Assembly (NCBI RefSeq): GCF_001990485.1
Contig: NZ_LBFC01000018.1
Coordinates: 62,001-126,000, forward strand
Direction: 5' to 3'
Source: Thermosipho affectus
GTDB taxonomy: Bacteria > Thermotogota > Thermotogae > Thermotogales > Fervidobacteriaceae
Length of the DNA: 64,000 bases
The notes under the pieces are model-generated. The model saw nothing but the letters and a program-made list of their open reading frames with translations. It did no database searches and was not told the origin of the DNA. This document shows positions 1 to 64,000 of this stretch, piece after piece; within the stretch, counting starts at the first letter, position 1, and each line of letters opens with the position of its first letter. The translations under genes and the position numbers were made by a program.

Positions 1-522
1 AAAGAGATTCATTAGTTGTTTTCTGGCAGGTTTTTGCATATAGCTTACTCTTACCATGAATACTTTTACTTTCAATCCAAATTTTAATCCCGCATATGAA
101 AGTGCACTTCCCCATTGACCGGCACCTGTTTCTGTATAAAGGGTTTTAGTGCCAGAAATCTTGTTGTAATATGCTTGTGCAAGTGCGGTATTTGTCTTGT
201 GACTACCTGTAGGACTTACTCCTTCGTATTTGTAGTAAATCTTTGCAGGAGTCTCTAAATATCTTTCGAGAAAAGTTGCTCTGATTAATGGAGTTGGTCT
301 AAAAACATAGTATTCATTTAATACTTCTTCTGGGATTTCAATAAATCTCTTATCTGAAACTTCTTGTTCCAATAACGGTTGTGGGAATGTTTTTAATAGT
401 TTTTCTGGAGTCATTGGTTTGTTTGTCTCTGGATCAAGAGGTGGATCAAGCTTAAACGGTAAATCTGCAAGTACGTTGTACCAACTTTTTGGAACTTCCT
501 GAAGATGTACATATTTTCTCAT
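1..522 (-). CDS. trpB2: Tryptophan synthase beta chain, TrpB2 type (5' part, cut by window edge)
   Basis: PLP enzyme that joins indole and serine to make tryptophan. The first 174 codons are present; the rest lies outside the window. The motif GVSPTGSHKTNTA contains the PLP-binding lysine, and GAGQWGSALSYAG follows it. The long N-terminus with KLDPPLDPET is typical of the TrpB2 branch rather than the TrpB1 partner of TrpA. ATG at 522 follows a GGAGGG ribosome site. It is the first gene after the trp leader and attenuator at 545-758, so it should be expressed when tryptophanyl-tRNA is scarce. Whether other trp genes follow cannot be seen. Confidence 0.93.
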   Translation of the reverse strand, partial: MRKYVHLQEVPKSWYNVLADLPFKLDPPLDPETNKPMTPEKLLKTFPQPLLEQEVSDKRFIEIPEEVLNEYYVFRPTPLIRATFLERYLETPAKIYYKYEGVSPTGSHKTNTALAQAYYNKISGTKTLYTETGAGQWGSALSYAGLKFGLKVKVFMVRVSYMQKPARKQLMNLF

Positions 523-544
523 TTCTATCCCTCCTTAATATAAT

Positions 545-573
545 AAAAAATGCCGGGCAGATAATGCCCGGCA
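545..573 (-). terminator. Attenuator terminator before trpB2
   Basis: A perfect 9-bp stem, TGCCGGGCA/TGCCCGGCA (573-565 and 559-551), with a 5-base loop, followed on the minus strand by six T residues. It lies between the leader peptide and trpB2, so it ends transcription when tryptophan is sufficient. Confidence 0.92.
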
Positions 574-638
574 ATTGTCCTCTCAAGTATATTTTTACCA
601 CAACAAAGGTGGTGGACAATCGCCACTGTTCCACCACC
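551..638 (-). promoter_or_regulatory. trp attenuator with mutually exclusive hairpins
   Basis: Read on the minus strand. Arm 1 (638-630, the Trp codons) pairs over 9 bp with 616-608. Arm 2 (624-614) can instead pair with arm 3 (580-570) over 11 bp including one G-U. Arm 3 shares bases with the left arm of the terminator (573-565). Stalling on the Trp codons blocks arm 1, favours 2:3, and so prevents the 3:4 terminator. All pairings were read directly from the sequence; folding energies were not computed. Confidence 0.88.
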
Positions 639-696
639 AAACAAAGTTTTCACTTTTAAAATAGGTAAAATATTCTTTTGTCGATAATTTTTTCAT
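595..696 (-). CDS. trpL: trp leader peptide (33 aa) with three consecutive Trp codons
   Basis: Short ORF starting at ATG 696 after a GGTGAT ribosome site. The encoded peptide has Trp at positions 20-22 and 33, followed by a stop. The triple TGG lies in the first arm of a hairpin, and a terminator follows 22 bases after the stop codon. This is the classic design of ribosome-mediated trp attenuation: ribosome stalling at the Trp codons frees the antiterminator. The peptide itself probably has no function after synthesis. Confidence 0.88.
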   Translation of the reverse strand: MKKLSTKEYFTYFKSENFVWWWNSGDCPPPLLW

Positions 697-729
697 AATA
701 TCACCAACTGTTAATTTTTTCTTTCTATT

Positions 730-758
730 ATTTTAATATAAAGAAGCGATATTGTCAA
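730..758 (-). promoter_or_regulatory. trp promoter (TTGACA-17-TAAAAT)
   Basis: On the minus strand TTGACA (758-753) is separated by 17 bases from TAAAAT (735-730). A start near 723 would give a leader of about 200 bases before trpB2 that includes the whole leader peptide. Confidence 0.75.
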
Positions 759-815
759 TTAATTTCAGATTCTGTTCAAAAAACAAAGAGATATAAAACA
801 AATAGGCATATAGAG

Positions 816-1042
816 CTATGAACTAAATATATTCGAATAACAAAGTATCTTGCACAAAATTAAATAAAAAATTATTTGGAATAACTCTATCAAGTTGTAC
901 AATATAATTCTTACATATACACGCAGTTTTGGTGTTTTAAATAAAAAAGTTCTATCTCCGAATATGTTTTTCACTATTCCTATTATCTGTTCTATTCTGT
1001 ACTTGATTTTTTAATAATTTTCTTTGATTTTTGTACACACAC
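816..1042 (-). pseudogene. C-terminal remnant of a DDE transposase (IS fragment)
   Basis: Minus-strand translation ending at the stop 818-816 reads KYRIEQIIGIVKNIFGDR and then VRIILYNLIEL, which resembles the C-terminal end of IS4/IS5-type transposases. One in-frame TAA interrupts it just upstream (after KIKENY). The reading frame then runs into an (AC)6 run at 1035-1046 and the first CRISPR repeat at 1053. No start, catalytic core or terminal inverted repeats remain nearby. The IS family assignment is uncertain and rests on motif memory. Confidence 0.6.
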
Positions 1043-1052
1043 ACACAATGAA

Positions 1053-1432
1053 GTTTCCATTCCTCATAGGTATGTTCTAAACGAAAAATGGCTTGCAGAA
1101 GAAAATGTCAAAGCTATAAATATTGCGTTTCCATTCCTCATAGGTATGTTCTAAACAAAAAAAATCTCGCTCCCAGATGGGAGCGAAGAAATTTTAAGTT
1201 TCCATTCCTCATAGGTATGTTCTAAACCACAAAAAAACAGATAATGAAATTATAGAAATGTTAGCTGGGTTTCCATTCCTCATAGGTATGTTCTAAACAA
1301 AATACAATAGACGATGAAATATATCGAACAATAAAAGTTTCCATTCCTCATAGGTATGTTCTAAACGAAATAGAAGAATTACTATATATTCTTCTGTTTC
1401 CAGTTTCCATTCCTCATAGGTATGTTCTAAAC
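1053..1432 (-). CRISPR. CRISPR array, six identical 30-bp repeats, five spacers
   Basis: Repeats start at 1053, 1127, 1198, 1269, 1337 and 1403 and are identical. On the plus strand each begins GTTTCCATTCCTCATAGG and ends TGTTCTAAAC. Spacers are 44, 41, 41, 38 and 36 bp. In the reverse orientation the repeat begins GTTTAGAAC and ends GAATGGAAAC. That resembles Thermotogales type I/III repeats whose last eight bases form the crRNA handle, so transcription from the 1433 side is likely. No cas genes lie in this window. Confidence 0.97.
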
Positions 1433-2220
1433 CCAATTAAAAATCTCATAAATTATTATAAACCACATTATTTTCGTTTTGATTAACTGGAAGTTACTCG
1501 AAAGTAAACACGTTATTTTAAGCCATATACAAGCTTTTTTGTTAACGGAAAAGGTCATCGAATATTCCTTATATTTTTCGTCTTAACCCAAACGTTACAA
1601 TTAGTTACAATTGATATTTTATTAAACAAGGTATTTTTGATGAGTTTGTGTAAATGGAAAACCTATTAGTTAATTTATTTTTATTTGTTTATAATTAACA
1701 AATTATATTAAATATTATTTTATTTTATATTACATAATTTTATGTTTTATTCATAACGAATGATATTTTCTATTTAATAAAAGAAAATACAGTGTTTAAT
1801 ATAAAATAATATAATTATAATATTATAATAATTTAACTATATATTCTTCACGTAAATAAAATACATGATTAATCATAGAAAATTAAACTTAATATAATTA
1901 AAAATAATGAAAAAATTATTGTTGAAAGACAAAAATGAAAGGTAGGAAATTTATAACATACAAATACGATGTTATATGGTTAGATAAATACACATGATCA
2001 AAAGGAATGAAGGAAGTGATAAAGAGGAAAAAATGATAAAAAAAGATCCAAGTTAGATAGAGTTTATTTTTGTTTTGAGATGGATTTTTTCGCGTTTTAT
2101 CTATTTATTTTGTTTTATCATAAATTTGAGATTTTTGAAATGGACTGATTAAATTTTGGAGGATCAAAAAGCGAAAATAATTTGTTTTACTAACTAATTT
2201 GATGTTATAATATGTTTAAA
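1433..2220. other. Gene-free AT-rich stretch; possible CRISPR leader side
   Basis: About 790 bases with no credible gene. The part next to the array (1433 to about 1700) is the presumed leader if the array is transcribed on the minus strand. Further on, 1930-2010 has short coding-like pieces broken by stops, as expected of decayed DNA. No RNA gene or further repeat unit was recognised. Confidence 0.5.
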
Positions 2221-2500
2221 AAGGTGAAATGGTAATATATTCTTTGACTGTACCTTACATGGAAAAGCTTGCTGTTGTTTTTGTTAAGTAACTTTGTAAA
2301 AAAGTATTGATATGTATGTAGTTGGATAATCTGTGAAAATACATGATATAGAAGTATTGGAATTTGTGGGATTTAATTCTTTTCTTGTAGTAGTAGATGA
2401 AAATGCTAAAACTACAATGTAAAAAATGGTATATCTAATACACTTGCAATTGTTGGTGAAAATCGAGAAATTCCAATTAATAATAATTTGTATGTGAGAG
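2193..2500 (+). pseudogene. Probable decayed gene, function unknown
   Basis: A TATAAT-like box near 2205 is followed by AAGGTGAA and an ATG at 2229 that opens MVIYSLTVPYMEKLAVVFVK before a stop. Further coding-like pieces follow in other frames: EVLEFVGFNSFLVVVDENAK, then NTLAIVGENREIPINNN, each ended by stops. The series suggests a former gene with several frameshifts, but no family was recognised. Chance peptides in AT-rich DNA remain possible. Confidence 0.3.
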
Positions 2501-2516
2501 TTAGGAGGGAAAGGTT

Positions 2517-3125
2517 GTGAAAGTACTAATCACAGGATTTGAACCATTCAACAAAGAAAAGATAAATCCTTCATATGAGGCGTTAAAGAAATTACCCGGA
2601 GAAATAGAAGGTATAAAGGTTGTAAAGGCACAAGTTCCAACGGTTTTTAGAAAGAGTATAGAAGAAATTGAGCGATTAATTATTAGAGAAAAGCCAGATA
2701 TTGTAATTTGTGTTGGGCAGGCGGGTGGAAGAAGCAAAATTACAATAGAACGTGTTGCGATCAACATTGATGATGCAAATATTCCAGACAATATGGGAAA
2801 TAAACCAGAAGATGAAAAAATTTTTGAAGATGGAGAAAACGCCTATTTTTCAAATTTACCTATTAAGCACATGATAGAGAGTATAAAAAAATGTAATATT
2901 CCCGCAGATATAAGTAATTCCGCTGGAACTTATGTATGCAACCACATTTTATATGGATTATTGTACCTTATAAATAAAAAATATCCACATATAAAAGGTG
3001 GATTTATACATGTACCATATGCACACGAACAAGTAATAGAAAAGAAAAACGTGCCAAGTATGTCCATTGATGATATTGCAAAGGCCTTGTACTGTGCTAT
3101 TAAAAGTCTAAAAGTTGTCCTTTAA
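2517..3125 (+). CDS. pcp: Pyrrolidone-carboxylate peptidase (pyroglutamyl peptidase I)
   Basis: Cytosolic cysteine peptidase of family C15 that removes N-terminal pyroglutamate from peptides. At 202 aa it has the usual length. The catalytic triad is visible: Glu79 (ITIERVAIN), Cys141 (SAGTYVCNH) and His165 ([10 protein letters not shown]). The N-terminal ITGFEPF is characteristic. GTG start at 2517 has AGGAGG at 2503-2508. The 3' end overlaps the convergent phzF-like gene by 26 bases. Probably a single-gene transcript. Confidence 0.95.
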
Positions 3126-3921
3126 AGATTATCTTGGCTGTTCCACCAACTTTAATTTTTCCATCGAAAGTTACAAATATTTCTGATTTTCTGTTTAAAG
3201 ATTCACCTTGGATTATTTTATACACCTTATCTTTCTTAACTATATTGTGTTTATAAAGGTAATAAAAAAGGGCGCCATTTGCAGTGCCTGTGGCGGCCTC
3301 TTCATTTATTCCATAAAGTGGAGCAAAATTCCTCGTATTGCAAAGTCCATTACTTTCATCTAATGTAAAGACGTGAAAGCTTGCAACATCATTAAATCGT
3401 TTCATATATTCCAAATCTGGGTTAATATTTAACAAAATTTTCTTTGATTTTACAGGTACTATAAGATCCCAAAGACCTGTAAATGCTTTTTGTACTGGAA
3501 GCGTATCAAAATCATCAACAGATATGTTTAAAACTTTGGAAATCTTTTCTTTTTCAATAGTTTCTCCTAATTTTGGCTGAGCTTGTTCCATGAATATTTT
3601 TTCCTCAGAAATGTAGATATTTAATTTTCCTGCCTTTGTATGCAGTAAAACTTTCTTTGATTCTAAAAGTTTTAAGTGATGTAAAACGTAAAAAGTTGCA
3701 ATTGTGGCATGTCCACAGAGATCAATTTCACTTACAGGTGTAAAATATTCAATAAAAAATTCTTTTCTTTTTTTCAAAACAAACGAAGTTTCAGAAAAAC
3801 CTATTTCTTTTGCTATATTTTGTTTGAGTTTTTTTGGAATTTCTTTATCTAGTAGAACCACACCTGCGGGATTACCCTTAAAAGGTTCATTTGTAAATGC
3901 ATCAACTATGAAAAAATTCAA
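3100..3921 (-). CDS. PhzF-family isomerase/epimerase-like protein
   Basis: A 273-aa member of the PhzF/diaminopimelate-epimerase fold family. The N-terminus [17 protein letters not shown] and GFSETSFV carry the conserved active-site Glu region; DLCGHATIA and the later [16 protein letters not shown] are also family hallmarks. The substrate is unknown; members act on small ring or amino-acid substrates, and no phenazine genes are here. TTG start at 3921 follows GAGGTGAT. It lies four bases after the peroxiredoxin gene and is probably co-transcribed with it. Confidence 0.88.
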
Positions 3922-3925
3922 AGTA

Positions 3926-4390
3926 TCACCTCGTCAATATCTTTTCGATTTCCTCGTATGGAGGTTCTTTTCCGGGATCATCAGAAACCCAATCGTAAAT
4001 AATTTTACCACTTTCGTCGATGATATATACAGCTCTTTTAGAAACTGTGTAATTTTCGATATCTATAAAGTTTTTGTGTACGCCTCCATATTTTTCAGAT
4101 ACTTTTCCACCAAAATCTGAAAGAAGTGTGAAGTTTAACCTATTTTTTTCCGCAAATGCCTTGTTTGAAAATGGGGTATCTACACTTATTCCAAATACTT
4201 TTGCATTTAAATTATTAAACTTTGCTATTATGTCTCTAAATGAGCAAAGCTCTTTTTCACACACACTTGTGAAAGCACCTGGATAAAATACAAGCACTAT
4301 TTTTTCTCCTATTTCATTTGAAAGCTTTACCTTGTTTAAATTTGTATCTACAAGTTCAAAGTCAACGTATGTATCACCTTTTTTTAACAT
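3926..4390 (-). CDS. Peroxiredoxin, AhpE/Bcp-like, with two Cys
   Basis: Thiol peroxidase, 154 aa, reducing hydrogen and organic peroxides in the cytoplasm. The active-site stretch YPGAFTSVCEKELCSF has the peroxidatic Cys44 in the P-x3-T/S-x2-C pattern and a second Cys49 that could resolve the sulfenic acid. ATG at 4390 was chosen because GGGGTGAT sits 5 bases upstream; a GTG at 4399 lies inside that ribosome site. First gene of a two-gene minus-strand operon with the PhzF-like gene. A PerR-like palindrome overlaps its promoter. Confidence 0.92.
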   Translation of the reverse strand: MLKKGDTYVDFELVDTNLNKVKLSNEIGEKIVLVFYPGAFTSVCEKELCSFRDIIAKFNNLNAKVFGISVDTPFSNKAFAEKNRLNFTLLSDFGGKVSEKYGGVHKNFIDIENYTVSKRAVYIIDESGKIIYDWVSDDPGKEPPYEEIEKILTR

Positions 4391-4423
4391 AAAAATCACC
4401 CCTTGAATTAGTTTAGACTTAGT

Positions 4424-4438
4424 ACATAATCATTATAC
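4424..4438. promoter_or_regulatory. PerR-like box overlapping the peroxiredoxin -10
   Basis: ACATAATCATTATAC matches 12 of 14 defined positions of the PerR consensus TTATAATNATTATAA. It overlaps the minus-strand -10 (TATAAT, 4437-4432); the -35 TTGCTT is at 4460-4455 with a 17-base spacer. Such placement would repress transcription until the regulator is oxidised. No perR gene is in the window. Confidence 0.5.
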
Positions 4439-4466
4439 TACAAATTTAATTAAAAAGCAAAAGTGG

Positions 4467-4472
4467 TATAAT
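4467..4472 (+). promoter_or_regulatory. -10 box for the CoA-binding protein/phosphohexomutase operon
   Basis: TATAAT 20 bases before the ATG at 4492, with AGGAGG between. The -35 is weak (AT-rich around 4444-4449). It is divergent to the peroxiredoxin promoter. Confidence 0.55.
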
Positions 4473-4491
4473 ATATCCAGGAGGGGTAGAT

Positions 4492-4866
4492 ATGGTAGAT
4501 TTAAACAAGGTGAAAAAAATAGCTCTAGTTGGTGCGACTACAAATAAAGAAAAATTTGGTTATATTATTTTGAAAGATCTAATAAATAAAGGATTTGAAG
4601 TTATACCTGTAACACCAAAATATGAAGAAATAGAAGGAATAAAAGTTGCAAAAACAATTAAAGAATTGGAAGAAGATGTGGATTTAATAGTTTTTGTTGT
4701 GCCCCCTAAGGTAGGAGCTGTTGTCACTAAAGAGGTTTTAGAACGTGGGTTTAAAAATCTTTGGTACCAACCGGGAGCGTATTCTAGTGAAATTGAAGAA
4801 ATTTTAAAGCAAAGTGGTGTAGAGGTAGTACGTGGAAGATGTATAATGGTTGAGACTAGGAGGTGA
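4492..4866 (+). CDS. CoA-binding domain protein (YccU-like)
   Basis: A 124-aa single-domain Rossmann-type protein. KKIALVGATTNKEKFGY at the N-terminus is the nucleotide-binding start of the CoA_binding domain seen in succinyl-CoA synthetase alpha. IVFVVPPKVGAVVTKEVLERG and the late RGRCIMVE match the stand-alone YccU family, where the Cys is conserved. The cellular role is unknown. ATG with AGGAGG in front. It lies four bases before the phosphohexomutase gene, so the two are co-transcribed. Confidence 0.88.
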   Translation: MVDLNKVKKIALVGATTNKEKFGYIILKDLINKGFEVIPVTPKYEEIEGIKVAKTIKELEEDVDLIVFVVPPKVGAVVTKEVLERGFKNLWYQPGAYSSEIEEILKQSGVEVVRGRCIMVETRR

Positions 4867-4870
4867 GATT

Positions 4871-6586
4871 GTGCATTACATGGAAGAATACAAAAGGTGG
4901 CTTGAAAGTCCGTATATTGATGAGGAAACAAAAAAAGAACTTTATGAGATAAAAGACAACGAGGAGGAGATAAAAGAGAGGTTTTTCAAGGATTTAGAAT
5001 TTGGAACAGCAGGTTTAAGGGGAAAAATAGGATCAGGAACTAATAGAATGAATAAATACGTTATTGCAAGAGCCACACAAGGTCTTGCAGACTTTATAAA
5101 CTCTAAAGGCGAAGATAGGGCAAAAAGGGGAGTTGTCATTGCCTACGATGTAAGACATTATTCGAAAGAATTTGCAAGGGAAGCAGCAAGTGTACTTGCT
5201 GGAAACGGAATTAAAGTGTACATTTTTGATGATATAAGACCTACACCAGAACTTTCTTTTGCAGTTAGATATTTAAATGCAACTGCGGGTATAGTTATCA
5301 CCGCAAGTCACAATCCTCCAGAATATAATGGTTACAAAGTGTATTGGGATAAAGGTTCACAAATTTTAGATGATGTTGCAATACCAGTTCAAAACAATAT
5401 AAAGGCATTAAAAAATTTTGGAATGATAAAGAGAATACCTTTTGAAGAAGGATTAAACAAATTGATCCATATAATCGGAAAAGAAGTGGATGAAGAATAC
5501 TACAAAAAAGTGTTATCACTTGCTCTAAACGAAGATATAGATAAAGATATAAAAATAGTTTACACACCACTAAACGGTACAGGTAATATACCGGTGCGTC
5601 ATGTATTAAAAGAAAGAGGTTTCAAAAATGTTTTTGTGGTGAAAGAACAAGAATTGCCTGATCCAGATTTTACGACAGTTGGGTATCCAAATCCAGAAGA
5701 TATAAAGGCGTTTGAGTTGGCACTTAAGCTTGCAAGGGAAAAGGATGCAGATTTAATAATTGCAACTGATCCAGATTGTGATAGACTTGCCGTTATGGTA
5801 AAGTACAATGATCAATACGTGGCATTAAATGGAAACCAAACGGGTGCTATTTTGATTCAATATCTTTTATCTCAAAGAAAAGAAAAGCAACTTCTTTCGG
5901 ATAAAAGCGTTATAATAAAATCCATTGTTACCGGTAATTTGGGAAAGTTAATTGCAAAAGAGTACAACGTAGAAACATTTGAAACACTTACAGGATTTAA
6001 AAATATATGTGGACTTGAAAATGAATTGGAAAAAGAGGGGTATCAATTTGAATTTGGGTATGAAGAAAGTATAGGTTTTGTCACGGGAAATTTTGTAAGG
6101 GATAAAGATGGTGTAATATCTGCAATGATGCTTTCAGAAGCAGCGGGATATTACAAAAAATTTGGAAGAACATTGGTAGATGTCTTAAACGAGTTATACG
6201 AAAAGTACGGTTATTACCTGGAGAATAATTTTTCGCTTATATACGAAGGTATAGAAGGTATGGAAAAAATTTCAAAAATTATGGAATTTTACAGAAAGAG
6301 TTTTCCAAAAGAAATTGGAAATTTAAAAGTCAAAAGTTATATAGATTATTTAGATGGGAATATTTACGATATAGATGGAAATGTAATTGGAAAGGTAGAG
6401 AGAATACCATCTTCAAATGTGTTGAGATTTTTCTTTGATGATGGTAGTTGGTATGCAATTAGGCCTTCTGGTACGGAGCCCAAACTTAAAGTGTATATTT
6501 ACTCATTTGCAAGGACACGTGATGAATCTGAAAAAAAGTTAGAATTGATTGAATCTGAATTTAGGAAAATAATTGAAAAAATATGA
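4871..6586 (+). CDS. Phosphoglucomutase/phosphomannomutase
   Basis: Alpha-D-phosphohexomutase interconverting hexose 1- and 6-phosphates, 571 aa. Four family motifs are present: the phosphoserine loop TASHNPPEYNG (Ser146), the metal loop DPDCDR (302-307), the sugar loop GYEESIG, and the phosphate loop RPSGTEPK near the C-terminus. The length and FGTAGLRGKIG match the PgcA-type enzymes. GTG at 4871 was chosen since AGGAGGTGAG ends just upstream; a later ATG (4880) is possible. Hexose-phosphate specificity cannot be read from sequence. A terminator follows. Confidence 0.93.
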   Translation: MHYMEEYKRWLESPYIDEETKKELYEIKDNEEEIKERFFKDLEFGTAGLRGKIGSGTNRMNKYVIARATQGLADFINSKGEDRAKRGVVIAYDVRHYSKEFAREAASVLAGNGIKVYIFDDIRPTPELSFAVRYLNATAGIVITASHNPPEYNGYKVYWDKGSQILDDVAIPVQNNIKALKNFGMIKRIPFEEGLNKLIHIIGKEVDEEYYKKVLSLALNEDIDKDIKIVYTPLNGTGNIPVRHVLKERGFKNVFVVKEQELPDPDFTTVGYPNPEDIKAFELALKLAREKDADLIIATDPDCDRLAVMVKYNDQYVALNGNQTGAILIQYLLSQRKEKQLLSDKSVIIKSIVTGNLGKLIAKEYNVETFETLTGFKNICGLENELEKEGYQFEFGYEESIGFVTGNFVRDKDGVISAMMLSEAAGYYKKFGRTLVDVLNELYEKYGYYLENNFSLIYEGIEGMEKISKIMEFYRKSFPKEIGNLKVKSYIDYLDGNIYDIDGNVIGKVERIPSSNVLRFFFDDGSWYAIRPSGTEPKLKVYIYSFARTRDESEKKLELIESEFRKIIEKI

Positions 6587-6612
6587 AGCCTGGGGTATTC
6601 CCAGGCTTTTAT
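6587..6612 (+). terminator. Terminator after phosphohexomutase
   Basis: AGCCTGGG (6587-6594), loop GTATT, CCCAGGCT (6600-6607), then a T-rich run. It begins directly after the stop codon and only 22 bases before the next gene's ribosome site, so read-through may supply the Crp/Fnr gene. Confidence 0.88.
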
Positions 6613-6628
6613 TTTCGAGGTGATAGGT

Positions 6629-7297
6629 ATGCATCCGCTAATTGAAACGTTTTCAAAGATAGAAGTGTTTAAAAAATTAAAAATATCACAGATAGAAAGA
6701 TTAGTAAAAAATAGGGAGATCATTTTTAGAAGATATGAAAGAGGTGAATTAATAAAGGGAAGAGGAGAAAAAATAAATGAAGTAATGGTTTTAATGAGTG
6801 GTAAGGTACGTGGTGAGATGAACGATTTTAACGGGAAAAATCTCGTGGTTGAAGAAATAAAAGCCCCCAATTTTTTGGCTGTTAATATTTCTTTTTCCAG
6901 AGAAGCAATATTACCTGTGGATATAGTTTCCGAGGAAAGGTGTGAAGTTGCGTATTTGAAAAAGGAAAAAATATTTGAGCTTGCAAGTGAAAATATAGAT
7001 TTTTTAAAAGCTTTGGTGGAATTTTTGGGATCAAAGTTTTATTTTATATCTCAAAAACTTTGGTTTATAACTTTAAATAGTCTAAAGGAAAAAATATTGA
7101 TATATCTTGCATCAAAGTACAGTGGTGGTGAGGTTGTGGTTTTGGATAAGTCAATAGAACAGCTTTCACAGCTTTTTGGTTCAACAAGACCTGCACTTTC
7201 TAGGGCATTTTCGTTGCTTGAAAGTGAAGGAATAATTAGAAAAGAGGGAAATAAAATATACATATTGGATAAAGATGTAATAGATTTTTACGTGTAA
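6629..7297 (+). CDS. Crp/Fnr-family regulator, likely HcpR-like
   Basis: 222-aa regulator with an N-terminal cyclic-nucleotide-binding-type beta-roll (about 1-115), a dimer helix, and a C-terminal winged helix whose recognition segment reads SQLFGSTRPALSRAF (about 180-195). No Fnr-type Cys cluster is present (a single Cys), so no Fe-S sensor is expected. The next genes, a hemerythrin-PAS protein and hybrid cluster protein, are the typical targets of HcpR regulators of anaerobes, which respond to NO. ATG 6629 follows GAGGTGAT. No promoter of its own was found. Its stop codon overlaps the palindromic operator at 7293. Confidence 0.85.
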   Translation: MHPLIETFSKIEVFKKLKISQIERLVKNREIIFRRYERGELIKGRGEKINEVMVLMSGKVRGEMNDFNGKNLVVEEIKAPNFLAVNISFSREAILPVDIVSEERCEVAYLKKEKIFELASENIDFLKALVEFLGSKFYFISQKLWFITLNSLKEKILIYLASKYSGGEVVVLDKSIEQLSQLFGSTRPALSRAFSLLESEGIIRKEGNKIYILDKDVIDFYV

Positions 7298-7308
7298 CAT
7301 ATGTTACA
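7293..7308. promoter_or_regulatory. Perfect 16-bp palindrome, probable HcpR/Crp-type operator
   Basis: TGTAACATATGTTACA is an exact inverted repeat with half-sites typical of Crp/Fnr-family proteins. Its centre is 41.5 bases before the start expected from the -10 at 7330-7335, the position used by class II activators. It therefore probably serves for activation of the DUF438 and hcp genes by the upstream regulator. Confidence 0.75.
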
Positions 7309-7335
7309 GACAAAATGGTATAGGATTTGTATAAT
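7307..7335 (+). promoter_or_regulatory. Promoter of the DUF438-hcp operon
   Basis: TATAAT at 7330-7335 with a poor -35 (CAGACA at 7307-7312, 17-base spacer) that overlaps the palindrome. A weak -35 fits an activator-dependent promoter. Confidence 0.65.
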
Positions 7336-7357
7336 CAAGTTGAGAGGAGTTGAAAAT

Positions 7358-8551
7358 ATGAGTGAGTTATTCAATAAAAAGGAGTATTTAAAAAATTTAA
7401 TTTTGAGAGTATCTCAAAGAGATGATGAAAAATTAAAAAGAGAACTAAAAGAAACTATAAAGGAATTATCCGCAGAAGAGATTGCAAAAGTTGAACAAGA
7501 ATTAATGGAAGAAGAAAGATTGTCAATTGAGAAGATTCAATCAGTCTGCGATGTACACCTGGAACTTTTTAAAGAGTACATTGATTCTGAAAAGATAGAT
7601 GTGGAAGAGTGGCATCCCATTTATATATTAATGAAAGAACATGAATATATAATCAAAAGTCTAGAAGGGCTAAAGGAATTATCTGATAAATTACTTAAAA
7701 AGAGTGATGTTCCATCTGCTTTGCCAATACTTTTAAATCTTCAAAGGTATATAGATGATTTAAACGAAGCGGAAAAATATTTTCAAAAGGAAGAAAACGT
7801 TTTATTCCCGTATATAGAAAAACATGGTATTACAAAACCCCCTGCGGTGATGTGGAAAGAGCATGATCAAGTAAGACTTTTAAGAAAAGAACTTATAGGT
7901 ATTAAAGAAAAAAGGGATTTGGAGTTAGCAAAGAATAAATTGTATGAAATTTCAATGGGATTACTTGAATTATTTTTAAACCATGTGCACAAAGAACATT
8001 CTGTTTTGTTTCCAACTGCATTGAAGTTGATAAGTGATGAGGAGTGGTTAGATATAAGGGAACAATTTGATGAAATAGGATATATAGGGATAACACCTGT
8101 GAGTGTGGAAAAAAGGGTAAAGATTGAGGAAAGAGTTTACGATGAAAATATAAAACTTCCAAGTGGAGAGTTTACATTAGAGGAATTAAAATATGTTTTA
8201 AATACATTACCGGTAGATATAACATTTGTTGATAAAAATGATGAAGTTAAATATTTTAGCGAGACGAAAGATAGGGTATTTGTAAGAAGTAGGGCAATTA
8301 TTGGAAGAAAAGTACAAAACTGTCATCCGGAAAAGAGTATAGATATTGTTAATAAAATATTGGAAGATTTTAAGTCTGGAAAAAGAGATCATGCAGATTT
8401 TTGGCTAAAGCTTGGAGAAAGGTATGTATACATTAGATATTTTGCTGTGCGCAATGAAAAAGGAGAATATTTAGGAACCCTTGAGGTTACACAGGATATA
8501 AAGCCTATTCAGGAGATTTCGGGAGAAAAGAGAATTTACGATGATAAATGA
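7358..8551 (+). CDS. DUF438-hemerythrin-PAS sensor-like protein
   Basis: 397 aa in three parts: DUF438 (about 1-85), a hemerythrin/HHE domain (about 85-235; HPIYILMKEHE, KEENVLFPYIEKHG, WKEHDQ and HVHKEHSVLFP supply the His/Glu iron ligands), and a PAS-like domain (about 260-385; RSRAIIGRKVQNCHPEKS). The di-iron centre probably senses or binds O2 or NO, as in RIC/YtfE relatives that work with hybrid cluster protein. No output domain is seen. ATG at 7358 was chosen because the promoter lies at 7307-7335 and GAGAGGAG precedes it. Confidence 0.88.
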   Translation: MSELFNKKEYLKNLILRVSQRDDEKLKRELKETIKELSAEEIAKVEQELMEEERLSIEKIQSVCDVHLELFKEYIDSEKIDVEEWHPIYILMKEHEYIIKSLEGLKELSDKLLKKSDVPSALPILLNLQRYIDDLNEAEKYFQKEENVLFPYIEKHGITKPPAVMWKEHDQVRLLRKELIGIKEKRDLELAKNKLYEISMGLLELFLNHVHKEHSVLFPTALKLISDEEWLDIREQFDEIGYIGITPVSVEKRVKIEERVYDENIKLPSGEFTLEELKYVLNTLPVDITFVDKNDEVKYFSETKDRVFVRSRAIIGRKVQNCHPEKSIDIVNKILEDFKSGKRDHADFWLKLGERYVYIRYFAVRNEKGEYLGTLEVTQDIKPIQEISGEKRIYDDK

Positions 8552-8563
8552 GGAGGTGTTGGA

Positions 8564-10222
8564 ATGTTTTGTTATCAATGTTCAGAGGCATCAAAAGGTG
8601 TAGGTTGTACAACCGTTGGGGTGTGTGGTAAAACGCCAGAAGTAGCACATCTTCAAGATTTAATTATTTGGCTTGTAAAGGGAATATCTTATTGGTCTTT
8701 AAAAGCAAAAGAGTACGGTGTAAAGGATGAAGAAGTTAATTTGTTTGTTGCGGAAATGTTGTTTGCAACTATTACAAATGTGAATTTTTCGGTTGAAAGA
8801 ATGGTTGAATTTATTGAGAGGGCATTTGAATTAAGGGATAGAATAAAGCATAAATTTTTAGACGTATATGCACAAAAAGAGGGAAAACCATTTGACGAAA
8901 AGGTTCCAGAAGCTGCAGAATGGTATAAAAAAGGCGGGGCTGATCTATACGAATTAAAGGGAATGGAAGTAGGAGTGCTTTCGGATAAAGATGAGGATAT
9001 TAGATCTCTAAAACAACTGTTGATTTACGGGTTAAAGGGTATAGCTGCATATACAGATCATGCGTATATTTTGAAGCACACAAATGATGATATTTTATAC
9101 TTTATTCAAAGAGGACTTGTTGAAACATTGAGAGATGATATAACAGCAGATGAATTAGTATCCTTGGTACTAGAAGCTGGAAAATTTGCGGTAGATGCAA
9201 TGGCATTACTTGATAAGGCAAATACCACAGAATTTGGAAATCCAGAGATTACAGAAGTGTATACGGGGACTTACAATACACCTGCGATATTGGTTAGTGG
9301 TCACGACTTGTTGGATCTTGAAGAATTGTTAAAACAGACAGAAGGAACGGGAATAATGGTTTATACGCACGGAGAAATGCTTCCGGCACATGCCTATCCA
9401 AAGTTAAAAAAATACAAACACCTTGCGGGAAACTTTGGAAGTGCATGGTGGAAACAAACACAGGAATTTGAAGAATTTGGTGGAGCAATATTGATGACTA
9501 CAAATTGTTTAGTCCCACCAAAAGGTTCTTACAAAGACAGGGTCTTTACAACTGGACTTGTAGGATTTGATAAGCTAACACATATTCCAAATAGAACAGA
9601 TGGAAAACCAAAGGATTTTTCACCTGTGATTAAGAAGGCTCTCGAGTTAGGACCAATTCCTGAGAGAAAAGGTAAAAAGCTTGTGATTGGTTTTGCACAT
9701 AACCAGGTCTTAAAACTTGCAGATAAAGTAATTGACGCGGTAAAATCAGGAGCAATTAAAAAGTTTGTAGTTATGGGTGGTTGTGACGGAAGACATCCTG
9801 GAAGGGAATATTACACGGAGTTTGCAAAAAAACTTCCAAAAGATACGGTTATTTTAACTGCAGGTTGTGCAAAGTATAGGTATAACCACCTTGATTTGGG
9901 TGATATAGACGGTATTCCAAGAATTTTGGATGCAGGTCAATGTAACGATTCTTATTCGCTTGCCGTGATTGCTTTAAAATTAAAAGAAGCCCTAGGGTTA
10001 AACGATATAAACGAATTACCAATTGCGTATAATATAGCGTGGTACGAACAAAAAGCAGTTGCAGTGTTATTGGCGCTATTGTACTTGGGAATAAAAGGAA
10101 TAAGATTGGGGCCAGTTTTACCGGCATTTGTTTCTGAAAATGTGTTAAAAGTGTTAGTTGAGAAATTCAATATTGCCCCTATCACAACAGTTGAAGAAGA
10201 TTTAAAAACATTACTCGCATAA
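8564..10222 (+). CDS. hcp: Hybrid cluster protein (hydroxylamine/NO reductase)
   Basis: 552 aa. The N-terminal Cys spacing C3-x2-C6-x8-C15-x5-C21 binds the cubane Fe-S cluster. Downstream [23 protein letters not shown] and [11 protein letters not shown] carry ligands of the hybrid Fe-S-O cluster. Family members reduce hydroxylamine in vitro and NO in vivo, protecting anaerobes from nitrosative stress. Full length. ATG has GAGGAGGTG in front. It forms an operon with the DUF438-hemerythrin gene 12 bases upstream and ends in a strong terminator. Confidence 0.96.
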
Positions 10223-10227
10223 ATAAA

Positions 10228-10256
10228 ATCCCCATCCAATCGGATGGGGATTTTTT
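10228..10256 (+). terminator. Terminator after hcp
   Basis: A 10-bp stem, ATCCCCATCC (10228-10237) and GGATGGGGAT (10242-10251), with a four-base loop and a T run to 10256. Confidence 0.93.
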
Positions 10257-10323
10257 CCTTTCTTAAAAATTCTTCATATTTACTTAAAAATGTAAATATA
10301 AAATAAAAAGTGTAAAAAATGGC

Positions 10324-10348
10324 TATATACATGTATTTGATGTATATA
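10324..10348. promoter_or_regulatory. Inverted repeat upstream of the sugar ABC operon
   Basis: TATATACAT (10324-10332) and ATGTATATA (10340-10348) with a 7-base gap, about 100 bases before the binding-protein gene. A candidate operator. The downstream -10 is probably TATAAT at 10409-10414 with no clear -35. Confidence 0.4.
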
Positions 10349-10446
10349 TATTTGAATATTTTGCATTTTTTTTATATTTCGCCCTTTTTTATCTTAATTA
10401 TTTTTTTTTATAATAAATTAAACCAAAAAACAGGAGGTGGAGAGCT

Positions 10447-11760
10447 ATGAAAAAAGTGTTAATTTTTGCTCTTGTTATTTTAAGTGTTTTAAGTTTTTCA
10501 AAGGTTACTATAGAATTTTGGCATGCTATGAGTGGATGGAGAATAGAACTATTAGAAAACATGGCAAAGGAATTTATGGCGACTCATCCAAACATAGAAA
10601 TTAGGGTTCAGTATACGGGATCATATAGAGATACATTTAACAAAACGATAGCGGCTGTAAAGGCTGGAAATCCTCCACATGTTGTTCAGATTTACGATAT
10701 AGGTACAAGGGCTATGATAGATGGAAATATTGCCGTTCCAATAGGAAATTTAATTGAAGAGGATCCTACAATTGATTTGGGAGCATTTTTGCCACAAGTT
10801 TTAAATTACTATACAGTGGATGGAAAGTTATATTCTATGCCATTTAACTCTTCAAATGCCATTTTATTTTACAATAAAACTGCATTTAAAGAAGCAGGTC
10901 TTGACCCAAAAAGACCACCAAGGACATTTGATGAATTAATAGAATACAGTAGAAAATTAGTAAAGAAAGATGAAAAGGGAAATATAATAAGGTATGGACT
11001 TACTTGGCCTACACACTCTTGGTTCTTTGAACAATTAATGGCTGTTCAAGATGCACCACTTGTTAATAACGACAATGGTAGGGGGAGTAAAAGACCAGAT
11101 GAAGCAGTTTTTAACAGCGAAGCTGGAAAGAGAATTTTTGAACTTCTTGCACAAATGACAAAAGAAGGATTGTTAATAAATACAAAGAGAGAAGATTGGA
11201 GTGGAGCAAGGCAAATCTTTTTATCTGGAAAAGCTGCAATGTTACTGTATTCTACGTCTGATGTAAAGTTTATAACGGAAACTGCAAAGAAAAATGGTTG
11301 GGAAGTAGGAACAGCATTCCTTCCAAAGCCATCTCTTTCTATACAAGGTGGAGTTGTAATTGGTGGAGGCTCTCTCTGGATCTTGAAGAATCATCCAAAG
11401 AAAGAGATAGATGCAGCATGGGAATTTGTAAAATGGATGACAGAACCAAAACAACAGATAAGATGGCACAATGAAACAGGTTATTTCCCAGTAAGAAAAG
11501 ATGCCGTAGAACAACTGTTAATGGAAGGATTCTATGCAGAAAAACCGAATTATTTGACCGCTATTTTCCAATTGTTGTTGTCAAAACAAACACCAAATAC
11601 AAATGGTGCAATAATAGGTGTATTCCCGGAAACAAGGGAAATTATTGAAACAGCATATGAAAAAGTGATAAATGGTCAAATGACTGTAGAACAAGCACTT
11701 AATTGGGCTGCTGGAGAAGTAACAAAGGCACTGAAAAAATATAACAGGTTGTACAAGTAA
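10447..11760 (+). CDS. Sugar ABC transporter, extracellular solute-binding protein (family 1)
   Basis: 437 aa. A signal peptide (about 1-19, MKKVLIFALVILSVLSFSK) without a lipobox Cys suggests a soluble periplasmic protein. ITIEFWHAMSG-like starts, VVQIYDIGTRAMIDG, and the C-terminal PNTNGAIIGVFPETREIIE match UgpB-like binding proteins. The ligand is unknown; the GH36-like gene at the end of the operon hints at an alpha-galactoside. ATG follows AGGAGGTGG. It heads an operon with two permeases and the GH36-like gene; no ATPase gene is here, so a shared ATPase is needed. Confidence 0.9.
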   Translation: MKKVLIFALVILSVLSFSKVTIEFWHAMSGWRIELLENMAKEFMATHPNIEIRVQYTGSYRDTFNKTIAAVKAGNPPHVVQIYDIGTRAMIDGNIAVPIGNLIEEDPTIDLGAFLPQVLNYYTVDGKLYSMPFNSSNAILFYNKTAFKEAGLDPKRPPRTFDELIEYSRKLVKKDEKGNIIRYGLTWPTHSWFFEQLMAVQDAPLVNNDNGRGSKRPDEAVFNSEAGKRIFELLAQMTKEGLLINTKREDWSGARQIFLSGKAAMLLYSTSDVKFITETAKKNGWEVGTAFLPKPSLSIQGGVVIGGGSLWILKNHPKKEIDAAWEFVKWMTEPKQQIRWHNETGYFPVRKDAVEQLLMEGFYAEKPNYLTAIFQLLLSKQTPNTNGAIIGVFPETREIIETAYEKVINGQMTVEQALNWAAGEVTKALKKYNRLYK

Positions 11761-11763
11761 AAT

Positions 11764-11786
11764 TGTGCCCCGTTTGGGGCACTTTC
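11764..11786 (+). other. Hairpin between binding-protein and permease genes
   Basis: GTGCCCC (11764-11770), loop GTTT, GGGGCAC (11775-11781), followed by TTTCTT. It starts right after the binding-protein stop and ends just before the next ribosome site. It could partly terminate transcription or stabilise the upstream mRNA, giving more binding protein than permease. Confidence 0.7.
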
Positions 11787-11801
11787 TTGGGAGGTGTAAT
11801 A

Positions 11802-12668
11802 TTGAGAAAATTAACGCCTTATTTTCTTTTAATTCCCACTTTTGTTATTATAATACTATTTATATATACGCCTGCTTTTAACTCATTTAAAATGAGTTTT
11901 TTTCAAGAAACTTATTTTGGAGATAAAAAAGTATTTGTGGGGTTTGACAACTACATAGATTTGTTTAGTGACAATGAGTATTATAACGTTTTGAAAAATA
12001 CTTTTATTTATTCATTTGTAAGTGTAGGACTTACTATATTTTTATCTTTTTTGATTTCACAGCTACTAATATTGGATTTACCAGGTACAAAAGTTGTTAG
12101 AACTTTGATTTTTTCACCATATGCAGTTTCGCCTGCTATTTCTGCAACTTTGTGGGCTATGTTGTTTACACCAACTGCAGGGTTGTTTAGTTATTTATTT
12201 CAGATTACATTCAACTTAGATGTTAAGTGGTTAACAACCAAGCCATATTCAATGATTGCAATTATAGCTGCAACGGTTTGGAAGATGTTGCCGTTTGATT
12301 TAATTTTCTACATAGCAGCTCTTCAAAATATACCAGATTCCATTTTGGAATCTTCTTTAATGGATGGAGCAAATGGGTGGATTAGAATGTGGAGGATAAA
12401 ATTCCCACTAGTTACACCTATAACGTTTTATTTGTTTATTATGAATTTTACAACTACGATGTTTTCATCATTTGGAATTATCGATATTATGACTCGCGGA
12501 GGACCTTTAAATAGTACAACTAACATGATATACAGACTTTATTTAGATGGTTTTGCGTTTCAGGATAACGGGCTTGCATCAGCTCAATCGGTGGTCATGT
12601 TTGGTATAATGTCGATAATTACTTATCTTTACTTTAAATTTGTCGAAGGAAAAGTTCACTATCAGTGA
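11802..12668 (+). CDS. Sugar ABC transporter permease, MalF/UgpA type
   Basis: 288-aa inner-membrane protein with six predicted membrane segments; the first spans about residues 5-25. The EAA loop ESSLMDGANGWIRMWRIKFPLVTP contacts the ATPase and marks it as a CUT1-family permease. TTG at 11802 was chosen because GGGAGGTG ends 5 bases before it and the hairpin occupies the region upstream. It pairs with the following permease, nine bases downstream. Confidence 0.9.
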   Translation: MRKLTPYFLLIPTFVIIILFIYTPAFNSFKMSFFQETYFGDKKVFVGFDNYIDLFSDNEYYNVLKNTFIYSFVSVGLTIFLSFLISQLLILDLPGTKVVRTLIFSPYAVSPAISATLWAMLFTPTAGLFSYLFQITFNLDVKWLTTKPYSMIAIIAATVWKMLPFDLIFYIAALQNIPDSILESSLMDGANGWIRMWRIKFPLVTPITFYLFIMNFTTTMFSSFGIIDIMTRGGPLNSTTNMIYRLYLDGFAFQDNGLASAQSVVMFGIMSIITYLYFKFVEGKVHYQ

Positions 12669-12677
12669 GGTGAAAAT

Positions 12678-13511
12678 ATGAAGATAAAGAATAGATGGAC
12701 CTTTATTATCTTTGAAATCCTTTTAATATTTGTGGGATTGGTAATGTTTGCACCTATTTTGCTTGCCTTTTTCATGAGTTTTATGAAACCTTCAGAAGTT
12801 TTTAGGTTTCCACCGAAGGTTATTCCAAGTAGTTTTTATTGGCAAAATTATAAAGAGGCATTAAAATTGGTTCCTTTGGGAAGAATGTTGGTTAATTCTT
12901 TAATTGTTTCGGTATTTATAACTGTCGGAAAGTTGATAACGGGTGTTTTAGCGGGGTATGCATTTTCCAATTTTAATTTCAAAGGTAAAAAAATAGCCTT
13001 TTCTACGTTATTTGTAACGTTATTTTTACCAGCTGAAACTGTAATGATAGTTCCAATGTTTTTGCTAATGAAATCTCTTGGTTGGGTAAATACATACTAT
13101 GCGCTGATAATTCCGTTTACCGCAAGTGCAACAAATACATTCCTTATGAGGCAACATTTTAGAACTATACCTTTGGAATTAAGTGATGCTGCAAGAATAG
13201 ATGGAGCAACTCCCATGCAATATCTTTTGAAGGTATTATTACCGCTGTCAAAGTCTATGATTGGAGGTGCAGCACTTATAAACTTTGTATATGCCTGGAA
13301 TATGTATCTTTGGCCACTTGTTATAACAATGGATGATAAAATGAAAACAGTACAAATAGGTGTTAAAATGCTTATTGATGCGGAAGCGGCAAACAATTGG
13401 GGAACTATTATGGCAGGTACTATGATAGCACTTGCTCCTACATTGTTGATTTTCTTTTTAATACAAAACTTATTTGTTAAGAGTTTGGTAAGTAGTGGAC
13501 TAAAGGGATGA
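12678..13511 (+). CDS. Sugar ABC transporter permease, MalG/UgpE type
   Basis: 277-aa inner-membrane protein with six predicted helices; the first is at about 10-32. EAA loop: SDAARIDGATPMQYLLKVLL. The C-terminus ends in KSLVSSGLKG, as in MalG-type proteins. ATG follows GAGGTG. Third gene of the ABC operon, forming the channel with the MalF-type partner. Confidence 0.92.
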   Translation: MKIKNRWTFIIFEILLIFVGLVMFAPILLAFFMSFMKPSEVFRFPPKVIPSSFYWQNYKEALKLVPLGRMLVNSLIVSVFITVGKLITGVLAGYAFSNFNFKGKKIAFSTLFVTLFLPAETVMIVPMFLLMKSLGWVNTYYALIIPFTASATNTFLMRQHFRTIPLELSDAARIDGATPMQYLLKVLLPLSKSMIGGAALINFVYAWNMYLWPLVITMDDKMKTVQIGVKMLIDAEAANNWGTIMAGTMIALAPTLLIFFLIQNLFVKSLVSSGLKG

Positions 13512-13556
13512 ATTTTGTATATAATATAGTTGAATAACAACATGGGAGCTGTTTAT

Positions 13557-14882
13557 ATGGAGTTGTTGATAGAAAAAGAAGAAATAAAAAACGGAGAAAT
13601 AATTACGGGAAAAGTTAAAGGAAAATTGGGAAAAGTTAAGATATATGAAGCTAGACTTCAAGGGGATATTGTTTTAAAGGGATGGGATGATAACAAAAAA
13701 ATTGATTATTTTTTTGCAACGGAAAAAAGTTTTTTTGGTTATTTATCTTCGAAAATTGGGCATCCATTTTTCGTGGTAAAAGATGATATAGTGGAATGCT
13801 ATATAGATTATTACGACACGGAATTTGACGATTATGTAGAAATAGAACCATTGGTTATTTTGCATGGAAACGTGGATATGTTGGTGAACGTATATTCTGA
13901 TATGGTTAAAAAAAATTTAGAAACTTCATTTTCCAATTGGAATCCAGTGGGGTGGTCATGTAAATGGAATTGTCTTACTAATTTCAAAGAGAGCTTAGAC
14001 TATGCAAAAAAATATCCATTTGAAGTTTTTCAAATAGATTTTTGGTATAAAAATATAGGAGATTGGGAACCTAAGTTTTCATCGTTTGAAGAAATAGCAG
14101 AAGAAATCAAAAGTTATGGGATGAAACCTGGGATCTGGATAGCCCCTTTTGTAGTTTTGGAAGGATCAGATATTTTTAAAGAAAAAAAGAATTGGTTTGT
14201 AAAAGATGAAAAAGGGAATCCAAAGAAGATATACAATATAAATGGAAAAGGATTATACGCGCTCGATTTAACAAATAATGAAGTGGAAGAGCATATAAGG
14301 AATATTTTTTTAAGAATTAAAAATGCGGGATTTGAATACTTTAAGTTAGATTTTCTTTTTGCTGGTATTGTCAAAGGAAAGAGAAAGGAAAGTGTAACAC
14401 CAATACAATCATACAGAAAAGGGTTAAAATTAATTAGAGACTTACTTGGTGAATTTATAGTTGGAGTAAGGGCTCCTCTTTTACCTTCTATAGGCTATGT
14501 GGATGGAATGAAGATAACGAATATGTCAGAAAAAGGTCTATATGGTGCACTAAGGGATGTTATAACAAGATATTTTATGAACGGTAGATGGTGGTGGAAT
14601 GCGCCAGATTTTTCCCTTGGAAATAATATAAGTACCACCCAAAAAAAGTTGTTTTTCATGACTGTAGGAATTTTAAATAATATGTTATTTTTGTCAGATA
14701 GTCTAAAAGGAAATTTGGAGAATTACCTTTTTAAAGCAGCGTTGAAATTACGTGGAGGCAAGGTTTTTGTAAAGAATATAGGAGCAAAAGGATATGAAAT
14801 AAAAGCAATTGGTACAAATATAGGGGATGTACGCTTTAGATTATGTATAGAAACGGAAAAATCGGAATTTTATATAGAGTAA
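13557..14882 (+). CDS. Compact GH36-like (alpha-galactosidase-related) protein
   Basis: 441 aa, shorter than usual GH36 enzymes (over 520). The (beta/alpha)8 part is visible: WNPVGWSCKWN, FQIDFWYKNIGDWEP, GMKPGIWIAPF, and FEYFKLDFLFAG, in which Asp265 is the likely nucleophile. The later DGMKITNM corresponds to the DGMRI-x-x-D region that normally supplies the acid/base Asp, but Asn/Met stand there, and NAPD replaces the usual DPD. No signal peptide: a cytoplasmic enzyme for the imported sugar. ATG 13557 follows GGGAG. Possibly altered activity; family call firm, substrate inferred. Confidence 0.75.
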   Translation: MELLIEKEEIKNGEIITGKVKGKLGKVKIYEARLQGDIVLKGWDDNKKIDYFFATEKSFFGYLSSKIGHPFFVVKDDIVECYIDYYDTEFDDYVEIEPLVILHGNVDMLVNVYSDMVKKNLETSFSNWNPVGWSCKWNCLTNFKESLDYAKKYPFEVFQIDFWYKNIGDWEPKFSSFEEIAEEIKSYGMKPGIWIAPFVVLEGSDIFKEKKNWFVKDEKGNPKKIYNINGKGLYALDLTNNEVEEHIRNIFLRIKNAGFEYFKLDFLFAGIVKGKRKESVTPIQSYRKGLKLIRDLLGEFIVGVRAPLLPSIGYVDGMKITNMSEKGLYGALRDVITRYFMNGRWWWNAPDFSLGNNISTTQKKLFFMTVGILNNMLFLSDSLKGNLENYLFKAALKLRGGKVFVKNIGAKGYEIKAIGTNIGDVRFRLCIETEKSEFYIE

Positions 14883-14903
14883 CGATAACTGTTTATAGTA
14901 AAG

Positions 14904-17363
14904 TTAATTTATCAATTTTGAAAACTCGCTTAAAGATTGTGGTTTGCCAAAATAATATCCTTGAAAAAGTTTAAACCCTATCATAGAAAGAATTTCAAGT
15001 TGTCGAGCGTTTTCCACACCTTCAGGAATTGCTATTAGATTAAAAGTTTCGCAAATACTGTAGATTGCTTTTAGAAGGTTGATGTTTTTTTCATCATCAA
15101 TGTTTTTAACAAATTCTCTGTCAATTTTTAGTATGTCGAAAGGTAAATTTCTAAGGTAACTTAGAGAGGAATACCCTGTTCCAAAATCATCAAGACACAG
15201 TTTTATACCTTCTGCTTTTAATCTAGAAATATTTTCTTTTACTGTGTTATCGTAGCTTAAGAATAAGTTTTCTGTTATTTCAAAGACGATTTTTTGGGAT
15301 GGAATATTGTATTTTTCCATTATCTTTAAGTAATTAATTGGAAAGTCTGGTTCTTTAATTTGAACGGGACTTATATTTATATCTATAAACTTGAGTTTTG
15401 GATTTTTTTTCAAAAAATCCATAACTTTTTCAAAAATCTGTAGAGAAACATCTGTTATCTTTCTGGATTTTTCCAGAAAATTAAGAAATTCACTAGGTGG
15501 AATGATTTTTCCATCTTTTTTCCATCTTATTAATACTTCGGCACCAATTATCTTTCTATCTTCGGTGGATATAGGTTGCAGGAAAGGAATAAATTCTTGG
15601 TTTCTAATTGCTATTTTTATGAGATTTTCCTTTTTTATTTCTTTTTGGATTTGGTCTTCAATTTCTTTAGAATATATGACTTCTTTATTACTTTCTTTTG
15701 CTTTTGAAAGTGAAAGGGTTGCTTTTCTGATTATTTCTTCTAGATCTTCGGAATTTTTAAATACGTAAGATCCTATAAAGAAATTTTGTTCTAGTGTTGA
15801 AAGGTCTTTTTTTAGCTTTGCGATAATTTCTTTGGTTTTCTCAAGCGCATTTATGGGATCTATATCCAAATCCTTTATTAAAAACCAAAATTCGTCATTT
15901 TGTGCTCTTGAGATTATCACATCAAGACCTTCTTTTTTTGTGAATTCTTTTAACGTGTTTGAAACTTCTCTTAGAAGTTGATCACCAAACTTATGTCCTT
16001 TTATGGAATTTATCCATTTAAAGCCCTTTATATCTATTAATATTAGCGAATGATAGAGAAGAGAGGATAAATTTCCCATTTGTTTTACAATGTATGTTTT
16101 GTTAAATGTGTCCGTTAAAGGGTCTTTTTCCAGTAGATTTGAAAGTTTTGATGAAAGCATCTTTTCTTTGGAAATATCAGTATATATCGTATAAAGAAAT
16201 ACTTTATCGTCAATTTCAAATTTTACCGCACGAATTTTTACGAAAACGCTTTTTCCATCTTTTGCCTTTCTTATAGTTTCATATGTTGCATATCCATTTT
16301 TTAAGACTTCAAGTATAATGAGTTTTGATTCTGATTTTAAATATGATGGTACGATACTTTCTATATTTTCAAGTCTTTTAAGTTTGAAAAGGTTGGTAAA
16401 TTGTCTGTTGCATTCTATTATCTTTCCTTTTGGAGTGATTATTGCAACAGCATCAGGTATGTTTTTAAAGAGCGTAGAAAAAAGTTTGTCCGCTATAGTG
16501 TGTTTCTTTGAGTATTCCATTTCTTTGGTAATATTTCTAAATAGGTATACAATTCCATTTTTAAAAGATAGTTTTTTAACGATATAGTATGTGTTGTTTT
16601 TGAATATTACTTCATCGTTGTTAAAACTTTCTTCTAGTTTTTTATTTATTATATTGTTGAAATTAAGATTTAAAATCTTGCTTGCTGTTTTATTTAAGTC
16701 TAAGACGTATCCTTGGTTGTCTAGTACTATTATTCCATCGGAAAAGGACATTAAGAGTTCGTCTTTTAATTCATCTAAGATATTAAGCCAAGATCTTCTT
16801 ATCAATATAAACATAGTAATGAAAAAAGATAAAGAGACAGAAAACAAGATTCTTAGCGTATTTTTAGAAAAAAACAATATTTCAAGGGAGATATAAAATA
16901 ACAGTGTTGAAGATATGAGAATAATACTATGTTTTATACTTTTCTTTATATTTGCTTTTAAAATATTTGAAAAAGAGAGAAAAAGAATAATTGCGCCGTA
17001 GATTACTAATAACATAGAAAATATTCTATTTTCAAGTAAAATATCTGATTTACCGAATAAAAATAAATTTGGAATGTTTAGCAAGAAGATTGGAATAGAG
17101 ATAAGGATTCTTTCTTTTATATTTGTTTTTTCTCCGTTTATATCTTTTGAAAAGACATAAAAAGCGGGAATTAGCGTGAGACCTATGATATTTTCTAAAT
17201 ATTGTATGTAAAGGTTATTTGTTTTGAATTTCAAAGCTTCTAAAAATGTTAGAATGAATAATATAGAAACTACGTGAATAAAAACTTTGGATAGTCTGTA
17301 TAGTCTCCTTTCAAGTAGATATATAACAAAAACAATGTTTATTGTTAACACAGCTAAGATCAT
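14904..17363 (-). CDS. Membrane c-di-GMP phosphodiesterase with 7TM, PAS, degenerate GGDEF and EAL domains
   Basis: 819 aa. About seven N-terminal membrane helices (1-190) resemble the 7TM region of some histidine kinases. Two PAS domains follow (about 200-275 and 295-395; GIIVLDNQGYVLDLNKTA and AVAIITPKGKIIECNRQF). The GGDEF domain (about 410-560) reads QNDEF at its signature and is probably inactive as a cyclase. The EAL domain (about 575-815) keeps EVL, NIS, ITE, DDFGTGYSSL, KIDREF, GVE and QGYYFGKP, so it should hydrolyse c-di-GMP. ATG has GGAGGG. Convergent to the GH36-like gene with no obvious terminator between. Confidence 0.93.
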   Translation of the reverse strand: MILAVLTINIVFVIYLLERRLYRLSKVFIHVVSILFILTFLEALKFKTNNLYIQYLENIIGLTLIPAFYVFSKDINGEKTNIKERILISIPIFLLNIPNLFLFGKSDILLENRIFSMLLVIYGAIILFLSFSNILKANIKKSIKHSIILISSTLLFYISLEILFFSKNTLRILFSVSLSFFITMFILIRRSWLNILDELKDELLMSFSDGIIVLDNQGYVLDLNKTASKILNLNFNNIINKKLEESFNNDEVIFKNNTYYIVKKLSFKNGIVYLFRNITKEMEYSKKHTIADKLFSTLFKNIPDAVAIITPKGKIIECNRQFTNLFKLKRLENIESIVPSYLKSESKLIILEVLKNGYATYETIRKAKDGKSVFVKIRAVKFEIDDKVFLYTIYTDISKEKMLSSKLSNLLEKDPLTDTFNKTYIVKQMGNLSSLLYHSLILIDIKGFKWINSIKGHKFGDQLLREVSNTLKEFTKKEGLDVIISRAQNDEFWFLIKDLDIDPINALEKTKEIIAKLKKDLSTLEQNFFIGSYVFKNSEDLEEIIRKATLSLSKAKESNKEVIYSKEIEDQIQKEIKKENLIKIAIRNQEFIPFLQPISTEDRKIIGAEVLIRWKKDGKIIPPSEFLNFLEKSRKITDVSLQIFEKVMDFLKKNPKLKFIDINISPVQIKEPDFPINYLKIMEKYNIPSQKIVFEITENLFLSYDNTVKENISRLKAEGIKLCLDDFGTGYSSLSYLRNLPFDILKIDREFVKNIDDEKNINLLKAIYSICETFNLIAIPEGVENARQLEILSMIGFKLFQGYYFGKPQSLSEFSKLIN

Positions 17364-17420
17364 TTAATCCCTCCACAAAGTTTCGTTGTATTAAAATTAT
17401 ACATCTAATTAAGGAAAATA

Positions 17421-17440
17421 AAAGCCCCTTAAGGGGCTTT
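17421..17440 (-). terminator. Terminator after Cache chemoreceptor
   Basis: AAAGCCCC/GGGGCTTT with loop TTAA, followed on the minus strand by TATTTTCC. It lies just after the receptor's stop codon and before the 7TM-EAL gene. Confidence 0.85.
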
Positions 17441-17445
17441 GTAAC

Positions 17446-19419
17446 TTAAAATTTAAATTTATTAACTTCGTTGTCCAAATTTATGGAAAGTGATGACAGA
17501 GTCTCACTTTCATTTTTTATGATTTTAATTAATTCAAATTGCTCTTTTGTTATTTTACTTGTGTTATCCAATGTATTTGAAACATCGGTTATTTCCTGTG
17601 TTGCTGCCTCAATTGCACTGCTAATTTCCTGTGTCGATGCACTTTGCTCTTGTGCACTTGATGCAAGAGATTCTATCATTTGTGATATGTTTTCAATTTG
17701 ACCTAGTATATCTATTATTGCATCTTTTGCATATAATGCCTTTTCTTTGGTGTTTAATATTTCATTGACAGTTTCTTTTGTAGCATTTGAAGCGTCTTCT
17801 GAAGCATTTTTAATGGATACAAGTATTTCGTTGATTTTTTGTGTTGCATTTTTACTTTCTTCTGCAAGTTTTCTTATCTCATCTGCAACTACTGCAAAAC
17901 CTTTACCTGCTTCACCTGCACGTGCAGCCTCGATCGCAGCATTTAGTGCAAGTAGATTCGTTTGTTCTGCAATAGAATTTATTGTTTTAACTATTTCCCC
18001 TATATTTTGTGCGTTTTGTGATAGAGTTTCGACTATTTCATTGGTAGAAGTTGCCTTTTCTTTTGTTTTTTCGATAACATCTACAATTGTATTAATGGAA
18101 ATTTCCCCTTCTTTTGCATTGTTGTTAACCTTTTGTGCGCTTTCTGAAAGATTTTGTGCGGCATTTGATACATTTTGTGCAGCTGATGCTATTTCTTCTA
18201 TACTGCTTGTAATTTCTTCCATGGTGGCGGAAATGTTTTGTGCAGAAGAATTAAGGTGTGATATACTTTCAAATACATTATTTCCTATCTTCTCTAAATC
18301 AATAGATTTGTTGAAAAATGTTTTTGAAGAGTTAGCAAGTGTATCTGCAGTATTTTTGATTTTAAATAAAACATCTTTTAGGTTTTGTGCCATTTTATTT
18401 AGTGTATTTCCAATTTGCGCTATTTCATCGTTCCCTTTTACTTCGAAACTTACTTTCAAATTTCCTCCTCCAAAATCTAAGGCTTTTTCCGATAGTTTTT
18501 GGACACTTTTTGAAATGTATTTGGATACTATAATGATTGGAATGATTGATATTAAAATTATGATGAAAAACGAAATAAGTATGGTATTGGAAATGAAGAA
18601 CACACCTGAGAGAATTTCTTTTTTTGGTACTATAACTGCAAGTGACCACCCAGGAGTTCCTTTAAATGGTGAGTAAAAGATATATTTTTCTTCATTATTT
18701 GGATCAATAATTTTTGAAAATCCTGTTTCACCTTTTATCATTTTTTCACCAGCTTCTTTTAGACCTTTAAATCCTTCTGCTTTGAGAATGTTGAGTTTCA
18801 AAATATAATCTTTATTTGGATGTGCAATGGTAAGTCCTGAAGAATTTATTAAGGTTGCATATCCTGTTTTCCCAATTTTTATAGTCTTTATTTTCTTAGT
18901 AAGGATATCAACGTATATTGCAGCTCCCAAAAGTCCTATTGTTTTTCCATCTTTTTTTATAGCACTTGCTATTACAAAAACAGGTTTTCCAGAAGCTTTG
19001 GAAAAAACCACATCGCTGATTGATATATCTTTTCCTTTTATTATTTCGTTAAAATATGTTCTATCTTTTATATTACCCTTGGCACCACTTGTTGCGTGAA
19101 AATTTCCTTTTATATCCGCAACGAAAAAATCATCAACTTCTGGAAAATCTTTTATTTGCTTTTTTAAAAAAATTATAGCATTTTCATCTAAGGACTTGAT
19201 TTTATCCATTTTTGATGTGTATTTTACAAAATCTACAAATCTGTTGAAATATTCAACAAAAGCGTTATTTGTTTCTTTGAGAATGCTTTGTGAAAAATCA
19301 AATGAAATTTTAGTGATTTCGTTAGTAGAAATTTTTAATATTATTATTCCTGCTATGAGAAGCAATATAGCTATGGGCAAGGATATAAATACAACCATTT
19401 TTGTTTTTATGCTCTTCAT
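17446..19419 (-). CDS. Methyl-accepting chemotaxis protein with dCache sensor
   Basis: 657-aa receptor. N-terminal helix (about 8-28), extracytoplasmic Cache domain (about 35-275; [49 protein letters not shown]), second helix (about 280-300), HAMP (about 300-355), then the signalling coiled coil with the hairpin tip [20 protein letters not shown], which binds CheA/CheW. Cache receptors usually bind amino acids or organic acids. The ligand is unknown. ATG follows GGAGGTG. Monocistronic, with its own terminator. Confidence 0.95.
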
Positions 19420-19764
19420 ACTTTACACCTCCTATGTTAAAAATATGGTTATTTTATTTTAGGCCATAAGTAATTATATAATATTTATGTTAATTAATGA
19501 TAATGTTATTGTTAACTTTTATAATCCGACTTCAAATTATATTTTTATGCAAATTGTACTCTTATATATATGTAGTTTGCATTTTAAGTTATAATTATTT
19601 GAGTTAATTATATTAATAATATAAATGTCTGTTTTGTAGAGTTAATCAAAATTATAATCAAAATTATGAGCTGAAAATATATTATTTTTATATACATATT
19701 TTATTGATGGTGTTTGTTTTTTTGATTTTTTGAAAATGAAAACTTTGATGATATAATATGAAAT
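19420..19764. other. 345-bp divergent intergenic region
   Basis: AT-rich. It holds a minus-strand -10 (TATAAT, 19478-19473) for the Cache receptor with a weak -35, an imperfect inverted repeat around 19489-19516 (TTAATGATAA and TTATTGTTAA), and the plus-strand promoter at 19730-19757. Nothing else was recognised. Confidence 0.5.
19730..19757 (+). promoter_or_regulatory. Promoter giving a probably leaderless mRNA
   Basis: TTGAAA (19730-19735), 16-base spacer, TATAAT (19752-19757). The ATG of the CYTH gene is at 19765, where transcription should start, and no ribosome site lies in the few bases between. Confidence 0.7.
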
Positions 19765-20298
19765 ATGAAAATAGAACGTGAAAAAAAGTATCTTTTGGAT
19801 GAATATTTGTTTAAAAAACTTATTCGAAAGGCAAAATATAAAGTGGGTGTTATCCAGTGGTATCTGGAAAGGTGTGTTTTTGTAAAGACACAAAGATGTA
19901 GATTGAGGTATACAGTTGATAGTGATTTTAGCGAAAAATGGGTTGTTGCGTTTAAGTCAAAGGTTTTTGGAGACTTTCAAAGGTTGGAAGATGAGTACGA
20001 TGTAGATTTAAAGAGTATAGATTTTTTAAAGAAATACCCAGTAATTGCAAAAATTAGGTATTTTCTGATGTTTTCTCCTGCAGAAGTTTCGATTGATGAA
20101 TTTATTTTCCTTGATTTTCCACTAAAAATAAAGTATCTTGCAGAAATAGAAACAAATGAGGATTTTGAAAAATACGAAGAAATGTTTGGTTTAAAACACT
20201 CTGTAGAAGATTTTGAAGAATATACGAATTTTAATATGGCAAAGGTGAGTAAAATTGCCCCAGAAAGGATAATAGAAAAAGTAAAAGCTATGATATAA
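19765..20298 (+). CDS. CYTH-domain protein
   Basis: 177 aa. The N-terminal ExExK signature of the CYTH fold reads EREKK (residues 4-8), and RCRLRYTVDSD, WVVAFKSK, VSIDEF and KYLAEIET supply the charged strands of the tunnel that holds triphosphates. Relatives are class IV adenylate cyclases, triphosphatases and thiamine triphosphatase. Which one cannot be told. No ribosome site precedes the ATG; the mRNA seems leaderless. It lies 21 bases before a sugar nucleotidyltransferase gene. Confidence 0.8.
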   Translation: MKIEREKKYLLDEYLFKKLIRKAKYKVGVIQWYLERCVFVKTQRCRLRYTVDSDFSEKWVVAFKSKVFGDFQRLEDEYDVDLKSIDFLKKYPVIAKIRYFLMFSPAEVSIDEFIFLDFPLKIKYLAEIETNEDFEKYEEMFGLKHSVEDFEEYTNFNMAKVSKIAPERIIEKVKAMI

Positions 20299-20319
20299 TC
20301 TGATTTGAGGAGGGATAAA

Positions 20320-21399
20320 ATGAAAGCGATTATACTTTGTGCTGGAAAGGGTACAAGACTAAGACCTTTAACTTTTACAATAGCCAAACATCTTATTCCC
20401 ATTGCAAATAAACCGGTTATTTACTATAGCTTGGAAAAAATAAAGAGTATTGGGATTGATCAAGTTGGTCTTATTGTAAACAATGAAAACATAAACGATT
20501 TTAAAAATTTTTTGGGAGATGGAGAAAAATTTGGGTTAAGTATAGAATACATATTGCAAAATGAACCAAAAGGTCTAGCGCATGCCGTCTCTATTGCAAG
20601 GGATTTTATTGGAAATGACGATTTTTTAATGTATTTGGGTGATAACCTTATATTAGATGATATCTCAAAATTTGTAAATGAATTTAGAAAAGAAGAGGAA
20701 CTGAAAGCTTCTATATTACTTTCTCCTGTAAAAGATCCTTCAAGGTTTGGTGTTGCAGTTGTAAAAGGAGAAAAGATAGTAAAGGTCGTGGAAAAACCAA
20801 AAGACCCTATTTCAAATCTTGCAATTATTGGAATGTATTTGTTTAGGAGTACAATATTTGAAGGAATAGATAACATAAAACCTTCATGGAGAGGAGAACT
20901 TGAAATTACAGATGCAATAGGATATTTGATAGAGAAGGGATACAATGTAAAAGGACATGTTGTCTATGGTTGGTGGAAAGATACGGGAAAACCCGAAGAT
21001 TTGATAGAAGCAAATAGAAAGATATTGGATGATAACCATTTCAAGTTGGAAAACAAAGGAATTATGGATACTTTATCGGATATACAAGGTAGGGTGTATA
21101 TTGGGGAAAATAGTGAAATAATTAATTCTACTATAAGGGGACCTGTTGTTATAGGGGCAAATTGTGTTATTAAGGATTCCTATATTGGTCCTTATACCTC
21201 TATTGGGGATAACGTTTTAGTTGAAAATTGTGAACTTGAAAATAGTATTTTAATGGATCATGTAAAATTGCTCAACTTGCCATATCCCATAGATTCTTCT
21301 TTAATAGGTAAAAACGTACAAATTGTTAACAATGAAAGAAAACCAAAGGCAATGAAGTTTGTAATTGGAGACATGGGAAAAGTGGAAATAGTGAGGTGA
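20320..21399 (+). CDS. Sugar-phosphate nucleotidyltransferase with left-handed beta-helix domain
   Basis: 359 aa, long-form RmlA/GlmU-like. The N-terminal Rossmann domain (about 1-235) begins MKAIILCAGKGTRLRPLT, the NTP-binding signature, with MYLGDNLI as the metal-binding Asp region and GWWKDTGKPEDLIEAN near its end. The C-terminal part (about 250-345) has hexapeptide repeats (VVIGANCVIKDSYIGPYTSI). It probably makes dTDP-glucose or a related sugar nucleotide for envelope polysaccharide. ATG 20320 was chosen for the GAGGAGGG in front. Confidence 0.9.
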   Translation: MKAIILCAGKGTRLRPLTFTIAKHLIPIANKPVIYYSLEKIKSIGIDQVGLIVNNENINDFKNFLGDGEKFGLSIEYILQNEPKGLAHAVSIARDFIGNDDFLMYLGDNLILDDISKFVNEFRKEEELKASILLSPVKDPSRFGVAVVKGEKIVKVVEKPKDPISNLAIIGMYLFRSTIFEGIDNIKPSWRGELEITDAIGYLIEKGYNVKGHVVYGWWKDTGKPEDLIEANRKILDDNHFKLENKGIMDTLSDIQGRVYIGENSEIINSTIRGPVVIGANCVIKDSYIGPYTSIGDNVLVENCELENSILMDHVKLLNLPYPIDSSLIGKNVQIVNNERKPKAMKFVIGDMGKVEIVR

Positions 21400-21404
21400 T
21401 ATTT

Positions 21405-22226
21405 TTGATTAAGCTTATCTTAACGGATTTAGATGGAACACTTTTAAATGATGAAAAACACGTACCAGAGCGGAATATAATTGCGTTAAAAAGGGCTATG
21501 GAGAAGGGAATTCACATTAGTATTGCAACTGGAAGAAATTATTATTCTGCAAAAAGATATGTGGAAGAGTTGGGATTGGATGTGCCAGTTGTATTTCAAA
21601 ATGGGGCGTTCATTTATATGCCATTTGAAAATAAAGTATTGTATGAATATCCCTTGCCATCTAAAATTGCAAAAGAATTAATAGATTATGCCAGAAAAGA
21701 GAAAGTAGATTACATTCTCTTTTCAGATTTTCTAGATGAAAAAGATATGTATATGGACAAAGAACATAAAGGTGGATATGTAAAATATTTAGAACAAAAT
21801 AGTTGGCGGATTAAAAAAGTTGATGATGTAATTAAATTTATAACAAAAGACAAAGTTGCAGAAGTAGTACTTATGGGAAATGAAGCAAAAATTAGAAGGA
21901 TAATAGAATTTGTTGGTAAAAAATATACAGGTCAATTTAGTGCTATAAAGAATAACGTGGTGGATGGTTGGGCGTTTTTTGAATTTTTCGGCAAAGGGGC
22001 ATCTAAAGAGAATGCGTTAAGATTTTTGCTTAATTATTTTAAAGTCTCGGAAAATGAAACAATGTTCTTAGGTGATAATTATAACGATATTGGTATTATG
22101 AAATTAGTGGGTTTTCCAGTTGCAATGGAAAATGCAGTTGAAGAAGTTAAGAAGGTAGCAAAGTTTATTACGCTTTCTAATAACGATGGAGGAGTAGGTT
22201 TTGCGGTGGAAAAGTTTGTTCTTTAG
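21405..22226 (+). CDS. HAD-superfamily phosphatase, Cof type
   Basis: 273 aa. Motif I LTDLDGTLLNDE has the nucleophile and acid Asp; motif II SIATGRNYY; the IIB cap lies between; motif IV reads MFLGDNYNDIGIM, followed by VAMENAVEEVK. Such enzymes dephosphorylate sugar phosphates or nucleotides. The substrate is unknown. TTG at 21405 was chosen since GAGGTGAT lies 5 bases upstream. It starts six bases after the nucleotidyltransferase gene and overlaps the next gene by 26 bases, so they are one operon. Confidence 0.9.
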   Translation: MIKLILTDLDGTLLNDEKHVPERNIIALKRAMEKGIHISIATGRNYYSAKRYVEELGLDVPVVFQNGAFIYMPFENKVLYEYPLPSKIAKELIDYARKEKVDYILFSDFLDEKDMYMDKEHKGGYVKYLEQNSWRIKKVDDVIKFITKDKVAEVVLMGNEAKIRRIIEFVGKKYTGQFSAIKNNVVDGWAFFEFFGKGASKENALRFLLNYFKVSENETMFLGDNYNDIGIMKLVGFPVAMENAVEEVKKVAKFITLSNNDGGVGFAVEKFVL

Positions 22227-22893
22227 TGTTTTTTTTCTTGTGAATGTTTTTTCGTATACTATATATGATTTACAGCTTGCAGTTGGAAAGCGAGAACAAC
22301 AAGAGGTTTTAAAGATTTTAAATTCAATAGATTATGATGCTCTCCAAATTGATTTTAAGTGTGAGGTAATACTAGCATACACCGACTTGTATTTTTGGGG
22401 ACATGGAGATGTAAAAAGATACCAAGATTTAGCAAAAAAATACGTAGATGCACTTTTAGAGACAAACTACTGGAAAGTATACTATGCAGCGGCTTTAGTA
22501 TATGGACACTACGTTCAAAAAAATTATTTTTTAGCGTTGATTTACTATAAAAAAGTGTTTGATTTTGCAAAAAAAGCCGTGGAATACGGGCAAGATCAAT
22601 ATCTTGCCCATCTTTTATATGGAATACTTCACCTTGAAACACCATTTGGTGATTTAAATGTTGCAAAGGATCACCTCTTAAAAGCGCTGCAACTGAATAA
22701 AAATCATATATATACGTATGTTGAATTGGGAAAATATTACGAAAAGGTACATGATTGTAAACGCGCAAAAGAGATGTATGAGAAAGCATTGAAGTTAAAT
22801 GGGCTTGAAATTTGGAGTTATATAAATGAAGAGGCAAAAAGAGAGGCAAGTGAAAGGTTGTTGGAGGTGGAAAGAAAGTGTACAAGCGGGTAA
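22201..22893 (+). CDS. Exported TPR-repeat protein
   Basis: 230 aa with an N-terminal signal sequence (about 1-18, MRWKSLFFSVFFLVNVFS) and helical repeats. The C-terminal repeats are clearest: AYTYVELGKYY-like NHIYTYVELGKYYEKV and CKRAKEMYEKALKLNG form a classical TPR. It probably scaffolds protein contacts in the periplasm or envelope. Function unknown. It starts at TTG 22201 inside the Cof gene behind GGAGTAGG, and its end overlaps hisS by 16 bases, so translation is likely coupled. Confidence 0.78.
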   Translation: MRWKSLFFSVFFLVNVFSYTIYDLQLAVGKREQQEVLKILNSIDYDALQIDFKCEVILAYTDLYFWGHGDVKRYQDLAKKYVDALLETNYWKVYYAAALVYGHYVQKNYFLALIYYKKVFDFAKKAVEYGQDQYLAHLLYGILHLETPFGDLNVAKDHLLKALQLNKNHIYTYVELGKYYEKVHDCKRAKEMYEKALKLNGLEIWSYINEEAKREASERLLEVERKCTSG

Positions 22894-24134
22894 AAGGAAC
22901 AGATGATATTTATGGAGAGGATATGAAATATTGGTACTTTGTAGAAGACGTTGCAAGGGAAACGGCAAGGTTGTATGGATATTCCGAAATTAGAACACCT
23001 ATATTTGAGAGGACGGAACTTTTTGTAAGGGGTGTAGGGGAAGATACAGATATTGTACAAAAGGAGATGTACACATTTGAAGATAAGGGAAATAGGAGTA
23101 TTACCCTTAGACCGGAAGGAACAGCACCTACTATAAGGGCATTTGTTGAAAATTCGATGTTGGCAACAGGTCTTCCAAAAAGGTTATTCTACATTGGTCC
23201 TATGTTTAGATACGAAAGGCCACAATCTGGAAGACAGAGGCAATTTCATCAATTTGGGGTAGAACTTATAGGTTCTCCTTCATCCCTTGCAGATGCAGAA
23301 GCTATTGTGCTTGCAGACCGATTTCTAAAAAATTTGGGATTAGTAGATTATACTATAAAGATAAATTCAATTGGTTGTGAGAAATGTAGGGGTGAATATA
23401 AAAAAGCGCTTAAGAAATATTATGAGAATAAGTTGGATAAAGTTTGTGATGATTGCAAAAGACGGTATGAAACAAATGTATTAAGGCTTCTTGATTGTAA
23501 AGTAGACGTTGAATATGTAAAAGGGGCACCAAAGATAACGGATTATTTATGTGATGATTGTAAAAGTCACTATCTTGAAACTAAAGAGATTTTAGATGAT
23601 TTGGAAATAAAATATGAAGAAGATCCATTACTTGTAAGAGGTCTTGATTACTACAATAGAGTGGTATTTGAAATACATCACGGAAAACTTGGAGCTCAAA
23701 GTGCAGTAGGTGGTGGGGGTAGATACGATAATCTGATAAAGGAATTAGGTGGTCCAAAAACCCCATCTTTGGGATTTGCAATGGGGATTGAAAGATTAAT
23801 AATAGCGATAAAGGAAGAAAATATACCAGTAGATGATGTAAAAAATAACGAAGTGTATGTAGCTCACCTTGGGGAAAGAGCAAGAGTTGAAGCAATAAAG
23901 ATATCTGAGGAACTAAGAGATAGTGATATTTCGGTTGTATTTAACACCATGGAAAGGGGATTGAGCGCGCAATTAAAACATGCTGCAAGATTAAAGTGTA
24001 AACTTTGTATAATTGTTGGTGAGAATGAATTGGAGAGAAATATTGTTATTTTAAGGAATATGGAAACAGGTGAGCAAATAGAGATAGAAAGAGACTACAT
24101 AGTTGGAACCACAAAAGAGTGGATTGAAAAGTAG
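22878..24134 (+). CDS. hisS: Histidyl-tRNA synthetase
   Basis: Class II synthetase charging tRNA-His, 418 aa. KGTDDIYGEDMKYW at the start, motif 2 FRYERPQSGRQRQFHQFG, the His-specific LVRGLDYYNR, AVGGGGRYD, and motif 3 SLGFAMGIERL are all present, followed by the anticodon-binding domain (about 325-418). Two Cys pairs at about 170-230 (CEKCRGEY and CDDCKSHY) could bind zinc. GTG start at 22878 with GGAGGTGG upstream. It is buried in an operon and no T-box precedes it. Confidence 0.96.
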   Translation: MYKRVKGTDDIYGEDMKYWYFVEDVARETARLYGYSEIRTPIFERTELFVRGVGEDTDIVQKEMYTFEDKGNRSITLRPEGTAPTIRAFVENSMLATGLPKRLFYIGPMFRYERPQSGRQRQFHQFGVELIGSPSSLADAEAIVLADRFLKNLGLVDYTIKINSIGCEKCRGEYKKALKKYYENKLDKVCDDCKRRYETNVLRLLDCKVDVEYVKGAPKITDYLCDDCKSHYLETKEILDDLEIKYEEDPLLVRGLDYYNRVVFEIHHGKLGAQSAVGGGGRYDNLIKELGGPKTPSLGFAMGIERLIIAIKEENIPVDDVKNNEVYVAHLGERARVEAIKISEELRDSDISVVFNTMERGLSAQLKHAARLKCKLCIIVGENELERNIVILRNMETGEQIEIERDYIVGTTKEWIEK

Positions 24135-24430
24135 TGAGTTATATCGAAGCAGTTATAGCTATAGTTGTTACACTTATAGCTGTAACTGCTATTTTTTTTA
24201 CCATAGAAAGCCAAAGGGCGATGTACAATAAAATCTTACAAATAGAACTTTCCAAACTTCATGCCGAGGATTTATTTCTAATTTCCCTACCTAATCTACA
24301 TCCTCAATTATCTTATGTTTATGTATCAGAAAATGGAGTGAAAATTGAAAATGAAATCAAATTTGTCGAATTTGATATGGAAAATAACATAAAAGTGAAG
24401 GTATTTTATTTTGAAAATCTTGACTTTTAA
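24134..24430 (+). CDS. Small pilin-like membrane peptide without a leader
   Basis: 98 aa. One N-terminal hydrophobic helix (MSYIEAVIAIVVTLIAVTA, continuing to about 26) followed by a polar region. The helix resembles the N-terminal part of mature type IV pilins, with Glu exactly at residue 5 counted from the initiator. There is no basic leader, and the frame is closed by TGA seven to nine bases upstream of the GTG, so none can be encoded. It overlaps the hisS stop by one base. A minor pseudopilin or simply a membrane anchor; function unknown. Confidence 0.6.
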   Translation: MSYIEAVIAIVVTLIAVTAIFFTIESQRAMYNKILQIELSKLHAEDLFLISLPNLHPQLSYVYVSENGVKIENEIKFVEFDMENNIKVKVFYFENLDF

Positions 24431-24448
24431 TTTCATATGATTTATAAT
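24420..24448 (+). promoter_or_regulatory. Promoter of the HTH/ABC-2 exporter operon
   Basis: TTGACT (24420-24425), 17-base spacer, TATAAT (24443-24448). It overlaps the 3' end of the pilin-like gene and precedes the regulator's start at 24477. Confidence 0.75.
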
Positions 24449-24476
24449 TTCAATAGAAATGAAAAAAGGTGAGAAA

Positions 24477-25010
24477 ATGAATGAACTTTTAAAAATTTTG
24501 TCTTCACCACAGCTTTTTGAAGTTTTAAATTTTTTGAAAGATCATTCCAACAAAAACCCAAGTTCTATTGCAAAGGAATTGGGATTCCATACGTTTACGG
24601 TTCAAAGATATTTAGAGATATTGGAAAAATTTGGAATCGTATCCTCAAAAGTTGAAAGAAAAATAGGAAGACCTTCAAAAAAATATAGATATTGTGGCGG
24701 TAAGGTAACAATAGATTTTGACGAGATTTTAAAAGTCTTTGAATTAAAATCAAAAAAGATACGTGAAAGAGAAAGTAAGGCAAGGTATAACTATGACTTA
24801 AAGAAAGAGACTATAAACGGTGTTGTTAAAAATGGGAAAATTATAAAGCTTTCTGATGTAGAAGGAAGGGTGTTATTTTTAGTACCTCCAATAGATAGTA
24901 CGGGAATTTTAATTTCTAAAATTGTTGAAAAGTTAAACTTTCCAGAATTTGATATTTTATTTGCAATTAATAACCTTGTTTTAATGGATATTGTAGAGGT
25001 GGTAAAGTGA
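24477..25010 (+). CDS. Winged-helix transcriptional regulator of the ABC-2 operon
   Basis: 177 aa. The N-terminal wHTH (about 1-70) reads LLKILSSPQLFEVLNFLKDH, then NPSSIAKELGFHTFTVQRYL as the helix-turn-helix and IGRPSKKYRY as the wing, close to ArsR/DeoR-type helix-turn-helix proteins. The C-terminal 100 residues are not recognised and may sense a ligand. ATG 24477 follows AAAGGTGAG. First gene of an operon with a membrane protein and an ABC exporter, so it may control it and itself. Confidence 0.75.
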   Translation: MNELLKILSSPQLFEVLNFLKDHSNKNPSSIAKELGFHTFTVQRYLEILEKFGIVSSKVERKIGRPSKKYRYCGGKVTIDFDEILKVFELKSKKIRERESKARYNYDLKKETINGVVKNGKIIKLSDVEGRVLFLVPPIDSTGILISKIVEKLNFPEFDILFAINNLVLMDIVEVVK

Positions 25011-25633
25011 ATATAATATTGTTTTTTGTGATTTTTTATTTTATTTTAAGGTATGTGCTGTTCAAATATTTTGATGGAGAGAAAAGCAAATTATTAAGAT
25101 ATGATTATTGGAATTTTTTTATTTTAATTTTAATCCTTTTTTTAAGTGTTAATTTTCCTTCTTATGTTTTTTACTTTGTAATTGTATTTGGATTAGTATT
25201 TAACATATTTTACTTTTTTACGTATAGAATAACATTTGTTAGTTTTATTCTAAATTTGGCAATTATTATCTGTTTTCTGTTTCCTAAATACATTTGGGTT
25301 TCATCCTTTTTTGTTTTAATTCAATTTATTCGTATGAAGTTAATACCAATGTACAATTGGATTTACGTTTCAAGTGAGGCTGAAAATATAGCAAATAGAT
25401 GTAAAAAAGGTGGTTATTCTAGAAAGCCCGTGGTGATTTTTGGTGATTTTGGGAAAAGAGTAATAATAAATGGAAGGGGAATAATAGTTAATGTTTTGAA
25501 TGATAAAATGGTGTTTAGAATAACGAGAAATACTCATAGAGCGTTAGGTGAGCCAAATCTATACGAATTTTGTGAAAAAATGTCGAAAGTCATTAGGGGG
25601 TGGTTGGATGATAAAAGCGGAAAAGTTAACTAG
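25007..25633 (+). CDS. Membrane protein of the ABC-2 operon
   Basis: 208 aa with about five hydrophobic segments in the first 115 residues, then a soluble C-terminal part (about 120-208; KPVVIFGDFGKRVIINGRG). No family recognised. GTG start overlaps the regulator's stop (GTGA), and its end overlaps the ATPase gene by 26 bases. Likely part of, or regulated with, the exporter. Confidence 0.7.
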   Translation: MNIILFFVIFYFILRYVLFKYFDGEKSKLLRYDYWNFFILILILFLSVNFPSYVFYFVIVFGLVFNIFYFFTYRITFVSFILNLAIIICFLFPKYIWVSSFFVLIQFIRMKLIPMYNWIYVSSEAENIANRCKKGGYSRKPVVIFGDFGKRVIINGRGIIVNVLNDKMVFRITRNTHRALGEPNLYEFCEKMSKVIRGWLDDKSGKVN

Positions 25634-26351
25634 AAAATTTGGGAATTTTGTTGCGGTAAATGGTATTGATTTGTATATTGAAAAGGGAAAAATTTTTGGA
25701 TTTTTGGGTCCAAATGGTGCGGGAAAAACAACAACAATTCGCATGTTAACTGGGTCTTTAAGACCTACAAGTGGTAAAGTGGAAATTTTGGGGCTTGATA
25801 TGAAAACACATGAATTAGAGATAAAAAGAAGAATAGGAGTTGTACCAGATGAACCTAGAATTTACGATCATTTGAGGGGATATGAATATCTAGAGTTTAT
25901 AATGGACATTTACAGGCAAAATACTAAGGAAGTTAAAAAGAGGATAGAAGAACTATCCGAGGCATTTGGGGTTGATTATCTTGACAAGCAAATTTCCGAT
26001 ATGTCGCATGGTATGAAACAAAAATTAATGGTGATAAGTGTTTTAATGAGAAAACCAGAGGTTATATTTTTAGATGAACCAACTGTGGGATTAGATGCAA
26101 AGAGTGCAAAGATTTTAAAAGAGCTTTTGAGAAAATATGCAAATCAAGGAGTTACAATTTTTCTAACAACTCATATATTAGAGATAGCAGAGAAGATGTG
26201 TGATGAAATAGCTATTATAAATAAAGGAGAGATAATAGCACAGGGGGATATTGAAACTTTAAAACAAGGAGAAAACAAATCGCTTGAAGACCTCTTTTTG
26301 GAGTTAACTGCACAAGAAGAAGATATAAAAAATATTGTGGATTCACTTTAA
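25608..26351 (+). CDS. ABC transporter ATP-binding protein (ABC-2 exporter type)
   Basis: 247 aa. Walker A GPNGAGKTT, Q-loop region GVVPDEPRIYDH, signature MSHGMKQKL (a variant of LSGGQ), Walker B VIFLDEPTVGLD and switch His in TTHILE. Homologous to single-domain ATPases that drive ABC-2 drug, lipid or polysaccharide exporters. ATG 25608 was chosen because it follows GGGGTGG and places the conserved IKAEKLTRKFG at the N-terminus; an upstream in-frame start (25548) lacks this. Confidence 0.93.
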   Translation: MIKAEKLTRKFGNFVAVNGIDLYIEKGKIFGFLGPNGAGKTTTIRMLTGSLRPTSGKVEILGLDMKTHELEIKRRIGVVPDEPRIYDHLRGYEYLEFIMDIYRQNTKEVKKRIEELSEAFGVDYLDKQISDMSHGMKQKLMVISVLMRKPEVIFLDEPTVGLDAKSAKILKELLRKYANQGVTIFLTTHILEIAEKMCDEIAIINKGEIIAQGDIETLKQGENKSLEDLFLELTAQEEDIKNIVDSL

Positions 26352-26363
26352 GGGGGTGGTTAT

Positions 26364-27854
26364 GTGAGAGAATTTGTTATATTACTCAAATATCTGAGTA
26401 ATCCCCATTTATACGGGAAGAAAAAATCATCGGTTAAAGGTAATTTTCTCAGGCAATTGTTGGCATATATGATGGGTGCTATTCCATTAGGAGTAATGGT
26501 ATTTTTCTTTTCAAAAAAAATCTTTGTGGAATTGTACAAAGTAGATCAAATGGCTGCAAAGTATATGTTTTTAATGTGGAATTCCATACTTTCTTTGTTT
26601 TTTGTGGTGGGATTTATCGGGCTTGCCATGTATTCACTTTCAAGAAACGATGAAATGGAATTATTACTAACTATGCCTATTTCAAGGACTGTGTTAACTG
26701 CTTTTCAAATATTTTCTGCAACATTGTCGCAGTTATATACTCTTTCATTTTTTGTGTTTGTTTCCCTATCTTACATTATATCCGTAAAGCAGAATATATT
26801 ATTGGGAATTTTGCAGATAATTTTACATATTTTCTTTTTGATTGTTTTTTCTTCTGTAGTTGCTGTATTGATAGGTGGAAAAACTTCAAAATCTTTCACA
26901 AGAAGGTTTTACATGATAGTGTTACTTTTATCTATGTTTTTCTACTTTTTTGTAATTGCAATGATGGATGTAGATGTTTCAAAACTTCAAAATATGGCAA
27001 AATTGTTTATTTTTTCCTCAAAAGAATACAATTTCCTTGCGTGGAGTTTTATTTCTGAAAAAACATTTTTTTATTCACTTGTTTCTACCGTTTTGCTTAC
27101 ATTTTCATTTGTTGGTATATCTAGGAAAGTTGGGTTTGAACCTGTTCAGTCAAAGAGAAAGAGGGGGTATAAAATATCTAGTGCAGGTTCTCCAATAAAA
27201 GCGGTTTTCAAAAAAGATATGAAGGCTGCTTTAAGATATGAACAGTTTTTGTATTTTATACTTTATCCATTGGGTTTTGGGATATTTATGATGTTTATAA
27301 ACAGAAGCGATTTTTTACATTCAATATTTTATACTATTCCAATTTTTACATTTTATATTGCGCTTGAAACAGGCATATTAACGTTTTCTGAGGTATCAAA
27401 AATAGAGGTTAGTTCAATGTATCCCATACGTTTTTCAACACTTATGATGCCAAAAATTGTACTTCCTTTAGGATTAAATTTTCTCATACTTTTATTGGTG
27501 TTTTTTATTTCTTTATTTTTTGCACCTTTTAGTGTTTTTATCTTTTTAATACTTATATTTTCTTTAATTTTATTCTTTATGAGCGGAGTTTTGGGAGCAT
27601 ATTATGCTATAAAATCACCTAACGTTAAGTCAAATAATATGAATAGGATATTTACAGTTTCCGCAACTTTTATAATAGAAACAATAACTATGGGTCTGGC
27701 TTTTGGAATTATTATGCCATATTTTGTTATAATTAGAAGTGAAAATGCACCGTGGTGGTTATATTTGATATTTATATCTTCAATTGTGTTTAGTGTATTA
27801 CTTTCATTTGTGTATATTAAAAGATTAAAAAAGCTTATCTATCAAAAATTGTGA
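26364..27854 (+). CDS. ABC-2 type exporter permease
   Basis: 496-aa membrane protein with about 10-12 hydrophobic segments and a large N-terminal cytoplasmic start (REFVILLKYLSNPHLYGKKK). Long for a single ABC-2 permease, as in the family of fused permeases. It follows the ATPase by 12 bases and is its natural partner. The substrate is unknown. GTG start with GGGGGTGG upstream. Confidence 0.82.
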   Translation: MREFVILLKYLSNPHLYGKKKSSVKGNFLRQLLAYMMGAIPLGVMVFFFSKKIFVELYKVDQMAAKYMFLMWNSILSLFFVVGFIGLAMYSLSRNDEMELLLTMPISRTVLTAFQIFSATLSQLYTLSFFVFVSLSYIISVKQNILLGILQIILHIFFLIVFSSVVAVLIGGKTSKSFTRRFYMIVLLLSMFFYFFVIAMMDVDVSKLQNMAKLFIFSSKEYNFLAWSFISEKTFFYSLVSTVLLTFSFVGISRKVGFEPVQSKRKRGYKISSAGSPIKAVFKKDMKAALRYEQFLYFILYPLGFGIFMMFINRSDFLHSIFYTIPIFTFYIALETGILTFSEVSKIEVSSMYPIRFSTLMMPKIVLPLGLNFLILLLVFFISLFFAPFSVFIFLILIFSLILFFMSGVLGAYYAIKSPNVKSNNMNRIFTVSATFIIETITMGLAFGIIMPYFVIIRSENAPWWLYLIFISSIVFSVLLSFVYIKRLKKLIYQKL

Positions 27855-27864
27855 GGTGATAGAT

Positions 27865-28338
27865 ATGAAGTATTTTAAATTTGACATAGGTGACATCTTA
27901 GATGTAGAGTTTACAAATCTTGAAGGTAAGAAAGTAAAACTTCCAAAGGGAAAATGGGTTGTTTTGTATTTTTATCCAAAGGATAATACCAAAGGTTGCA
28001 CAACAGAAGCATTGGAATTTTCAGAGCTTATAGACGAATTCAAAAAATTAAATGCAGAAGTAATAGGTGTAAGTCCAGATAAAGTTGAAAGTCACAAAAA
28101 ATTCATAGCAAAACATAACTTAAAAGTAAAGCTTTTAAGTGATGAAAATAAAGCTGTACTGGAAAAGTTGGGAGTTTGGCAGTTGAAAAAGATGTACGGA
28201 AGAGAGTATTACGGGGTTGTAAGAACTACTGTATTAGTTGATCCAGATGGAAAAATAGCATATGTGTGGGAGAAAGTAAAGGCAAAAGGACATGCAAAAG
28301 AGGTACTTGAAAAGTTAAGAGAATTAATTGAAAGATAA
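27865..28338 (+). CDS. bcp: Peroxiredoxin, Bcp/PrxQ-like with a single Cys
   Basis: 157-aa thiol peroxidase. YPKDNTKGCTTEALEF has the peroxidatic Cys45, but the usual resolving Cys five residues on is replaced (EAL, not EAC) and the protein has no other Cys. It must work as a 1-Cys enzyme needing an outside thiol. ATG 27865 was chosen for GAGGTGAT in front. It follows the ABC-2 permease gene by 10 bases and is probably its co-transcript. Confidence 0.92.
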   Translation: MKYFKFDIGDILDVEFTNLEGKKVKLPKGKWVVLYFYPKDNTKGCTTEALEFSELIDEFKKLNAEVIGVSPDKVESHKKFIAKHNLKVKLLSDENKAVLEKLGVWQLKKMYGREYYGVVRTTVLVDPDGKIAYVWEKVKAKGHAKEVLEKLRELIER

Positions 28339-28365
28339 AAAAAGTGCGCATTTGCGCACTTTTTT
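28337..28365. terminator. Bidirectional terminator between peroxiredoxin and amylase genes
   Basis: AAAGTGCGCA (28341-28350), loop TT, TGCGCACTTT (28353-28362), with A residues before and T residues after. It serves both convergent genes. Confidence 0.92.
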
Positions 28366-28370
28366 AATTG

Positions 28371-30809
28371 TCAATGGTTGAGTATGAAGATGTAAACTTG
28401 TCTTGGATTAATTGTATATTCAACGTCTGCGTCAATGTATGTCTTTTGTGTATCCCATGTAAAATTATTTAAATCGGCGTATAGTATGCGGGTATATCCC
28501 TTTGGAATTGTAAATTTGTTTTGATAAATGGGATCGGGGTTGATAAGTACTAAGGCTTCTTGGTTGAAATACGACTTTTTCAGTACAATAAGGTTTTTCC
28601 AATTTTTTTCGATATTTACATTTCCATGCGAAAGTGCATAGTAGTCTTTTTTTAGATTGAATATAGTTTTGAAATAATTTAGTAAGGATTTTTCATTTTC
28701 TTCTTCTTCCACCGAAACGCCATCGTATGGATCATCGTATATAGCTCCATCTAAATTTGCATTTCCAAATGTTATGTTTTTTAATTGATATATTTTTTTA
28801 GTCCAATTTGTTTGTCCTTCGCCAGATTGTGAAGCATACCACTGCATGGGTTCTCTAACAGGTTCATCATACACAGGTCCATTCCATTTAAAACCTTTAA
28901 GTCCTATTTCATTACCGTAATATATAGTTGGAAGACCTTCTAAAAATACCAATAAAGTATTTAAAACTGCATATTGTGAAGTTCCATATGAATTATTATG
29001 ATATTTTTCATCGCATAGAACTGAGATAAATCTATTAAGGTCATGGTTATCTAAAAACGGAAAATAATTTGGAAAGATCCCTTCGTAGTCTACGTCTTTG
29101 TACCAGGTGGAAATTAAGTTGTCTTTGCCTTCGTAATTTTCCCTTGTGTTAAACATAAAATTAAAATCAAAGACGGGCATAGGTGCAAATTTTTTTAAGA
29201 TATCTATATTTCCATCGTATGCTTCACCTACAACAATTATATCTTCTTTTATCGATTTTACATACCTTGCAAGTTCTTTGGAGTACTCGGTGGATTTTTC
29301 TATCCCATCATCCCAATCATTTCCATAGAAATGTTTTACGGCGTCAAATCTAAACCCATCTACACCTTGTAAAATCCAGTAATTTAAAATATCCCTGTGT
29401 AATTCTTTGACTTCTGGATTATCAAGGTTAAAATCTGGCATGGACGGCCCAAAGATTCCAAAGTAATAAATTTTTTTACCCTTTGAATTTACTTTGTAAT
29501 GCCAGTGGGGAAGATTCTTTTCTTCAAGACTCATAATATAATAGTTCCAATACTTTGAGTTTGTCGTATTTTCTATGGCATCTAAAAACCATGGGTTTTT
29601 GTCTGAAGAGTGATTTAGTGGAATATCAAGTATTATTTTTATATTATTTTCATGTGCTTTCTTTAAAAGTTCGATAAAATCATTAATATTACCATATTCT
29701 GGGTTTATTTTGTAGTAATCTACCACATCATATCCGTGGTATGATGTAGATTTAAATATAGGCATAAGCCATATGGTGCTTATTCCAAGTTTTTTTAGGT
29801 AATCTATTTTTCGTGTTATTCCCTGTAGGTCACCTATTCCATCGTTATTTCCATCAAAGAATGATCTTACAAACAAAAGGTACATAATATTTGAAGAGAA
29901 TATTTCATTAAGTAATTCTTTTGCGTCTATTTTTGTTAGACCACTTTCCTTTCCATCATAGATGGCATTTATGTAATAGATGTATTTTTCTTTTGTTGGA
30001 TTTGTATCGACAAATTCTGTGTTTGTTGTTTTCCCAAGAAAGTCTATGTCAAGTTCATTTGAACCTTTGTATATGTAAAAGGTTGCTGGAATGGTGTATT
30101 TCCAAGAAAGTTTAATGCCGTTATTTGTTATTTCTGCTGTTGCATCTTTTATTTCTTCAAGGTATGGAAGAATAGGTTCTAGAACTATATTTTCTTCTTT
30201 TATTTCAAAATTTAATGTGGTTTTTGATGCGGGAAATACTTGAGCTATGGTGTTAATTTTTACGTTTTTTTCTTGAGTTGTAGTTGCATTAATACTTATT
30301 TCCCAGACCCCCGGATAAACCTCTTTTTCAAAAGATATGTTGTTTTCTATAAAGTTATGTACAGGCGATGCAGTTAATGTACCTTTAATTGTCGATTCTT
30401 TGATTTCTGTACCTTTTGCCTTTAAAGTAATAACCAAAGTGCCGTTTGTGAAAATGGTTTGTATAGTTATTTTGTTTTCACCGTATGAAAGGGTGGTTTC
30501 TTTTTCACCGTAAGCTACAAGGGTTTTGTTGTATCCCTCTATCCTTATTTTGTATTTACCCGGGGTAAGTCCTTCTAGGTTTGTAAAAAGAGAGTCCTTT
30601 AGATCCCTTTTTAACACTAATTTTGAGCCTTGGAATATCTTTAGTGTGTATTTTTCTATTTTTACGTCTTTTTCAAAACTTTGCGCGGAGATCTTCGGAG
30701 CACTTTCTATTGCCCCTTTTAATGATATACTCAAAGACATTTTTAAGGGAGTGGTACACGAAAAAAGAAGAAGTAGTACTATCAAAACAGAAAAGATAAC
30801 TTTTTTCAT
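28371..30809 (-). CDS. GH13 alpha-amylase-like lipoprotein
   Basis: 812 aa. Lipoprotein signal with LLLLFSC (Cys about 18). Residues about 40-300 form beta-rich, probably carbohydrate-binding or Fn3-like modules. The catalytic barrel (about 305-720) shows GFRFDAVKHF (nucleophile Asp), VVGEAYDG (acid/base Glu) and FLDNHDLNR (third Asp), with a Ca-type loop. It probably degrades starch-like glucans outside the cytoplasm. ATG 30809 follows AGGAGGG. Lies downstream of an unknown lipoprotein gene with a terminator between. Confidence 0.93.
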   Translation of the reverse strand: MKKVIFSVLIVLLLLFSCTTPLKMSLSISLKGAIESAPKISAQSFEKDVKIEKYTLKIFQGSKLVLKRDLKDSLFTNLEGLTPGKYKIRIEGYNKTLVAYGEKETTLSYGENKITIQTIFTNGTLVITLKAKGTEIKESTIKGTLTASPVHNFIENNISFEKEVYPGVWEISINATTTQEKNVKINTIAQVFPASKTTLNFEIKEENIVLEPILPYLEEIKDATAEITNNGIKLSWKYTIPATFYIYKGSNELDIDFLGKTTNTEFVDTNPTKEKYIYYINAIYDGKESGLTKIDAKELLNEIFSSNIMYLLFVRSFFDGNNDGIGDLQGITRKIDYLKKLGISTIWLMPIFKSTSYHGYDVVDYYKINPEYGNINDFIELLKKAHENNIKIILDIPLNHSSDKNPWFLDAIENTTNSKYWNYYIMSLEEKNLPHWHYKVNSKGKKIYYFGIFGPSMPDFNLDNPEVKELHRDILNYWILQGVDGFRFDAVKHFYGNDWDDGIEKSTEYSKELARYVKSIKEDIIVVGEAYDGNIDILKKFAPMPVFDFNFMFNTRENYEGKDNLISTWYKDVDYEGIFPNYFPFLDNHDLNRFISVLCDEKYHNNSYGTSQYAVLNTLLVFLEGLPTIYYGNEIGLKGFKWNGPVYDEPVREPMQWYASQSGEGQTNWTKKIYQLKNITFGNANLDGAIYDDPYDGVSVEEEENEKSLLNYFKTIFNLKKDYYALSHGNVNIEKNWKNLIVLKKSYFNQEALVLINPDPIYQNKFTIPKGYTRILYADLNNFTWDTQKTYIDADVEYTINPRQVYIFILNH

Positions 30810-30850
30810 ATAAACCCTCCTTTGTGGTATCGGTTCCAAATAATTATAAC

Positions 30851-30880
30851 AAAACTCCCCTTCGAATTGAAGGGGAGTTT
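30851..30880 (-). terminator. Terminator after unknown lipoprotein gene
   Basis: A 12-bp stem, AAACTCCCCTTC and GAAGGGGAGTTT, loop GAATT, with TTTTG after it on the minus strand. A TATAAT (TTGTTATAATTATT) follows it on the minus strand, so the amylase promoter (-35 TTCAAT, 17 spacer) probably overlaps the terminator. Confidence 0.8.
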
Positions 30881-30888
30881 GGAATTTG

Positions 30889-32208
30889 TTACTGTAGCTT
30901 TAATATTGCATCTATTTTCAAAGCGTTATTTAACCCTTTGATTGTTATTTGTATATTTTCGCCGTCGAAAGTTGTAAATGTTGTATTATTTAATAGTGAA
31001 TTTAGTAATATATATAAAGATTCTTCTGTTCCCCAGTAGTTCCATATTTTTTGTTCCAAAAGACTGTCAAAGAAGCTTTTTTTGATTCCAAGGTTGTTAT
31101 CCCTTAAATCAATTGGATCAGGTAGATTTTTGAAATCTATTGTAAGTGTTGCAGAAAATGTGGTTTGACTTGCTTCTATTACAAGTTTTGAATCTAGCGA
31201 ATGATTTAGTTCTTTTAATATGTCAATATATGCCTTATTATTAATCTGTGTTCCATTTATTTTTATGTCTGTGTTTTCCGTATCTATTTTTTCATCTAGT
31301 TCTTTTCCAATGCGTATATCAGAGTCTTCCGTTGCGCCAAATTTTAATGCAAAAAGTTCAAAAAAACTGTACCAATTGGTCCAACCCTTTTCGTTGGTCT
31401 TTGCTTTTTCAAAATTGTATAGCTCAATAGCACTGTCTAATATAGTTTTAACAATTTTTATTTCCTCTTTTATCCCTGGAACTTTAAACGGTGTTTCTGT
31501 AAATAAATCTTTCATATCAAGGATGTCTTTATCTTCTGATATTTCGGAAAGTTGATATCCCAAATCTTTTAGCGTTGTCCAAAATTCCTGTGTGTTTGGT
31601 TCTGCAAATGAAGTATTTAAGATAAGGTTACTTGCTTGGGATGTCAAAAATGTATCAATTTTTCCCGTTTTTGCATTTTTAACACTTTTTACATAATTTC
31701 TTATCCTTTCTCTTTTTTCATATGTTTTTACAATGTATGTTGTAAAGGTGTGTAGTATAACGACATCTCTGTAATCCATAGCTATTTCTTTGTCTGTTTC
31801 AATGTTAAATGCATTCAAAATCTTTTCCCTTGCCTCTTTTTTAAACACGACTTTGAAATCTAATCTGTCCTCTTTTTCTCTAATTTTATTTGTTGTTTCT
31901 AATATCTTCTTAAATTTTTCGATCAAATTCGGATGTTCTTCAATAAGTTCTAATATGTTCTCTATTATGTCTTCCATTTGCTCTTCTTCAGTTGAAAAGG
32001 TATGCATTTCTGTTGTTGATTTTGGGGCAATGATTTCTGAAAGCTCTGCAATAAAGTTTTGGGTTTCATCGTCAATGACCACGGAAGCAATGTAGGATGT
32101 TTCATCACTCGATAAATTTGAAATTTCTGAATTTGTTGGAATTTCGTTGAAGTTAACACATCCAAATAATATGAATAATAAAGATATTATAACTAGAAAT
32201 TTTTTCAT
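30889..32208 (-). CDS. Unrecognised lipoprotein
   Basis: 439 aa. Signal peptide with lipobox LLFILFGC (Cys about 17), then a Ser/Thr/Glu-rich linker and a mostly helical N-terminal half with charged helices (about 45-130; EEEQMEDIIENILELIEEHP), then a mixed part. No domain recognised; not similar to a binding protein of an ABC transporter as far as visible. ATG 32208 follows GGAGGTGG. It precedes the amylase gene on the same strand, which may indicate a surface glucan-handling role. Confidence 0.75.
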   Translation of the reverse strand: MKKFLVIISLLFILFGCVNFNEIPTNSEISNLSSDETSYIASVVIDDETQNFIAELSEIIAPKSTTEMHTFSTEEEQMEDIIENILELIEEHPNLIEKFKKILETTNKIREKEDRLDFKVVFKKEAREKILNAFNIETDKEIAMDYRDVVILHTFTTYIVKTYEKRERIRNYVKSVKNAKTGKIDTFLTSQASNLILNTSFAEPNTQEFWTTLKDLGYQLSEISEDKDILDMKDLFTETPFKVPGIKEEIKIVKTILDSAIELYNFEKAKTNEKGWTNWYSFFELFALKFGATEDSDIRIGKELDEKIDTENTDIKINGTQINNKAYIDILKELNHSLDSKLVIEASQTTFSATLTIDFKNLPDPIDLRDNNLGIKKSFFDSLLEQKIWNYWGTEESLYILLNSLLNNTTFTTFDGENIQITIKGLNNALKIDAILKLQ

Positions 32209-32334
32209 ATGTACCACCTCCTTTGACTTTAGACACCTTCTAAATTATAACATTTTTATATTAAACTTTCATCTTTTTGATTTAAATTTTGATTTTGTAT
32301 AAATTGTTTAAAAGGATATTAACGTAAATATGAG

Positions 32335-32364
32335 TTGAAATGATATAAATTAGATGTTTATAAT
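32335..32364 (+). promoter_or_regulatory. Promoter of the 32414 chemoreceptor
   Basis: TTGAAA (32335-32340), 18-base spacer, TATAAT (32359-32364). The expected start is near 32371, which places the upstream ATG (32354) outside the transcript. Confidence 0.7.
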
Positions 32365-32413
32365 AATTTACAGAATTTGTTTGAATGTCTTAAAATTTAA
32401 AGGAGGGATTTTT

Positions 32414-34033
32414 ATTAGAAGTATATCATCCAAGATGTTTTTCATTGTGGGCGTTGTTTTTGCTGGTATGGTTATATTTGGATTTATATTTTGGTTTAAC
32501 GTGGATAAGATTTACATGAGAGAAAAAGTTACCTTTACTGTTAATAGTCAAATAGTTGAGCTTGGAATTTACGAAAATGATTTTCTTGTAGCGGTGCAAA
32601 CTAAAGATTTTAACTTATTAAAAGATACTATAGAACATTTTGAAAGAAAATTAGAAGAAATGGAAAAAGTGAGAGAAAATTTTAATAATAGGCAAAGAGA
32701 GCTTTTTGAAAGTAGTATTATATCATTAAAAAAATTGATAGAAAGTGTTAAAAATATAGATATCCAAAATATTGATCAAGAAACTTTTCAAAACTTTGTG
32801 CACATTCAGTTTCAAGTTCGAAAATTACTACTTGAGCTAGTGGATTTACTAAAAGAGAATACATCAAATGCGATGAAGAATTTAATTCTAAGTACAATTT
32901 TTGTTTTAGTGGTTGTAGGTAGTATAGTTATAATAATTGTTTTGTTAATAACAAGGGGTTTGATAACTCCTTTAAAAAAAGCATCTGTGCTTGTTGAAAA
33001 TTTAAGTAATGGTGTTTTAAATGTTGAAATAGAAAAAATAAAGAGTAAAGATGAAATAGGACGTATGGCTCAATCTGTTGAAAAGCTAAGGGAAAAGTTA
33101 TTTGATGTTATAGAGGGAATAAATAATTCATCTAGTGAGTTGAGTGCAAATAGTGAAGAGTTATCAGCTGTGTCAGAAGAAATATCTACGAACTTAAATA
33201 GTGTTTCTGAGGGTATTGATAAGTTAAGTAAGGAAGCTCAAGATAATTCTGCAGCTCTTCAGGAAATAACTGCAAGTATTGAGGAATTTGCAGCATCTGC
33301 AGATGTCAACGCAAAAGCAGCACAGGATATGCTTGAAAAAACAAATGAATTGCATAATTTATCAGATAAAAGTACAAAAAAAGTAAGCGAAATTGTAGAT
33401 AAAATAAAAAATACAAAGGAGCTTAGCGATATAACAAAAAGAAGTTTAGAAAAACTACTACAAATGGCGGGCAATATAAATACTATAGTAAACACAATAA
33501 ATGCTATATCAGAGCAGACAAATTTACTTGCATTAAATGCTGCAATAGAGGCTGCACGTGCCGGTGAAGCGGGTAAAGGCTTTGCAATAGTTGCAGATGA
33601 GATAAGAAAACTTGCGGAAGAGAGCAAAAATGCAACACAACAGATTGTTCAGATATTAGAGAGTATAAGTACGGGAATAGTAAATTCTTCTGATTTTGTT
33701 GAAAAAACAACACATTCTATAAATGATGTTGCCGTATCTTCAGAAAAAATAATGCATATATTTGAAAGTATAAAAGAGATGTTGAAAGAAGTACGTGAAA
33801 AAGTTGAAATTGTTGCATCTAATACACAAGAACAAAGTACAGGTATAGAAGAGATGTCAGCTGCAGTTACTAGATTAAATACACTGTTAAGTACTACCGC
33901 AGAAGTAACTGAAGATGCAAATGCCGCGTTGCAAGAATCAAATGGTGCAGTAGAAGAAATGAGTGCGTCGATACAGTCATTAGCATCGATTGCGCAACAT
34001 CTTCAAAGAAAAATTGAATACTTCAAATTGTAA
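32414..34033 (+). CDS. Methyl-accepting chemotaxis protein, probably with ATT start
   Basis: 539 aa. First helix (about 7-30), short helical extracytoplasmic part (about 35-160), second helix (about 160-185), HAMP (about 185-240), and a signalling coiled coil with [20 protein letters not shown] at its tip. AGGAGGG (32401-32407) lies 6 bases before an in-frame ATT (32414), giving the start I/M-RSISSKM, like MKSIKTKM of the receptor at 19419. The next ATG (32435) is 27 bases from the ribosome site and would cut the N-terminus. An in-frame ATG at 32354 is upstream of the transcription start. Ligand unknown. Confidence 0.8.
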
Positions 34034-34034
34034 T

Positions 34035-34064
34035 ACAGGGAAGGTTTTACCTTCCCTGTTTTTT
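34035..34064 (+). terminator. Terminator after chemoreceptor
   Basis: ACAGGGAAGG (34035-34044), loop TTTTA, CCTTCCCTGT (34050-34059), then T residues. Confidence 0.93.
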
Positions 34065-34105
34065 GGGTGGTAGAATAGTTTTAAATAAGGGGGATGGTAG
34101 CCATT

Positions 34106-36418
34106 TTGAATAGAAATAGTTTTTTAGAACTTTTGAATCAAAGAGTTTTATTTCTTGATGGAGCATATGGCACGGAATTTTTTAAAAAGGGCTTTAAAGG
34201 GCCTGTGGAAATTTTGAATATAGTTTCTCAAGAAAAGATATATGACCTTCAAAAGTCATATGTAGAAGCAGGTGTTGATTTTCTTCTTACAAATACATTT
34301 AGTGCAAATAGGTTTAAATTAAAATCTTTAGGTGTCAGATATGATTTAAGAGATATAAATCACAGTGCAGTGAAAATAGCAAAAAAAGCTGCGGGAGACA
34401 ATGTATATGTCTTAGGTGATATTTCATCTACTGGGGTGTTAATAGAGCCTTTTGGAAAAACAACCTTTGATGAAGTCTACAGTGTTTTTAAAGAGCAGGG
34501 AGAAATACTTTTAAACTCCGGTGTAGATGGATTTATAATTGAAACTATGACCGATTTAAAGGAATTGAAAGCAGCTGTGTTTGCCCTAAGAGACCTTTCT
34601 AATGATGTGCCAATAATTGCACAGATGAGTTTTGAGGAAAATGGTGTTTCAATTACGGGGACGAGTGTTGAGATATTTGCAACACTTTTAAACGATTTAG
34701 ATGTAGATGTGATTGGAGTAAATTGTACATTAGATCCGGTAAAATTGCTTTTTGTTTTTAAAAAACTTGCAAGTTTTTCGCAGAAACCTTTAAGTGTTGA
34801 GCCAAATGCAGGAAAGCCAAGATTAAAAAATAAAGAGTTGATTTACCAAGTGACCCCTGAAGAATTTGCACGTTATATGGTGGAATTTGTTGAGTTTGGT
34901 GCAAATATTGTAGGTGGGTGTTGTGGAACATCGCCTGAGCATATAAGGTACATGATAAATTTTGTTGGAAGGAAAAGTCCAAAGAAAAGAAAAATGGTGT
35001 TGTCACAGTATGTTTCAAATAGAACAAGGTTGAGGAAAGTATCCCCCTTTTTAGTTATAGGTGAAAAAATTAATGCTTTTGGAAGGAAAAAATTTCAAGA
35101 AAATATAAAAGTGAAAAATTTTGAAAGGGTTGTAAAACTTGCTAGACTTCAAGAGCAAGATGGTGCACATGTTTTAGATGTTAACTTTGGAATTGAAAAA
35201 CTCTTAAGTAGAGACCACTTTAAAAAGGTGGTACTTATTCTTGATAAAATAGGGGCTCTACCGTTGTCTTTGGATATACAAGAATTTGAGTTTATGAAAG
35301 TTGCACTAAAAGAATATGTGGGAAGACCTATTGTAAATTCGGCTAAAGCAGATTTAAAAAGTTTAGATAAGGCAATATATCTTTTAAAAAGATATGGTGG
35401 GATGTTAATTCTTCTTGCAATGAAAGATAAAATTCCGCAAAGTGCAGAAGAAAGGTTTAATATTTCTTTGGAAGCTATATCTTATTTGGAAAAAAATGGT
35501 ATTCCAAAAGAAAGAATTTTTGTAGATCCGTTAGTGTTGCCACTAAGTACAGGAAACAACCCAAATATTACATTAAAGACAATAAAACTTTTATCTAAAA
35601 AGGGAATAATGACAAGTATAGGACTTTCTAATTTAAGTTTTGGTATTTTTAAGAGAGAAGCGGTTAATTCTGCTTTTCTTTCACTTGCAATGGAAAGAGG
35701 CTTAAATGCGGCAATATTAAACACATCTGAATCATGTACTATGAACGTGGTATATGGCAATCTTTTTTTAAGAGGAATAAAACTTGAAAAATTAGAAATA
35801 AAAGAGGATCCCATAGTAGAGATGATTTTAAAAAATGATGAAGAAGGTTTAAGGAAAGAAATAGATAAACTTCTTAAAACATATACACCTTTTCAAATAA
35901 TGCAAGATATATTATCAAAAGCAATAACGCGTATAGGTGATTTATATTCAAATGGAAAAATTTTTTTACCGCAATTTATGATATCTATGGAAACGATTGT
36001 TCCTATTTTTGATTATTTAAATAGTTTGATTCCAAATGAGGAGAAAGGAAAGACGGTATTACTTGCAACTGTTGAGGGAGATGTACATGATATGGGAAAA
36101 AAGATAGTTAAAGTTGTTTTAAAGAGTGTGGGGTTTCATGTAATAGATTTAGGCGAAAATGTACCGTCAGATGTTATTTTGAAAAAGGTTAAAGAATACA
36201 CACCTGATATATTGGGGCTTTCCACTATGATGACTACTACAATTGAAAAGATAAAAGAAGTAAAAGAATTACTTGAAAAAGAGAAAATTAATATCCCAAT
36301 AATTGCAGGAGGAGCTTCTATGAACGAGGAGATAGCAAAAGAGTTTGGAGTTATTTATGGAAAAAATGCAATAGATGCCTTAAATAAAATAAAGGATATA
36401 ATAAATGAAAAACTTTAA
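34106..36418 (+). CDS. metH: Methionine synthase, B12-dependent, lacking the reactivation domain
   Basis: 770 aa. Homocysteine-binding barrel (about 1-290; LDGAYGTEFF, GVNCT and GGCCGTSPEH supply the Zn Cys ligands), pterin-binding barrel (about 310-560; VIGEKINAFGRK, DVNFGI), and B12 part (about 565-770; DVHDMGKK with the cobalt-ligand His, LGLSTMMTTT, IAGGAS). The C-terminal AdoMet-reactivation domain is absent, as in Thermotoga MetH, where it is a separate gene. The TTG at 34106 fits the N-terminal length of relatives and the GGGGGAT site; ATG 34094 is an alternative. No SAM or B12 riboswitch precedes it. Confidence 0.95.
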   Translation: MNRNSFLELLNQRVLFLDGAYGTEFFKKGFKGPVEILNIVSQEKIYDLQKSYVEAGVDFLLTNTFSANRFKLKSLGVRYDLRDINHSAVKIAKKAAGDNVYVLGDISSTGVLIEPFGKTTFDEVYSVFKEQGEILLNSGVDGFIIETMTDLKELKAAVFALRDLSNDVPIIAQMSFEENGVSITGTSVEIFATLLNDLDVDVIGVNCTLDPVKLLFVFKKLASFSQKPLSVEPNAGKPRLKNKELIYQVTPEEFARYMVEFVEFGANIVGGCCGTSPEHIRYMINFVGRKSPKKRKMVLSQYVSNRTRLRKVSPFLVIGEKINAFGRKKFQENIKVKNFERVVKLARLQEQDGAHVLDVNFGIEKLLSRDHFKKVVLILDKIGALPLSLDIQEFEFMKVALKEYVGRPIVNSAKADLKSLDKAIYLLKRYGGMLILLAMKDKIPQSAEERFNISLEAISYLEKNGIPKERIFVDPLVLPLSTGNNPNITLKTIKLLSKKGIMTSIGLSNLSFGIFKREAVNSAFLSLAMERGLNAAILNTSESCTMNVVYGNLFLRGIKLEKLEIKEDPIVEMILKNDEEGLRKEIDKLLKTYTPFQIMQDILSKAITRIGDLYSNGKIFLPQFMISMETIVPIFDYLNSLIPNEEKGKTVLLATVEGDVHDMGKKIVKVVLKSVGFHVIDLGENVPSDVILKKVKEYTPDILGLSTMMTTTIEKIKEVKELLEKEKINIPIIAGGASMNEEIAKEFGVIYGKNAIDALNKIKDIINEKL

Positions 36419-36456
36419 AAAGCATTGTACCAACAAGTTGTTTTTGTCAATTGTAC

Positions 36457-36485
36457 TTGACAAAATGTAAAATATATTTTACAAT
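36457..36485 (+). promoter_or_regulatory. Promoter of HTH/membrane-protein cassette with internal operator
   Basis: TTGACA (36457-36462), 17-base spacer, TACAAT (36480-36485). The palindrome TGTAAAATATATTTTACA (36466-36483) fills the spacer and touches the -10, so a bound protein would block RNA polymerase. Probably autorepression by the following HTH protein. Confidence 0.8.
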
Positions 36486-36506
36486 AATTATTGGAGGTAA
36501 AGTGTA

Positions 36507-36707
36507 ATGAAAAATAAGATAAAGTTTTTTAGGGCTTTAAATAATATAACCCAAGAAGAACTTGCAAAAAAAGTAGGAGTTTCAAGGCAAACTATAAATT
36601 ATATAGAAAGAGGAAAATATGTGCCATCGGTATTACTTGCGTTGAAAATAGCTAGAGTGTTTAATTGTCAAGTTGAAGAGGTATTTATTTTAGAAGAAGG
36701 TGATTAA
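36507..36707 (+). CDS. Cro/C1-type HTH regulator
   Basis: 66 aa, one helix-turn-helix domain: ALNNITQEELAKKVGVSRQT, then NYIERGKYVPS and LALKIARVFN. Such 60-70-residue proteins often pair with a membrane protein encoded next to them. ATG follows GGAGG. The promoter spacer contains an 18-bp palindrome, the expected binding site. It overlaps the next gene by up to eight bases. Confidence 0.92.
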   Translation: MKNKIKFFRALNNITQEELAKKVGVSRQTINYIERGKYVPSVLLALKIARVFNCQVEEVFILEEGD

Positions 36708-37338
36708 AATTAGAAAAATTTTGTCTTTTTTTGAAATAGTATTGCTCTTTATAATCACATTTATGATTTCAATTAACAGATGGTTTTCTATTTTTTATCT
36801 TTTACCTATATTTTTTGAGTTATATAAAGATATGTTTTCTAAAGAGGTTGATGAATTTGAAAGGTTGGTAAGGTATAAAACGTCTAATATTGTGTTATAT
36901 ATTGTTATTTGTATGTCTGTGACATTTTTGTTGTTGGGATTATTTCCAACAAGGGATATTTATTATTTTTACATATTGTTTCCTTTACTTTTGAGAAGCC
37001 TATTGTATATAGGATATTTTTATAGAAGAAAAAGAGTGATAAAAGTTACCGGATATACACTGTTTATAATGTTATCAATTTTTATACTGTTATCTCATGG
37101 TTTTACAAAAGAGAGTTTGTTTGAGTGTGTTGTGCCTTTGTTAATATTAATTTCTACATGGGTTTCAATATACTACAGATTGGTTGGCGGTGTAATGTTC
37201 TTTGGATATTTTTTAGTATTTAGTTTTTATATCTTTAGAGGTACTTTAAATGTAGGGAAAGTACTTGTATATTCTTTACTTGGAACTGTTTTGTTATTTT
37301 TGAGTGTTCAGTCTGTGAGAAAGGAGGAGAAAATATGA
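36700..37338 (+). CDS. Membrane protein partner of the HTH regulator
   Basis: 212 aa with about six hydrophobic segments. No family recognised. The GTG at 36700 has only a poor ribosome site. A better-spaced start would be an ATT at 36709 behind AAGGTGAT (4 bases), making 209 aa; the choice is open. Gene order HTH then small membrane protein is common in Gram-positives and Thermotogales, but its role is unclear. Overlaps the next gene by four bases (ATGA). Confidence 0.75.
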   Translation: MIKIRKILSFFEIVLLFIITFMISINRWFSIFYLLPIFFELYKDMFSKEVDEFERLVRYKTSNIVLYIVICMSVTFLLLGLFPTRDIYYFYILFPLLLRSLLYIGYFYRRKRVIKVTGYTLFIMLSIFILLSHGFTKESLFECVVPLLILISTWVSIYYRLVGGVMFFGYFLVFSFYIFRGTLNVGKVLVYSLLGTVLLFLSVQSVRKEEKI

Positions 37339-37787
37339 AAAGATATATATTATTGCTGTTGTTTTTTAGTGGAGTGATTTTGGCAAATGGATTTAGTTAT
37401 ATACTCGGAGTTGTGATTACTGGTACTGTTTTTCCTTATTTTGAAGTAAAGTATAATTTGGAAGAAATATCTATTGGTTGTTCGATAGGAATGACGTTTG
37501 TAGAAGATAAAAAGAATGAATTTTACGATTTTTTATTATCACCGAAAGTTAGTATATCATACTTTCCTTTTAAACAATTTTTTATAAAAGCTAATTTTCG
37601 AACGATAGTTGTGTTTCCGTATCAACAAAAGCAGTTATATCTCTTTGGTGCTGGGATAGGCTATGGGATACCTTTTAATAATGGAAAAATTAATTTTTTG
37701 TTATCTGAAAATATTTCATTGCCAATAAGTGCGGCAAATAAGGTTAGTAGGCCTATACCTATATTAGAATGCGAATATGAGTTTTGA
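37335..37787 (+). CDS. Exported beta-rich small protein, unknown
   Basis: 150 aa. Signal peptide (about 1-18, MKRYILLLLFFSGVILANG) followed by alternating polar/hydrophobic strands and a C-terminal Phe (ECEYEF), a pattern seen in small outer-membrane barrels. No family recognised. ATG overlaps the membrane-protein stop by four bases and has GGAGG in front, so it is translationally coupled. Third gene of the cassette. Confidence 0.65.
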   Translation: MKRYILLLLFFSGVILANGFSYILGVVITGTVFPYFEVKYNLEEISIGCSIGMTFVEDKKNEFYDFLLSPKVSISYFPFKQFFIKANFRTIVVFPYQQKQLYLFGAGIGYGIPFNNGKINFLLSENISLPISAANKVSRPIPILECEYEF

Positions 37788-37795
37788 AAAAAATA

Positions 37796-37823
37796 AAAAT
37801 GAGGGGGAATTCCCCTCATTTTT
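37796..37823. terminator. Bidirectional terminator
   Basis: AAAATGAGGGG (37796-37806) and CCCCTCATTTT (37812-37822) with a five-base loop. It ends both the cassette and the convergent PilJ-type receptor. Confidence 0.92.
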
Positions 37824-37827
37824 GATT

Positions 37828-39507
37828 TTAAACTTTAAAACCTTCCACACTTTTTTTAAGTTTTTGTACAATTTCTGAAATATCATTGGCTTTATCTTTT
37901 GCAGAAATAATTTCTTCACCTTGTTCGTTGATTGTTTGATTAATTTCTATCATATTTTGTGTTATTTCATCTATTAGTTTTGATATCTCTTTAATATTAC
38001 TTGCCATTTCTTCAGCAGATGCACTTTGTTCTTGAGATACCGCGGCGAGATCTTCGGACTTTCTTGAAGTATTTTCTACGTTTTTTCTTATAACGATAAA
38101 TTTTTCGTTCATCTTTTTCATCTTTTCAATTATTTCATTTATAGATGCTACCATTTTGCGGCTTGAATCAGCTGTTTCTTTTGATTCTTCCTTAATATTT
38201 CCAAGTTTTATGGAAATTTCCTGTGTGGATTTTTTAGCTTCTTCGGCAAGATTTCTAATTTCATCGGCAACTACTGCAAATCCCTTTCCAGCTTCACCTG
38301 CTCTTGCCGCTTCAATTGCCGCATTAAGTGCTAAAAGGTTTGTTTGTTCTGCTATTCCGCTTATAACTCCCAATATATCACTTACCGCATTTGCAGATTT
38401 TTCGAGAATTTCAGATTTTTCTAGCATTTCATTTGATTCAAAGCTAACTACTTCTATATCTTTGTTTATTTCGTCAATGATTTCCATTCCATTTTTTGCT
38501 TCATCTAGGATTTCGTTCATGTTGTAGGATAATTCTGTTGCAGTTTCAGCAACAGATACAGCGGAATTTGCAACTTCCTGAACATCAGAGTCTATTTGAC
38601 CTACACTTTCTTCAATTTCTTGAAGGTTGTTTGTGAATATATCTGTTACTTTCATGATATTTTCTGATTTAACTCCTACATTATTGAGAAATTCTTTTAG
38701 ATTATTTACGGAAGAGGATACTTCTTTTGTATTTTTAATAATTGATGTTGCTATGTTCTTAACAATTTCAATAAAAGCATTGAAGCTTTTGGCAATTTTT
38801 CCCAATTCATCATTTGTAACAACTGGTATCTGTTTTGTAAGATCAGCTTCTCCTGATTCAAGTTGTTTAAGTGTTTTAAGGAGATGTTTTAGAGGTTTGT
38901 AAATGGTGTTTAAATAGATGAAAATGAAGAGTGCAACAATGGAAAAGCCTAATATAGTTAACCAAATTTGTATCTGTTTCATCCAAGAAACTTTTCGTTC
39001 GGCAAATTTTTGAAACAGAGAAACTGCGGTGTTCATTTCAGAAAGAAGTTTTTCGTTGTTGTCTATTATGTATTTAATTGCATCTTTATCTTTTCCGTTA
39101 CTGTTTATAACTTTTTGAATTGCGTTTTTGAATGGTAAGAAAAGTTTTTCTACAACAATTAATTGGTTTTTGATTTCGTTGGTTCCTGCAGGTGGGATTT
39201 CTACGGGATTTTTCATGGCAAGATCTGTATATGTTTTTCCTCCATCTTTTAATGCGTATAAAGTTGTTTCGAAAAGTTTCATAGTCTTTGAGAGTTTTTC
39301 TTTGTAACTCATGTCACCGTGCGAGATTATTAAAGATTCTTTGGATATTTTTTGTGTTAACATTCTTTGCCTTCCTGCCAAATTAACAATTAAAGAGTCA
39401 AATTTTTGAGAATTTGTTATTACATGAGTACTTATAAAGATTGTAAGGATTAGAAATGCCAAAATAATCATTGGAACTATTAGCTTTAGTATTATATGTT
39501 GCCTCAT
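37828..39507 (-). CDS. Methyl-accepting chemotaxis protein with PilJ-like sensor
   Basis: 559 aa. N-terminal helix (about 8-28), then a helical sensor with [16 protein letters not shown], the hallmark of type IV pilus/nitrate-sensing PilJ-type domains (about 40-165), a second helix (about 180-200), HAMP (about 200-255), and a signalling domain with [20 protein letters not shown]. PilJ domains in NarX relatives bind nitrate or nitrite; the ligand here is unknown. ATG follows AGGAGGG. Ends at the shared terminator. Confidence 0.93.
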
Positions 39508-39624
39508 ATAATCCCTCCTTTTAATTATTCTGAATATATTTTAACATATTTTTTGCGTGAATTTAACGTATGATTCAAACAAATTTGACGTGAATTTATA
39601 CACGTAAACATGTTTTATTATTTT

Positions 39625-40170
39625 TTATTTAAAAATCACTTTTAAAGGTTTTCCAAAAATAGGATTTTTATTCCATATATTGGAAAGAACTCTATGAGAA
39701 ACTTTATTTATGTTAATTCCGTCAACAATGTCTGTAGCATCCCAAATCCATACTTTTCCGTTTTTGTCAATTTTATCAAGTATTGCAACGTGATCCATGA
39801 TGCTATCACCATTTACATCGAAAAAGATTAAATCTCCCTGTTTGGCGCTGCTTGCATCTTCTAATATGACGTTGTATTTAAACAAGGCATCTGCGCTAAC
39901 GTCATATACAAGTTTTCCCTGATAGACAAAGTGTTTGACACCAAGTTGATTATAAAGATAAACAATTAATCCAGAACAATCAAATCCATTTTTAGGATTT
40001 TGCCCACCCCAATGATATGGTATTCCTTCTAATGAAGGTAAAGTTTTAAACCATTTTTCTTTGTCGGCATTTGTAATTGGAACTTGATGGAAATTTTGTG
40101 GTATGTGATTTGCTAGAAATATTCCAAAAATTAAGCCTAACACTAATCCAAGCACAAAGTAATTTTCCAT
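39625..40170 (-). CDS. NlpC/P60-family peptidase, membrane-anchored
   Basis: 181 aa. N-terminal hydrophobic helix (about 4-20). The catalytic Cys is in GFDCSGLIVYLY and the His in MDHVAILDKI; GDLIFFDVNG is the usual strand between. Family members cut peptidoglycan stem peptides or act on other amide bonds. Substrate inferred only. ATG follows AAGGAGAT. It is separated from the flanking genes by long AT-rich spacers. Confidence 0.85.
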   Translation of the reverse strand: MENYFVLGLVLGLIFGIFLANHIPQNFHQVPITNADKEKWFKTLPSLEGIPYHWGGQNPKNGFDCSGLIVYLYNQLGVKHFVYQGKLVYDVSADALFKYNVILEDASSAKQGDLIFFDVNGDSIMDHVAILDKIDKNGKVWIWDATDIVDGININKVSHRVLSNIWNKNPIFGKPLKVIFK

Positions 40171-40521
40171 TATTTTTCACTATCTCCTTATTGTTATTTG
40201 ATTTTTTCTTCTATTGGAAGGCTACCATTTTTATTTTACCATTTACACATATGTGGTGGAGAAACTAAAATTGAAAAAACTAAACATCAAAAAAATCGAA
40301 TTCCTATAGATAGGATACAAACATAACGTTGTAAGTGCTTTTTTGATAAGAAAATACACTTTTAATTAAGTAAACGTTTATTTCATTATCGGAAGTTTTC
40401 TAAAGAAATATAAATTTGCTATTTTTTGCTCTTTAATTTATAGATTTTCATCTAAAATAGTTAAAGTGTTTGAATTTTAAGGGAATTAGAAGTATAACAT
40501 GTATATAACATATAACGAATA
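40171..40521. other. Gene-free AT-rich region
   Basis: About 350 bases between the NlpC/P60 gene and the terminator of osmC. It should contain the NlpC/P60 promoter (minus strand), but no clear -35/-10 pair was found. No repeat or RNA gene was recognised. Short inverted motifs (TATAACATGTATATAACATATA) occur near 40493-40514. Confidence 0.5.
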
Positions 40522-40557
40522 ACAAAAAACCTGGGCGTATGTTATATTACCCAGGTT
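40522..40557 (-). terminator. Terminator after osmC
   Basis: AACCTGGG (minus strand from 40557) and CCCAGGTT with a 14-base loop, followed by TTTTTTG on the minus strand. Confidence 0.8.
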
Positions 40558-40575
40558 ATTTCTTACGTTATGCAC

Positions 40576-41016
40576 TTAAAATTTACTTAATGAAAACTTT
40601 ATGGGTGTAGGATTTGCTAAGTTGTCTGAAACAGGGCATCTTTGCTCGACTTTTTTTAACCATTCATTTAATGTTTCTTCTGAAGCGTTTGTTTCAAGGG
40701 AAAGAGAAACATTAATTTGGGTAAATCCCGTTCTATCTTCTGAAGGTTTTCCTAAAAATTTATTTGGATTTAAATCTCCTTCGATATCTATTTTTATTTT
40801 TTTTAATTCAAAGCCCATTTCTTTTGCAACCAAATGACCTACAACATTTAAACAGCCTGCAAAAGCTGCTAGAAGATACTCAACGGGATTTGGACCTTCA
40901 TCTTTTCCCCCAAGGTTTTCAGGTTCATCAATTGTCATTTTAAAATTCCTTGCAGTTACTAGTGTTTTGGTAAAATTTTCACTTTCTGCTGAAACTCCAA
41001 ATTTTACAAATGCCAT
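40576..41016 (-). CDS. osmC: OsmC/Ohr-family peroxidase
   Basis: 146 aa. The conserved core contains the two redox Cys residues: FAGCLNVV (Cys about 55) and EQRCPVSDNL (Cys about 127). EGPNPVEYLLAAFAGC is typical of the OsmC family, which reduces organic hydroperoxides with dihydrolipoamide or similar thiols. ATG follows AGGAGGTGAT. A PerR-like box lies upstream. Monocistronic, own terminator. Confidence 0.93.
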   Translation of the reverse strand: MAFVKFGVSAESENFTKTLVTARNFKMTIDEPENLGGKDEGPNPVEYLLAAFAGCLNVVGHLVAKEMGFELKKIKIDIEGDLNPNKFLGKPSEDRTGFTQINVSLSLETNASEETLNEWLKKVEQRCPVSDNLANPTPIKFSLSKF

Positions 41017-41027
41017 ATTATCACCTC

Positions 41028-41042
41028 CTGTATTGATTATAA
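41028..41042. promoter_or_regulatory. PerR-like box at the osmC promoter
   Basis: On the minus strand TTATAATCAATACAG matches 11 of 14 defined PerR positions (first half-site perfect) and contains the -10 TATAAT (41041-41036). The -35 is weak. Same arrangement as at the peroxiredoxin gene at 4390. Confidence 0.4.
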
Positions 41043-41163
41043 TACTTATCTATAGTGAAGAAATGAATGAATAGTAATTTTTTTGTTGCAGTTAATAAAT
41101 ATATATATTGAATTGTTGTTAAAAAAATCACAAGCAGTAGTAACAATATAATTTTTATCCAGA

Positions 41164-42435
41164 TTAATCGAAAAACTTTTTAGTTATACTAAAAATATTT
41201 TTTAAATTATCCCCAAAAATATCTTCCAAGACATCTATGTAAGAAATTTTTTGCAAACTTTCATCGGATTCAGCAAGGTTTTTAAGGTTATAGAAGATTT
41301 TGTTATCAAGTTTACCATTATCAACTTCCTTTTTTAAAATCAAAAGTGCTTTTTTGTATGGTAAAGCCTCTCTATATGGTCTAGGTTCAACCAATGCAGA
41401 ATAATAATCTGCTATAGCTATTATCCGGTTGTAGACATTTAAATATTCATCGGTTAATCCAAAAGGATAGCCTGAGCCGTCCAATCTTTCATGGTGAGCC
41501 CCACATAATATGGCTAAATTTTCAAAATTGGAATTATTTAGCATATCAATGGTATCAATGATGTGTTTTTTCATGATTAGTTGTTCTATTTCTGACAAAG
41601 GACCAGGCTTGTGCAAGATTTTAAGGGGGGTTTTTAATTTACCAAGATCATGTAAATAACCACCCATTTTTAAAATCATACCGTCTGCTTTTCCCAAAAT
41701 GTATTCACCTAATTTTTGAGAAACTTTTGAAACAAAGAAGACATGATCTTTTGTTGTTGGACTTCTTATTTCTTGGAGTAATGCTATTATTTTGGTAAAA
41801 TTTATGCTTTCTCTTAACGATAGATTTACTGAAAAATCTTTAAATGTTTCAAAATGCAGTTTATTATCTACTAATTTGTCAATTATCTTGTAATTTTTAA
41901 GTATATTTAGGGAAACTTTCTTGATGTTTTCAGGCATTTTTATCTTTTCAATTTTTTGCCATAGACTAGGAATAACTTCAGCGTAATCTTCAAAGTTTTT
42001 AATTTTGAAAAAGTACCAAGAAATAATATCAGATAATTTAATAATACTACCTATAAATCTTTCTTTAGTTTTATCAGAAAATTCGCTGTGATGATATTTT
42101 ACTGCTTCAACTGCGTCTTTTTCAAGAAATGTAATGTTTTTAATTAGGTAATATGAAATTTTTGGATGTGTATCTATGTTTTCTAAATGTTCTATTTTTG
42201 TGAGATCTCCATAATTTAACGAGTTTATTAATTTTAATAATTCGTTTAGTGTGATAAATCCTATGTCATGAAAAAGACCAACGATGAAAACATCATCATA
42301 ATTTGGTATTCCAAGTTCCTTTGCAAGAAGATAAGAAAACTTTGCAACATGTATTGAGTGTAATACAAAATCTCTATATTCGTTATAACCTATTTCTTTA
42401 AAAAGAAGAATAAAGTTTTTTAACGTAAATCTCAT
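41164..42435 (-). CDS. HD-GYP domain protein with second HD domain
   Basis: 423 aa. N-terminal HD domain (about 15-190; GLFHDIGF at 53-60, then a HHSEF) and C-terminal HD-GYP domain (about 220-400; GGYLHDLGKLK with HD at 262-263, then HHERLDGSGYPFGL at 314-327). The latter matches c-di-GMP phosphodiesterases. The GYP signature residues are intact. It therefore probably degrades c-di-GMP; the N-terminal HD may be regulatory. ATG follows AGGAGGATG. Together with the EAL protein at 17363 it suggests c-di-GMP signalling. Confidence 0.92.
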   Translation of the reverse strand: MRFTLKNFILLFKEIGYNEYRDFVLHSIHVAKFSYLLAKELGIPNYDDVFIVGLFHDIGFITLNELLKLINSLNYGDLTKIEHLENIDTHPKISYYLIKNITFLEKDAVEAVKYHHSEFSDKTKERFIGSIIKLSDIISWYFFKIKNFEDYAEVIPSLWQKIEKIKMPENIKKVSLNILKNYKIIDKLVDNKLHFETFKDFSVNLSLRESINFTKIIALLQEIRSPTTKDHVFFVSKVSQKLGEYILGKADGMILKMGGYLHDLGKLKTPLKILHKPGPLSEIEQLIMKKHIIDTIDMLNNSNFENLAILCGAHHERLDGSGYPFGLTDEYLNVYNRIIAIADYYSALVEPRPYREALPYKKALLILKKEVDNGKLDNKIFYNLKNLAESDESLQKISYIDVLEDIFGDNLKNIFSITKKFFD

Positions 42436-42548
42436 TTGCCATCCTCCTAAACAATATTATAACATGTAATGAGAATCGTTTCTAATGTAATTAAAAGACT
42501 TTCCCATTGTATTTTTTTAATGTATAATTGACAAAAGGGGGGGATTAC

Positions 42549-44270
42549 ATGAAGAGGATAATTTTTGGTGTGGTTGCATTAATCTTTGGGTATTTTGTTT
42601 TTGTTTTTTTGGTAAGTGGATATGCTAAATGGTTTTTTAGTGGAATGTATAAAATAGAATTTGCAAATATAGAGCAAAAAATGGATAAAGATGGGGTATT
42701 TCACGTACATGAAATAATAACCTTTGAGATGAAAGAACCATTTAGGGGAGTGTATAGAGAAGTACCTCAGAGTAGGGCGGTAAATATAGAAAATGTAAAG
42801 CTTTGGATTGAAAATTTTGAAGGTGAATGGGTAGAATTTTTAGAAAAAAATTCAAAGGGATTTAAAGCAAGGGTTTGGATTTCAAAAGCACCTATTTCAC
42901 CTGAGAAAATGAAACGTGTAGTTTTGCATGTCAAATACGATGCAAAATATGTGTACGAAAAAGGAAAAGATGTTTCTCAAGTATTTAGGAAATTTTGGGG
43001 AGAAGATTGGAATTCACCTGTAGAAAATTTAGTAGCACGATTTATCTTTCCGAAAAATGTAAGACTCTTAAAAGTTTATTCACATCCCAAATTAAATGTA
43101 CAAAAAAAAGGAAATGAATATATATTTAGTGCCAAAAATATCCCTCCTAATACGTTTTTAGAAGCCCGATTTTTGATGGAGAAAATTCCCGTTAAATACC
43201 AGTATGAAAATCCTATGTTAACTTTAAAGTCGGCGGAAGAAATTGAAAATGATTTTACAAAAAAATATGTATTTTCGATATTTTTACCGCCTATAACTTT
43301 TGCAGTGGTGGTTGTTTTGTTATTTTTGGTATTTAATTTTTTTGGAAAAGAAAAGAAAGTGTCGTATCAAGGTGTATATGAAAGGGAAATACCGTATCCA
43401 GATACACCCGATATAGTAAATGCAATAGTTATCAATCAACTAGGAAAAATAGATGAAAATGGAATTAACGCAGTTATCATGGATTTATACAGAAAAGGAT
43501 TTTTAAATCTTGATAAGAAAGGATATATTGAAGTTTTGGAAAAAGAAGGTAATTTAAACTCAACAGAGGGGTATTTTTATCAATTTTTGAAAAAATATTC
43601 CAGAGATGGAATATTTTCATTTTCTGATTTAAAAAAAGCTCTATCAAGAGACAAAAAACTTGCAAAAGAATTTTTGGACGATTTTAAGGTATATAAAACA
43701 CTTGTTTTGGATGAAGCAAGGTCGAGAAATTACCTTTCGGTGAAGGGAACATATATTTCATACGTAATAGGGATCACTTCCGTTATAGCTTCTTTTCTTT
43801 ACTTTCTTGTGTTTTTTAAGCAAAACTTTCTCTATCAATTTATTTTTTCAGGGTTGTTGTTTTTAGCAGGTGGTATTACCTTTATATTGCCTAGAGATGT
43901 TTTTGGAAGTTGGTCTAAAGAAGGTAGGGAATATTATCTAAAGTGGATCAATTTTATGAAATTTTTGGAAGATTATTCAGCACTTTCCATGTATCCGCCA
44001 GAATCAGTTATTTTGTGGGAAGATTATTTAGTTTATGCAACAGCACTTGGTATAGCAGACAAAGTAGAAAAACATTTGAAAAAAGTGGCACCAAAGGAAT
44101 TTGAAGAAAGTCGGTTATACTATTATCCGTATATGGGCTTTGGTAGACAATTTGTGGTTATGTCTACAGTTGCAACGAGTGCCGTTTCAGCATCTTCGTC
44201 TAATACGTTTAGTGGTGGAGCAGGAGGTGTAGGTGGTGGCTCCGGTGGCGGAGGCGGCGGAGCATTTTAA
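42549..44270 (+). CDS. DUF2207 membrane protein
   Basis: 573 aa. N-terminal hydrophobic segment (about 5-27), a beta-rich extracytoplasmic domain (about 35-235), a second helix (about 245-270), a cytoplasmic part, two more helices around 405-450, and a C-terminal Gly-rich tail (GGAGGVGGGSGGGGGGAF). This layout defines DUF2207; the function is unknown. ATG 42549 follows AGGGGGGGAT. The next gene is LemA, its usual neighbour. Confidence 0.88.
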   Translation: MKRIIFGVVALIFGYFVFVFLVSGYAKWFFSGMYKIEFANIEQKMDKDGVFHVHEIITFEMKEPFRGVYREVPQSRAVNIENVKLWIENFEGEWVEFLEKNSKGFKARVWISKAPISPEKMKRVVLHVKYDAKYVYEKGKDVSQVFRKFWGEDWNSPVENLVARFIFPKNVRLLKVYSHPKLNVQKKGNEYIFSAKNIPPNTFLEARFLMEKIPVKYQYENPMLTLKSAEEIENDFTKKYVFSIFLPPITFAVVVVLLFLVFNFFGKEKKVSYQGVYEREIPYPDTPDIVNAIVINQLGKIDENGINAVIMDLYRKGFLNLDKKGYIEVLEKEGNLNSTEGYFYQFLKKYSRDGIFSFSDLKKALSRDKKLAKEFLDDFKVYKTLVLDEARSRNYLSVKGTYISYVIGITSVIASFLYFLVFFKQNFLYQFIFSGLLFLAGGITFILPRDVFGSWSKEGREYYLKWINFMKFLEDYSALSMYPPESVILWEDYLVYATALGIADKVEKHLKKVAPKEFEESRLYYYPYMGFGRQFVVMSTVATSAVSASSSNTFSGGAGGVGGGSGGGGGGAF

Positions 44271-44288
44271 AAAATGGAGGTGGAGATT

Positions 44289-44819
44289 TTGATTTGGGTA
44301 ATTTTGATTGTTGCATTTATTGTTGTGTTATACAACGATTTAGTTAAATTGAAAAAGTTAGTGGAAAATGCCTGGAGTCAAATCGATGTACAATTAAAAA
44401 GGAGACACGATTTGATACCAAATCTTGTCAATTCTGTAAAGGGGTATATGAAATTTGAACAGGAGACGTTGGAAAAAGTTATGAAAGCTAGAGCCGCTGC
44501 TATTTCTAGCGAAGATATGAATGAAAAGATAAAAAGTGAGAATGAAATTACAGGTCTTCTATCAAGACTTTTTGCACTTGTGGAAAATTATCCCGAGTTA
44601 AAGGCAAATGAAAATGTAAAGCAATTAATGGAGGAACTAAAAAAAACAGAGGATAAAATAGCATATGCAAGGCAATTTTACAACGATATAGTTATGAAAT
44701 ACAACACAAGAATCTCAGTCTTTCCAACAAATATAGTTGCAAAGATGTTTAATTTTAAAGAAGCATCATTTTTTAAAATTGAAGAAGTGGAAAGGGAAGT
44801 TCCAAATGTAGATATTTAA
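44289..44819 (+). CDS. lemA: LemA-family protein
   Basis: 176 aa. N-terminal hydrophobic helix (about 3-17), then a long coiled alpha-helical domain with AWSQIDVQLKRRHDLIPNLV and KGYMKFEQETLEKVMKAR, the LemA signature. Family members sit in the membrane with an extracellular helical bundle; role unknown. TTG at 44289 was chosen because GGAGGTG lies 6 bases upstream; an ATG at 44274 overlaps that site. Coupled to the DUF2207 gene 18 bases upstream. Confidence 0.9.
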   Translation: MIWVILIVAFIVVLYNDLVKLKKLVENAWSQIDVQLKRRHDLIPNLVNSVKGYMKFEQETLEKVMKARAAAISSEDMNEKIKSENEITGLLSRLFALVENYPELKANENVKQLMEELKKTEDKIAYARQFYNDIVMKYNTRISVFPTNIVAKMFNFKEASFFKIEEVEREVPNVDI

Positions 44820-44843
44820 AAAAAGAGTGTGGGGGGTGTCCTT

Positions 44844-46385
44844 TTGAAAACGGTAGTTGTTTTAGATTATGGTTCACAGTACACACAACTTATTGTCAGA
44901 AGAATCAGGGAAAAAGGTTATTATGCAGAACTTTTGCCTTGGGATGCAACAGAAGAAGAAATAAAATCTTTGAATCCTTCTTCTGTTATACTTTCCGGTG
45001 GACCATCGAGTGTATATGAAAAAGATGCACCTTATGTTCCAGATTTTATTTTAAATTTGAAAGTGCCCATATTGGGGATTTGTTATGGCCTTCAGGCATT
45101 AGTTTACAAGTTTGGAGGAAAGGTGGAAAAATCAGAAAAAAGGGAATTTGGGCATGCATTTTTAAAGGTGAAAAAAGATCCTTTATTTGAAGAATTACCC
45201 GAAAAGTTTGATGTTTGGATGAGTCACTCAGATAGAGTTGAAAAACTTCCAGAAGGTTTCTACGTCATTGGTGAAAGTGAAAATTCACCTTTTGCCGCTG
45301 TGAGAAACAAAGAGGGAACTATTTATGGGGTGCAATTTCACCCGGAAGTGACACATACGCAATTTGGAAGTAAAATTTTGGAAAATTTTGTCTCAAAAAT
45401 AGCAAAGATGCCTAAAAATTGGCAGATGAGTGACTTTGTAAAAGATAAGATAAGAGAAATAAGACAAATTGTGGGAAATGATAAAGTTATACTTGGTTTG
45501 TCTGGTGGAGTAGATTCATCTGTAGTTGCAATGCTTTTGCATAAAGCAATTGGGAAAAATTCCATTCCAATTTTTGTTGATACGGGACTTTTGAGGTTAA
45601 ATGAAAGAGAAGAGGTGGAAGAAAAATTTAGAAATTTAGGAATAGAGATATTCGTTGTAGATGCAAAAGAAAGGTTTTTGAGTGCTTTGGAAGGAGTGGA
45701 AGATCCTGAAGAAAAAAGAAAGATAATTGGTCATACTTTCATAGATATTTTTTATGAAACTTCTATGAATCTACTTAAAGAGCATGGAAATATTAAATAT
45801 TTGGCACAAGGGACGTTATACCCCGATATTATTGAAAGTAAAGTAAGCGAAAGAAAATCTGCGGCAAAGATAAAGACACATCACAATGTAGGGGGGCTCC
45901 CTGAGAAATTACCTTTTAAAATAATAGAACCTTTGAGGTATCTTTTCAAAGACGAAGTAAGAAAATTGGGAAAGATATTGGGTTTACCAGATGATATGAT
46001 TAATAGACATCCATTCCCTGGACCAGGACTTGCCGTAAGAATAGTAGGAAAAATCACAAAAAGATCTGTTGAAATACTACAACAAGCAGATTACATATTT
46101 ATAGAAGAATTGAAGAAAAATGGTTTGTATGAGAAAGTTTGGCAGGCATTTGCCGTATTTCTTCCCATAAAATCTGTAGGGGTTATGGGAGATTATAGAA
46201 CGTATGAAAATGTAATAGCATTAAGGGCGGTAAATAGTTTTGATGGTATGACTGCAGATTGGTCAAAACTACCACATGAATTTTTAAATAAAGTTGCAAA
46301 AAGAATAATAAATGAGGTTGAAGGAGTAAATAGAGTAGTTTACGATATTACCTCAAAACCACCTGCAACTATAGAATGGGAGTAG
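44844..46385 (+). CDS. guaA: GMP synthase (glutamine-hydrolysing)
   Basis: 513 aa; converts XMP to GMP with glutamine and ATP. Glutamine amidotransferase part (1-190) has the catalytic Cys in GICYGLQAL and His/Glu in [10 protein letters not shown]. The ATP-pyrophosphatase part shows [11 protein letters not shown], and the dimerisation domain has [12 protein letters not shown] and the C-terminal [14 protein letters not shown] at 44844 follows GGGGGGTG and gives the usual N-terminus [15 protein letters not shown]. It follows lemA closely, an unexpected but possibly shared transcript. No purine riboswitch precedes it. Confidence 0.97.
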
Positions 46386-46412
46386 TATAACACCCCGCTG
46401 GGGTGTTATACT
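46384..46412. terminator. Bidirectional terminator between guaA and the PP-loop ATPase gene
   Basis: AGTATAACACCCC (46384-46396), loop GCT, GGGGTGTTATACT (46400-46412). It overlaps the stop codon of the minus-strand gene (46406-46408). Confidence 0.88.
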
Positions 46413-47038
46413 ATTTCAAGTATGAATTTACCAGATTTTTCGATAGTGGACTTTACTTTAAATTTAATTGGAAATTTAAAGATAGGTCCATCATATACAA
46501 AGGTGTGGTATTCTCCATTTTCACCACATACATCTATTCCCATTTTTTCAAATTCTTCTATTAAATCTAATGACAAGTCTCTACCTAGAAAATTTTTGAG
46601 TTCTTTTTTGATGGATATTATTTTTGCTTTGAATCCAAGCAAGAGAAACTCTTTAACTATGTCTTTTCTTTTACGTTGCCAAAGGGGTTCAAATACTTTT
46701 ACGTTTTTCTTTGAACATACGTTTTTTACCCAATCTAAGTGTGCTTGTAAATCAATATCTCCAAATATTCCAATACCACTGTATGCGTATTCTTCTAGGA
46801 ATTTAAGAAAGTTTTTTTCATAGTTTTCCCAGCTACTACTTTTAGTTATAAGTGGTAACCCCAAGCTTTTTGCTTGTTGTTCCAATATGTGTTTTGGTAG
46901 GCCGTGGGCCCTTGAATGAATCTTATCTTCTGATAACATTGTAAATAGATAATCAATCGTTGTAAATTTTTTAAGACCGTAGTACAAGGCAAGTGTGGAA
47001 TCTTTTCCTCCACTCCATGAACAAAATACTTTTCCCAT
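46406..47038 (-). CDS. PP-loop ATPase, Dph6/MJ0570-like
   Basis: 210 aa. The PP-loop signature SWSGGKDSTLALYY at the N-terminus binds ATP; EPLWQRKRKDIVKEFLLLGF, ISIKKELKNFLGRDL, and DVCGENGEYHTFVYDGP match the Dph6 (diphthine-ammonia ligase) family. Bacteria lack diphthamide, so the role must differ; relatives near B12 genes are thought to act on the corrin side chains or cobinamide. ATG 47038 begins right after the cobT stop with AAAAGGAAG upstream. Probably in the B12-riboswitch-controlled operon. Confidence 0.83.
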   Translation of the reverse strand: MGKVFCSWSGGKDSTLALYYGLKKFTTIDYLFTMLSEDKIHSRAHGLPKHILEQQAKSLGLPLITKSSSWENYEKNFLKFLEEYAYSGIGIFGDIDLQAHLDWVKNVCSKKNVKVFEPLWQRKRKDIVKEFLLLGFKAKIISIKKELKNFLGRDLSLDLIEEFEKMGIDVCGENGEYHTFVYDGPIFKFPIKFKVKSTIEKSGKFILEIV

Positions 47039-47039
47039 T

Positions 47040-48056
47040 TTATTGATCGCTTCCTTTTGAAACATTTGCAGATTCGAATGTAGCCATTTCCCTTATCATT
47101 TTTATCGCAGCTTCGATCAGGTACATAGAAAGTACCGCACCTGTACCTTCTCCAAGACGCATATCTAAATCTAAAATAGGTCTTTCGTTTATTGAATCTA
47201 GTATTACTTTATGTCCTTTTACTTTGGACTTATGACCAAAGAGGACGTAATCTTTTACCTTTTTATCTATATGATATGCTATGAGAAATCCCGCTGTAGT
47301 GGGAAAACCATCTATAACTACTGGTATTTTTTCTTCAACTGCTTGGAGTATAAATCCTGCCATTTCTCCTATGCAATAGCTCCCCACTTTTGAAAGGACG
47401 TCTATGGAATCTGATGGATTGGGATTGTTTACTTTTATCGCCTTTTCCACAACTTGTTTTTTTCTTTTTAGTTTTTCGTTGTCTATAGGAGTACCTATAT
47501 CTAGTATTTCATCTAGATTAAATCCAAAAGCAGCTGCAATTGCAGTTGCAGTGGTAGTGTTTCCTATTCCCATATCACCTATAGCCAGTAAGTCTGCACC
47601 TTCATTAATTGCATCTTTTGCAATTTTTTGTCCATACTCTACGGATTTTAACGCATCATCTTTTGACATAGCAGGACCTTTTGTGAAATTTTTTGTACCA
47701 TATCCCACTTTCTTTACTATTAAAGATGGATGTTGATCAAAATCATAGTCAACTCCTGCATCAACAACATAGACTTTTGCCCCCACGTGTTTTGAAAAAA
47801 CGTTAATTGCCGCTCCTTGGTTTAAGAAGTTAAAGACCATTTGAAAGGTTACTTCTTTTGGATATGCCGAAACTTTCTCTTCTACCACTCCATGATCTCC
47901 TGCAAATACGTAAACCCTTTTGTCGTTAAAAAGTTCTGGAAGTTCTTTTTCTTGGATAAGAGAAATTTTTAATGCTATTTCTTCTAAGTATCCAAGACTT
48001 CCTACAGGCTTTGTAAGGTTGTTTAGTCTGTTGATAACTTTCTCTCTAAGTGTCAT
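47040..48056 (-). CDS. cobT: Nicotinate-nucleotide:dimethylbenzimidazole phosphoribosyltransferase
   Basis: 338 aa. Makes alpha-ribazole phosphate from dimethylbenzimidazole in the lower-ligand branch of B12 assembly. KPVGSLGYLEEIALKI, VFAGDHGVVEEKVSAYP, AINVFSKHVGA, GDMGIGNTTTATAI and the catalytic Glu in LDMRLGEGTGAVLS are all present. ATG 48056 follows AGGAGGGG. The cobalamin riboswitch at 48117-48262 precedes it, so it is repressed by B12. Other de novo B12 genes are not in the window; salvage is likely. Confidence 0.96.
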   Translation of the reverse strand: MTLREKVINRLNNLTKPVGSLGYLEEIALKISLIQEKELPELFNDKRVYVFAGDHGVVEEKVSAYPKEVTFQMVFNFLNQGAAINVFSKHVGAKVYVVDAGVDYDFDQHPSLIVKKVGYGTKNFTKGPAMSKDDALKSVEYGQKIAKDAINEGADLLAIGDMGIGNTTTATAIAAAFGFNLDEILDIGTPIDNEKLKRKKQVVEKAIKVNNPNPSDSIDVLSKVGSYCIGEMAGFILQAVEEKIPVVIDGFPTTAGFLIAYHIDKKVKDYVLFGHKSKVKGHKVILDSINERPILDLDMRLGEGTGAVLSMYLIEAAIKMIREMATFESANVSKGSDQ

Positions 48057-48074
48057 TTTATCCCCTCCTATAAA

Positions 48075-48111
48075 CAAAAACTTCCACAAAAAGCCCTGAG
48101 CTTTTGTGGAA
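48075..48111 (-). terminator. Riboswitch-controlled terminator before cobT
   Basis: A 12-13-bp stem (TTCCACAAAAGC from 48111 and GCTTTTTGTGGAA to 48082 on the minus strand) followed by GTTTTTG. It lies between the B12 aptamer and cobT and is the likely expression platform. Confidence 0.88.
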
Positions 48112-48116
48112 TTTAT

Positions 48117-48262
48117 ACATCCAAGATAGGTTTCCCGGCTCCCGGATCATCCTACTTTCTGCACCTTCCCAGGTTTCCCCCAGTGGTATTTGCAGATTTC
48201 GTCCCCGGTTACGGTTGCTGGGCAGCCCCGGATTTTCACCGGTGTTCCCTTTTCTTGGATGT
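48117..48262 (-). promoter_or_regulatory. Cobalamin riboswitch
   Basis: On the minus strand the P1 stem pairs TCTTGGATGT's complement ends (48253-48262 with 48117-48126, 10 bp). Inside, ACCGGTGAAAATCCGGGGC, the B12-box type ACCACTGGGGGAAACCTGGG, and GGGAGCCGGGAAACC are hallmarks of the adenosylcobalamin aptamer. The terminator at 48075 acts downstream. It controls cobT and probably the PP-loop ATPase gene. Confidence 0.96.
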
Positions 48263-48285
48263 TTTTAGTATAAATTTTCTCTAAA

Positions 48286-48291
48286 ATTATA
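48286..48291 (-). promoter_or_regulatory. -10 box for the riboswitch-cobT transcript
   Basis: TATAAT on the minus strand (48291-48286) overlaps the nagA stop codon (48289-48287). A start near 48279 lies just before the aptamer's P1. The -35 is weak. Confidence 0.55.
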
Positions 48292-49339
48292 CCACAGTAT
48301 CTATAATATTTAGGTCTTGATTTAGTAACACAAACTTAGCATCATATCCTATTTTGATCCGTCCTGTGTCTATTTTTAAATTTTTAAGTGCGTTAAAAGA
48401 AGATACCCATGAGAGTTCTTTTAGAGAGCAATTGGTGGCCTTTTTGAAATTTTTGAGCCCATCTATGAATTTTAGTGTGCTTCCTGCAAGGGTTCCATCT
48501 TCAAGCCTTGCTATATTATCTTTTACCTTTACAAGAAGATTTCCCAGTGTGTAAATACCATCGCCAAGTCCTGTGGCTGATATACTATCTGTAATAAGGA
48601 TAATTTTTTTTGCACCTAGTGTTTGGTATACTAATTTTAAAAATTCAGGAGATGAATGTACAAAATCTGCAATTATCTCAACGTACGGTTTGTGTAAAAA
48701 AACACCACCTACAATGCCAACTTCTCTGTGATGTAACGTAGATAGGGCATTGGGAAAGTGTGTAATTCTTTTAACATCAAGGTCAAAGAACTCTTTAAAA
48801 ATCTTGTAATTTGCATTTGAATGTCCAATTGAAGGAACAATATTGTTTTTTCTTAATTTTTCCAGTAGATCCTTTGAATTGGGAAGTTCTGGTGCAAAAC
48901 TTAAAATTTTTACATTTTTAAGTTGTGGAAGTGCATCGTTAAATGATTGTATATATGCTTTGTTTTGAGCTCCCGCTTTCTTTTTATTTAAAAAAGGGCC
49001 TTCAAAGTGCAATCCCATAAGGGAAGAGTGCGTGGCATTTGAAAAATTTTGTGTTACATTATTTAGTACTTCAAAAGAATGAGAAACGGTAGTGGGAAAA
49101 AGATATGTAACACCGTTAGATAGAACCTTATTCCCCCAAATGTTAAAATCTTTATCTGTTGCAGTCATACAATCTATTCCCATATATCCGTGGGTGTGTG
49201 TATCCACAAATCCTGGCATTAATAAAAGTTTGGGAGTACAGTCGTATTTTTTTACATTTATTATCTTTTTATCAAATTCTATATCTCCTGTAAATTCTCC
49301 TTCAATTGGATCAACTATGAGTGCTTTTTCTATTATCAT
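48287..49339 (-). CDS. nagA: N-acetylglucosamine-6-phosphate deacetylase
   Basis: 350 aa, amidohydrolase barrel. MPGFVDTHTHGYMG (His48, His50), LHFEGPF (metal Glu113), IGHSNA (His173), THFPNAL (His194), and LITDSISATG (catalytic Asp251) are present. It yields GlcN-6-P and acetate from GlcNAc-6-P. ATG follows AGGAGG. Last gene of the minus-strand Nag operon, eleven bases after nagB-II. Confidence 0.96.
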   Translation of the reverse strand: MIIEKALIVDPIEGEFTGDIEFDKKIINVKKYDCTPKLLLMPGFVDTHTHGYMGIDCMTATDKDFNIWGNKVLSNGVTYLFPTTVSHSFEVLNNVTQNFSNATHSSLMGLHFEGPFLNKKKAGAQNKAYIQSFNDALPQLKNVKILSFAPELPNSKDLLEKLRKNNIVPSIGHSNANYKIFKEFFDLDVKRITHFPNALSTLHHREVGIVGGVFLHKPYVEIIADFVHSSPEFLKLVYQTLGAKKIILITDSISATGLGDGIYTLGNLLVKVKDNIARLEDGTLAGSTLKFIDGLKNFKKATNCSLKELSWVSSFNALKNLKIDTGRIKIGYDAKFVLLNQDLNIIDTVV

Positions 49340-49349
49340 ATAATACCTC

Positions 49350-50249
49350 CTATATTTTCACACTTTTCGATAAATTTTCAGGTCTATCTGGATTTAACCC
49401 CTCTGATATAGCCTTTTTGTAGGCTAGTATTTGTAAGAAAATAACCCTCAACGGAGTTTCAAATCCGCTATTGTATTTAATATCTATATCTCCATCTTTT
49501 CCCAAATATATAACTTTGGTGTATTTTTCCAAATCTTTCTTTAATGTGTGTTCGTATTTTGTGTCTTTTGAATTAATGATCACTAATGTTTTGTCGGTTA
49601 ATTTGGAAATAGGTCCATGTCTATATTCTAAGGGTTCGTGAAATTCTACAAATTGTTTTGCCATCTCTTGTATTTTTAATGCCCCCTCTTTTGATATACC
49701 ATATTCTTCGTCAAAGCCTAGAAATACAAAATGATTGTATTTTTTTAAATCTATTTTTTCAAGATAATCGTTACTTTTCTCGATTATTTTCTTTGCCATG
49801 TTTGAGATTTCTCCATTTTTTATCAAAAAATATAAAATAGCCGTAAATGATCCAGTCATTACTATACTTTCCTCGTGAAGAAAATCAAAAGTAAAAGTTT
49901 GATCACATACTTTTTCAAGTGAGGAATTTTTTTCGCAAGTTATACCTATTGTAAGTATGCCGTTTTTCTTAAACTTTTCTGCAGAAAGTACTGTTTCTGT
50001 TGACTCTCCTGTTCGAGAGATAAATATTCCAATATCGCATTTTGGTGTGTAATCCAACGCGAGAATTTTACCACCAGTTAGAGTTTCCGAATTAACTTTG
50101 AGTATTTTTGAGGCGGTAAAGGCAAGATTATACGACGAACCACAGCCTACAAATACGTATTTTTTGTTGCTTGAAAATTCGATAGAATAATTTTCTATTT
50201 TTTTCAAAAGTTCAGGTGTGCGCATTATTTCATTATATGTGTAATTCAT
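49350..50249 (-). CDS. nagB2: Glucosamine-6-phosphate deaminase, NagB-II (SIS-domain) type
   Basis: 299 aa with two SIS (sugar isomerase) domains: VFVGCGSSYNLAFTASKIL, FISRTGESTETVLSA and, in the second half, FVEFHEPLEYRHGPISKLTD. It lacks the GlnAsn amidotransferase domain of GlmS, as NagB-II enzymes do, and deaminates GlcN-6-P to fructose-6-P. The ATG at 50249 overlaps the permease stop (ATGA). The upstream extension of the frame would overlap the permease gene and was rejected. Same gene order as in Thermotoga. Confidence 0.93.
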   Translation of the reverse strand: MNYTYNEIMRTPELLKKIENYSIEFSSNKKYVFVGCGSSYNLAFTASKILKVNSETLTGGKILALDYTPKCDIGIFISRTGESTETVLSAEKFKKNGILTIGITCEKNSSLEKVCDQTFTFDFLHEESIVMTGSFTAILYFLIKNGEISNMAKKIIEKSNDYLEKIDLKKYNHFVFLGFDEEYGISKEGALKIQEMAKQFVEFHEPLEYRHGPISKLTDKTLVIINSKDTKYEHTLKKDLEKYTKVIYLGKDGDIDIKYNSGFETPLRVIFLQILAYKKAISEGLNPDRPENLSKSVKI

Positions 50250-51418
50250 CCCTTTAGAGCCCCCTTTGTGATACCAGAGATTATATGTTTTTGAAAAGCT
50301 AAAAAGATGATTATAACTGGTATTCCGATTATGGAAGAAGCAGCCATAAGTCTTGGCCAATCTATTTGGTTTAGTTTTTGATACAGCGCAAGACCTACTT
50401 GAACGGTTCTCATTTCGCGAGAGTTTGTCATAACTAGTGGATAGAAAAGTGCGTTCCAACTTGAAATAAATGTGTTAATAGCCATTACTGCAATTGCAGG
50501 TTTTGATAGGGGAAATACTATTTTGAAAAGTATTTGAAATGTATTTGCTCCATCTACGTATGCAGCTTGTTCAAGTTCAATTGGTAGTTGTTCTATGTAT
50601 TGTTTTAATAAAAACACGCTAAATGGTGTAACAAGCATAGGTACAGTGAGTGCAAAATATGTATCTATCCATCCGATATTTTTCATGAGTATGAATATGG
50701 GGATTATTGTAATTTGTGGTGGTATCATCATTGTCATTAAAATTATTGAAAAAAGTAAATTTTTTCCAAAAAAGTTTCTCCTTGCAAAAGCGTATGCAAC
50801 CATTGTTGAAAATATAATATTTCCTATTACTACAACTGTTGAGACAATAAGACTATTTAATATGTATCTTGTAAACATATCTTCTTTTAATACATTTACA
50901 AAATTCAGTAATGTTGGAAATTTGTAAATGAGTTTTACATCATCAAGGTAATGTTTGTCCGAAAAATGAAAAACTATTTTAGATACGTATTTTAAGTTAA
51001 TTTCACCAAAGTTAGTTAAAATATACTTTTTCCAATCTTTACTTCCGGAAAATTCTTTTCTTATACTTTTTCCAAAAGCATCGAATATTTCTATGGAAAA
51101 ATTTTCCCTTCCTTTTGCCCAGAATTCTAGTTGTTTTGCAACGCGCATGTCGAGTTTATTTGTTAATAGAACTATTGTTCCATTTGTTAATATTGATTTT
51201 GTACTTTGAGGTGAGTCATTAACTAATGTGAATTGACCGTTTAATTTTCTCCTTAAATAACTTTTGTATTTTATCTCAAAATCGTTTATATACCTTTCTT
51301 TTATTATCTTTGTAAGGTTGCCACTAGGTATAACTGCAGTGTAGAACATTGATAGCATGGGAAATAAAGAAATAAACAAAAGTACAAACATTGTTGTAAG
51401 AAGTATAACTTTTTTCAT
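50246..51418 (-). CDS. Nag operon ABC permease, MalG type, with a large extracytoplasmic insertion
   Basis: 390 aa, over 100 longer than usual MalG proteins. Segment 1 (about 5-26) is followed by a non-membrane insertion (about 30-165) with strand-rich pattern FSIEIFDAFGKSIRKEF, KKYILTNFGEINL and VSKIVFHFSDKHYLDDVKLIY, similar to jelly-roll sugar-binding domains. The rest (about 170-390) has five helices and the EAA loop LEQAAYVDGANTFQILFKIV. ATG follows AGGAG. Overlaps the MalF-type gene by four bases and nagB-II by four. Confidence 0.88.
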   Translation of the reverse strand: MKKVILLTTMFVLLFISLFPMLSMFYTAVIPSGNLTKIIKERYINDFEIKYKSYLRRKLNGQFTLVNDSPQSTKSILTNGTIVLLTNKLDMRVAKQLEFWAKGRENFSIEIFDAFGKSIRKEFSGSKDWKKYILTNFGEINLKYVSKIVFHFSDKHYLDDVKLIYKFPTLLNFVNVLKEDMFTRYILNSLIVSTVVVIGNIIFSTMVAYAFARRNFFGKNLLFSIILMTMMIPPQITIIPIFILMKNIGWIDTYFALTVPMLVTPFSVFLLKQYIEQLPIELEQAAYVDGANTFQILFKIVFPLSKPAIAVMAINTFISSWNALFYPLVMTNSREMRTVQVGLALYQKLNQIDWPRLMAASSIIGIPVIIIFLAFQKHIISGITKGALKG

Positions 51419-52293
51419 ATGTTTTCACTCCTGAGTAATCTACCTTGTATTAGAGTAATAGTAAGTATTATAAGCACTAAGATATATGCTATTGCAGATG
51501 CATACCCCATTTCAAAGTTTCTAAATCCCACTATGTAGAGATAATGTACTATTGTTTGTGTGGCATTCATCGGGCCTCCCCCAGTCATTGTGAATATTTC
51601 CGAGAAGATTTGAAAGGAACGTATAGTATTTAACGCTATGACAAAGTATAAAGTGGGCTTTAAAAGTGGGAGCGTTATTTTAAAAAACATTTTGCTTTTA
51701 CTTGCACCGTCTATTTCTGCTGCTTCGTATAACTGCTCGGGAATACTTTGAAGACCTGCAAGAAATAGTATGGTATAATATCCAATAGCCGCCCAAATAT
51801 CCATGATCATTATAGATAAAAGTGCTGTTTTGGTGTGTGCAAGCCAGCTTGTGGGAATGGGAGAACTTCCAAATAATTCAAGCATTTTATTGAAAAAGCC
51901 ATCAGCACTATAAAGGTACATCCATATAGTTGATATAACTACCATGGAAATTACAGATGGAAGGAAAAATCCTGCTTTAAATAAATCTTTTAAAGGTAGA
52001 AATTTACTGTTTATTAAAACTGCAAGTAATAACGAGAATGTTGTTGTAAATGGAATTGTACCAACTACAAATATAACGGTATTCTTAAGGGCTTTTAAGA
52101 ATATTTCATCGTGAAAAGCGCGAATGTAATTTTTTAGACCAACAAAATCAAAATCCGAACTTAAAGCGGAATAATTTGTAAAACTCATGAAGAAAGAGTG
52201 TAATATGGGAAATAACCCAAATATTGCAAATAATATTAAAAAAGGAGATAATAAAAAGAACGTTTCAATTTTGTATTTTGCTTTTTTCTTCAA
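51415..52293 (-). CDS. Nag operon ABC permease, MalF type
   Basis: 292 aa with six predicted membrane segments; EAA loop LYEAAEIDGASKSKMFFKIT. TTG at 52293 was preferred: GGGGTGG lies 5 bases upstream, and the longer version would start inside the 52310-52332 hairpin. Forms the channel with the MalG-type partner for a GlcNAc-containing oligosaccharide. No ATPase gene in the operon. Confidence 0.9.
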   Translation of the reverse strand: MKKKAKYKIETFFLLSPFLILFAIFGLFPILHSFFMSFTNYSALSSDFDFVGLKNYIRAFHDEIFLKALKNTVIFVVGTIPFTTTFSLLLAVLINSKFLPLKDLFKAGFFLPSVISMVVISTIWMYLYSADGFFNKMLELFGSSPIPTSWLAHTKTALLSIMIMDIWAAIGYYTILFLAGLQSIPEQLYEAAEIDGASKSKMFFKITLPLLKPTLYFVIALNTIRSFQIFSEIFTMTGGGPMNATQTIVHYLYIVGFRNFEMGYASAIAYILVLIILTITLIQGRLLRSENI

Positions 52294-52309
52294 ACCAACC
52301 ACCCCAGAA

Positions 52310-52332
52310 TCCCCTGCCATTGAGGCAGGGGA
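52310..52332 (-). other. Hairpin between Nag binding-protein and permease genes
   Basis: TCCCCTGCC/GGCAGGGGA (9 bp) with loop ATTGA, directly after the binding-protein gene. On the minus strand it has no T run, so it more likely protects mRNA than terminates it; on the plus strand it would be a perfect terminator and could stop antisense transcription. Confidence 0.7.
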
Positions 52333-52337
52333 ATTTT

Positions 52338-53546
52338 TTATTCACCATCTAATATTTTTTGAATCTTTAGGTTATACTCAAAGAGTGTAGAATCAATATC
52401 TGTATTTTCTAGTATCATTTTTTCAATTGCCTCTGTTAATACTGCTTGAACTTTTGGCCATGCTGGAATAGAAGGTACAGGTTTTGCGTATGTGTTTTGC
52501 TCGTAGAAAACCTTATGCATAGGATGATCGTTAAACCATGGATCTTTTCCCGCTTCAACATGTGATGGGAATATTGCTGGCCAAATCATGGCAACTTCCA
52601 TGGCAATATCAGGTCTAATTAAAAATTTTACCAATTTTTGTGCGGCTTCTTTATTCTTTGAGTGTTTCATTATTGCAAGAACTTCTGCTCCTGCAAAGGA
52701 TGCATGTGTACCGTACCATGAGGCGGGCTTTGGTATAAATACAACGTTAAAAGGTGTTTCAGGATAATTTGTTTCAAGGTAGTCAATATCCCATGCGCCA
52801 CTTACGTACATACCAATCTTTCCTTCTCCGAATGCTTTGGCAAGATCTGCTTGTTTTGTCTTAAGAGAATATTTGGAAAGTGCTTTGTAAAATTGTGCTG
52901 TTTCTTTTACTTTACACGAGGTTAAAAGCGCCCTTTTTCCATCTTCGGAGATTATATCTCCTCCAGTTCCCCATACTGCAGGTAAGAACCATTGTTGCCA
53001 TGGACTGTAGCTTTCGCCTGCAGGCATACCAAATCCGTATATTTCATCGCCTAGTGCATCAATTTTTTCGGCTGCTCTGTATAGGTCTTCCCAAGTTTCA
53101 GGTGGAATATCTGGATTTAAACCTGCTTTTTCAAAAAGTTCCATGTTGTAAAAGAGTGCCCTTGTTCCAAGGAGCCAAGGAACTGCCCAGTATTTTCCGT
53201 GGTATTTTACCGTATCCCAACCTACGTAGTTTTTTCCATATTGATTGAAGAATAAATCCATGTTTTCAAGTGCATTTCTTTCTGCAAAGTTTGCAACCCA
53301 AGTGTTTCCCAATTCTACTACATCTAGTGATTCTCCTCCTGCAATTGCTGTAACTATTTTGTCAAAACCATTTGCCCAAGAAAGTTGTACGTATTCTACT
53401 TCAATATCTGGGTTTTCCTCCATGAATTTGTTCAAAATCATCTTTGCATGTTCATCGTTCATCATAAATCCCCAAAATGTAAGCTTGGTTTTTGCAAAAC
53501 TAAATACAACGATCAAAGCAAAAAAGATGACAAAAAGCTTTTTCAT
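52338..53546 (-). CDS. Nag operon solute-binding protein (family 1)
   Basis: 402 aa. Signal peptide (about 1-18, MKKLFVIFFALIVVFSFAK) without lipobox Cys. TFWGFMMNDEHAKMILNKF, VVELGNTWVANFAERNAL and the GMYVSGAWDIDYLE region fit CUT1 sugar-binding proteins. The operon context implies N-acetylglucosamine or chitobiose. ATG with GGGGAGGG; four-base overlap with nagZ (ATGA). Confidence 0.92.
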   Translation of the reverse strand: MKKLFVIFFALIVVFSFAKTKLTFWGFMMNDEHAKMILNKFMEENPDIEVEYVQLSWANGFDKIVTAIAGGESLDVVELGNTWVANFAERNALENMDLFFNQYGKNYVGWDTVKYHGKYWAVPWLLGTRALFYNMELFEKAGLNPDIPPETWEDLYRAAEKIDALGDEIYGFGMPAGESYSPWQQWFLPAVWGTGGDIISEDGKRALLTSCKVKETAQFYKALSKYSLKTKQADLAKAFGEGKIGMYVSGAWDIDYLETNYPETPFNVVFIPKPASWYGTHASFAGAEVLAIMKHSKNKEAAQKLVKFLIRPDIAMEVAMIWPAIFPSHVEAGKDPWFNDHPMHKVFYEQNTYAKPVPSIPAWPKVQAVLTEAIEKMILENTDIDSTLFEYNLKIQKILDGE

Positions 53547-54880
53547 AATAATCCCTCCCCTTTTAAAAGTTTAAGAGCATGGTATATAGAGATTAATTTT
53601 GAAGAGTTTAAAGAGATGTATTCATTGATGTTTTTTATTTTATTTCTCAAAAATACGTATATTACCCTTTTTGCGTTTAGCCTTTCTACTTTATCCAATA
53701 CAAAGTACACTACTGTATCTTCTGATGAAATATTGTTACTTTCTTTGTATATTTTTGCATTTGGAAATTCATCTAAAATTAGCTTTCTTAAATGCTTTAA
53801 ATCGTTTTTGGATGTGTCTGCAAGACTCAAGTTTTTTGGAAATGGTATTAAGAATACGGGATTTTCTATAGGGAGCTTTACGTTAAAAGTTATTGCTTCT
53901 TTTGCAGCATGTGATAGAAATTTGGTGGGATAGGTTTTTTCAACGTATTTTTCCTTTATCTTTTCGATCTTTTTGATTTTTTCGTTTAAAAGTTCTTTGT
54001 CTAATTCTTCTGTTTTAACCATTGAAATGAATGTATCGTAAAAGTATGAATAATTTTCAAAATCTCCTATTAAAATAACATCTCCTCCTGCTTCAAAGAA
54101 TTTTTTTATTACTTCTTTTGGTGTATGATTCTTGTACAATGCTTTCATTTCAAATGCGTCTGAAATTACCAATCCTTTGTACTCAAATTCTTTTTTTAAG
54201 ATATCGGTGATTAATTTTTTTGAAAGAGTTGCTATATTTTCATTGTCTATTTTTGGATAAAGTACGTGCGCAGTCATTATAAAATCTACATTTGGAGAAA
54301 GGTTTTTAAAGAGCATCATATCTTTGTCGTATTTTTCAAAGTTTTCTACTATAGGAAGGGTGTAATGTGAATCTGATCTTGCTTTACCATGGCCAGGGAA
54401 GTGTTTTAAGGTAGGTGCTATGTTGTTTTCAAGAAGACCTTTGATAAATTCTTTTGCCGATTTTTCCACAATTTCGTGTTTATCTGAAAACGTCCTAAAA
54501 CCTGTCACGTGACTTGATACATTATATTTTACATCTATAACTGGTGCGAATACCATGTTAAATCCATGCAACTTCAACATATTTCCCAGGTATTTTCCAT
54601 AATTGTATGAGTGATTTGTCTTTCCAAGTGCCATATTTCCTGGAGAAGGAAATATGTTTGGTACAGTTTCAAGCTGTCCACCTTCGTGATCAGAAGAGAT
54701 AAAAAAACTATACCCTTTTTCAAATAGTGAATAAATTCTTTCTATATTTATTTGAAGTGTATAAATATCTTTCATATTTTCGGGGTATAAGATTACTCCA
54801 CATGGATTTATTTTTTCAATAATGTTTTGGTTAAAATTATTTTGAAAACCAATAAAAAATAAATTGCCAAATTTATCCAT
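53543..54880 (-). CDS. nagZ: Beta-N-acetylhexosaminidase, GH3 (NagZ/CbsA-like)
   Basis: 445 aa cytoplasmic enzyme without signal peptide. GH3 motif KHFPGHG (159-165), SDSH (169-172, with the His general acid/base that marks NagZ-type enzymes), and the nucleophile Asp241 in VISDAFEM. The C-terminal 100 residues form a second domain. In the operon it would split imported chitobiose or related beta-GlcNAc sugars. TAATG overlap with nagR (one base). Confidence 0.93.
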   Translation of the reverse strand: MDKFGNLFFIGFQNNFNQNIIEKINPCGVILYPENMKDIYTLQINIERIYSLFEKGYSFFISSDHEGGQLETVPNIFPSPGNMALGKTNHSYNYGKYLGNMLKLHGFNMVFAPVIDVKYNVSSHVTGFRTFSDKHEIVEKSAKEFIKGLLENNIAPTLKHFPGHGKARSDSHYTLPIVENFEKYDKDMMLFKNLSPNVDFIMTAHVLYPKIDNENIATLSKKLITDILKKEFEYKGLVISDAFEMKALYKNHTPKEVIKKFFEAGGDVILIGDFENYSYFYDTFISMVKTEELDKELLNEKIKKIEKIKEKYVEKTYPTKFLSHAAKEAITFNVKLPIENPVFLIPFPKNLSLADTSKNDLKHLRKLILDEFPNAKIYKESNNISSEDTVVYFVLDKVERLNAKRVIYVFLRNKIKNINEYISLNSSKLISIYHALKLLKGEGLL

Positions 54881-55887
54881 TAGGTCACCTTCTTTAAAAA
54901 ATATTTTATTCCATCATCTGTTGAAAAGATGTTTTTTAGAGTTTTTATTGCAACACCTTCTGCATTTACAAATTTCTTTCCTTTTTCAATTAATACATCG
55001 AGCTGTCTTTTGTTTTCAAGGTATATTTCCTCTTTAATAAAATTTTTAAGTATTTTTATTTGAGGATGTAAGGTTATGTTCCCGCCAATAACGACTAGCT
55101 CTGGATCAAAAATACTTGTTAAAAATGCTATTTTTTTTGAAATAAATTTTAAAGAATCCTTAATGTCGATTATGGTAAACTTTGAGAAAGAAAGCCTTTG
55201 ATCAGTAAGTGTTTTATTTATCTTGTATTCACCTGATAGATGATTTGTTCCATACACAGGTAATCCATTAAGAATAATACCTACACCAAACCCAACAGGT
55301 TCGTTTATAAAATATGGAACTGATAGTTGAAAATATAGTATAGAGCTTTTTAACAAGGAATATTTTAAAGCACCGCATATGGCGTCTTTTTCCACAAAGA
55401 TAGGAATTGAAAAGTGATTGTTGAAATTTAAGTTTTTAATATTTAATGCTTCAGAATATACTACAGTGTTATTTTTAACAATACCTGGTATTGAAATTCC
55501 AATAGCGATTATCTCTTCATTTTTTAAGATGATTTTATTTATCTCATCTATTATATTTTCAGAGGATATTTTTTTTGATATTTTCTTTTTAAATATTATT
55601 TCTGAAAAAAGATTTGTTTTAATGTACTCAATCCCATCTTGCTCAATGGATATGCCAAGTATATATGATAAGTCTTTATTAAAGGAATATACTACGGTCT
55701 TTCGCCCACCTTGTGAGGATGCGGGTAATTCCTTTGTCTTTACTAAAATGTTTAAGTCTCTTAATTTTGAAATATTTCTCGAAACAGTTGATTTTTCAAG
55801 GTTTAACTTTTCAGAAAGTATTTTTGCGGTAACAACTTTTTCCTTCCAAGAAAATTCAATAATTTTTTTCAGCGATTTTGTAACCAT
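54880..55887 (-). CDS. nagR: ROK-family transcriptional regulator of the Nag operon
   Basis: 335 aa. N-terminal winged helix (about 1-65; ILSEKLNLEKSTVSRNISKL) followed by a ROK sugar-kinase-like fold (about 75-320; GISIEQDG, AIGISIPGIV, VEKDAICGA, LVVIGGN). The usual ROK Cys-rich zinc motif is not visible, so it is degenerate. In Thermotoga, ROK NagR represses the same gene set. First gene of the operon behind an operator overlapping the promoter. ATG follows GGAGGG. Confidence 0.88.
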   Translation of the reverse strand: MVTKSLKKIIEFSWKEKVVTAKILSEKLNLEKSTVSRNISKLRDLNILVKTKELPASSQGGRKTVVYSFNKDLSYILGISIEQDGIEYIKTNLFSEIIFKKKISKKISSENIIDEINKIILKNEEIIAIGISIPGIVKNNTVVYSEALNIKNLNFNNHFSIPIFVEKDAICGALKYSLLKSSILYFQLSVPYFINEPVGFGVGIILNGLPVYGTNHLSGEYKINKTLTDQRLSFSKFTIIDIKDSLKFISKKIAFLTSIFDPELVVIGGNITLHPQIKILKNFIKEEIYLENKRQLDVLIEKGKKFVNAEGVAIKTLKNIFSTDDGIKYFLKKVT

Positions 55888-55899
55888 ACTTCCCTCCTA

Positions 55900-55924
55900 T
55901 TAGTTGGTTGTTTCAATCAACTAA
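55900..55924. promoter_or_regulatory. Probable NagR operator
   Basis: A 25-bp inverted repeat with 11-base arms: TTAGTTGGTTG (55900-55910) and CAATCAACTAA (55914-55924), one mismatch, spacer TTT. It spans the expected transcription start (about 55922) of nagR, typical for a repressor. Confidence 0.7.
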
Positions 55925-55928
55925 CTAA

Positions 55929-55956
55929 ATTATATAAAAAATAAAAAATAATTCAA
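55929..55956 (-). promoter_or_regulatory. Nag operon promoter
   Basis: On the minus strand TTGAAT (55956-55951), 16-base spacer, TATAAT (55934-55929). Confidence 0.65.
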
Positions 55957-56027
55957 AAGATAAAATGGGCAAAATATATTCAATTAAAAAGGAAAAATGA
56001 AAAAAATCTTTTAAAAACAAAGATTTG

Positions 56028-56058
56028 TAAAAAAATTCCCCTCAAAAGAGGGGAATTT
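56028..56058 (-). terminator. Terminator after type IV pilin
   Basis: AAATTCCCCTC and GAGGGGAATTT with loop AAAA, followed on the minus strand by T residues. It lies just past the pilin stop. Confidence 0.9.
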
Positions 56059-56062
56059 CTTA

Positions 56063-56479
56063 TTACCACCATTTTTGAAGCTCGAATTTTAACTTTAGAT
56101 CATCAGAAACTTCTGGTAAATTCTTTTGAACTTTAGCAGCCTCTACATCTCCGCCGGTATATTCGATCGTAAAATTATAAACTCCATTGGTTCCGCTATT
56201 TGGAGCAGTTAAACTAAAACTACCCGGAACATTGCTTAAATAACCTGCGTCTTTTAGTTTTTCTAAAGTTAACCCTGAAATATCGGTATCATTAGGTGTT
56301 TCTGTGTTAAACCAATTTTCAACAGCAGATTTGATAGCTTTGAAATTTTGAGCTACTTGACTTGCTTTTGCTGATTTTACAGCGTTGAGTGCAAGTGGTG
56401 TTGCAACGGATAGTAATGCAGCTATAACTGCCAGAACTATTAAAAGTTCTACAAGTGTAAATCCTTTTTTCATCTTCAT
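56063..56479 (-). CDS. Type IV prepilin-like protein
   Basis: 138 aa. Prepilin leader MKMKKG, cleaved before FTLVELLIVLAVIAALLSVA, with Glu at mature position 5 and the hydrophobic spine. The globular part (about 50-138) has no Cys, so no classical disulfide loop. It is a pilin or pseudopilin, processed by a PilD peptidase and assembled at the inner membrane. ATG at 56479 follows GGAGGG; ATG 56473 is possible. Own promoter (TTGAAG-17-TATAAT) and terminator; no assembly genes nearby. Confidence 0.92.
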   Translation of the reverse strand: MKMKKGFTLVELLIVLAVIAALLSVATPLALNAVKSAKASQVAQNFKAIKSAVENWFNTETPNDTDISGLTLEKLKDAGYLSNVPGSFSLTAPNSGTNGVYNFTIEYTGGDVEAAKVQKNLPEVSDDLKLKFELQKWW

Positions 56480-56512
56480 ACCTATCCCTCCTAAATTTGG
56501 TTTTGCTATTTT

Positions 56513-56541
56513 ATTATACCAAACAATTATCATTTCTTCAA
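56513..56541 (-). promoter_or_regulatory. Pilin promoter
   Basis: On the minus strand TTGAAG (56541-56536), 17-base spacer, TATAAT (56518-56513). Confidence 0.7.
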
Positions 56542-56844
56542 GTTTTATTTTGTGTTAATAACGAGTTTTTGTGTTTTTAAAATTTATAATAAAATAAGTG
56601 TTTATCAATTATTTTATACGCTTTTTGTGCATAAGTGTAATAATATTATTTTGAAAAAATAGTATATTTGTTTAGAATTTTGATTGATTTTTATATTAAT
56701 TTTAAATGCTAACAAAAATGGAAAAAGGATAAGTTTTGAGGTGGAAATTGTTTTAAATTGGGAATAAATGTGATTTTTGAGGTTTTTATTAAGCTATATA
56801 GATGTTAGAATATAACTGGAGTAAAAAGAGTGGGAGGGATGCTT
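56542..56844. other. Intergenic region between pilin and glyA
   Basis: About 300 AT-rich bases. It must hold the glyA promoter, perhaps around TATAAC at 56812-56817, but no clear -35 was seen. No repeat, riboswitch or RNA gene was recognised. Confidence 0.4.
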
Positions 56845-58119
56845 GTGTGGGAAAATGTAAAGAAAGTGGATCCAGAAATATATGATGTTATTTTAAATGA
56901 ATGGGAGAGACAAGAGTATGGTCTTGAACTTATTGCTTCTGAGAATTTTACATCACTTGCAGTTATTGAAGCAATGGGTAGTGTGTTAACGAATAAATAT
57001 GCAGAGGGATATCCAGGTAGAAGGTATTATGGTGGTTGTGAGTGGGTGGATGTTGCGGAAAAGCTAGCAAGGGATAGGGCAAAAGAACTTTTTAATGTAA
57101 AATATGCAAATGTCCAACCGCATTCTGGATCACAAGCTAATATGGGTGCTTACTTTGCAGTTTCAGAACCTAAAGATACGATTATGGGAATGTCTCTAAG
57201 TCATGGAGGACACCTTACCCACGGTGCATCCGTTAATTTTTCAGGTAGAATATACAACGTTGTTCCGTACGGTGTTGATCCAGAAACGGAAGTTATAAAT
57301 TACGATATGGTAAGAGATTTGGCAATTAAGCATAAGCCAAAAATCATTATAGCAGGTGGGAGTGCGTATTCAAGGATAATAGATTTTAAGAAATTTAGGG
57401 AAATTGCAGATGAAATCGGGGCATATTTAATTGTTGATATGGCACACTTTGCAGGGTTGGTTGCAGCGGGACTATACCCAAATCCAGCAGAATATGCACA
57501 TATAGTTACAAGTACTACTCACAAAACTTTGAGAGGTCCAAGAGGTGGAATGATTTTAACAAATGATAAAGAAATTTATAAAGCGATAAATAAATCTATA
57601 TTCCCTGGAATTCAAGGCGGACCTTTAATGCACGTTATTGCTGCAAAAGCTGTTTGTTTCAAAGAAGCACTAACAGAAGAGTTTAAAGAGTATCAGAAAC
57701 AAGTTGTAAAAAATGCAAAAAAATTAGCAGAAGAATTGGAAAAGAGAGGACTTAGAATTGTTTCAGGAGGAACCGATACCCACTTAATGTTAGTGGATTT
57801 AAACCCACTTAACGTTACGGGAAAAGCTGCGGAAATTGCACTTGGAAAATGTCATATAACCGTGAATAAAAACACTATTCCAAATGAAACAAGATCCCCA
57901 TTTGTAGCAAGTGGTATAAGACTTGGAACACCTGCTTTAACTACCAGGGGAATGAAGGAAGCGGAAATGGAGGAAATAGCAGAACTAATAGTTACCGTTT
58001 TGAAAAATGTAAAAGATGAAGAAGGAAATGTATCTGATGATATTGTTGAAAAAGTACAAAATAATGTAAAAGATTTGTGTAAAAGGTTCCCATTGTACGA
58101 AGGTAAGATAAAATTATAA
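56845..58119 (+). CDS. glyA: Serine hydroxymethyltransferase
   Basis: 424-aa PLP enzyme interconverting serine and glycine while charging tetrahydrofolate with a C1 unit. [27 protein letters not shown], and the PLP-lysine motif [15 protein letters not shown] are all present, as are the C-terminal [22 protein letters not shown] at 56845 was chosen as GGGAGGG lies 6 bases upstream and [12 protein letters not shown] matches the usual N-terminus. Monocistronic, with its own terminator. Confidence 0.97.
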
Positions 58120-58121
58120 GG

Positions 58122-58146
58122 CCCCATCCAAAGGATGGGGTTTTTT
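58122..58146 (+). terminator. Terminator after glyA
   Basis: CCCCATCC (58122-58129), loop AAA, GGATGGGG (58133-58140), then TTTTTT. It also sits at the 3' side of the minus-strand copZ gene. Confidence 0.93.
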
Positions 58147-58351
58147 AAAGTTCTTTAACTTCTGATATGGGATAATCAATTTCTGAAAGTTTTTCTTTAA
58201 CCTTTTCAAGGTTATTTGTTTCAATTTCCACGATTTTTTCTTCTAAGTTAATTTTAAAATTTTCTTCACTAATTTCTTCTAAAGCCTTTGAAATCCTCAT
58301 TACGCAGTGTTCACAAGACATATTTGGTACATTTAAAATGTATTTTCCCAT
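58145..58351 (-). CDS. copZ: Heavy-metal-associated chaperone, CopZ-like
   Basis: 68 aa, one HMA ferredoxin-like fold with the metal-binding motif NMSCEHCVMRI (Cys-x2-Cys). Likely hands Cu(I) to the CopA ATPase encoded just upstream on the same strand. ATG follows GGAGGTG. Co-transcribed with copA, 27 bases apart. Confidence 0.92.
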   Translation of the reverse strand: MGKYILNVPNMSCEHCVMRISKALEEISEENFKINLEEKIVEIETNNLEKVKEKLSEIDYPISEVKEL

Positions 58352-58378
58352 AAAAACACCTCCTTTATTTACAACAAA

Positions 58379-60550
58379 TCAATTCTTAGTTAATGATTTT
58401 GAGTATCTTTTTTCGTTGATTTTTGAGGAATTTAATATAACAGTTATAGAACTAAATGCCATTGCAGCTTCTGCTATGGCGGGATGGAGTAACCCCATCA
58501 TTGCCATTGGTATTGCTATTATATTATAGAAAAACGCCCAGAATAAGTTTTGTTTTATTACACTGAATGTTAACTGTGAAATTTTTATTGCGTCCACTAT
58601 CTTTGAAATTCCTTCTTTTGTAATTATTATATCTGCGTTATCAATTGCAAGATCCGTACCTGTACCTATTGCTATTCCTACATCTGCACCTTTTAGTGCC
58701 GCGGCATCATTCATGCCATCTCCAACCATTAAAACTTTTCCACCTTTTGCTTGGTATTTTCTGATTATATCCAATTTTTCTTGTGGTTTAACTTGTGCAT
58801 AAATTTTATCAATACCCACCTGTTTTGCGACAATCTCAGCTGTTTTTTCGTTATCTCCTGTGACCATGATAGGTGTAATTCCCATGTTTTTCAACATCTT
58901 AACTGCGTTAAGAGAATCAGGCCTTATTGGATCAACAATTGCCAGAAATCCATGTGTTTTGGTGTTGACTTTTACTTCGACAACTGTATATCCTTTTTCC
59001 AATATTTTTGAATAATTTGAATAATCTTGTGGTTTTCCCACAAAATATTCTGTGTTATTTACAAAGGCTTTGATACCTTTACCGGGTATTTCTTCAATTT
59101 TTTCTATTTTGATGTAGTTATTGGTGAGCTCAGATATTGCTTTTGCAAGGGGATGATTTGAGTTTTTTTCAATGGATGCTATTACTTTCAAGGTTTCCTT
59201 ATCCAAGTTGTGTTCTATAACTTTTGGATGACCTTCAGTTATTGTTCCAGTCTTATCCATTAATACAAATTTTACGTCTTTCATCGTTTGAATAGCTTCT
59301 GCATTTCTAATTAAAAGTCCCCTTTTTGCTGAAAGTCCCGTTCCAGTTATCAATGCCATAGGGGTTGCAAGTCCTAATGCACATGGACATGCAATTACCA
59401 CTGTTGCAACAAATACAAATATTGCAAAAGAAACAGGGTTGTTGGTGTTTAAAATCCATGGAAGATAATTACTTGCTTTTTCGATAAATGGGTGAAATGT
59501 TTCAAAACCAAAATACCAGAATATACCACTAAATATGGCAAGGGAGATAATTACCGGTACAAACCAATTTGTTATTCTATCTGCAAGGGCTTGGATGGGA
59601 ACTTTTGCACCTTGCGCTTCTTTAATGAGATTTATCATTTGAGAAAGAAATGAATCTTCTCCTACTTTTGTAGCTTTTATCTTTATGGGACTTGTAAGGT
59701 TTAAAGAACCACCTATGACTTCATCGTTTTCTCCTTTTTTAGCCGGCATAGATTCTCCAGATATCATAGATTCGTCAATACCAGATTTTCCCGAAATTAT
59801 TACACCGTCAACAGGAATTCTCTCACCTGGTTTTACTAGGATAATCATTTTTTCTTTAACTGCTTCTATTGGAAGCATGAGTTCTTTGCCTTCAATAATT
59901 ACTCTTGCCTCTTTTGCTTGAAGTTTTATAAGACTTTTTATTTCTTTTGTGGCTTTATCCCTTAAATAGGATTCTATAAATCTTCCAAGTAAGTGAAAGG
60001 ATATGATCATACTTCCAATGGCTCCAAAAGAACCTATTTCAAGTCCAAAAAGTGAAAGTATAGATGTTAACCATGCAGTGGTAGCACCAAAAAAGATCAA
60101 AGTGTCCATGTTGGTATGTTTATGCGTAAGCGCAATCCACGCGCCTTTTATAGTATCTCTGCCAGCATAAAATGTTACTATACCTCCAAAGATAACTTCT
60201 ATTAACGTGAAATACGGAATTTCCCTGAAAAACATATTTGTTATCATCAATATGGATAGGGGGATAGTGAGTAAAAGTGATATAAATAGGTTTTTCTTTA
60301 TTTTTTTGTATCTTTTTTCTTCAACTTCTTCTGGTGATTTATCCGTTATTCCATATCCAACACTTTCAACTATTTTTTTAATCTTTTCTATATCTAAATT
60401 TTCTCCCACAACAAATGCCGTGTTTGTTGCAAGGTTTACCGCCGCAAATTTTACATCTTCTGATTTTAGAAGTGCCTTTTCAATTGTACGTGCACAATTT
60501 GCACAAGTCATACCCGTTATTGTAAAGGATTTTTTCTCTTCATTTTTCAT
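58379..60550 (-). CDS. copA: Copper-translocating P-type ATPase
   Basis: 723 aa. N-terminal HMA domain with GMTCANC (about 12-18), eight predicted membrane segments with the Cu(I) motif ACPCALGLATP, phosphorylation motif DKTGTITEG, HP motif SNHPLA, and GDGMNDAAAL. It exports Cu(I) out of the cytoplasm. ATG 60550 follows GGGAGGCGAG; an upstream GTG is in the ribosome site. Regulated through a CsoR-type operator next to the promoter. Confidence 0.96.
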   Translation of the reverse strand: MKNEEKKSFTITGMTCANCARTIEKALLKSEDVKFAAVNLATNTAFVVGENLDIEKIKKIVESVGYGITDKSPEEVEEKRYKKIKKNLFISLLLTIPLSILMITNMFFREIPYFTLIEVIFGGIVTFYAGRDTIKGAWIALTHKHTNMDTLIFFGATTAWLTSILSLFGLEIGSFGAIGSMIISFHLLGRFIESYLRDKATKEIKSLIKLQAKEARVIIEGKELMLPIEAVKEKMIILVKPGERIPVDGVIISGKSGIDESMISGESMPAKKGENDEVIGGSLNLTSPIKIKATKVGEDSFLSQMINLIKEAQGAKVPIQALADRITNWFVPVIISLAIFSGIFWYFGFETFHPFIEKASNYLPWILNTNNPVSFAIFVFVATVVIACPCALGLATPMALITGTGLSAKRGLLIRNAEAIQTMKDVKFVLMDKTGTITEGHPKVIEHNLDKETLKVIASIEKNSNHPLAKAISELTNNYIKIEKIEEIPGKGIKAFVNNTEYFVGKPQDYSNYSKILEKGYTVVEVKVNTKTHGFLAIVDPIRPDSLNAVKMLKNMGITPIMVTGDNEKTAEIVAKQVGIDKIYAQVKPQEKLDIIRKYQAKGGKVLMVGDGMNDAAALKGADVGIAIGTGTDLAIDNADIIITKEGISKIVDAIKISQLTFSVIKQNLFWAFFYNIIAIPMAMMGLLHPAIAEAAMAFSSITVILNSSKINEKRYSKSLTKN

Positions 60551-60562
60551 AGTCTCGCCTCC

Positions 60563-60585
60563 CACACCCCACCGTAGGGGGTATA
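60563..60585. promoter_or_regulatory. CsoR-type copper operator
   Basis: On the minus strand TATACCCCCTACGGTGGGG followed by TGTG, close to the B. subtilis CsoR site TACCCCTACGGGGGTA. It spans the expected copA transcription start (about 60584). No csoR gene is in the window. Confidence 0.75.
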
Positions 60586-60590
60586 CTTAT

Positions 60591-60619
60591 ATTATACACT
60601 TATTTTTTTTTTTGGTCAA
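60591..60619 (-). promoter_or_regulatory. copA promoter
   Basis: On the minus strand TTGACC (60619-60614), 17-base spacer, TATAAT (60596-60591). Confidence 0.78.
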
Positions 60620-60780
60620 ATAAAAAGGTGCGTAATACAATTGATAATGGATGGAGTTTGTATCCTAAATAAAATAATAGTGTATTTATTTTGTTAACAT
60701 ATTTGGAGTTTTTAAGATTTACTCGAGTTTGACAAAAAAGTGTGACATACTTTTAATAAGAATGGAAATGAAAGTAAGAT

Positions 60781-60810
60781 TTGTAATAAGTATATTGTAA
60801 ATGATATAAT
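60781..60810 (+). promoter_or_regulatory. Promoter of the 53-residue membrane protein
   Basis: TTGTAA (60781-60786), 18-base spacer, TATAAT (60805-60810). A further TTGACA (60729-60734) with a weaker -10 lies upstream. Confidence 0.55.
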
Positions 60811-60845
60811 TTTATACAGGAATAATTTATTTTTGAGGTGATATA

Positions 60846-61007
60846 ATGTCAAAGAAAAGTTCTATTGTTGCAAAGGGAGTAACCTTAATAGGTATTGGTG
60901 TGGGGTTTATATTGCTTAAATACTCACCATATTATTTTGTTGCATCAATTATGATTGGAATTGGAGCGGGCTTTCTTATAGGTGCTATTTTAGATAGGGA
61001 TAATTAA
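60846..61007 (+). CDS. Small membrane protein, 53 aa
   Basis: ATG 60846 with GAGGTGAT close upstream. Two hydrophobic segments (about 10-25 and 31-49) joined by LLKYSPYYF, with a basic N-terminus (MSKKSSIVAK) and acidic end (DRDN). No family recognised, but the Gly-rich helices and short loop are like small membrane subunits. A promoter precedes it and an AT-rich gap follows, so it is its own transcript. Confidence 0.7.
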   Translation: MSKKSSIVAKGVTLIGIGVGFILLKYSPYYFVASIMIGIGAGFLIGAILDRDN

Positions 61008-61138
61008 TTTTTTTAATAAAAAAATTTTTTTATGTGTATAAATAGTGTAATTTTTCGCAAATAATAATATACACAAGTGTAGTTTGTGTTTTTTGACAAG
61101 TGTGTATATAGTACTTTTAGTGAAAAAAGCGGGGTTGG

Positions 61139-61144
61139 TATAAT
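61139..61144 (+). promoter_or_regulatory. -10 box of the alpha/beta hydrolase gene
   Basis: TATAAT 19 bases before the ATG at 61163, with GGAGG between. No convincing -35. Confidence 0.5.
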
Positions 61145-61162
61145 AAAGTTTGGAGGAAAAAC

Positions 61163-62068
61163 ATGTATTTTGTAAGTTCATATGATGTAAATCCAAATGT
61201 GATTAAAAAAGAGAAAGGTAAGGTTCTATTACAGTCAAATTATCCATGTGAACATAAAGAATCTTCAAGATTACCTTTATACTTGTACGAATCGAAAAAT
61301 AAAATAAAGGGTGTGCTTTTATTTATCCATGGGCTTGGAACAAATAATTTAAAGTATTTAAAGTGGTTTCCAAGGAATTTTTCAGAGTTTGGATATAATT
61401 CCGCATTAATGGTTTTACCTTATCATTTTGAGAGAACACCTAAAGGTTATAAAAGTGGGCAGTTATTTCTTTCAACAACGGACAATCCAACTCTTAGATC
61501 ACGTTTTGAACATGCAGTTGTAGATGTATTAACATCTCTAAATTATCTAAAGAAAGTATATGGTAGAGATATATACCTCATGGGATTTAGTTTTGGTGGA
61601 ATGGTTTCTACAATAGCCGCAAGTTTTGATAGGGACATTAAGGGACTTTCGCTATGTGTAACAGGTGGAAATTTTTATTATATAACTTGGAAAAGTTTCG
61701 TAACAAAGGTTTTAAGAGTTCAATACGAGCAAAACAAAGAATGCAATCCGCAAAAATGTGCAGATTATCACGGCAAAGAATTTCTAGAATATATCTCAAA
61801 TTTAAAAACTCCTGCTATTGAAATAGACTCAGCTCCCATTGCATGTTATGAATATGATCCAATTGTATTTGCGAAATTTGTTACAGCACCGGTTATAATG
61901 TTTAAGGCGCTCTTTGATGTGTTTATTCCTAAAAAATCTACTGTTGAACTTTTTAATAGTTTTGGCAGTTTAAAAAAAGAAATACATAGCTTACCAAGTG
62001 GACATCTTTCGTCGTATATATTTAGAAAACGCATATTAAAACTTACAATGCGTTTTTTTGAAAATTAA
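61163..62068 (+). CDS. Alpha/beta hydrolase
   Basis: 301 aa, cytoplasmic. Oxyanion strand LLFIHGLGTNN, nucleophile elbow LMGFSFGGMVS (Ser143), and a late SGHLSS that could supply the His. Long insertion (about 160-220) holds several Cys, CNPQKCADYHG and ACYEYD. Substrate unknown; probably an esterase/lipase-like enzyme. ATG follows GGAGG. Overlaps the convergent nitronate monooxygenase-like gene by four bases. Confidence 0.82.
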   Translation: MYFVSSYDVNPNVIKKEKGKVLLQSNYPCEHKESSRLPLYLYESKNKIKGVLLFIHGLGTNNLKYLKWFPRNFSEFGYNSALMVLPYHFERTPKGYKSGQLFLSTTDNPTLRSRFEHAVVDVLTSLNYLKKVYGRDIYLMGFSFGGMVSTIAASFDRDIKGLSLCVTGGNFYYITWKSFVTKVLRVQYEQNKECNPQKCADYHGKEFLEYISNLKTPAIEIDSAPIACYEYDPIVFAKFVTAPVIMFKALFDVFIPKKSTVELFNSFGSLKKEIHSLPSGHLSSYIFRKRILKLTMRFFEN

Positions 62069-63141
62069 AAAGCCTCTTGATATTCTTTTAAAAGTGATTC
62101 TATTAATTCTTTTACAGATGTTATTTTTTCTATTCTATAGGCATTAGCACCGGCAAATGCAAAACCTTCACTTAATATTCCTTTTTTTGCGTTTGTTAAA
62201 GCATGTGCAATGCAATACGGTGCTTTTCTAAAGTCGCAGGTTTTAAGACATTTCCACAAGCATTTTATTGGTTTTTTGAATCCATTTGATACTTTTTCAA
62301 GAAACTCACTTTTTATAGCTCTACCTGGGAGTCCAACAGGACTATCGATTATTATTAGATCTTCTTTTTTACATTTTATGTAAGCTTCTTTGAATTTTAT
62401 ATCGGCGTCACATTCGTGTGTTGCGACAAATCTTGTAGCCATTTGTACTCCACTTGCTCCCATTTTTATGAATTTATAAATATCTTTTCCCGTGTAAATT
62501 CCCCCAGCTGCAATTACCGGTATTTGTTTTCTAAATTTTTGTTCGAAAGGTTTTATTGTAGATATAACTTCTGGAAGAATTTTTTCCAGAGAGTATTTTG
62601 GATCATTTATTTGTTCTTTTTTAAAACCAAGATGTCCTCCGGCAAGTGGTCCTTCCACCACTAGTGCGTCTGGTATGTGGTTGTAATGTTTGGACCAGTA
62701 GTTGAAAATTGTTTTGGCTGCTCTTGCGGAAGAAACTATAGGTGCAAATTTTGTTTTAATTTTCTCCAAGGATAATTTTGGTAAGTTTAAAGGTAATCCT
62801 GCTCCCATGAATACAATATCTATTCCTTCTTGTATAGCGGTTATCAATAATTCATTGAAATCTGAAAGTGCAACCATTATATTTACACCAATTATCCCCT
62901 TTGTCATTTTTCTTGCTTTTCTTATTTCCTTTTTTAGTGCTCTTTTATTTGCTTCCTTTTCGTTTGTGTCAAAATCTTCTTCGAACATACCTATCCCGGC
63001 AGCTCCAATGACACCAATACCACCTTCGTTTGCCACAGCTGATGCTAGTCCTGATAAGGAAATTCCTACACTCATCCCCCCTTGTATAATTGGGATTTTT
63101 GCTTCAAGTTCCCCTATTTTTAGTGTTGGAATTTTATTCAT
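62065..63141 (-). CDS. Nitronate monooxygenase/NPD-like flavoprotein
   Basis: 358 aa, TIM-barrel FMN enzyme. IIQGGMSVGISLSGLASAVA, GVNIMVAL, VVEGPLAGGHLGF (catalytic His of nitronate monooxygenase) and IPVIAAGGIYTG with VQMATRFVATHEC fit the family. Four Cys at the C-terminus (294, 298, 302, 310; KCLWKCLKTCDF, then YC) form a Cys-x3-Cys-x3-Cys-x7-Cys group of unknown purpose. It may use an enone or nitroalkane. ATG follows GGGGGG. An inverted repeat (TAAAGT and ACTTTA, 63194-63211) lies upstream. Confidence 0.85.
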   Translation of the reverse strand: MNKIPTLKIGELEAKIPIIQGGMSVGISLSGLASAVANEGGIGVIGAAGIGMFEEDFDTNEKEANKRALKKEIRKARKMTKGIIGVNIMVALSDFNELLITAIQEGIDIVFMGAGLPLNLPKLSLEKIKTKFAPIVSSARAAKTIFNYWSKHYNHIPDALVVEGPLAGGHLGFKKEQINDPKYSLEKILPEVISTIKPFEQKFRKQIPVIAAGGIYTGKDIYKFIKMGASGVQMATRFVATHECDADIKFKEAYIKCKKEDLIIIDSPVGLPGRAIKSEFLEKVSNGFKKPIKCLWKCLKTCDFRKAPYCIAHALTNAKKGILSEGFAFAGANAYRIEKITSVKELIESLLKEYQEAF

Positions 63142-63291
63142 ATATATTCCCCCCTTTTTTTAAAGTCAGAATGTTAGAATACTATAACAAAGTTAAAGTA
63201 ATTAAACTTTACTTTATTCTATCATATTTTTTGGGATACGTAAATGCATATGAAAAAATATGATGGTATAATTTTTAGTGGAGGGATTCTT

Positions 63292-63723
63292 ATGAGAAGA
63301 TTGTTAAAAAAGATGTTTATAGTATTTTCCAAAATTGTATTGCCGATGTTTTTTGATAAAAAATATTTAAGAGGAAGATGGTTTGAAAATTCAGTTAAGG
63401 GATGGAGTTGGGCTTGGAGAAGTGTTTGGTTTCAGAAAATATTGGGATTTAATAGAAATGTTCCATGGCCAGTTTCTCATCAAATAGTTGTAAATAGATC
63501 CGAGGATATAGTTTTTGATGTTAACGATTTGAATAATTTCCAGAGATTTGGAAATTATTTTCAAGCTGGTTATGGAAAAATAATAATAGGAAAAGGTACA
63601 TTAATTGCTCCAAATGTAGGTATAATTACGGGAAATCATAATCCATGTAATTTAGAAAAACATTTACCTGGAAAAGATGTGATAATTGGTGAGAAATGTT
63701 GGATAGGAATGAATAAAGACTAA
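63292..63723 (+). CDS. Hexapeptide-repeat acyltransferase-like protein, C-terminally truncated
   Basis: 143 aa. An N-terminal basic/hydrophobic segment (about 1-20), then GNYFQAGYGKIIIGKGTLIAPNVGIITGNHN, the beginning of a left-handed beta-helix (about 90-130), and it stops soon after GEKCWIGMNKD. Relatives (WcaF/serine-acetyltransferase type) normally continue for another 30-50 residues after this Trp-Ile-Gly. The following 110 bases do not encode the missing coils. Likely a truncated, perhaps inactive protein. ATG 63292 follows GGAGGG, with TATAAT near 63267. Confidence 0.65.
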   Translation: MRRLLKKMFIVFSKIVLPMFFDKKYLRGRWFENSVKGWSWAWRSVWFQKILGFNRNVPWPVSHQIVVNRSEDIVFDVNDLNNFQRFGNYFQAGYGKIIIGKGTLIAPNVGIITGNHNPCNLEKHLPGKDVIIGEKCWIGMNKD

Positions 63724-63833
63724 AATATGCGTAACAAAGACTTATATGAAATAGGGTTATTTGTTATTTTCTATATTGTTGCATATTAAATGAGCTTATA
63801 TAGATAGTGTATTGATAAAGGAAGGGATATAAA

Positions 63834-64000
63834 GTGAAACGAAACAAAATGCTTGATTTTGTTATAACGAACCTGGAAAAATTAAATGAAAATGAACCAG
63901 TATTGGGAAAGGACGAGTATTTTAAGTCAGAAAAGTTAGAATATCCAGAAGTATATGCAATGATCGTATTGAGTTATTATTATCTTTTTAAGAAAGAAAA
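63834..64000 (+). CDS. 5' end of an unknown gene
   Basis: GTG 63834 follows GGAAGGGATATAAA. The first 55 residues (KRNKMLDFVITNLEKLNENE, then LEYPEVYAMIVLSYYYLF) are helical with no signal peptide. No family recognised. The gene runs beyond the window. Confidence 0.55.
   Translation, partial: MKRNKMLDFVITNLEKLNENEPVLGKDEYFKSEKLEYPEVYAMIVLSYYYLFKKE

Follow-up and report, generated by a model that had tools for sequence, protein, structure and literature searches.

What does a palindrome at the very end of a Crp/Fnr-family gene do when the genes that follow it belong to nitrosative-stress defence? The question is raised by a 64-kb stretch of the genome of Thermosipho affectus (hereafter the window; the source genome, from the phylum Thermotogota, comprises 1.77 Mb in 27 contigs), in which a first-pass annotation had marked such a palindrome as the binding site of an HcpR-like activator. 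Comparative evidence and a prediction published in 2005 back its identification of the regulator, the operator and the target operon, and it is almost certain from the sequences that HcpR acts through the palindrome to turn on two genes for detoxification under nitric-oxide stress. The genes and terminators of the locus are as follows.

6585–6609, + strand: intrinsic terminator between a phosphoglucomutase-type gene and hcpR, with an 11-pair stem and a T-rich tail; also readable on the − strand
6629–7297, + strand: hcpR, a Crp/Fnr-family regulator of 222 aa, starting at an ATG preceded, 4 bases upstream, by GAGGTGAT (translation might instead begin at a GTG 9 bases earlier)
7358–8551, + strand: DUF438-hemerythrin-PAS gene, first in the controlled operon (Pfam DUF438, Hemerythrin and PAS_10)
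8564–10222, + strand: hcp, hybrid-cluster protein/hydroxylamine reductase (NCBIfam PRK05290, 832 bits against a cut-off of 367)
10225–10254, + strand: operon-end terminator, with a 13-pair stem and a T-rich tail

The genes hcpR, the hemerythrin gene and hcp follow one another in the same direction, and the Pfam and NCBIfam matches bear out the gene identities given earlier. Homologues of the hemerythrin-gene product align from residue 1 at 7358, and an ATG inside the operator, at 7301, is not a likely start. Upstream, only about 20 bases separate the end of the strong terminator (6585–6609) from the first codon of hcpR, and the sole nearby promoter-like site (6545–6573) precedes that terminator. 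As no operator lies upstream of hcpR in the window, direct autoregulation is not expected here; it may occur in the many genomes in which hcpR and the operon diverge from one site. A terminator-type hairpin is present between hcpR and the operator in a congener (G080) and in several Marinitoga but is absent in the window, so that read-through from hcpR could provide a basal level of the hemerythrin protein and Hcp. Across the phylum, Hcp itself occurs in two forms, one of full length and one shorter by approximately 100 residues near family-model positions 83–188 (loci L101–L107, L110–L113, L117–L121 and others), and HcpR sites are found with both.

The regulator shows the Crp/Fnr architecture (Pfam HTH_Crp_2, PF13545, 8e-10; cNMP_binding, PF00027, 8e-9), and its recognition helix, FGSTRPALSR, has Arg at CRP position 180, Pro (P188) at 181 and Arg at 185. 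The pattern R-P-x-x-S-R is invariant in 59 Thermotogota homologues picked by similarity alone. Rodionov et al. (2005; PMC1274295) tied a proline at CRP position 181 to the motif GTAACnnnnGTTAC, predicted such a site for Thermotogales hcp within their HcpR2 group, and stated the absence of an Fe–S cysteine cluster to be a trait of the whole HcpR group. The window protein contains a single cysteine (C105) and no FNR-type Fe–S cysteine motif, in agreement with the first-pass annotation. Crp/Fnr architecture, GTAACnnnnGTTAC upstream of hcp, Pro181, adjacency to hcp and the lack of an Fe–S cysteine motif are thus the HcpR2 traits found in the window; the arrangement hcpR-hemerythrin-hcp recurs in relatives. 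In a tree built without an FNR, DNR or CRP outgroup, the protein groups with HcpR-like proteins of the Thermotogota, Bacteroidota and Aminicenantes. By sequence, the nearest solved structures are 1o5l (Crp-family; the closest) and 9day (P. gingivalis HcpR), the latter also being the first Foldseek match of an AlphaFold model built from 27 sequences (pLDDT 88.8). VIA-align ranks cAMP-type CRPs above 9day, an order that is probably due to a differently posed DNA-binding domain and says nothing about the ligand.

The elements between hcpR and the hemerythrin gene are the following.

7293–7308, no strand: HcpR operator TGTAACATATGTTACA, a perfect 16-bp palindrome centred at 7300.5
7294–7307: operator core GTAACATATGTTAC, the inner 14-mer of TGTAACATATGTTACA
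7307–7312, + strand: partial −35 element CAGACA, its first base being the last base of the operator core, with a 17-bp spacer to the −10
7330–7335, + strand: −10 element TATAAT, 22 bp past the operator core
7342, + strand: predicted transcription start, a G placed from aligned promoters, giving a 16-base leader
7342–7349, + strand: Shine–Dalgarno-like GAGAGGAG, seen in the sequence

The palindrome lies, as first described, in the stop region of the regulator gene, with the hcpR stop codon TAA (7295–7297) inside it, and its inner 14-mer agrees in full with GTAACnnnnGTTAC, the consensus published for HcpR2. Rarity of the palindrome was rejected as evidence, since the window holds six perfect palindromes of 16 bp. 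The motif GTAACNNNNGTTAC has an expected count of 0.06 for the window and is found there once, and the operator is the sole perfect copy of TGTAACATATGTTACA within the genome. Among near matches with two mismatches, considered as candidates for further HcpR sites, those inspected do not resemble promoters; at least two fall inside queA- and pyrG-like genes (named from a reading of translations), and within this genome a −10 at the correct distance stands beside the window site only.

The main evidence is instead the conservation of sequence, position and gene context across genomes. A search for the pattern GTAACNNNNGTTAC-N18..25-TATAMT over 103 genomes of the phylum returned 41 matches in 36 genomes, compared with four for the reversed-pattern control. 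For a separate set of loci, protein similarity (to the regulator or to Hcp) was the sole criterion and the pattern was not used; in most of the Thermotogota loci so chosen, hcpR, the hemerythrin gene or hcp is flanked by a perfect site. Merging contexts that were at least 75% identical left 41 perfect sites that count as independent, all in loci gathered without reference to the pattern; a −10 hexamer lies at 22 bp in 30 of these and at 23 bp in seven, while other distances average approximately 1.2. The p-values of these comparisons ignore kinship and are descriptive, and even after merging the related genomes are not fully independent samples. Beyond the phylum, a GTDB scan yielded 80 loci, mostly from the Bacteroidota, Spirochaetota, Fusobacteriota, Aminicenantes and others (a few are Thermotogota); 39 hold hcp, of which 35 have a perfect site, and the −10 distance again peaks at 22 bp (19 versus about three). 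In these 80 loci the R-P code is true by construction of the search pattern and was left out as evidence.

Sites of the HcpR type, with a −10 at 21–23 bp, also occur in other Thermotogota before genes for NapH-like 4Fe-4S membrane proteins, small cupin-like proteins and a ferredoxin-containing protein (names from translations), at L157, L158 and L159 (sites 2521, 2540 and 1682), L160 (1969), and L050 and L060 (1501), and these are likely extensions of the regulon. In L147 (G053), two perfect HcpR sites fall in one operon, at 4483 and 5739, before the hemerythrin gene and before hcp.

The position of the operator relative to the promoter follows from the predicted start site. In 58 promoters aligned on the −10, a YR start step is conserved, 72% having T at −1 and 75% having G at +1, which in the window corresponds to T7341–G7342, seven bases past the −10 box; transcription is therefore predicted to start at 7342, with the operator centre at −41.5. 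This class II position is the one proposed in the first-pass annotation, and the fixed spacing to the −10 and the conserved start step argue for a class II activator promoter. The same annotation called the −35 poor: CAGACA matches TTGACA at four of six positions with ideal 17-bp spacing and so is weak but not absent, and its GA core is conserved in relatives. An nGA core after the operator core (GTTACnGA) is found on the promoter side of 35 of the 41 independent sites versus the other side of only five, and its retention on the promoter side only marks it as a feature of the promoter that stands outside the operator's symmetry. A TT at the start of the −35 is precluded by the operator's final C and by the base that follows, which is seldom T. 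From this we infer that the incomplete −35 has been retained for contact with sigma, with activation dependent on the regulator. Promoters of Thermotoga maritima are sigma-70-like with spacers near 17 bp (PMC3636130), which the spacer here fits; a search of the main text of that paper for the start site of T. maritima hcp found no mention of the gene.

Which signal sets the regulator was left open at first reading, and is less open than stated there. In P. gingivalis, HcpR uses haem and NO to activate hcp; full activation requires Met68, which is putatively a ligand of haem that NO displaces (PMC12750200). Met64 of the window protein (RGEMND) aligns with this residue (EIRAEMVGPS), making the haem/NO mode the leading hypothesis for the window regulator. 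Methionine occupies the position in 88 of 137 homologues, with Phe, Ile or His in the others: it is found across the window's clade, with one Ile exception, and is replaced by His or Tyr in the Thermotoga-type clade and by Phe in the Fervidobacterium-family clade. For the Phe clade the haem/NO mode may not hold. Proteins of this clade (L110, L111, L112, L113, L114, L121, L124, L125, L126, L127 and L129) also have conserved cysteines near residues 11, 47 and 155, and may couple the same DNA code to another sensing chemistry.

Taken together, the window site is very probably an HcpR2-type operator serving class II activation of the hemerythrin–hcp operon, with haem/NO as the most likely signal. 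With the operator, its match to the recognition helix, its fixed position and the operon supported by sequence, the switch would work as follows. In its active state, the regulator dimer would bind each GTAAC half-site through the RP-type recognition helix, centred at −41.5, and would contact RNA polymerase as a class II activator, so that a sigma-70-type holoenzyme would be recruited to the consensus −10 and to the weak CAGACA fused to the operator edge. The resulting transcript would begin near G7342, cover the DUF438-hemerythrin-PAS gene and hcp, and end at the terminator (10225–10254). The active state would most likely be set by NO, or by nitrite-derived NO, acting on haem, for which Met64 would serve as ligand, as proposed for Met68. 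Several points count against this account: P. gingivalis HcpR, the biochemical model, is only approximately 26% identical to the window protein and has Gln at position 181, the Met68 position does not hold Met throughout the group, the partial −35 could give basal transcription without an activator, and the genomes compared are related.

An operator that overlaps a partial −35 with an ideal spacer, a consensus −10 and a conserved nGA core would also suit a repressor, with HcpR bound over the −35 and blocking polymerase until NO or redox stress frees the operator, and in Deferribacter a predicted HcpR1 site sits where a repressor would be expected to bind (PMC5701242). Repression is nonetheless improbable, as a spacing fixed at 22 (or 23) bp over many genera reflects the need of an activator and not of a repressor, and the −35 lacks its TT and is kept so by the operator. 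Expression of hcp, moreover, falls in a C. difficile hcpR mutant (PMC12915319), which together with the activating P. gingivalis HcpR (PMC12750200) supports activation. A more serious doubt concerns the cue, which could be redox or another ligand in the cNMP-type pocket, with activation otherwise as proposed. The residue at the Met68 position differs by clade (Met, His, Phe, Ile), and haem data were found for no Thermotogota HcpR; such a cue is still less likely than haem and NO, given that the window's own clade keeps Met, bar the one Ile, and that Hcp and a hemerythrin-domain protein are targets as in nitrosative-stress regulons (PMC1274295).

The site might alternatively belong to another Crp/Fnr protein, for example the paralogue at C18:38421-39014, and a second protein of the family is indeed encoded in the same genome outside the window (L155:1422-2015). 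This is highly improbable: the paralogue was ruled out as the binder by its recognition helix, GSVREVVSK, which lacks the R-P code, whereas the site is conserved beside R-P regulators. That the palindrome arose by chance and has no regulatory role is a prospect close to negligible; perfect 16-bp palindromes are unremarkable in the window, but the sequence, position and gene context of this one are conserved.

The operon that HcpR is proposed to activate has likely been transferred between lineages. Marinitoga sequences enclose the window protein and its counterpart from the congener G080 in the HcpR tree (support values 99/97 and 97/88), and this nesting suggests Marinitoga as the donor. The regulator of a second congener, G079, belongs instead to the family-typical Phe clade. 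The Hcp tree joins the window and G080 with Marinitoga (97), as sister groups.

The locus is a well-supported, ordinary case of a system known as a prediction since 2005. A literature search found nothing on T. maritima HcpR beyond 2005, on Thermosipho together with hcp, or on DUF438-hemerythrin-PAS proteins, and the details not found described are the presence of the hemerythrin gene, the −35 core fused to the operator, the location of the stop codon within that operator and the probable operon transfer. We also put forward, tentatively and with somewhat less than even confidence, a broader proposal: that Thermotogota HcpR2 promoters follow a class II design of their own, with a conserved −35 core joined to the operator edge (GTTACnGA, 17 bp, TATAMT) so that sigma contact with the −35 is combined with activation; that the DNA code stayed invariant while the sensor domain diverged from clade to clade, with Met, His or Phe as the residue at the haem-ligand position; and that a whole Met-type operon from a Marinitoga-like donor replaced the native Phe-type regulator in the window's lineage. 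The 2005 motif prediction is hereby developed into a precise promoter model for the phylum, with the operator at −41.5 and, in the window, a predicted start at G7342, and the hemerythrin gene joins the regulon. Sensor domains whose putative haem ligand is Met, His or Phe all serve one DNA code, which offers a natural comparison for asking whether haem is general to HcpR.

Known systems share parts of this arrangement. PDB entry 1O5L, which we take to be a T. maritima Crp-family protein, probably TM1171, has the same R-P helix as the window regulator, but has His at the Met68 position, belongs to a different HcpR clade and is encoded divergently from hcp; at Thermotoga-type loci (G090–G096), GTAACAATTGTTAC precedes hcp with a −10 at 23 bp. 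P. gingivalis HcpR (9DAY; PMC12750200) resembles the window protein in the Met64/Met68 alignment, in the presence of the flap GK (residues 72–75) and in having hcp as its target, and differs in carrying Gln for Pro at CRP position 181, with a correspondingly different DNA motif, and in that its haem and NO response was shown directly, while that of the window protein is predicted from sequence. With the HcpR2 regulon of the Thermotogales, Clostridia and Bacteroides (PMC1274295), the window has in common the operator GTAACnnnnGTTAC, the R-P helix code, adjacency to hcp and the lack of an FNR-type cysteine cluster. In contrast to that regulon, for which the 2005 paper gave only hcp in the Thermotogales, the window operon starts with the DUF438-hemerythrin-PAS gene, hcpR is co-directional with its target, and the operator holds the hcpR stop codon. 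Finally, as in the class II promoters of E. coli CRP and FNR, the activator site is centred at −41.5 and overlaps the −35 region, but the window type keeps a partial −35 with a conserved nGA core.
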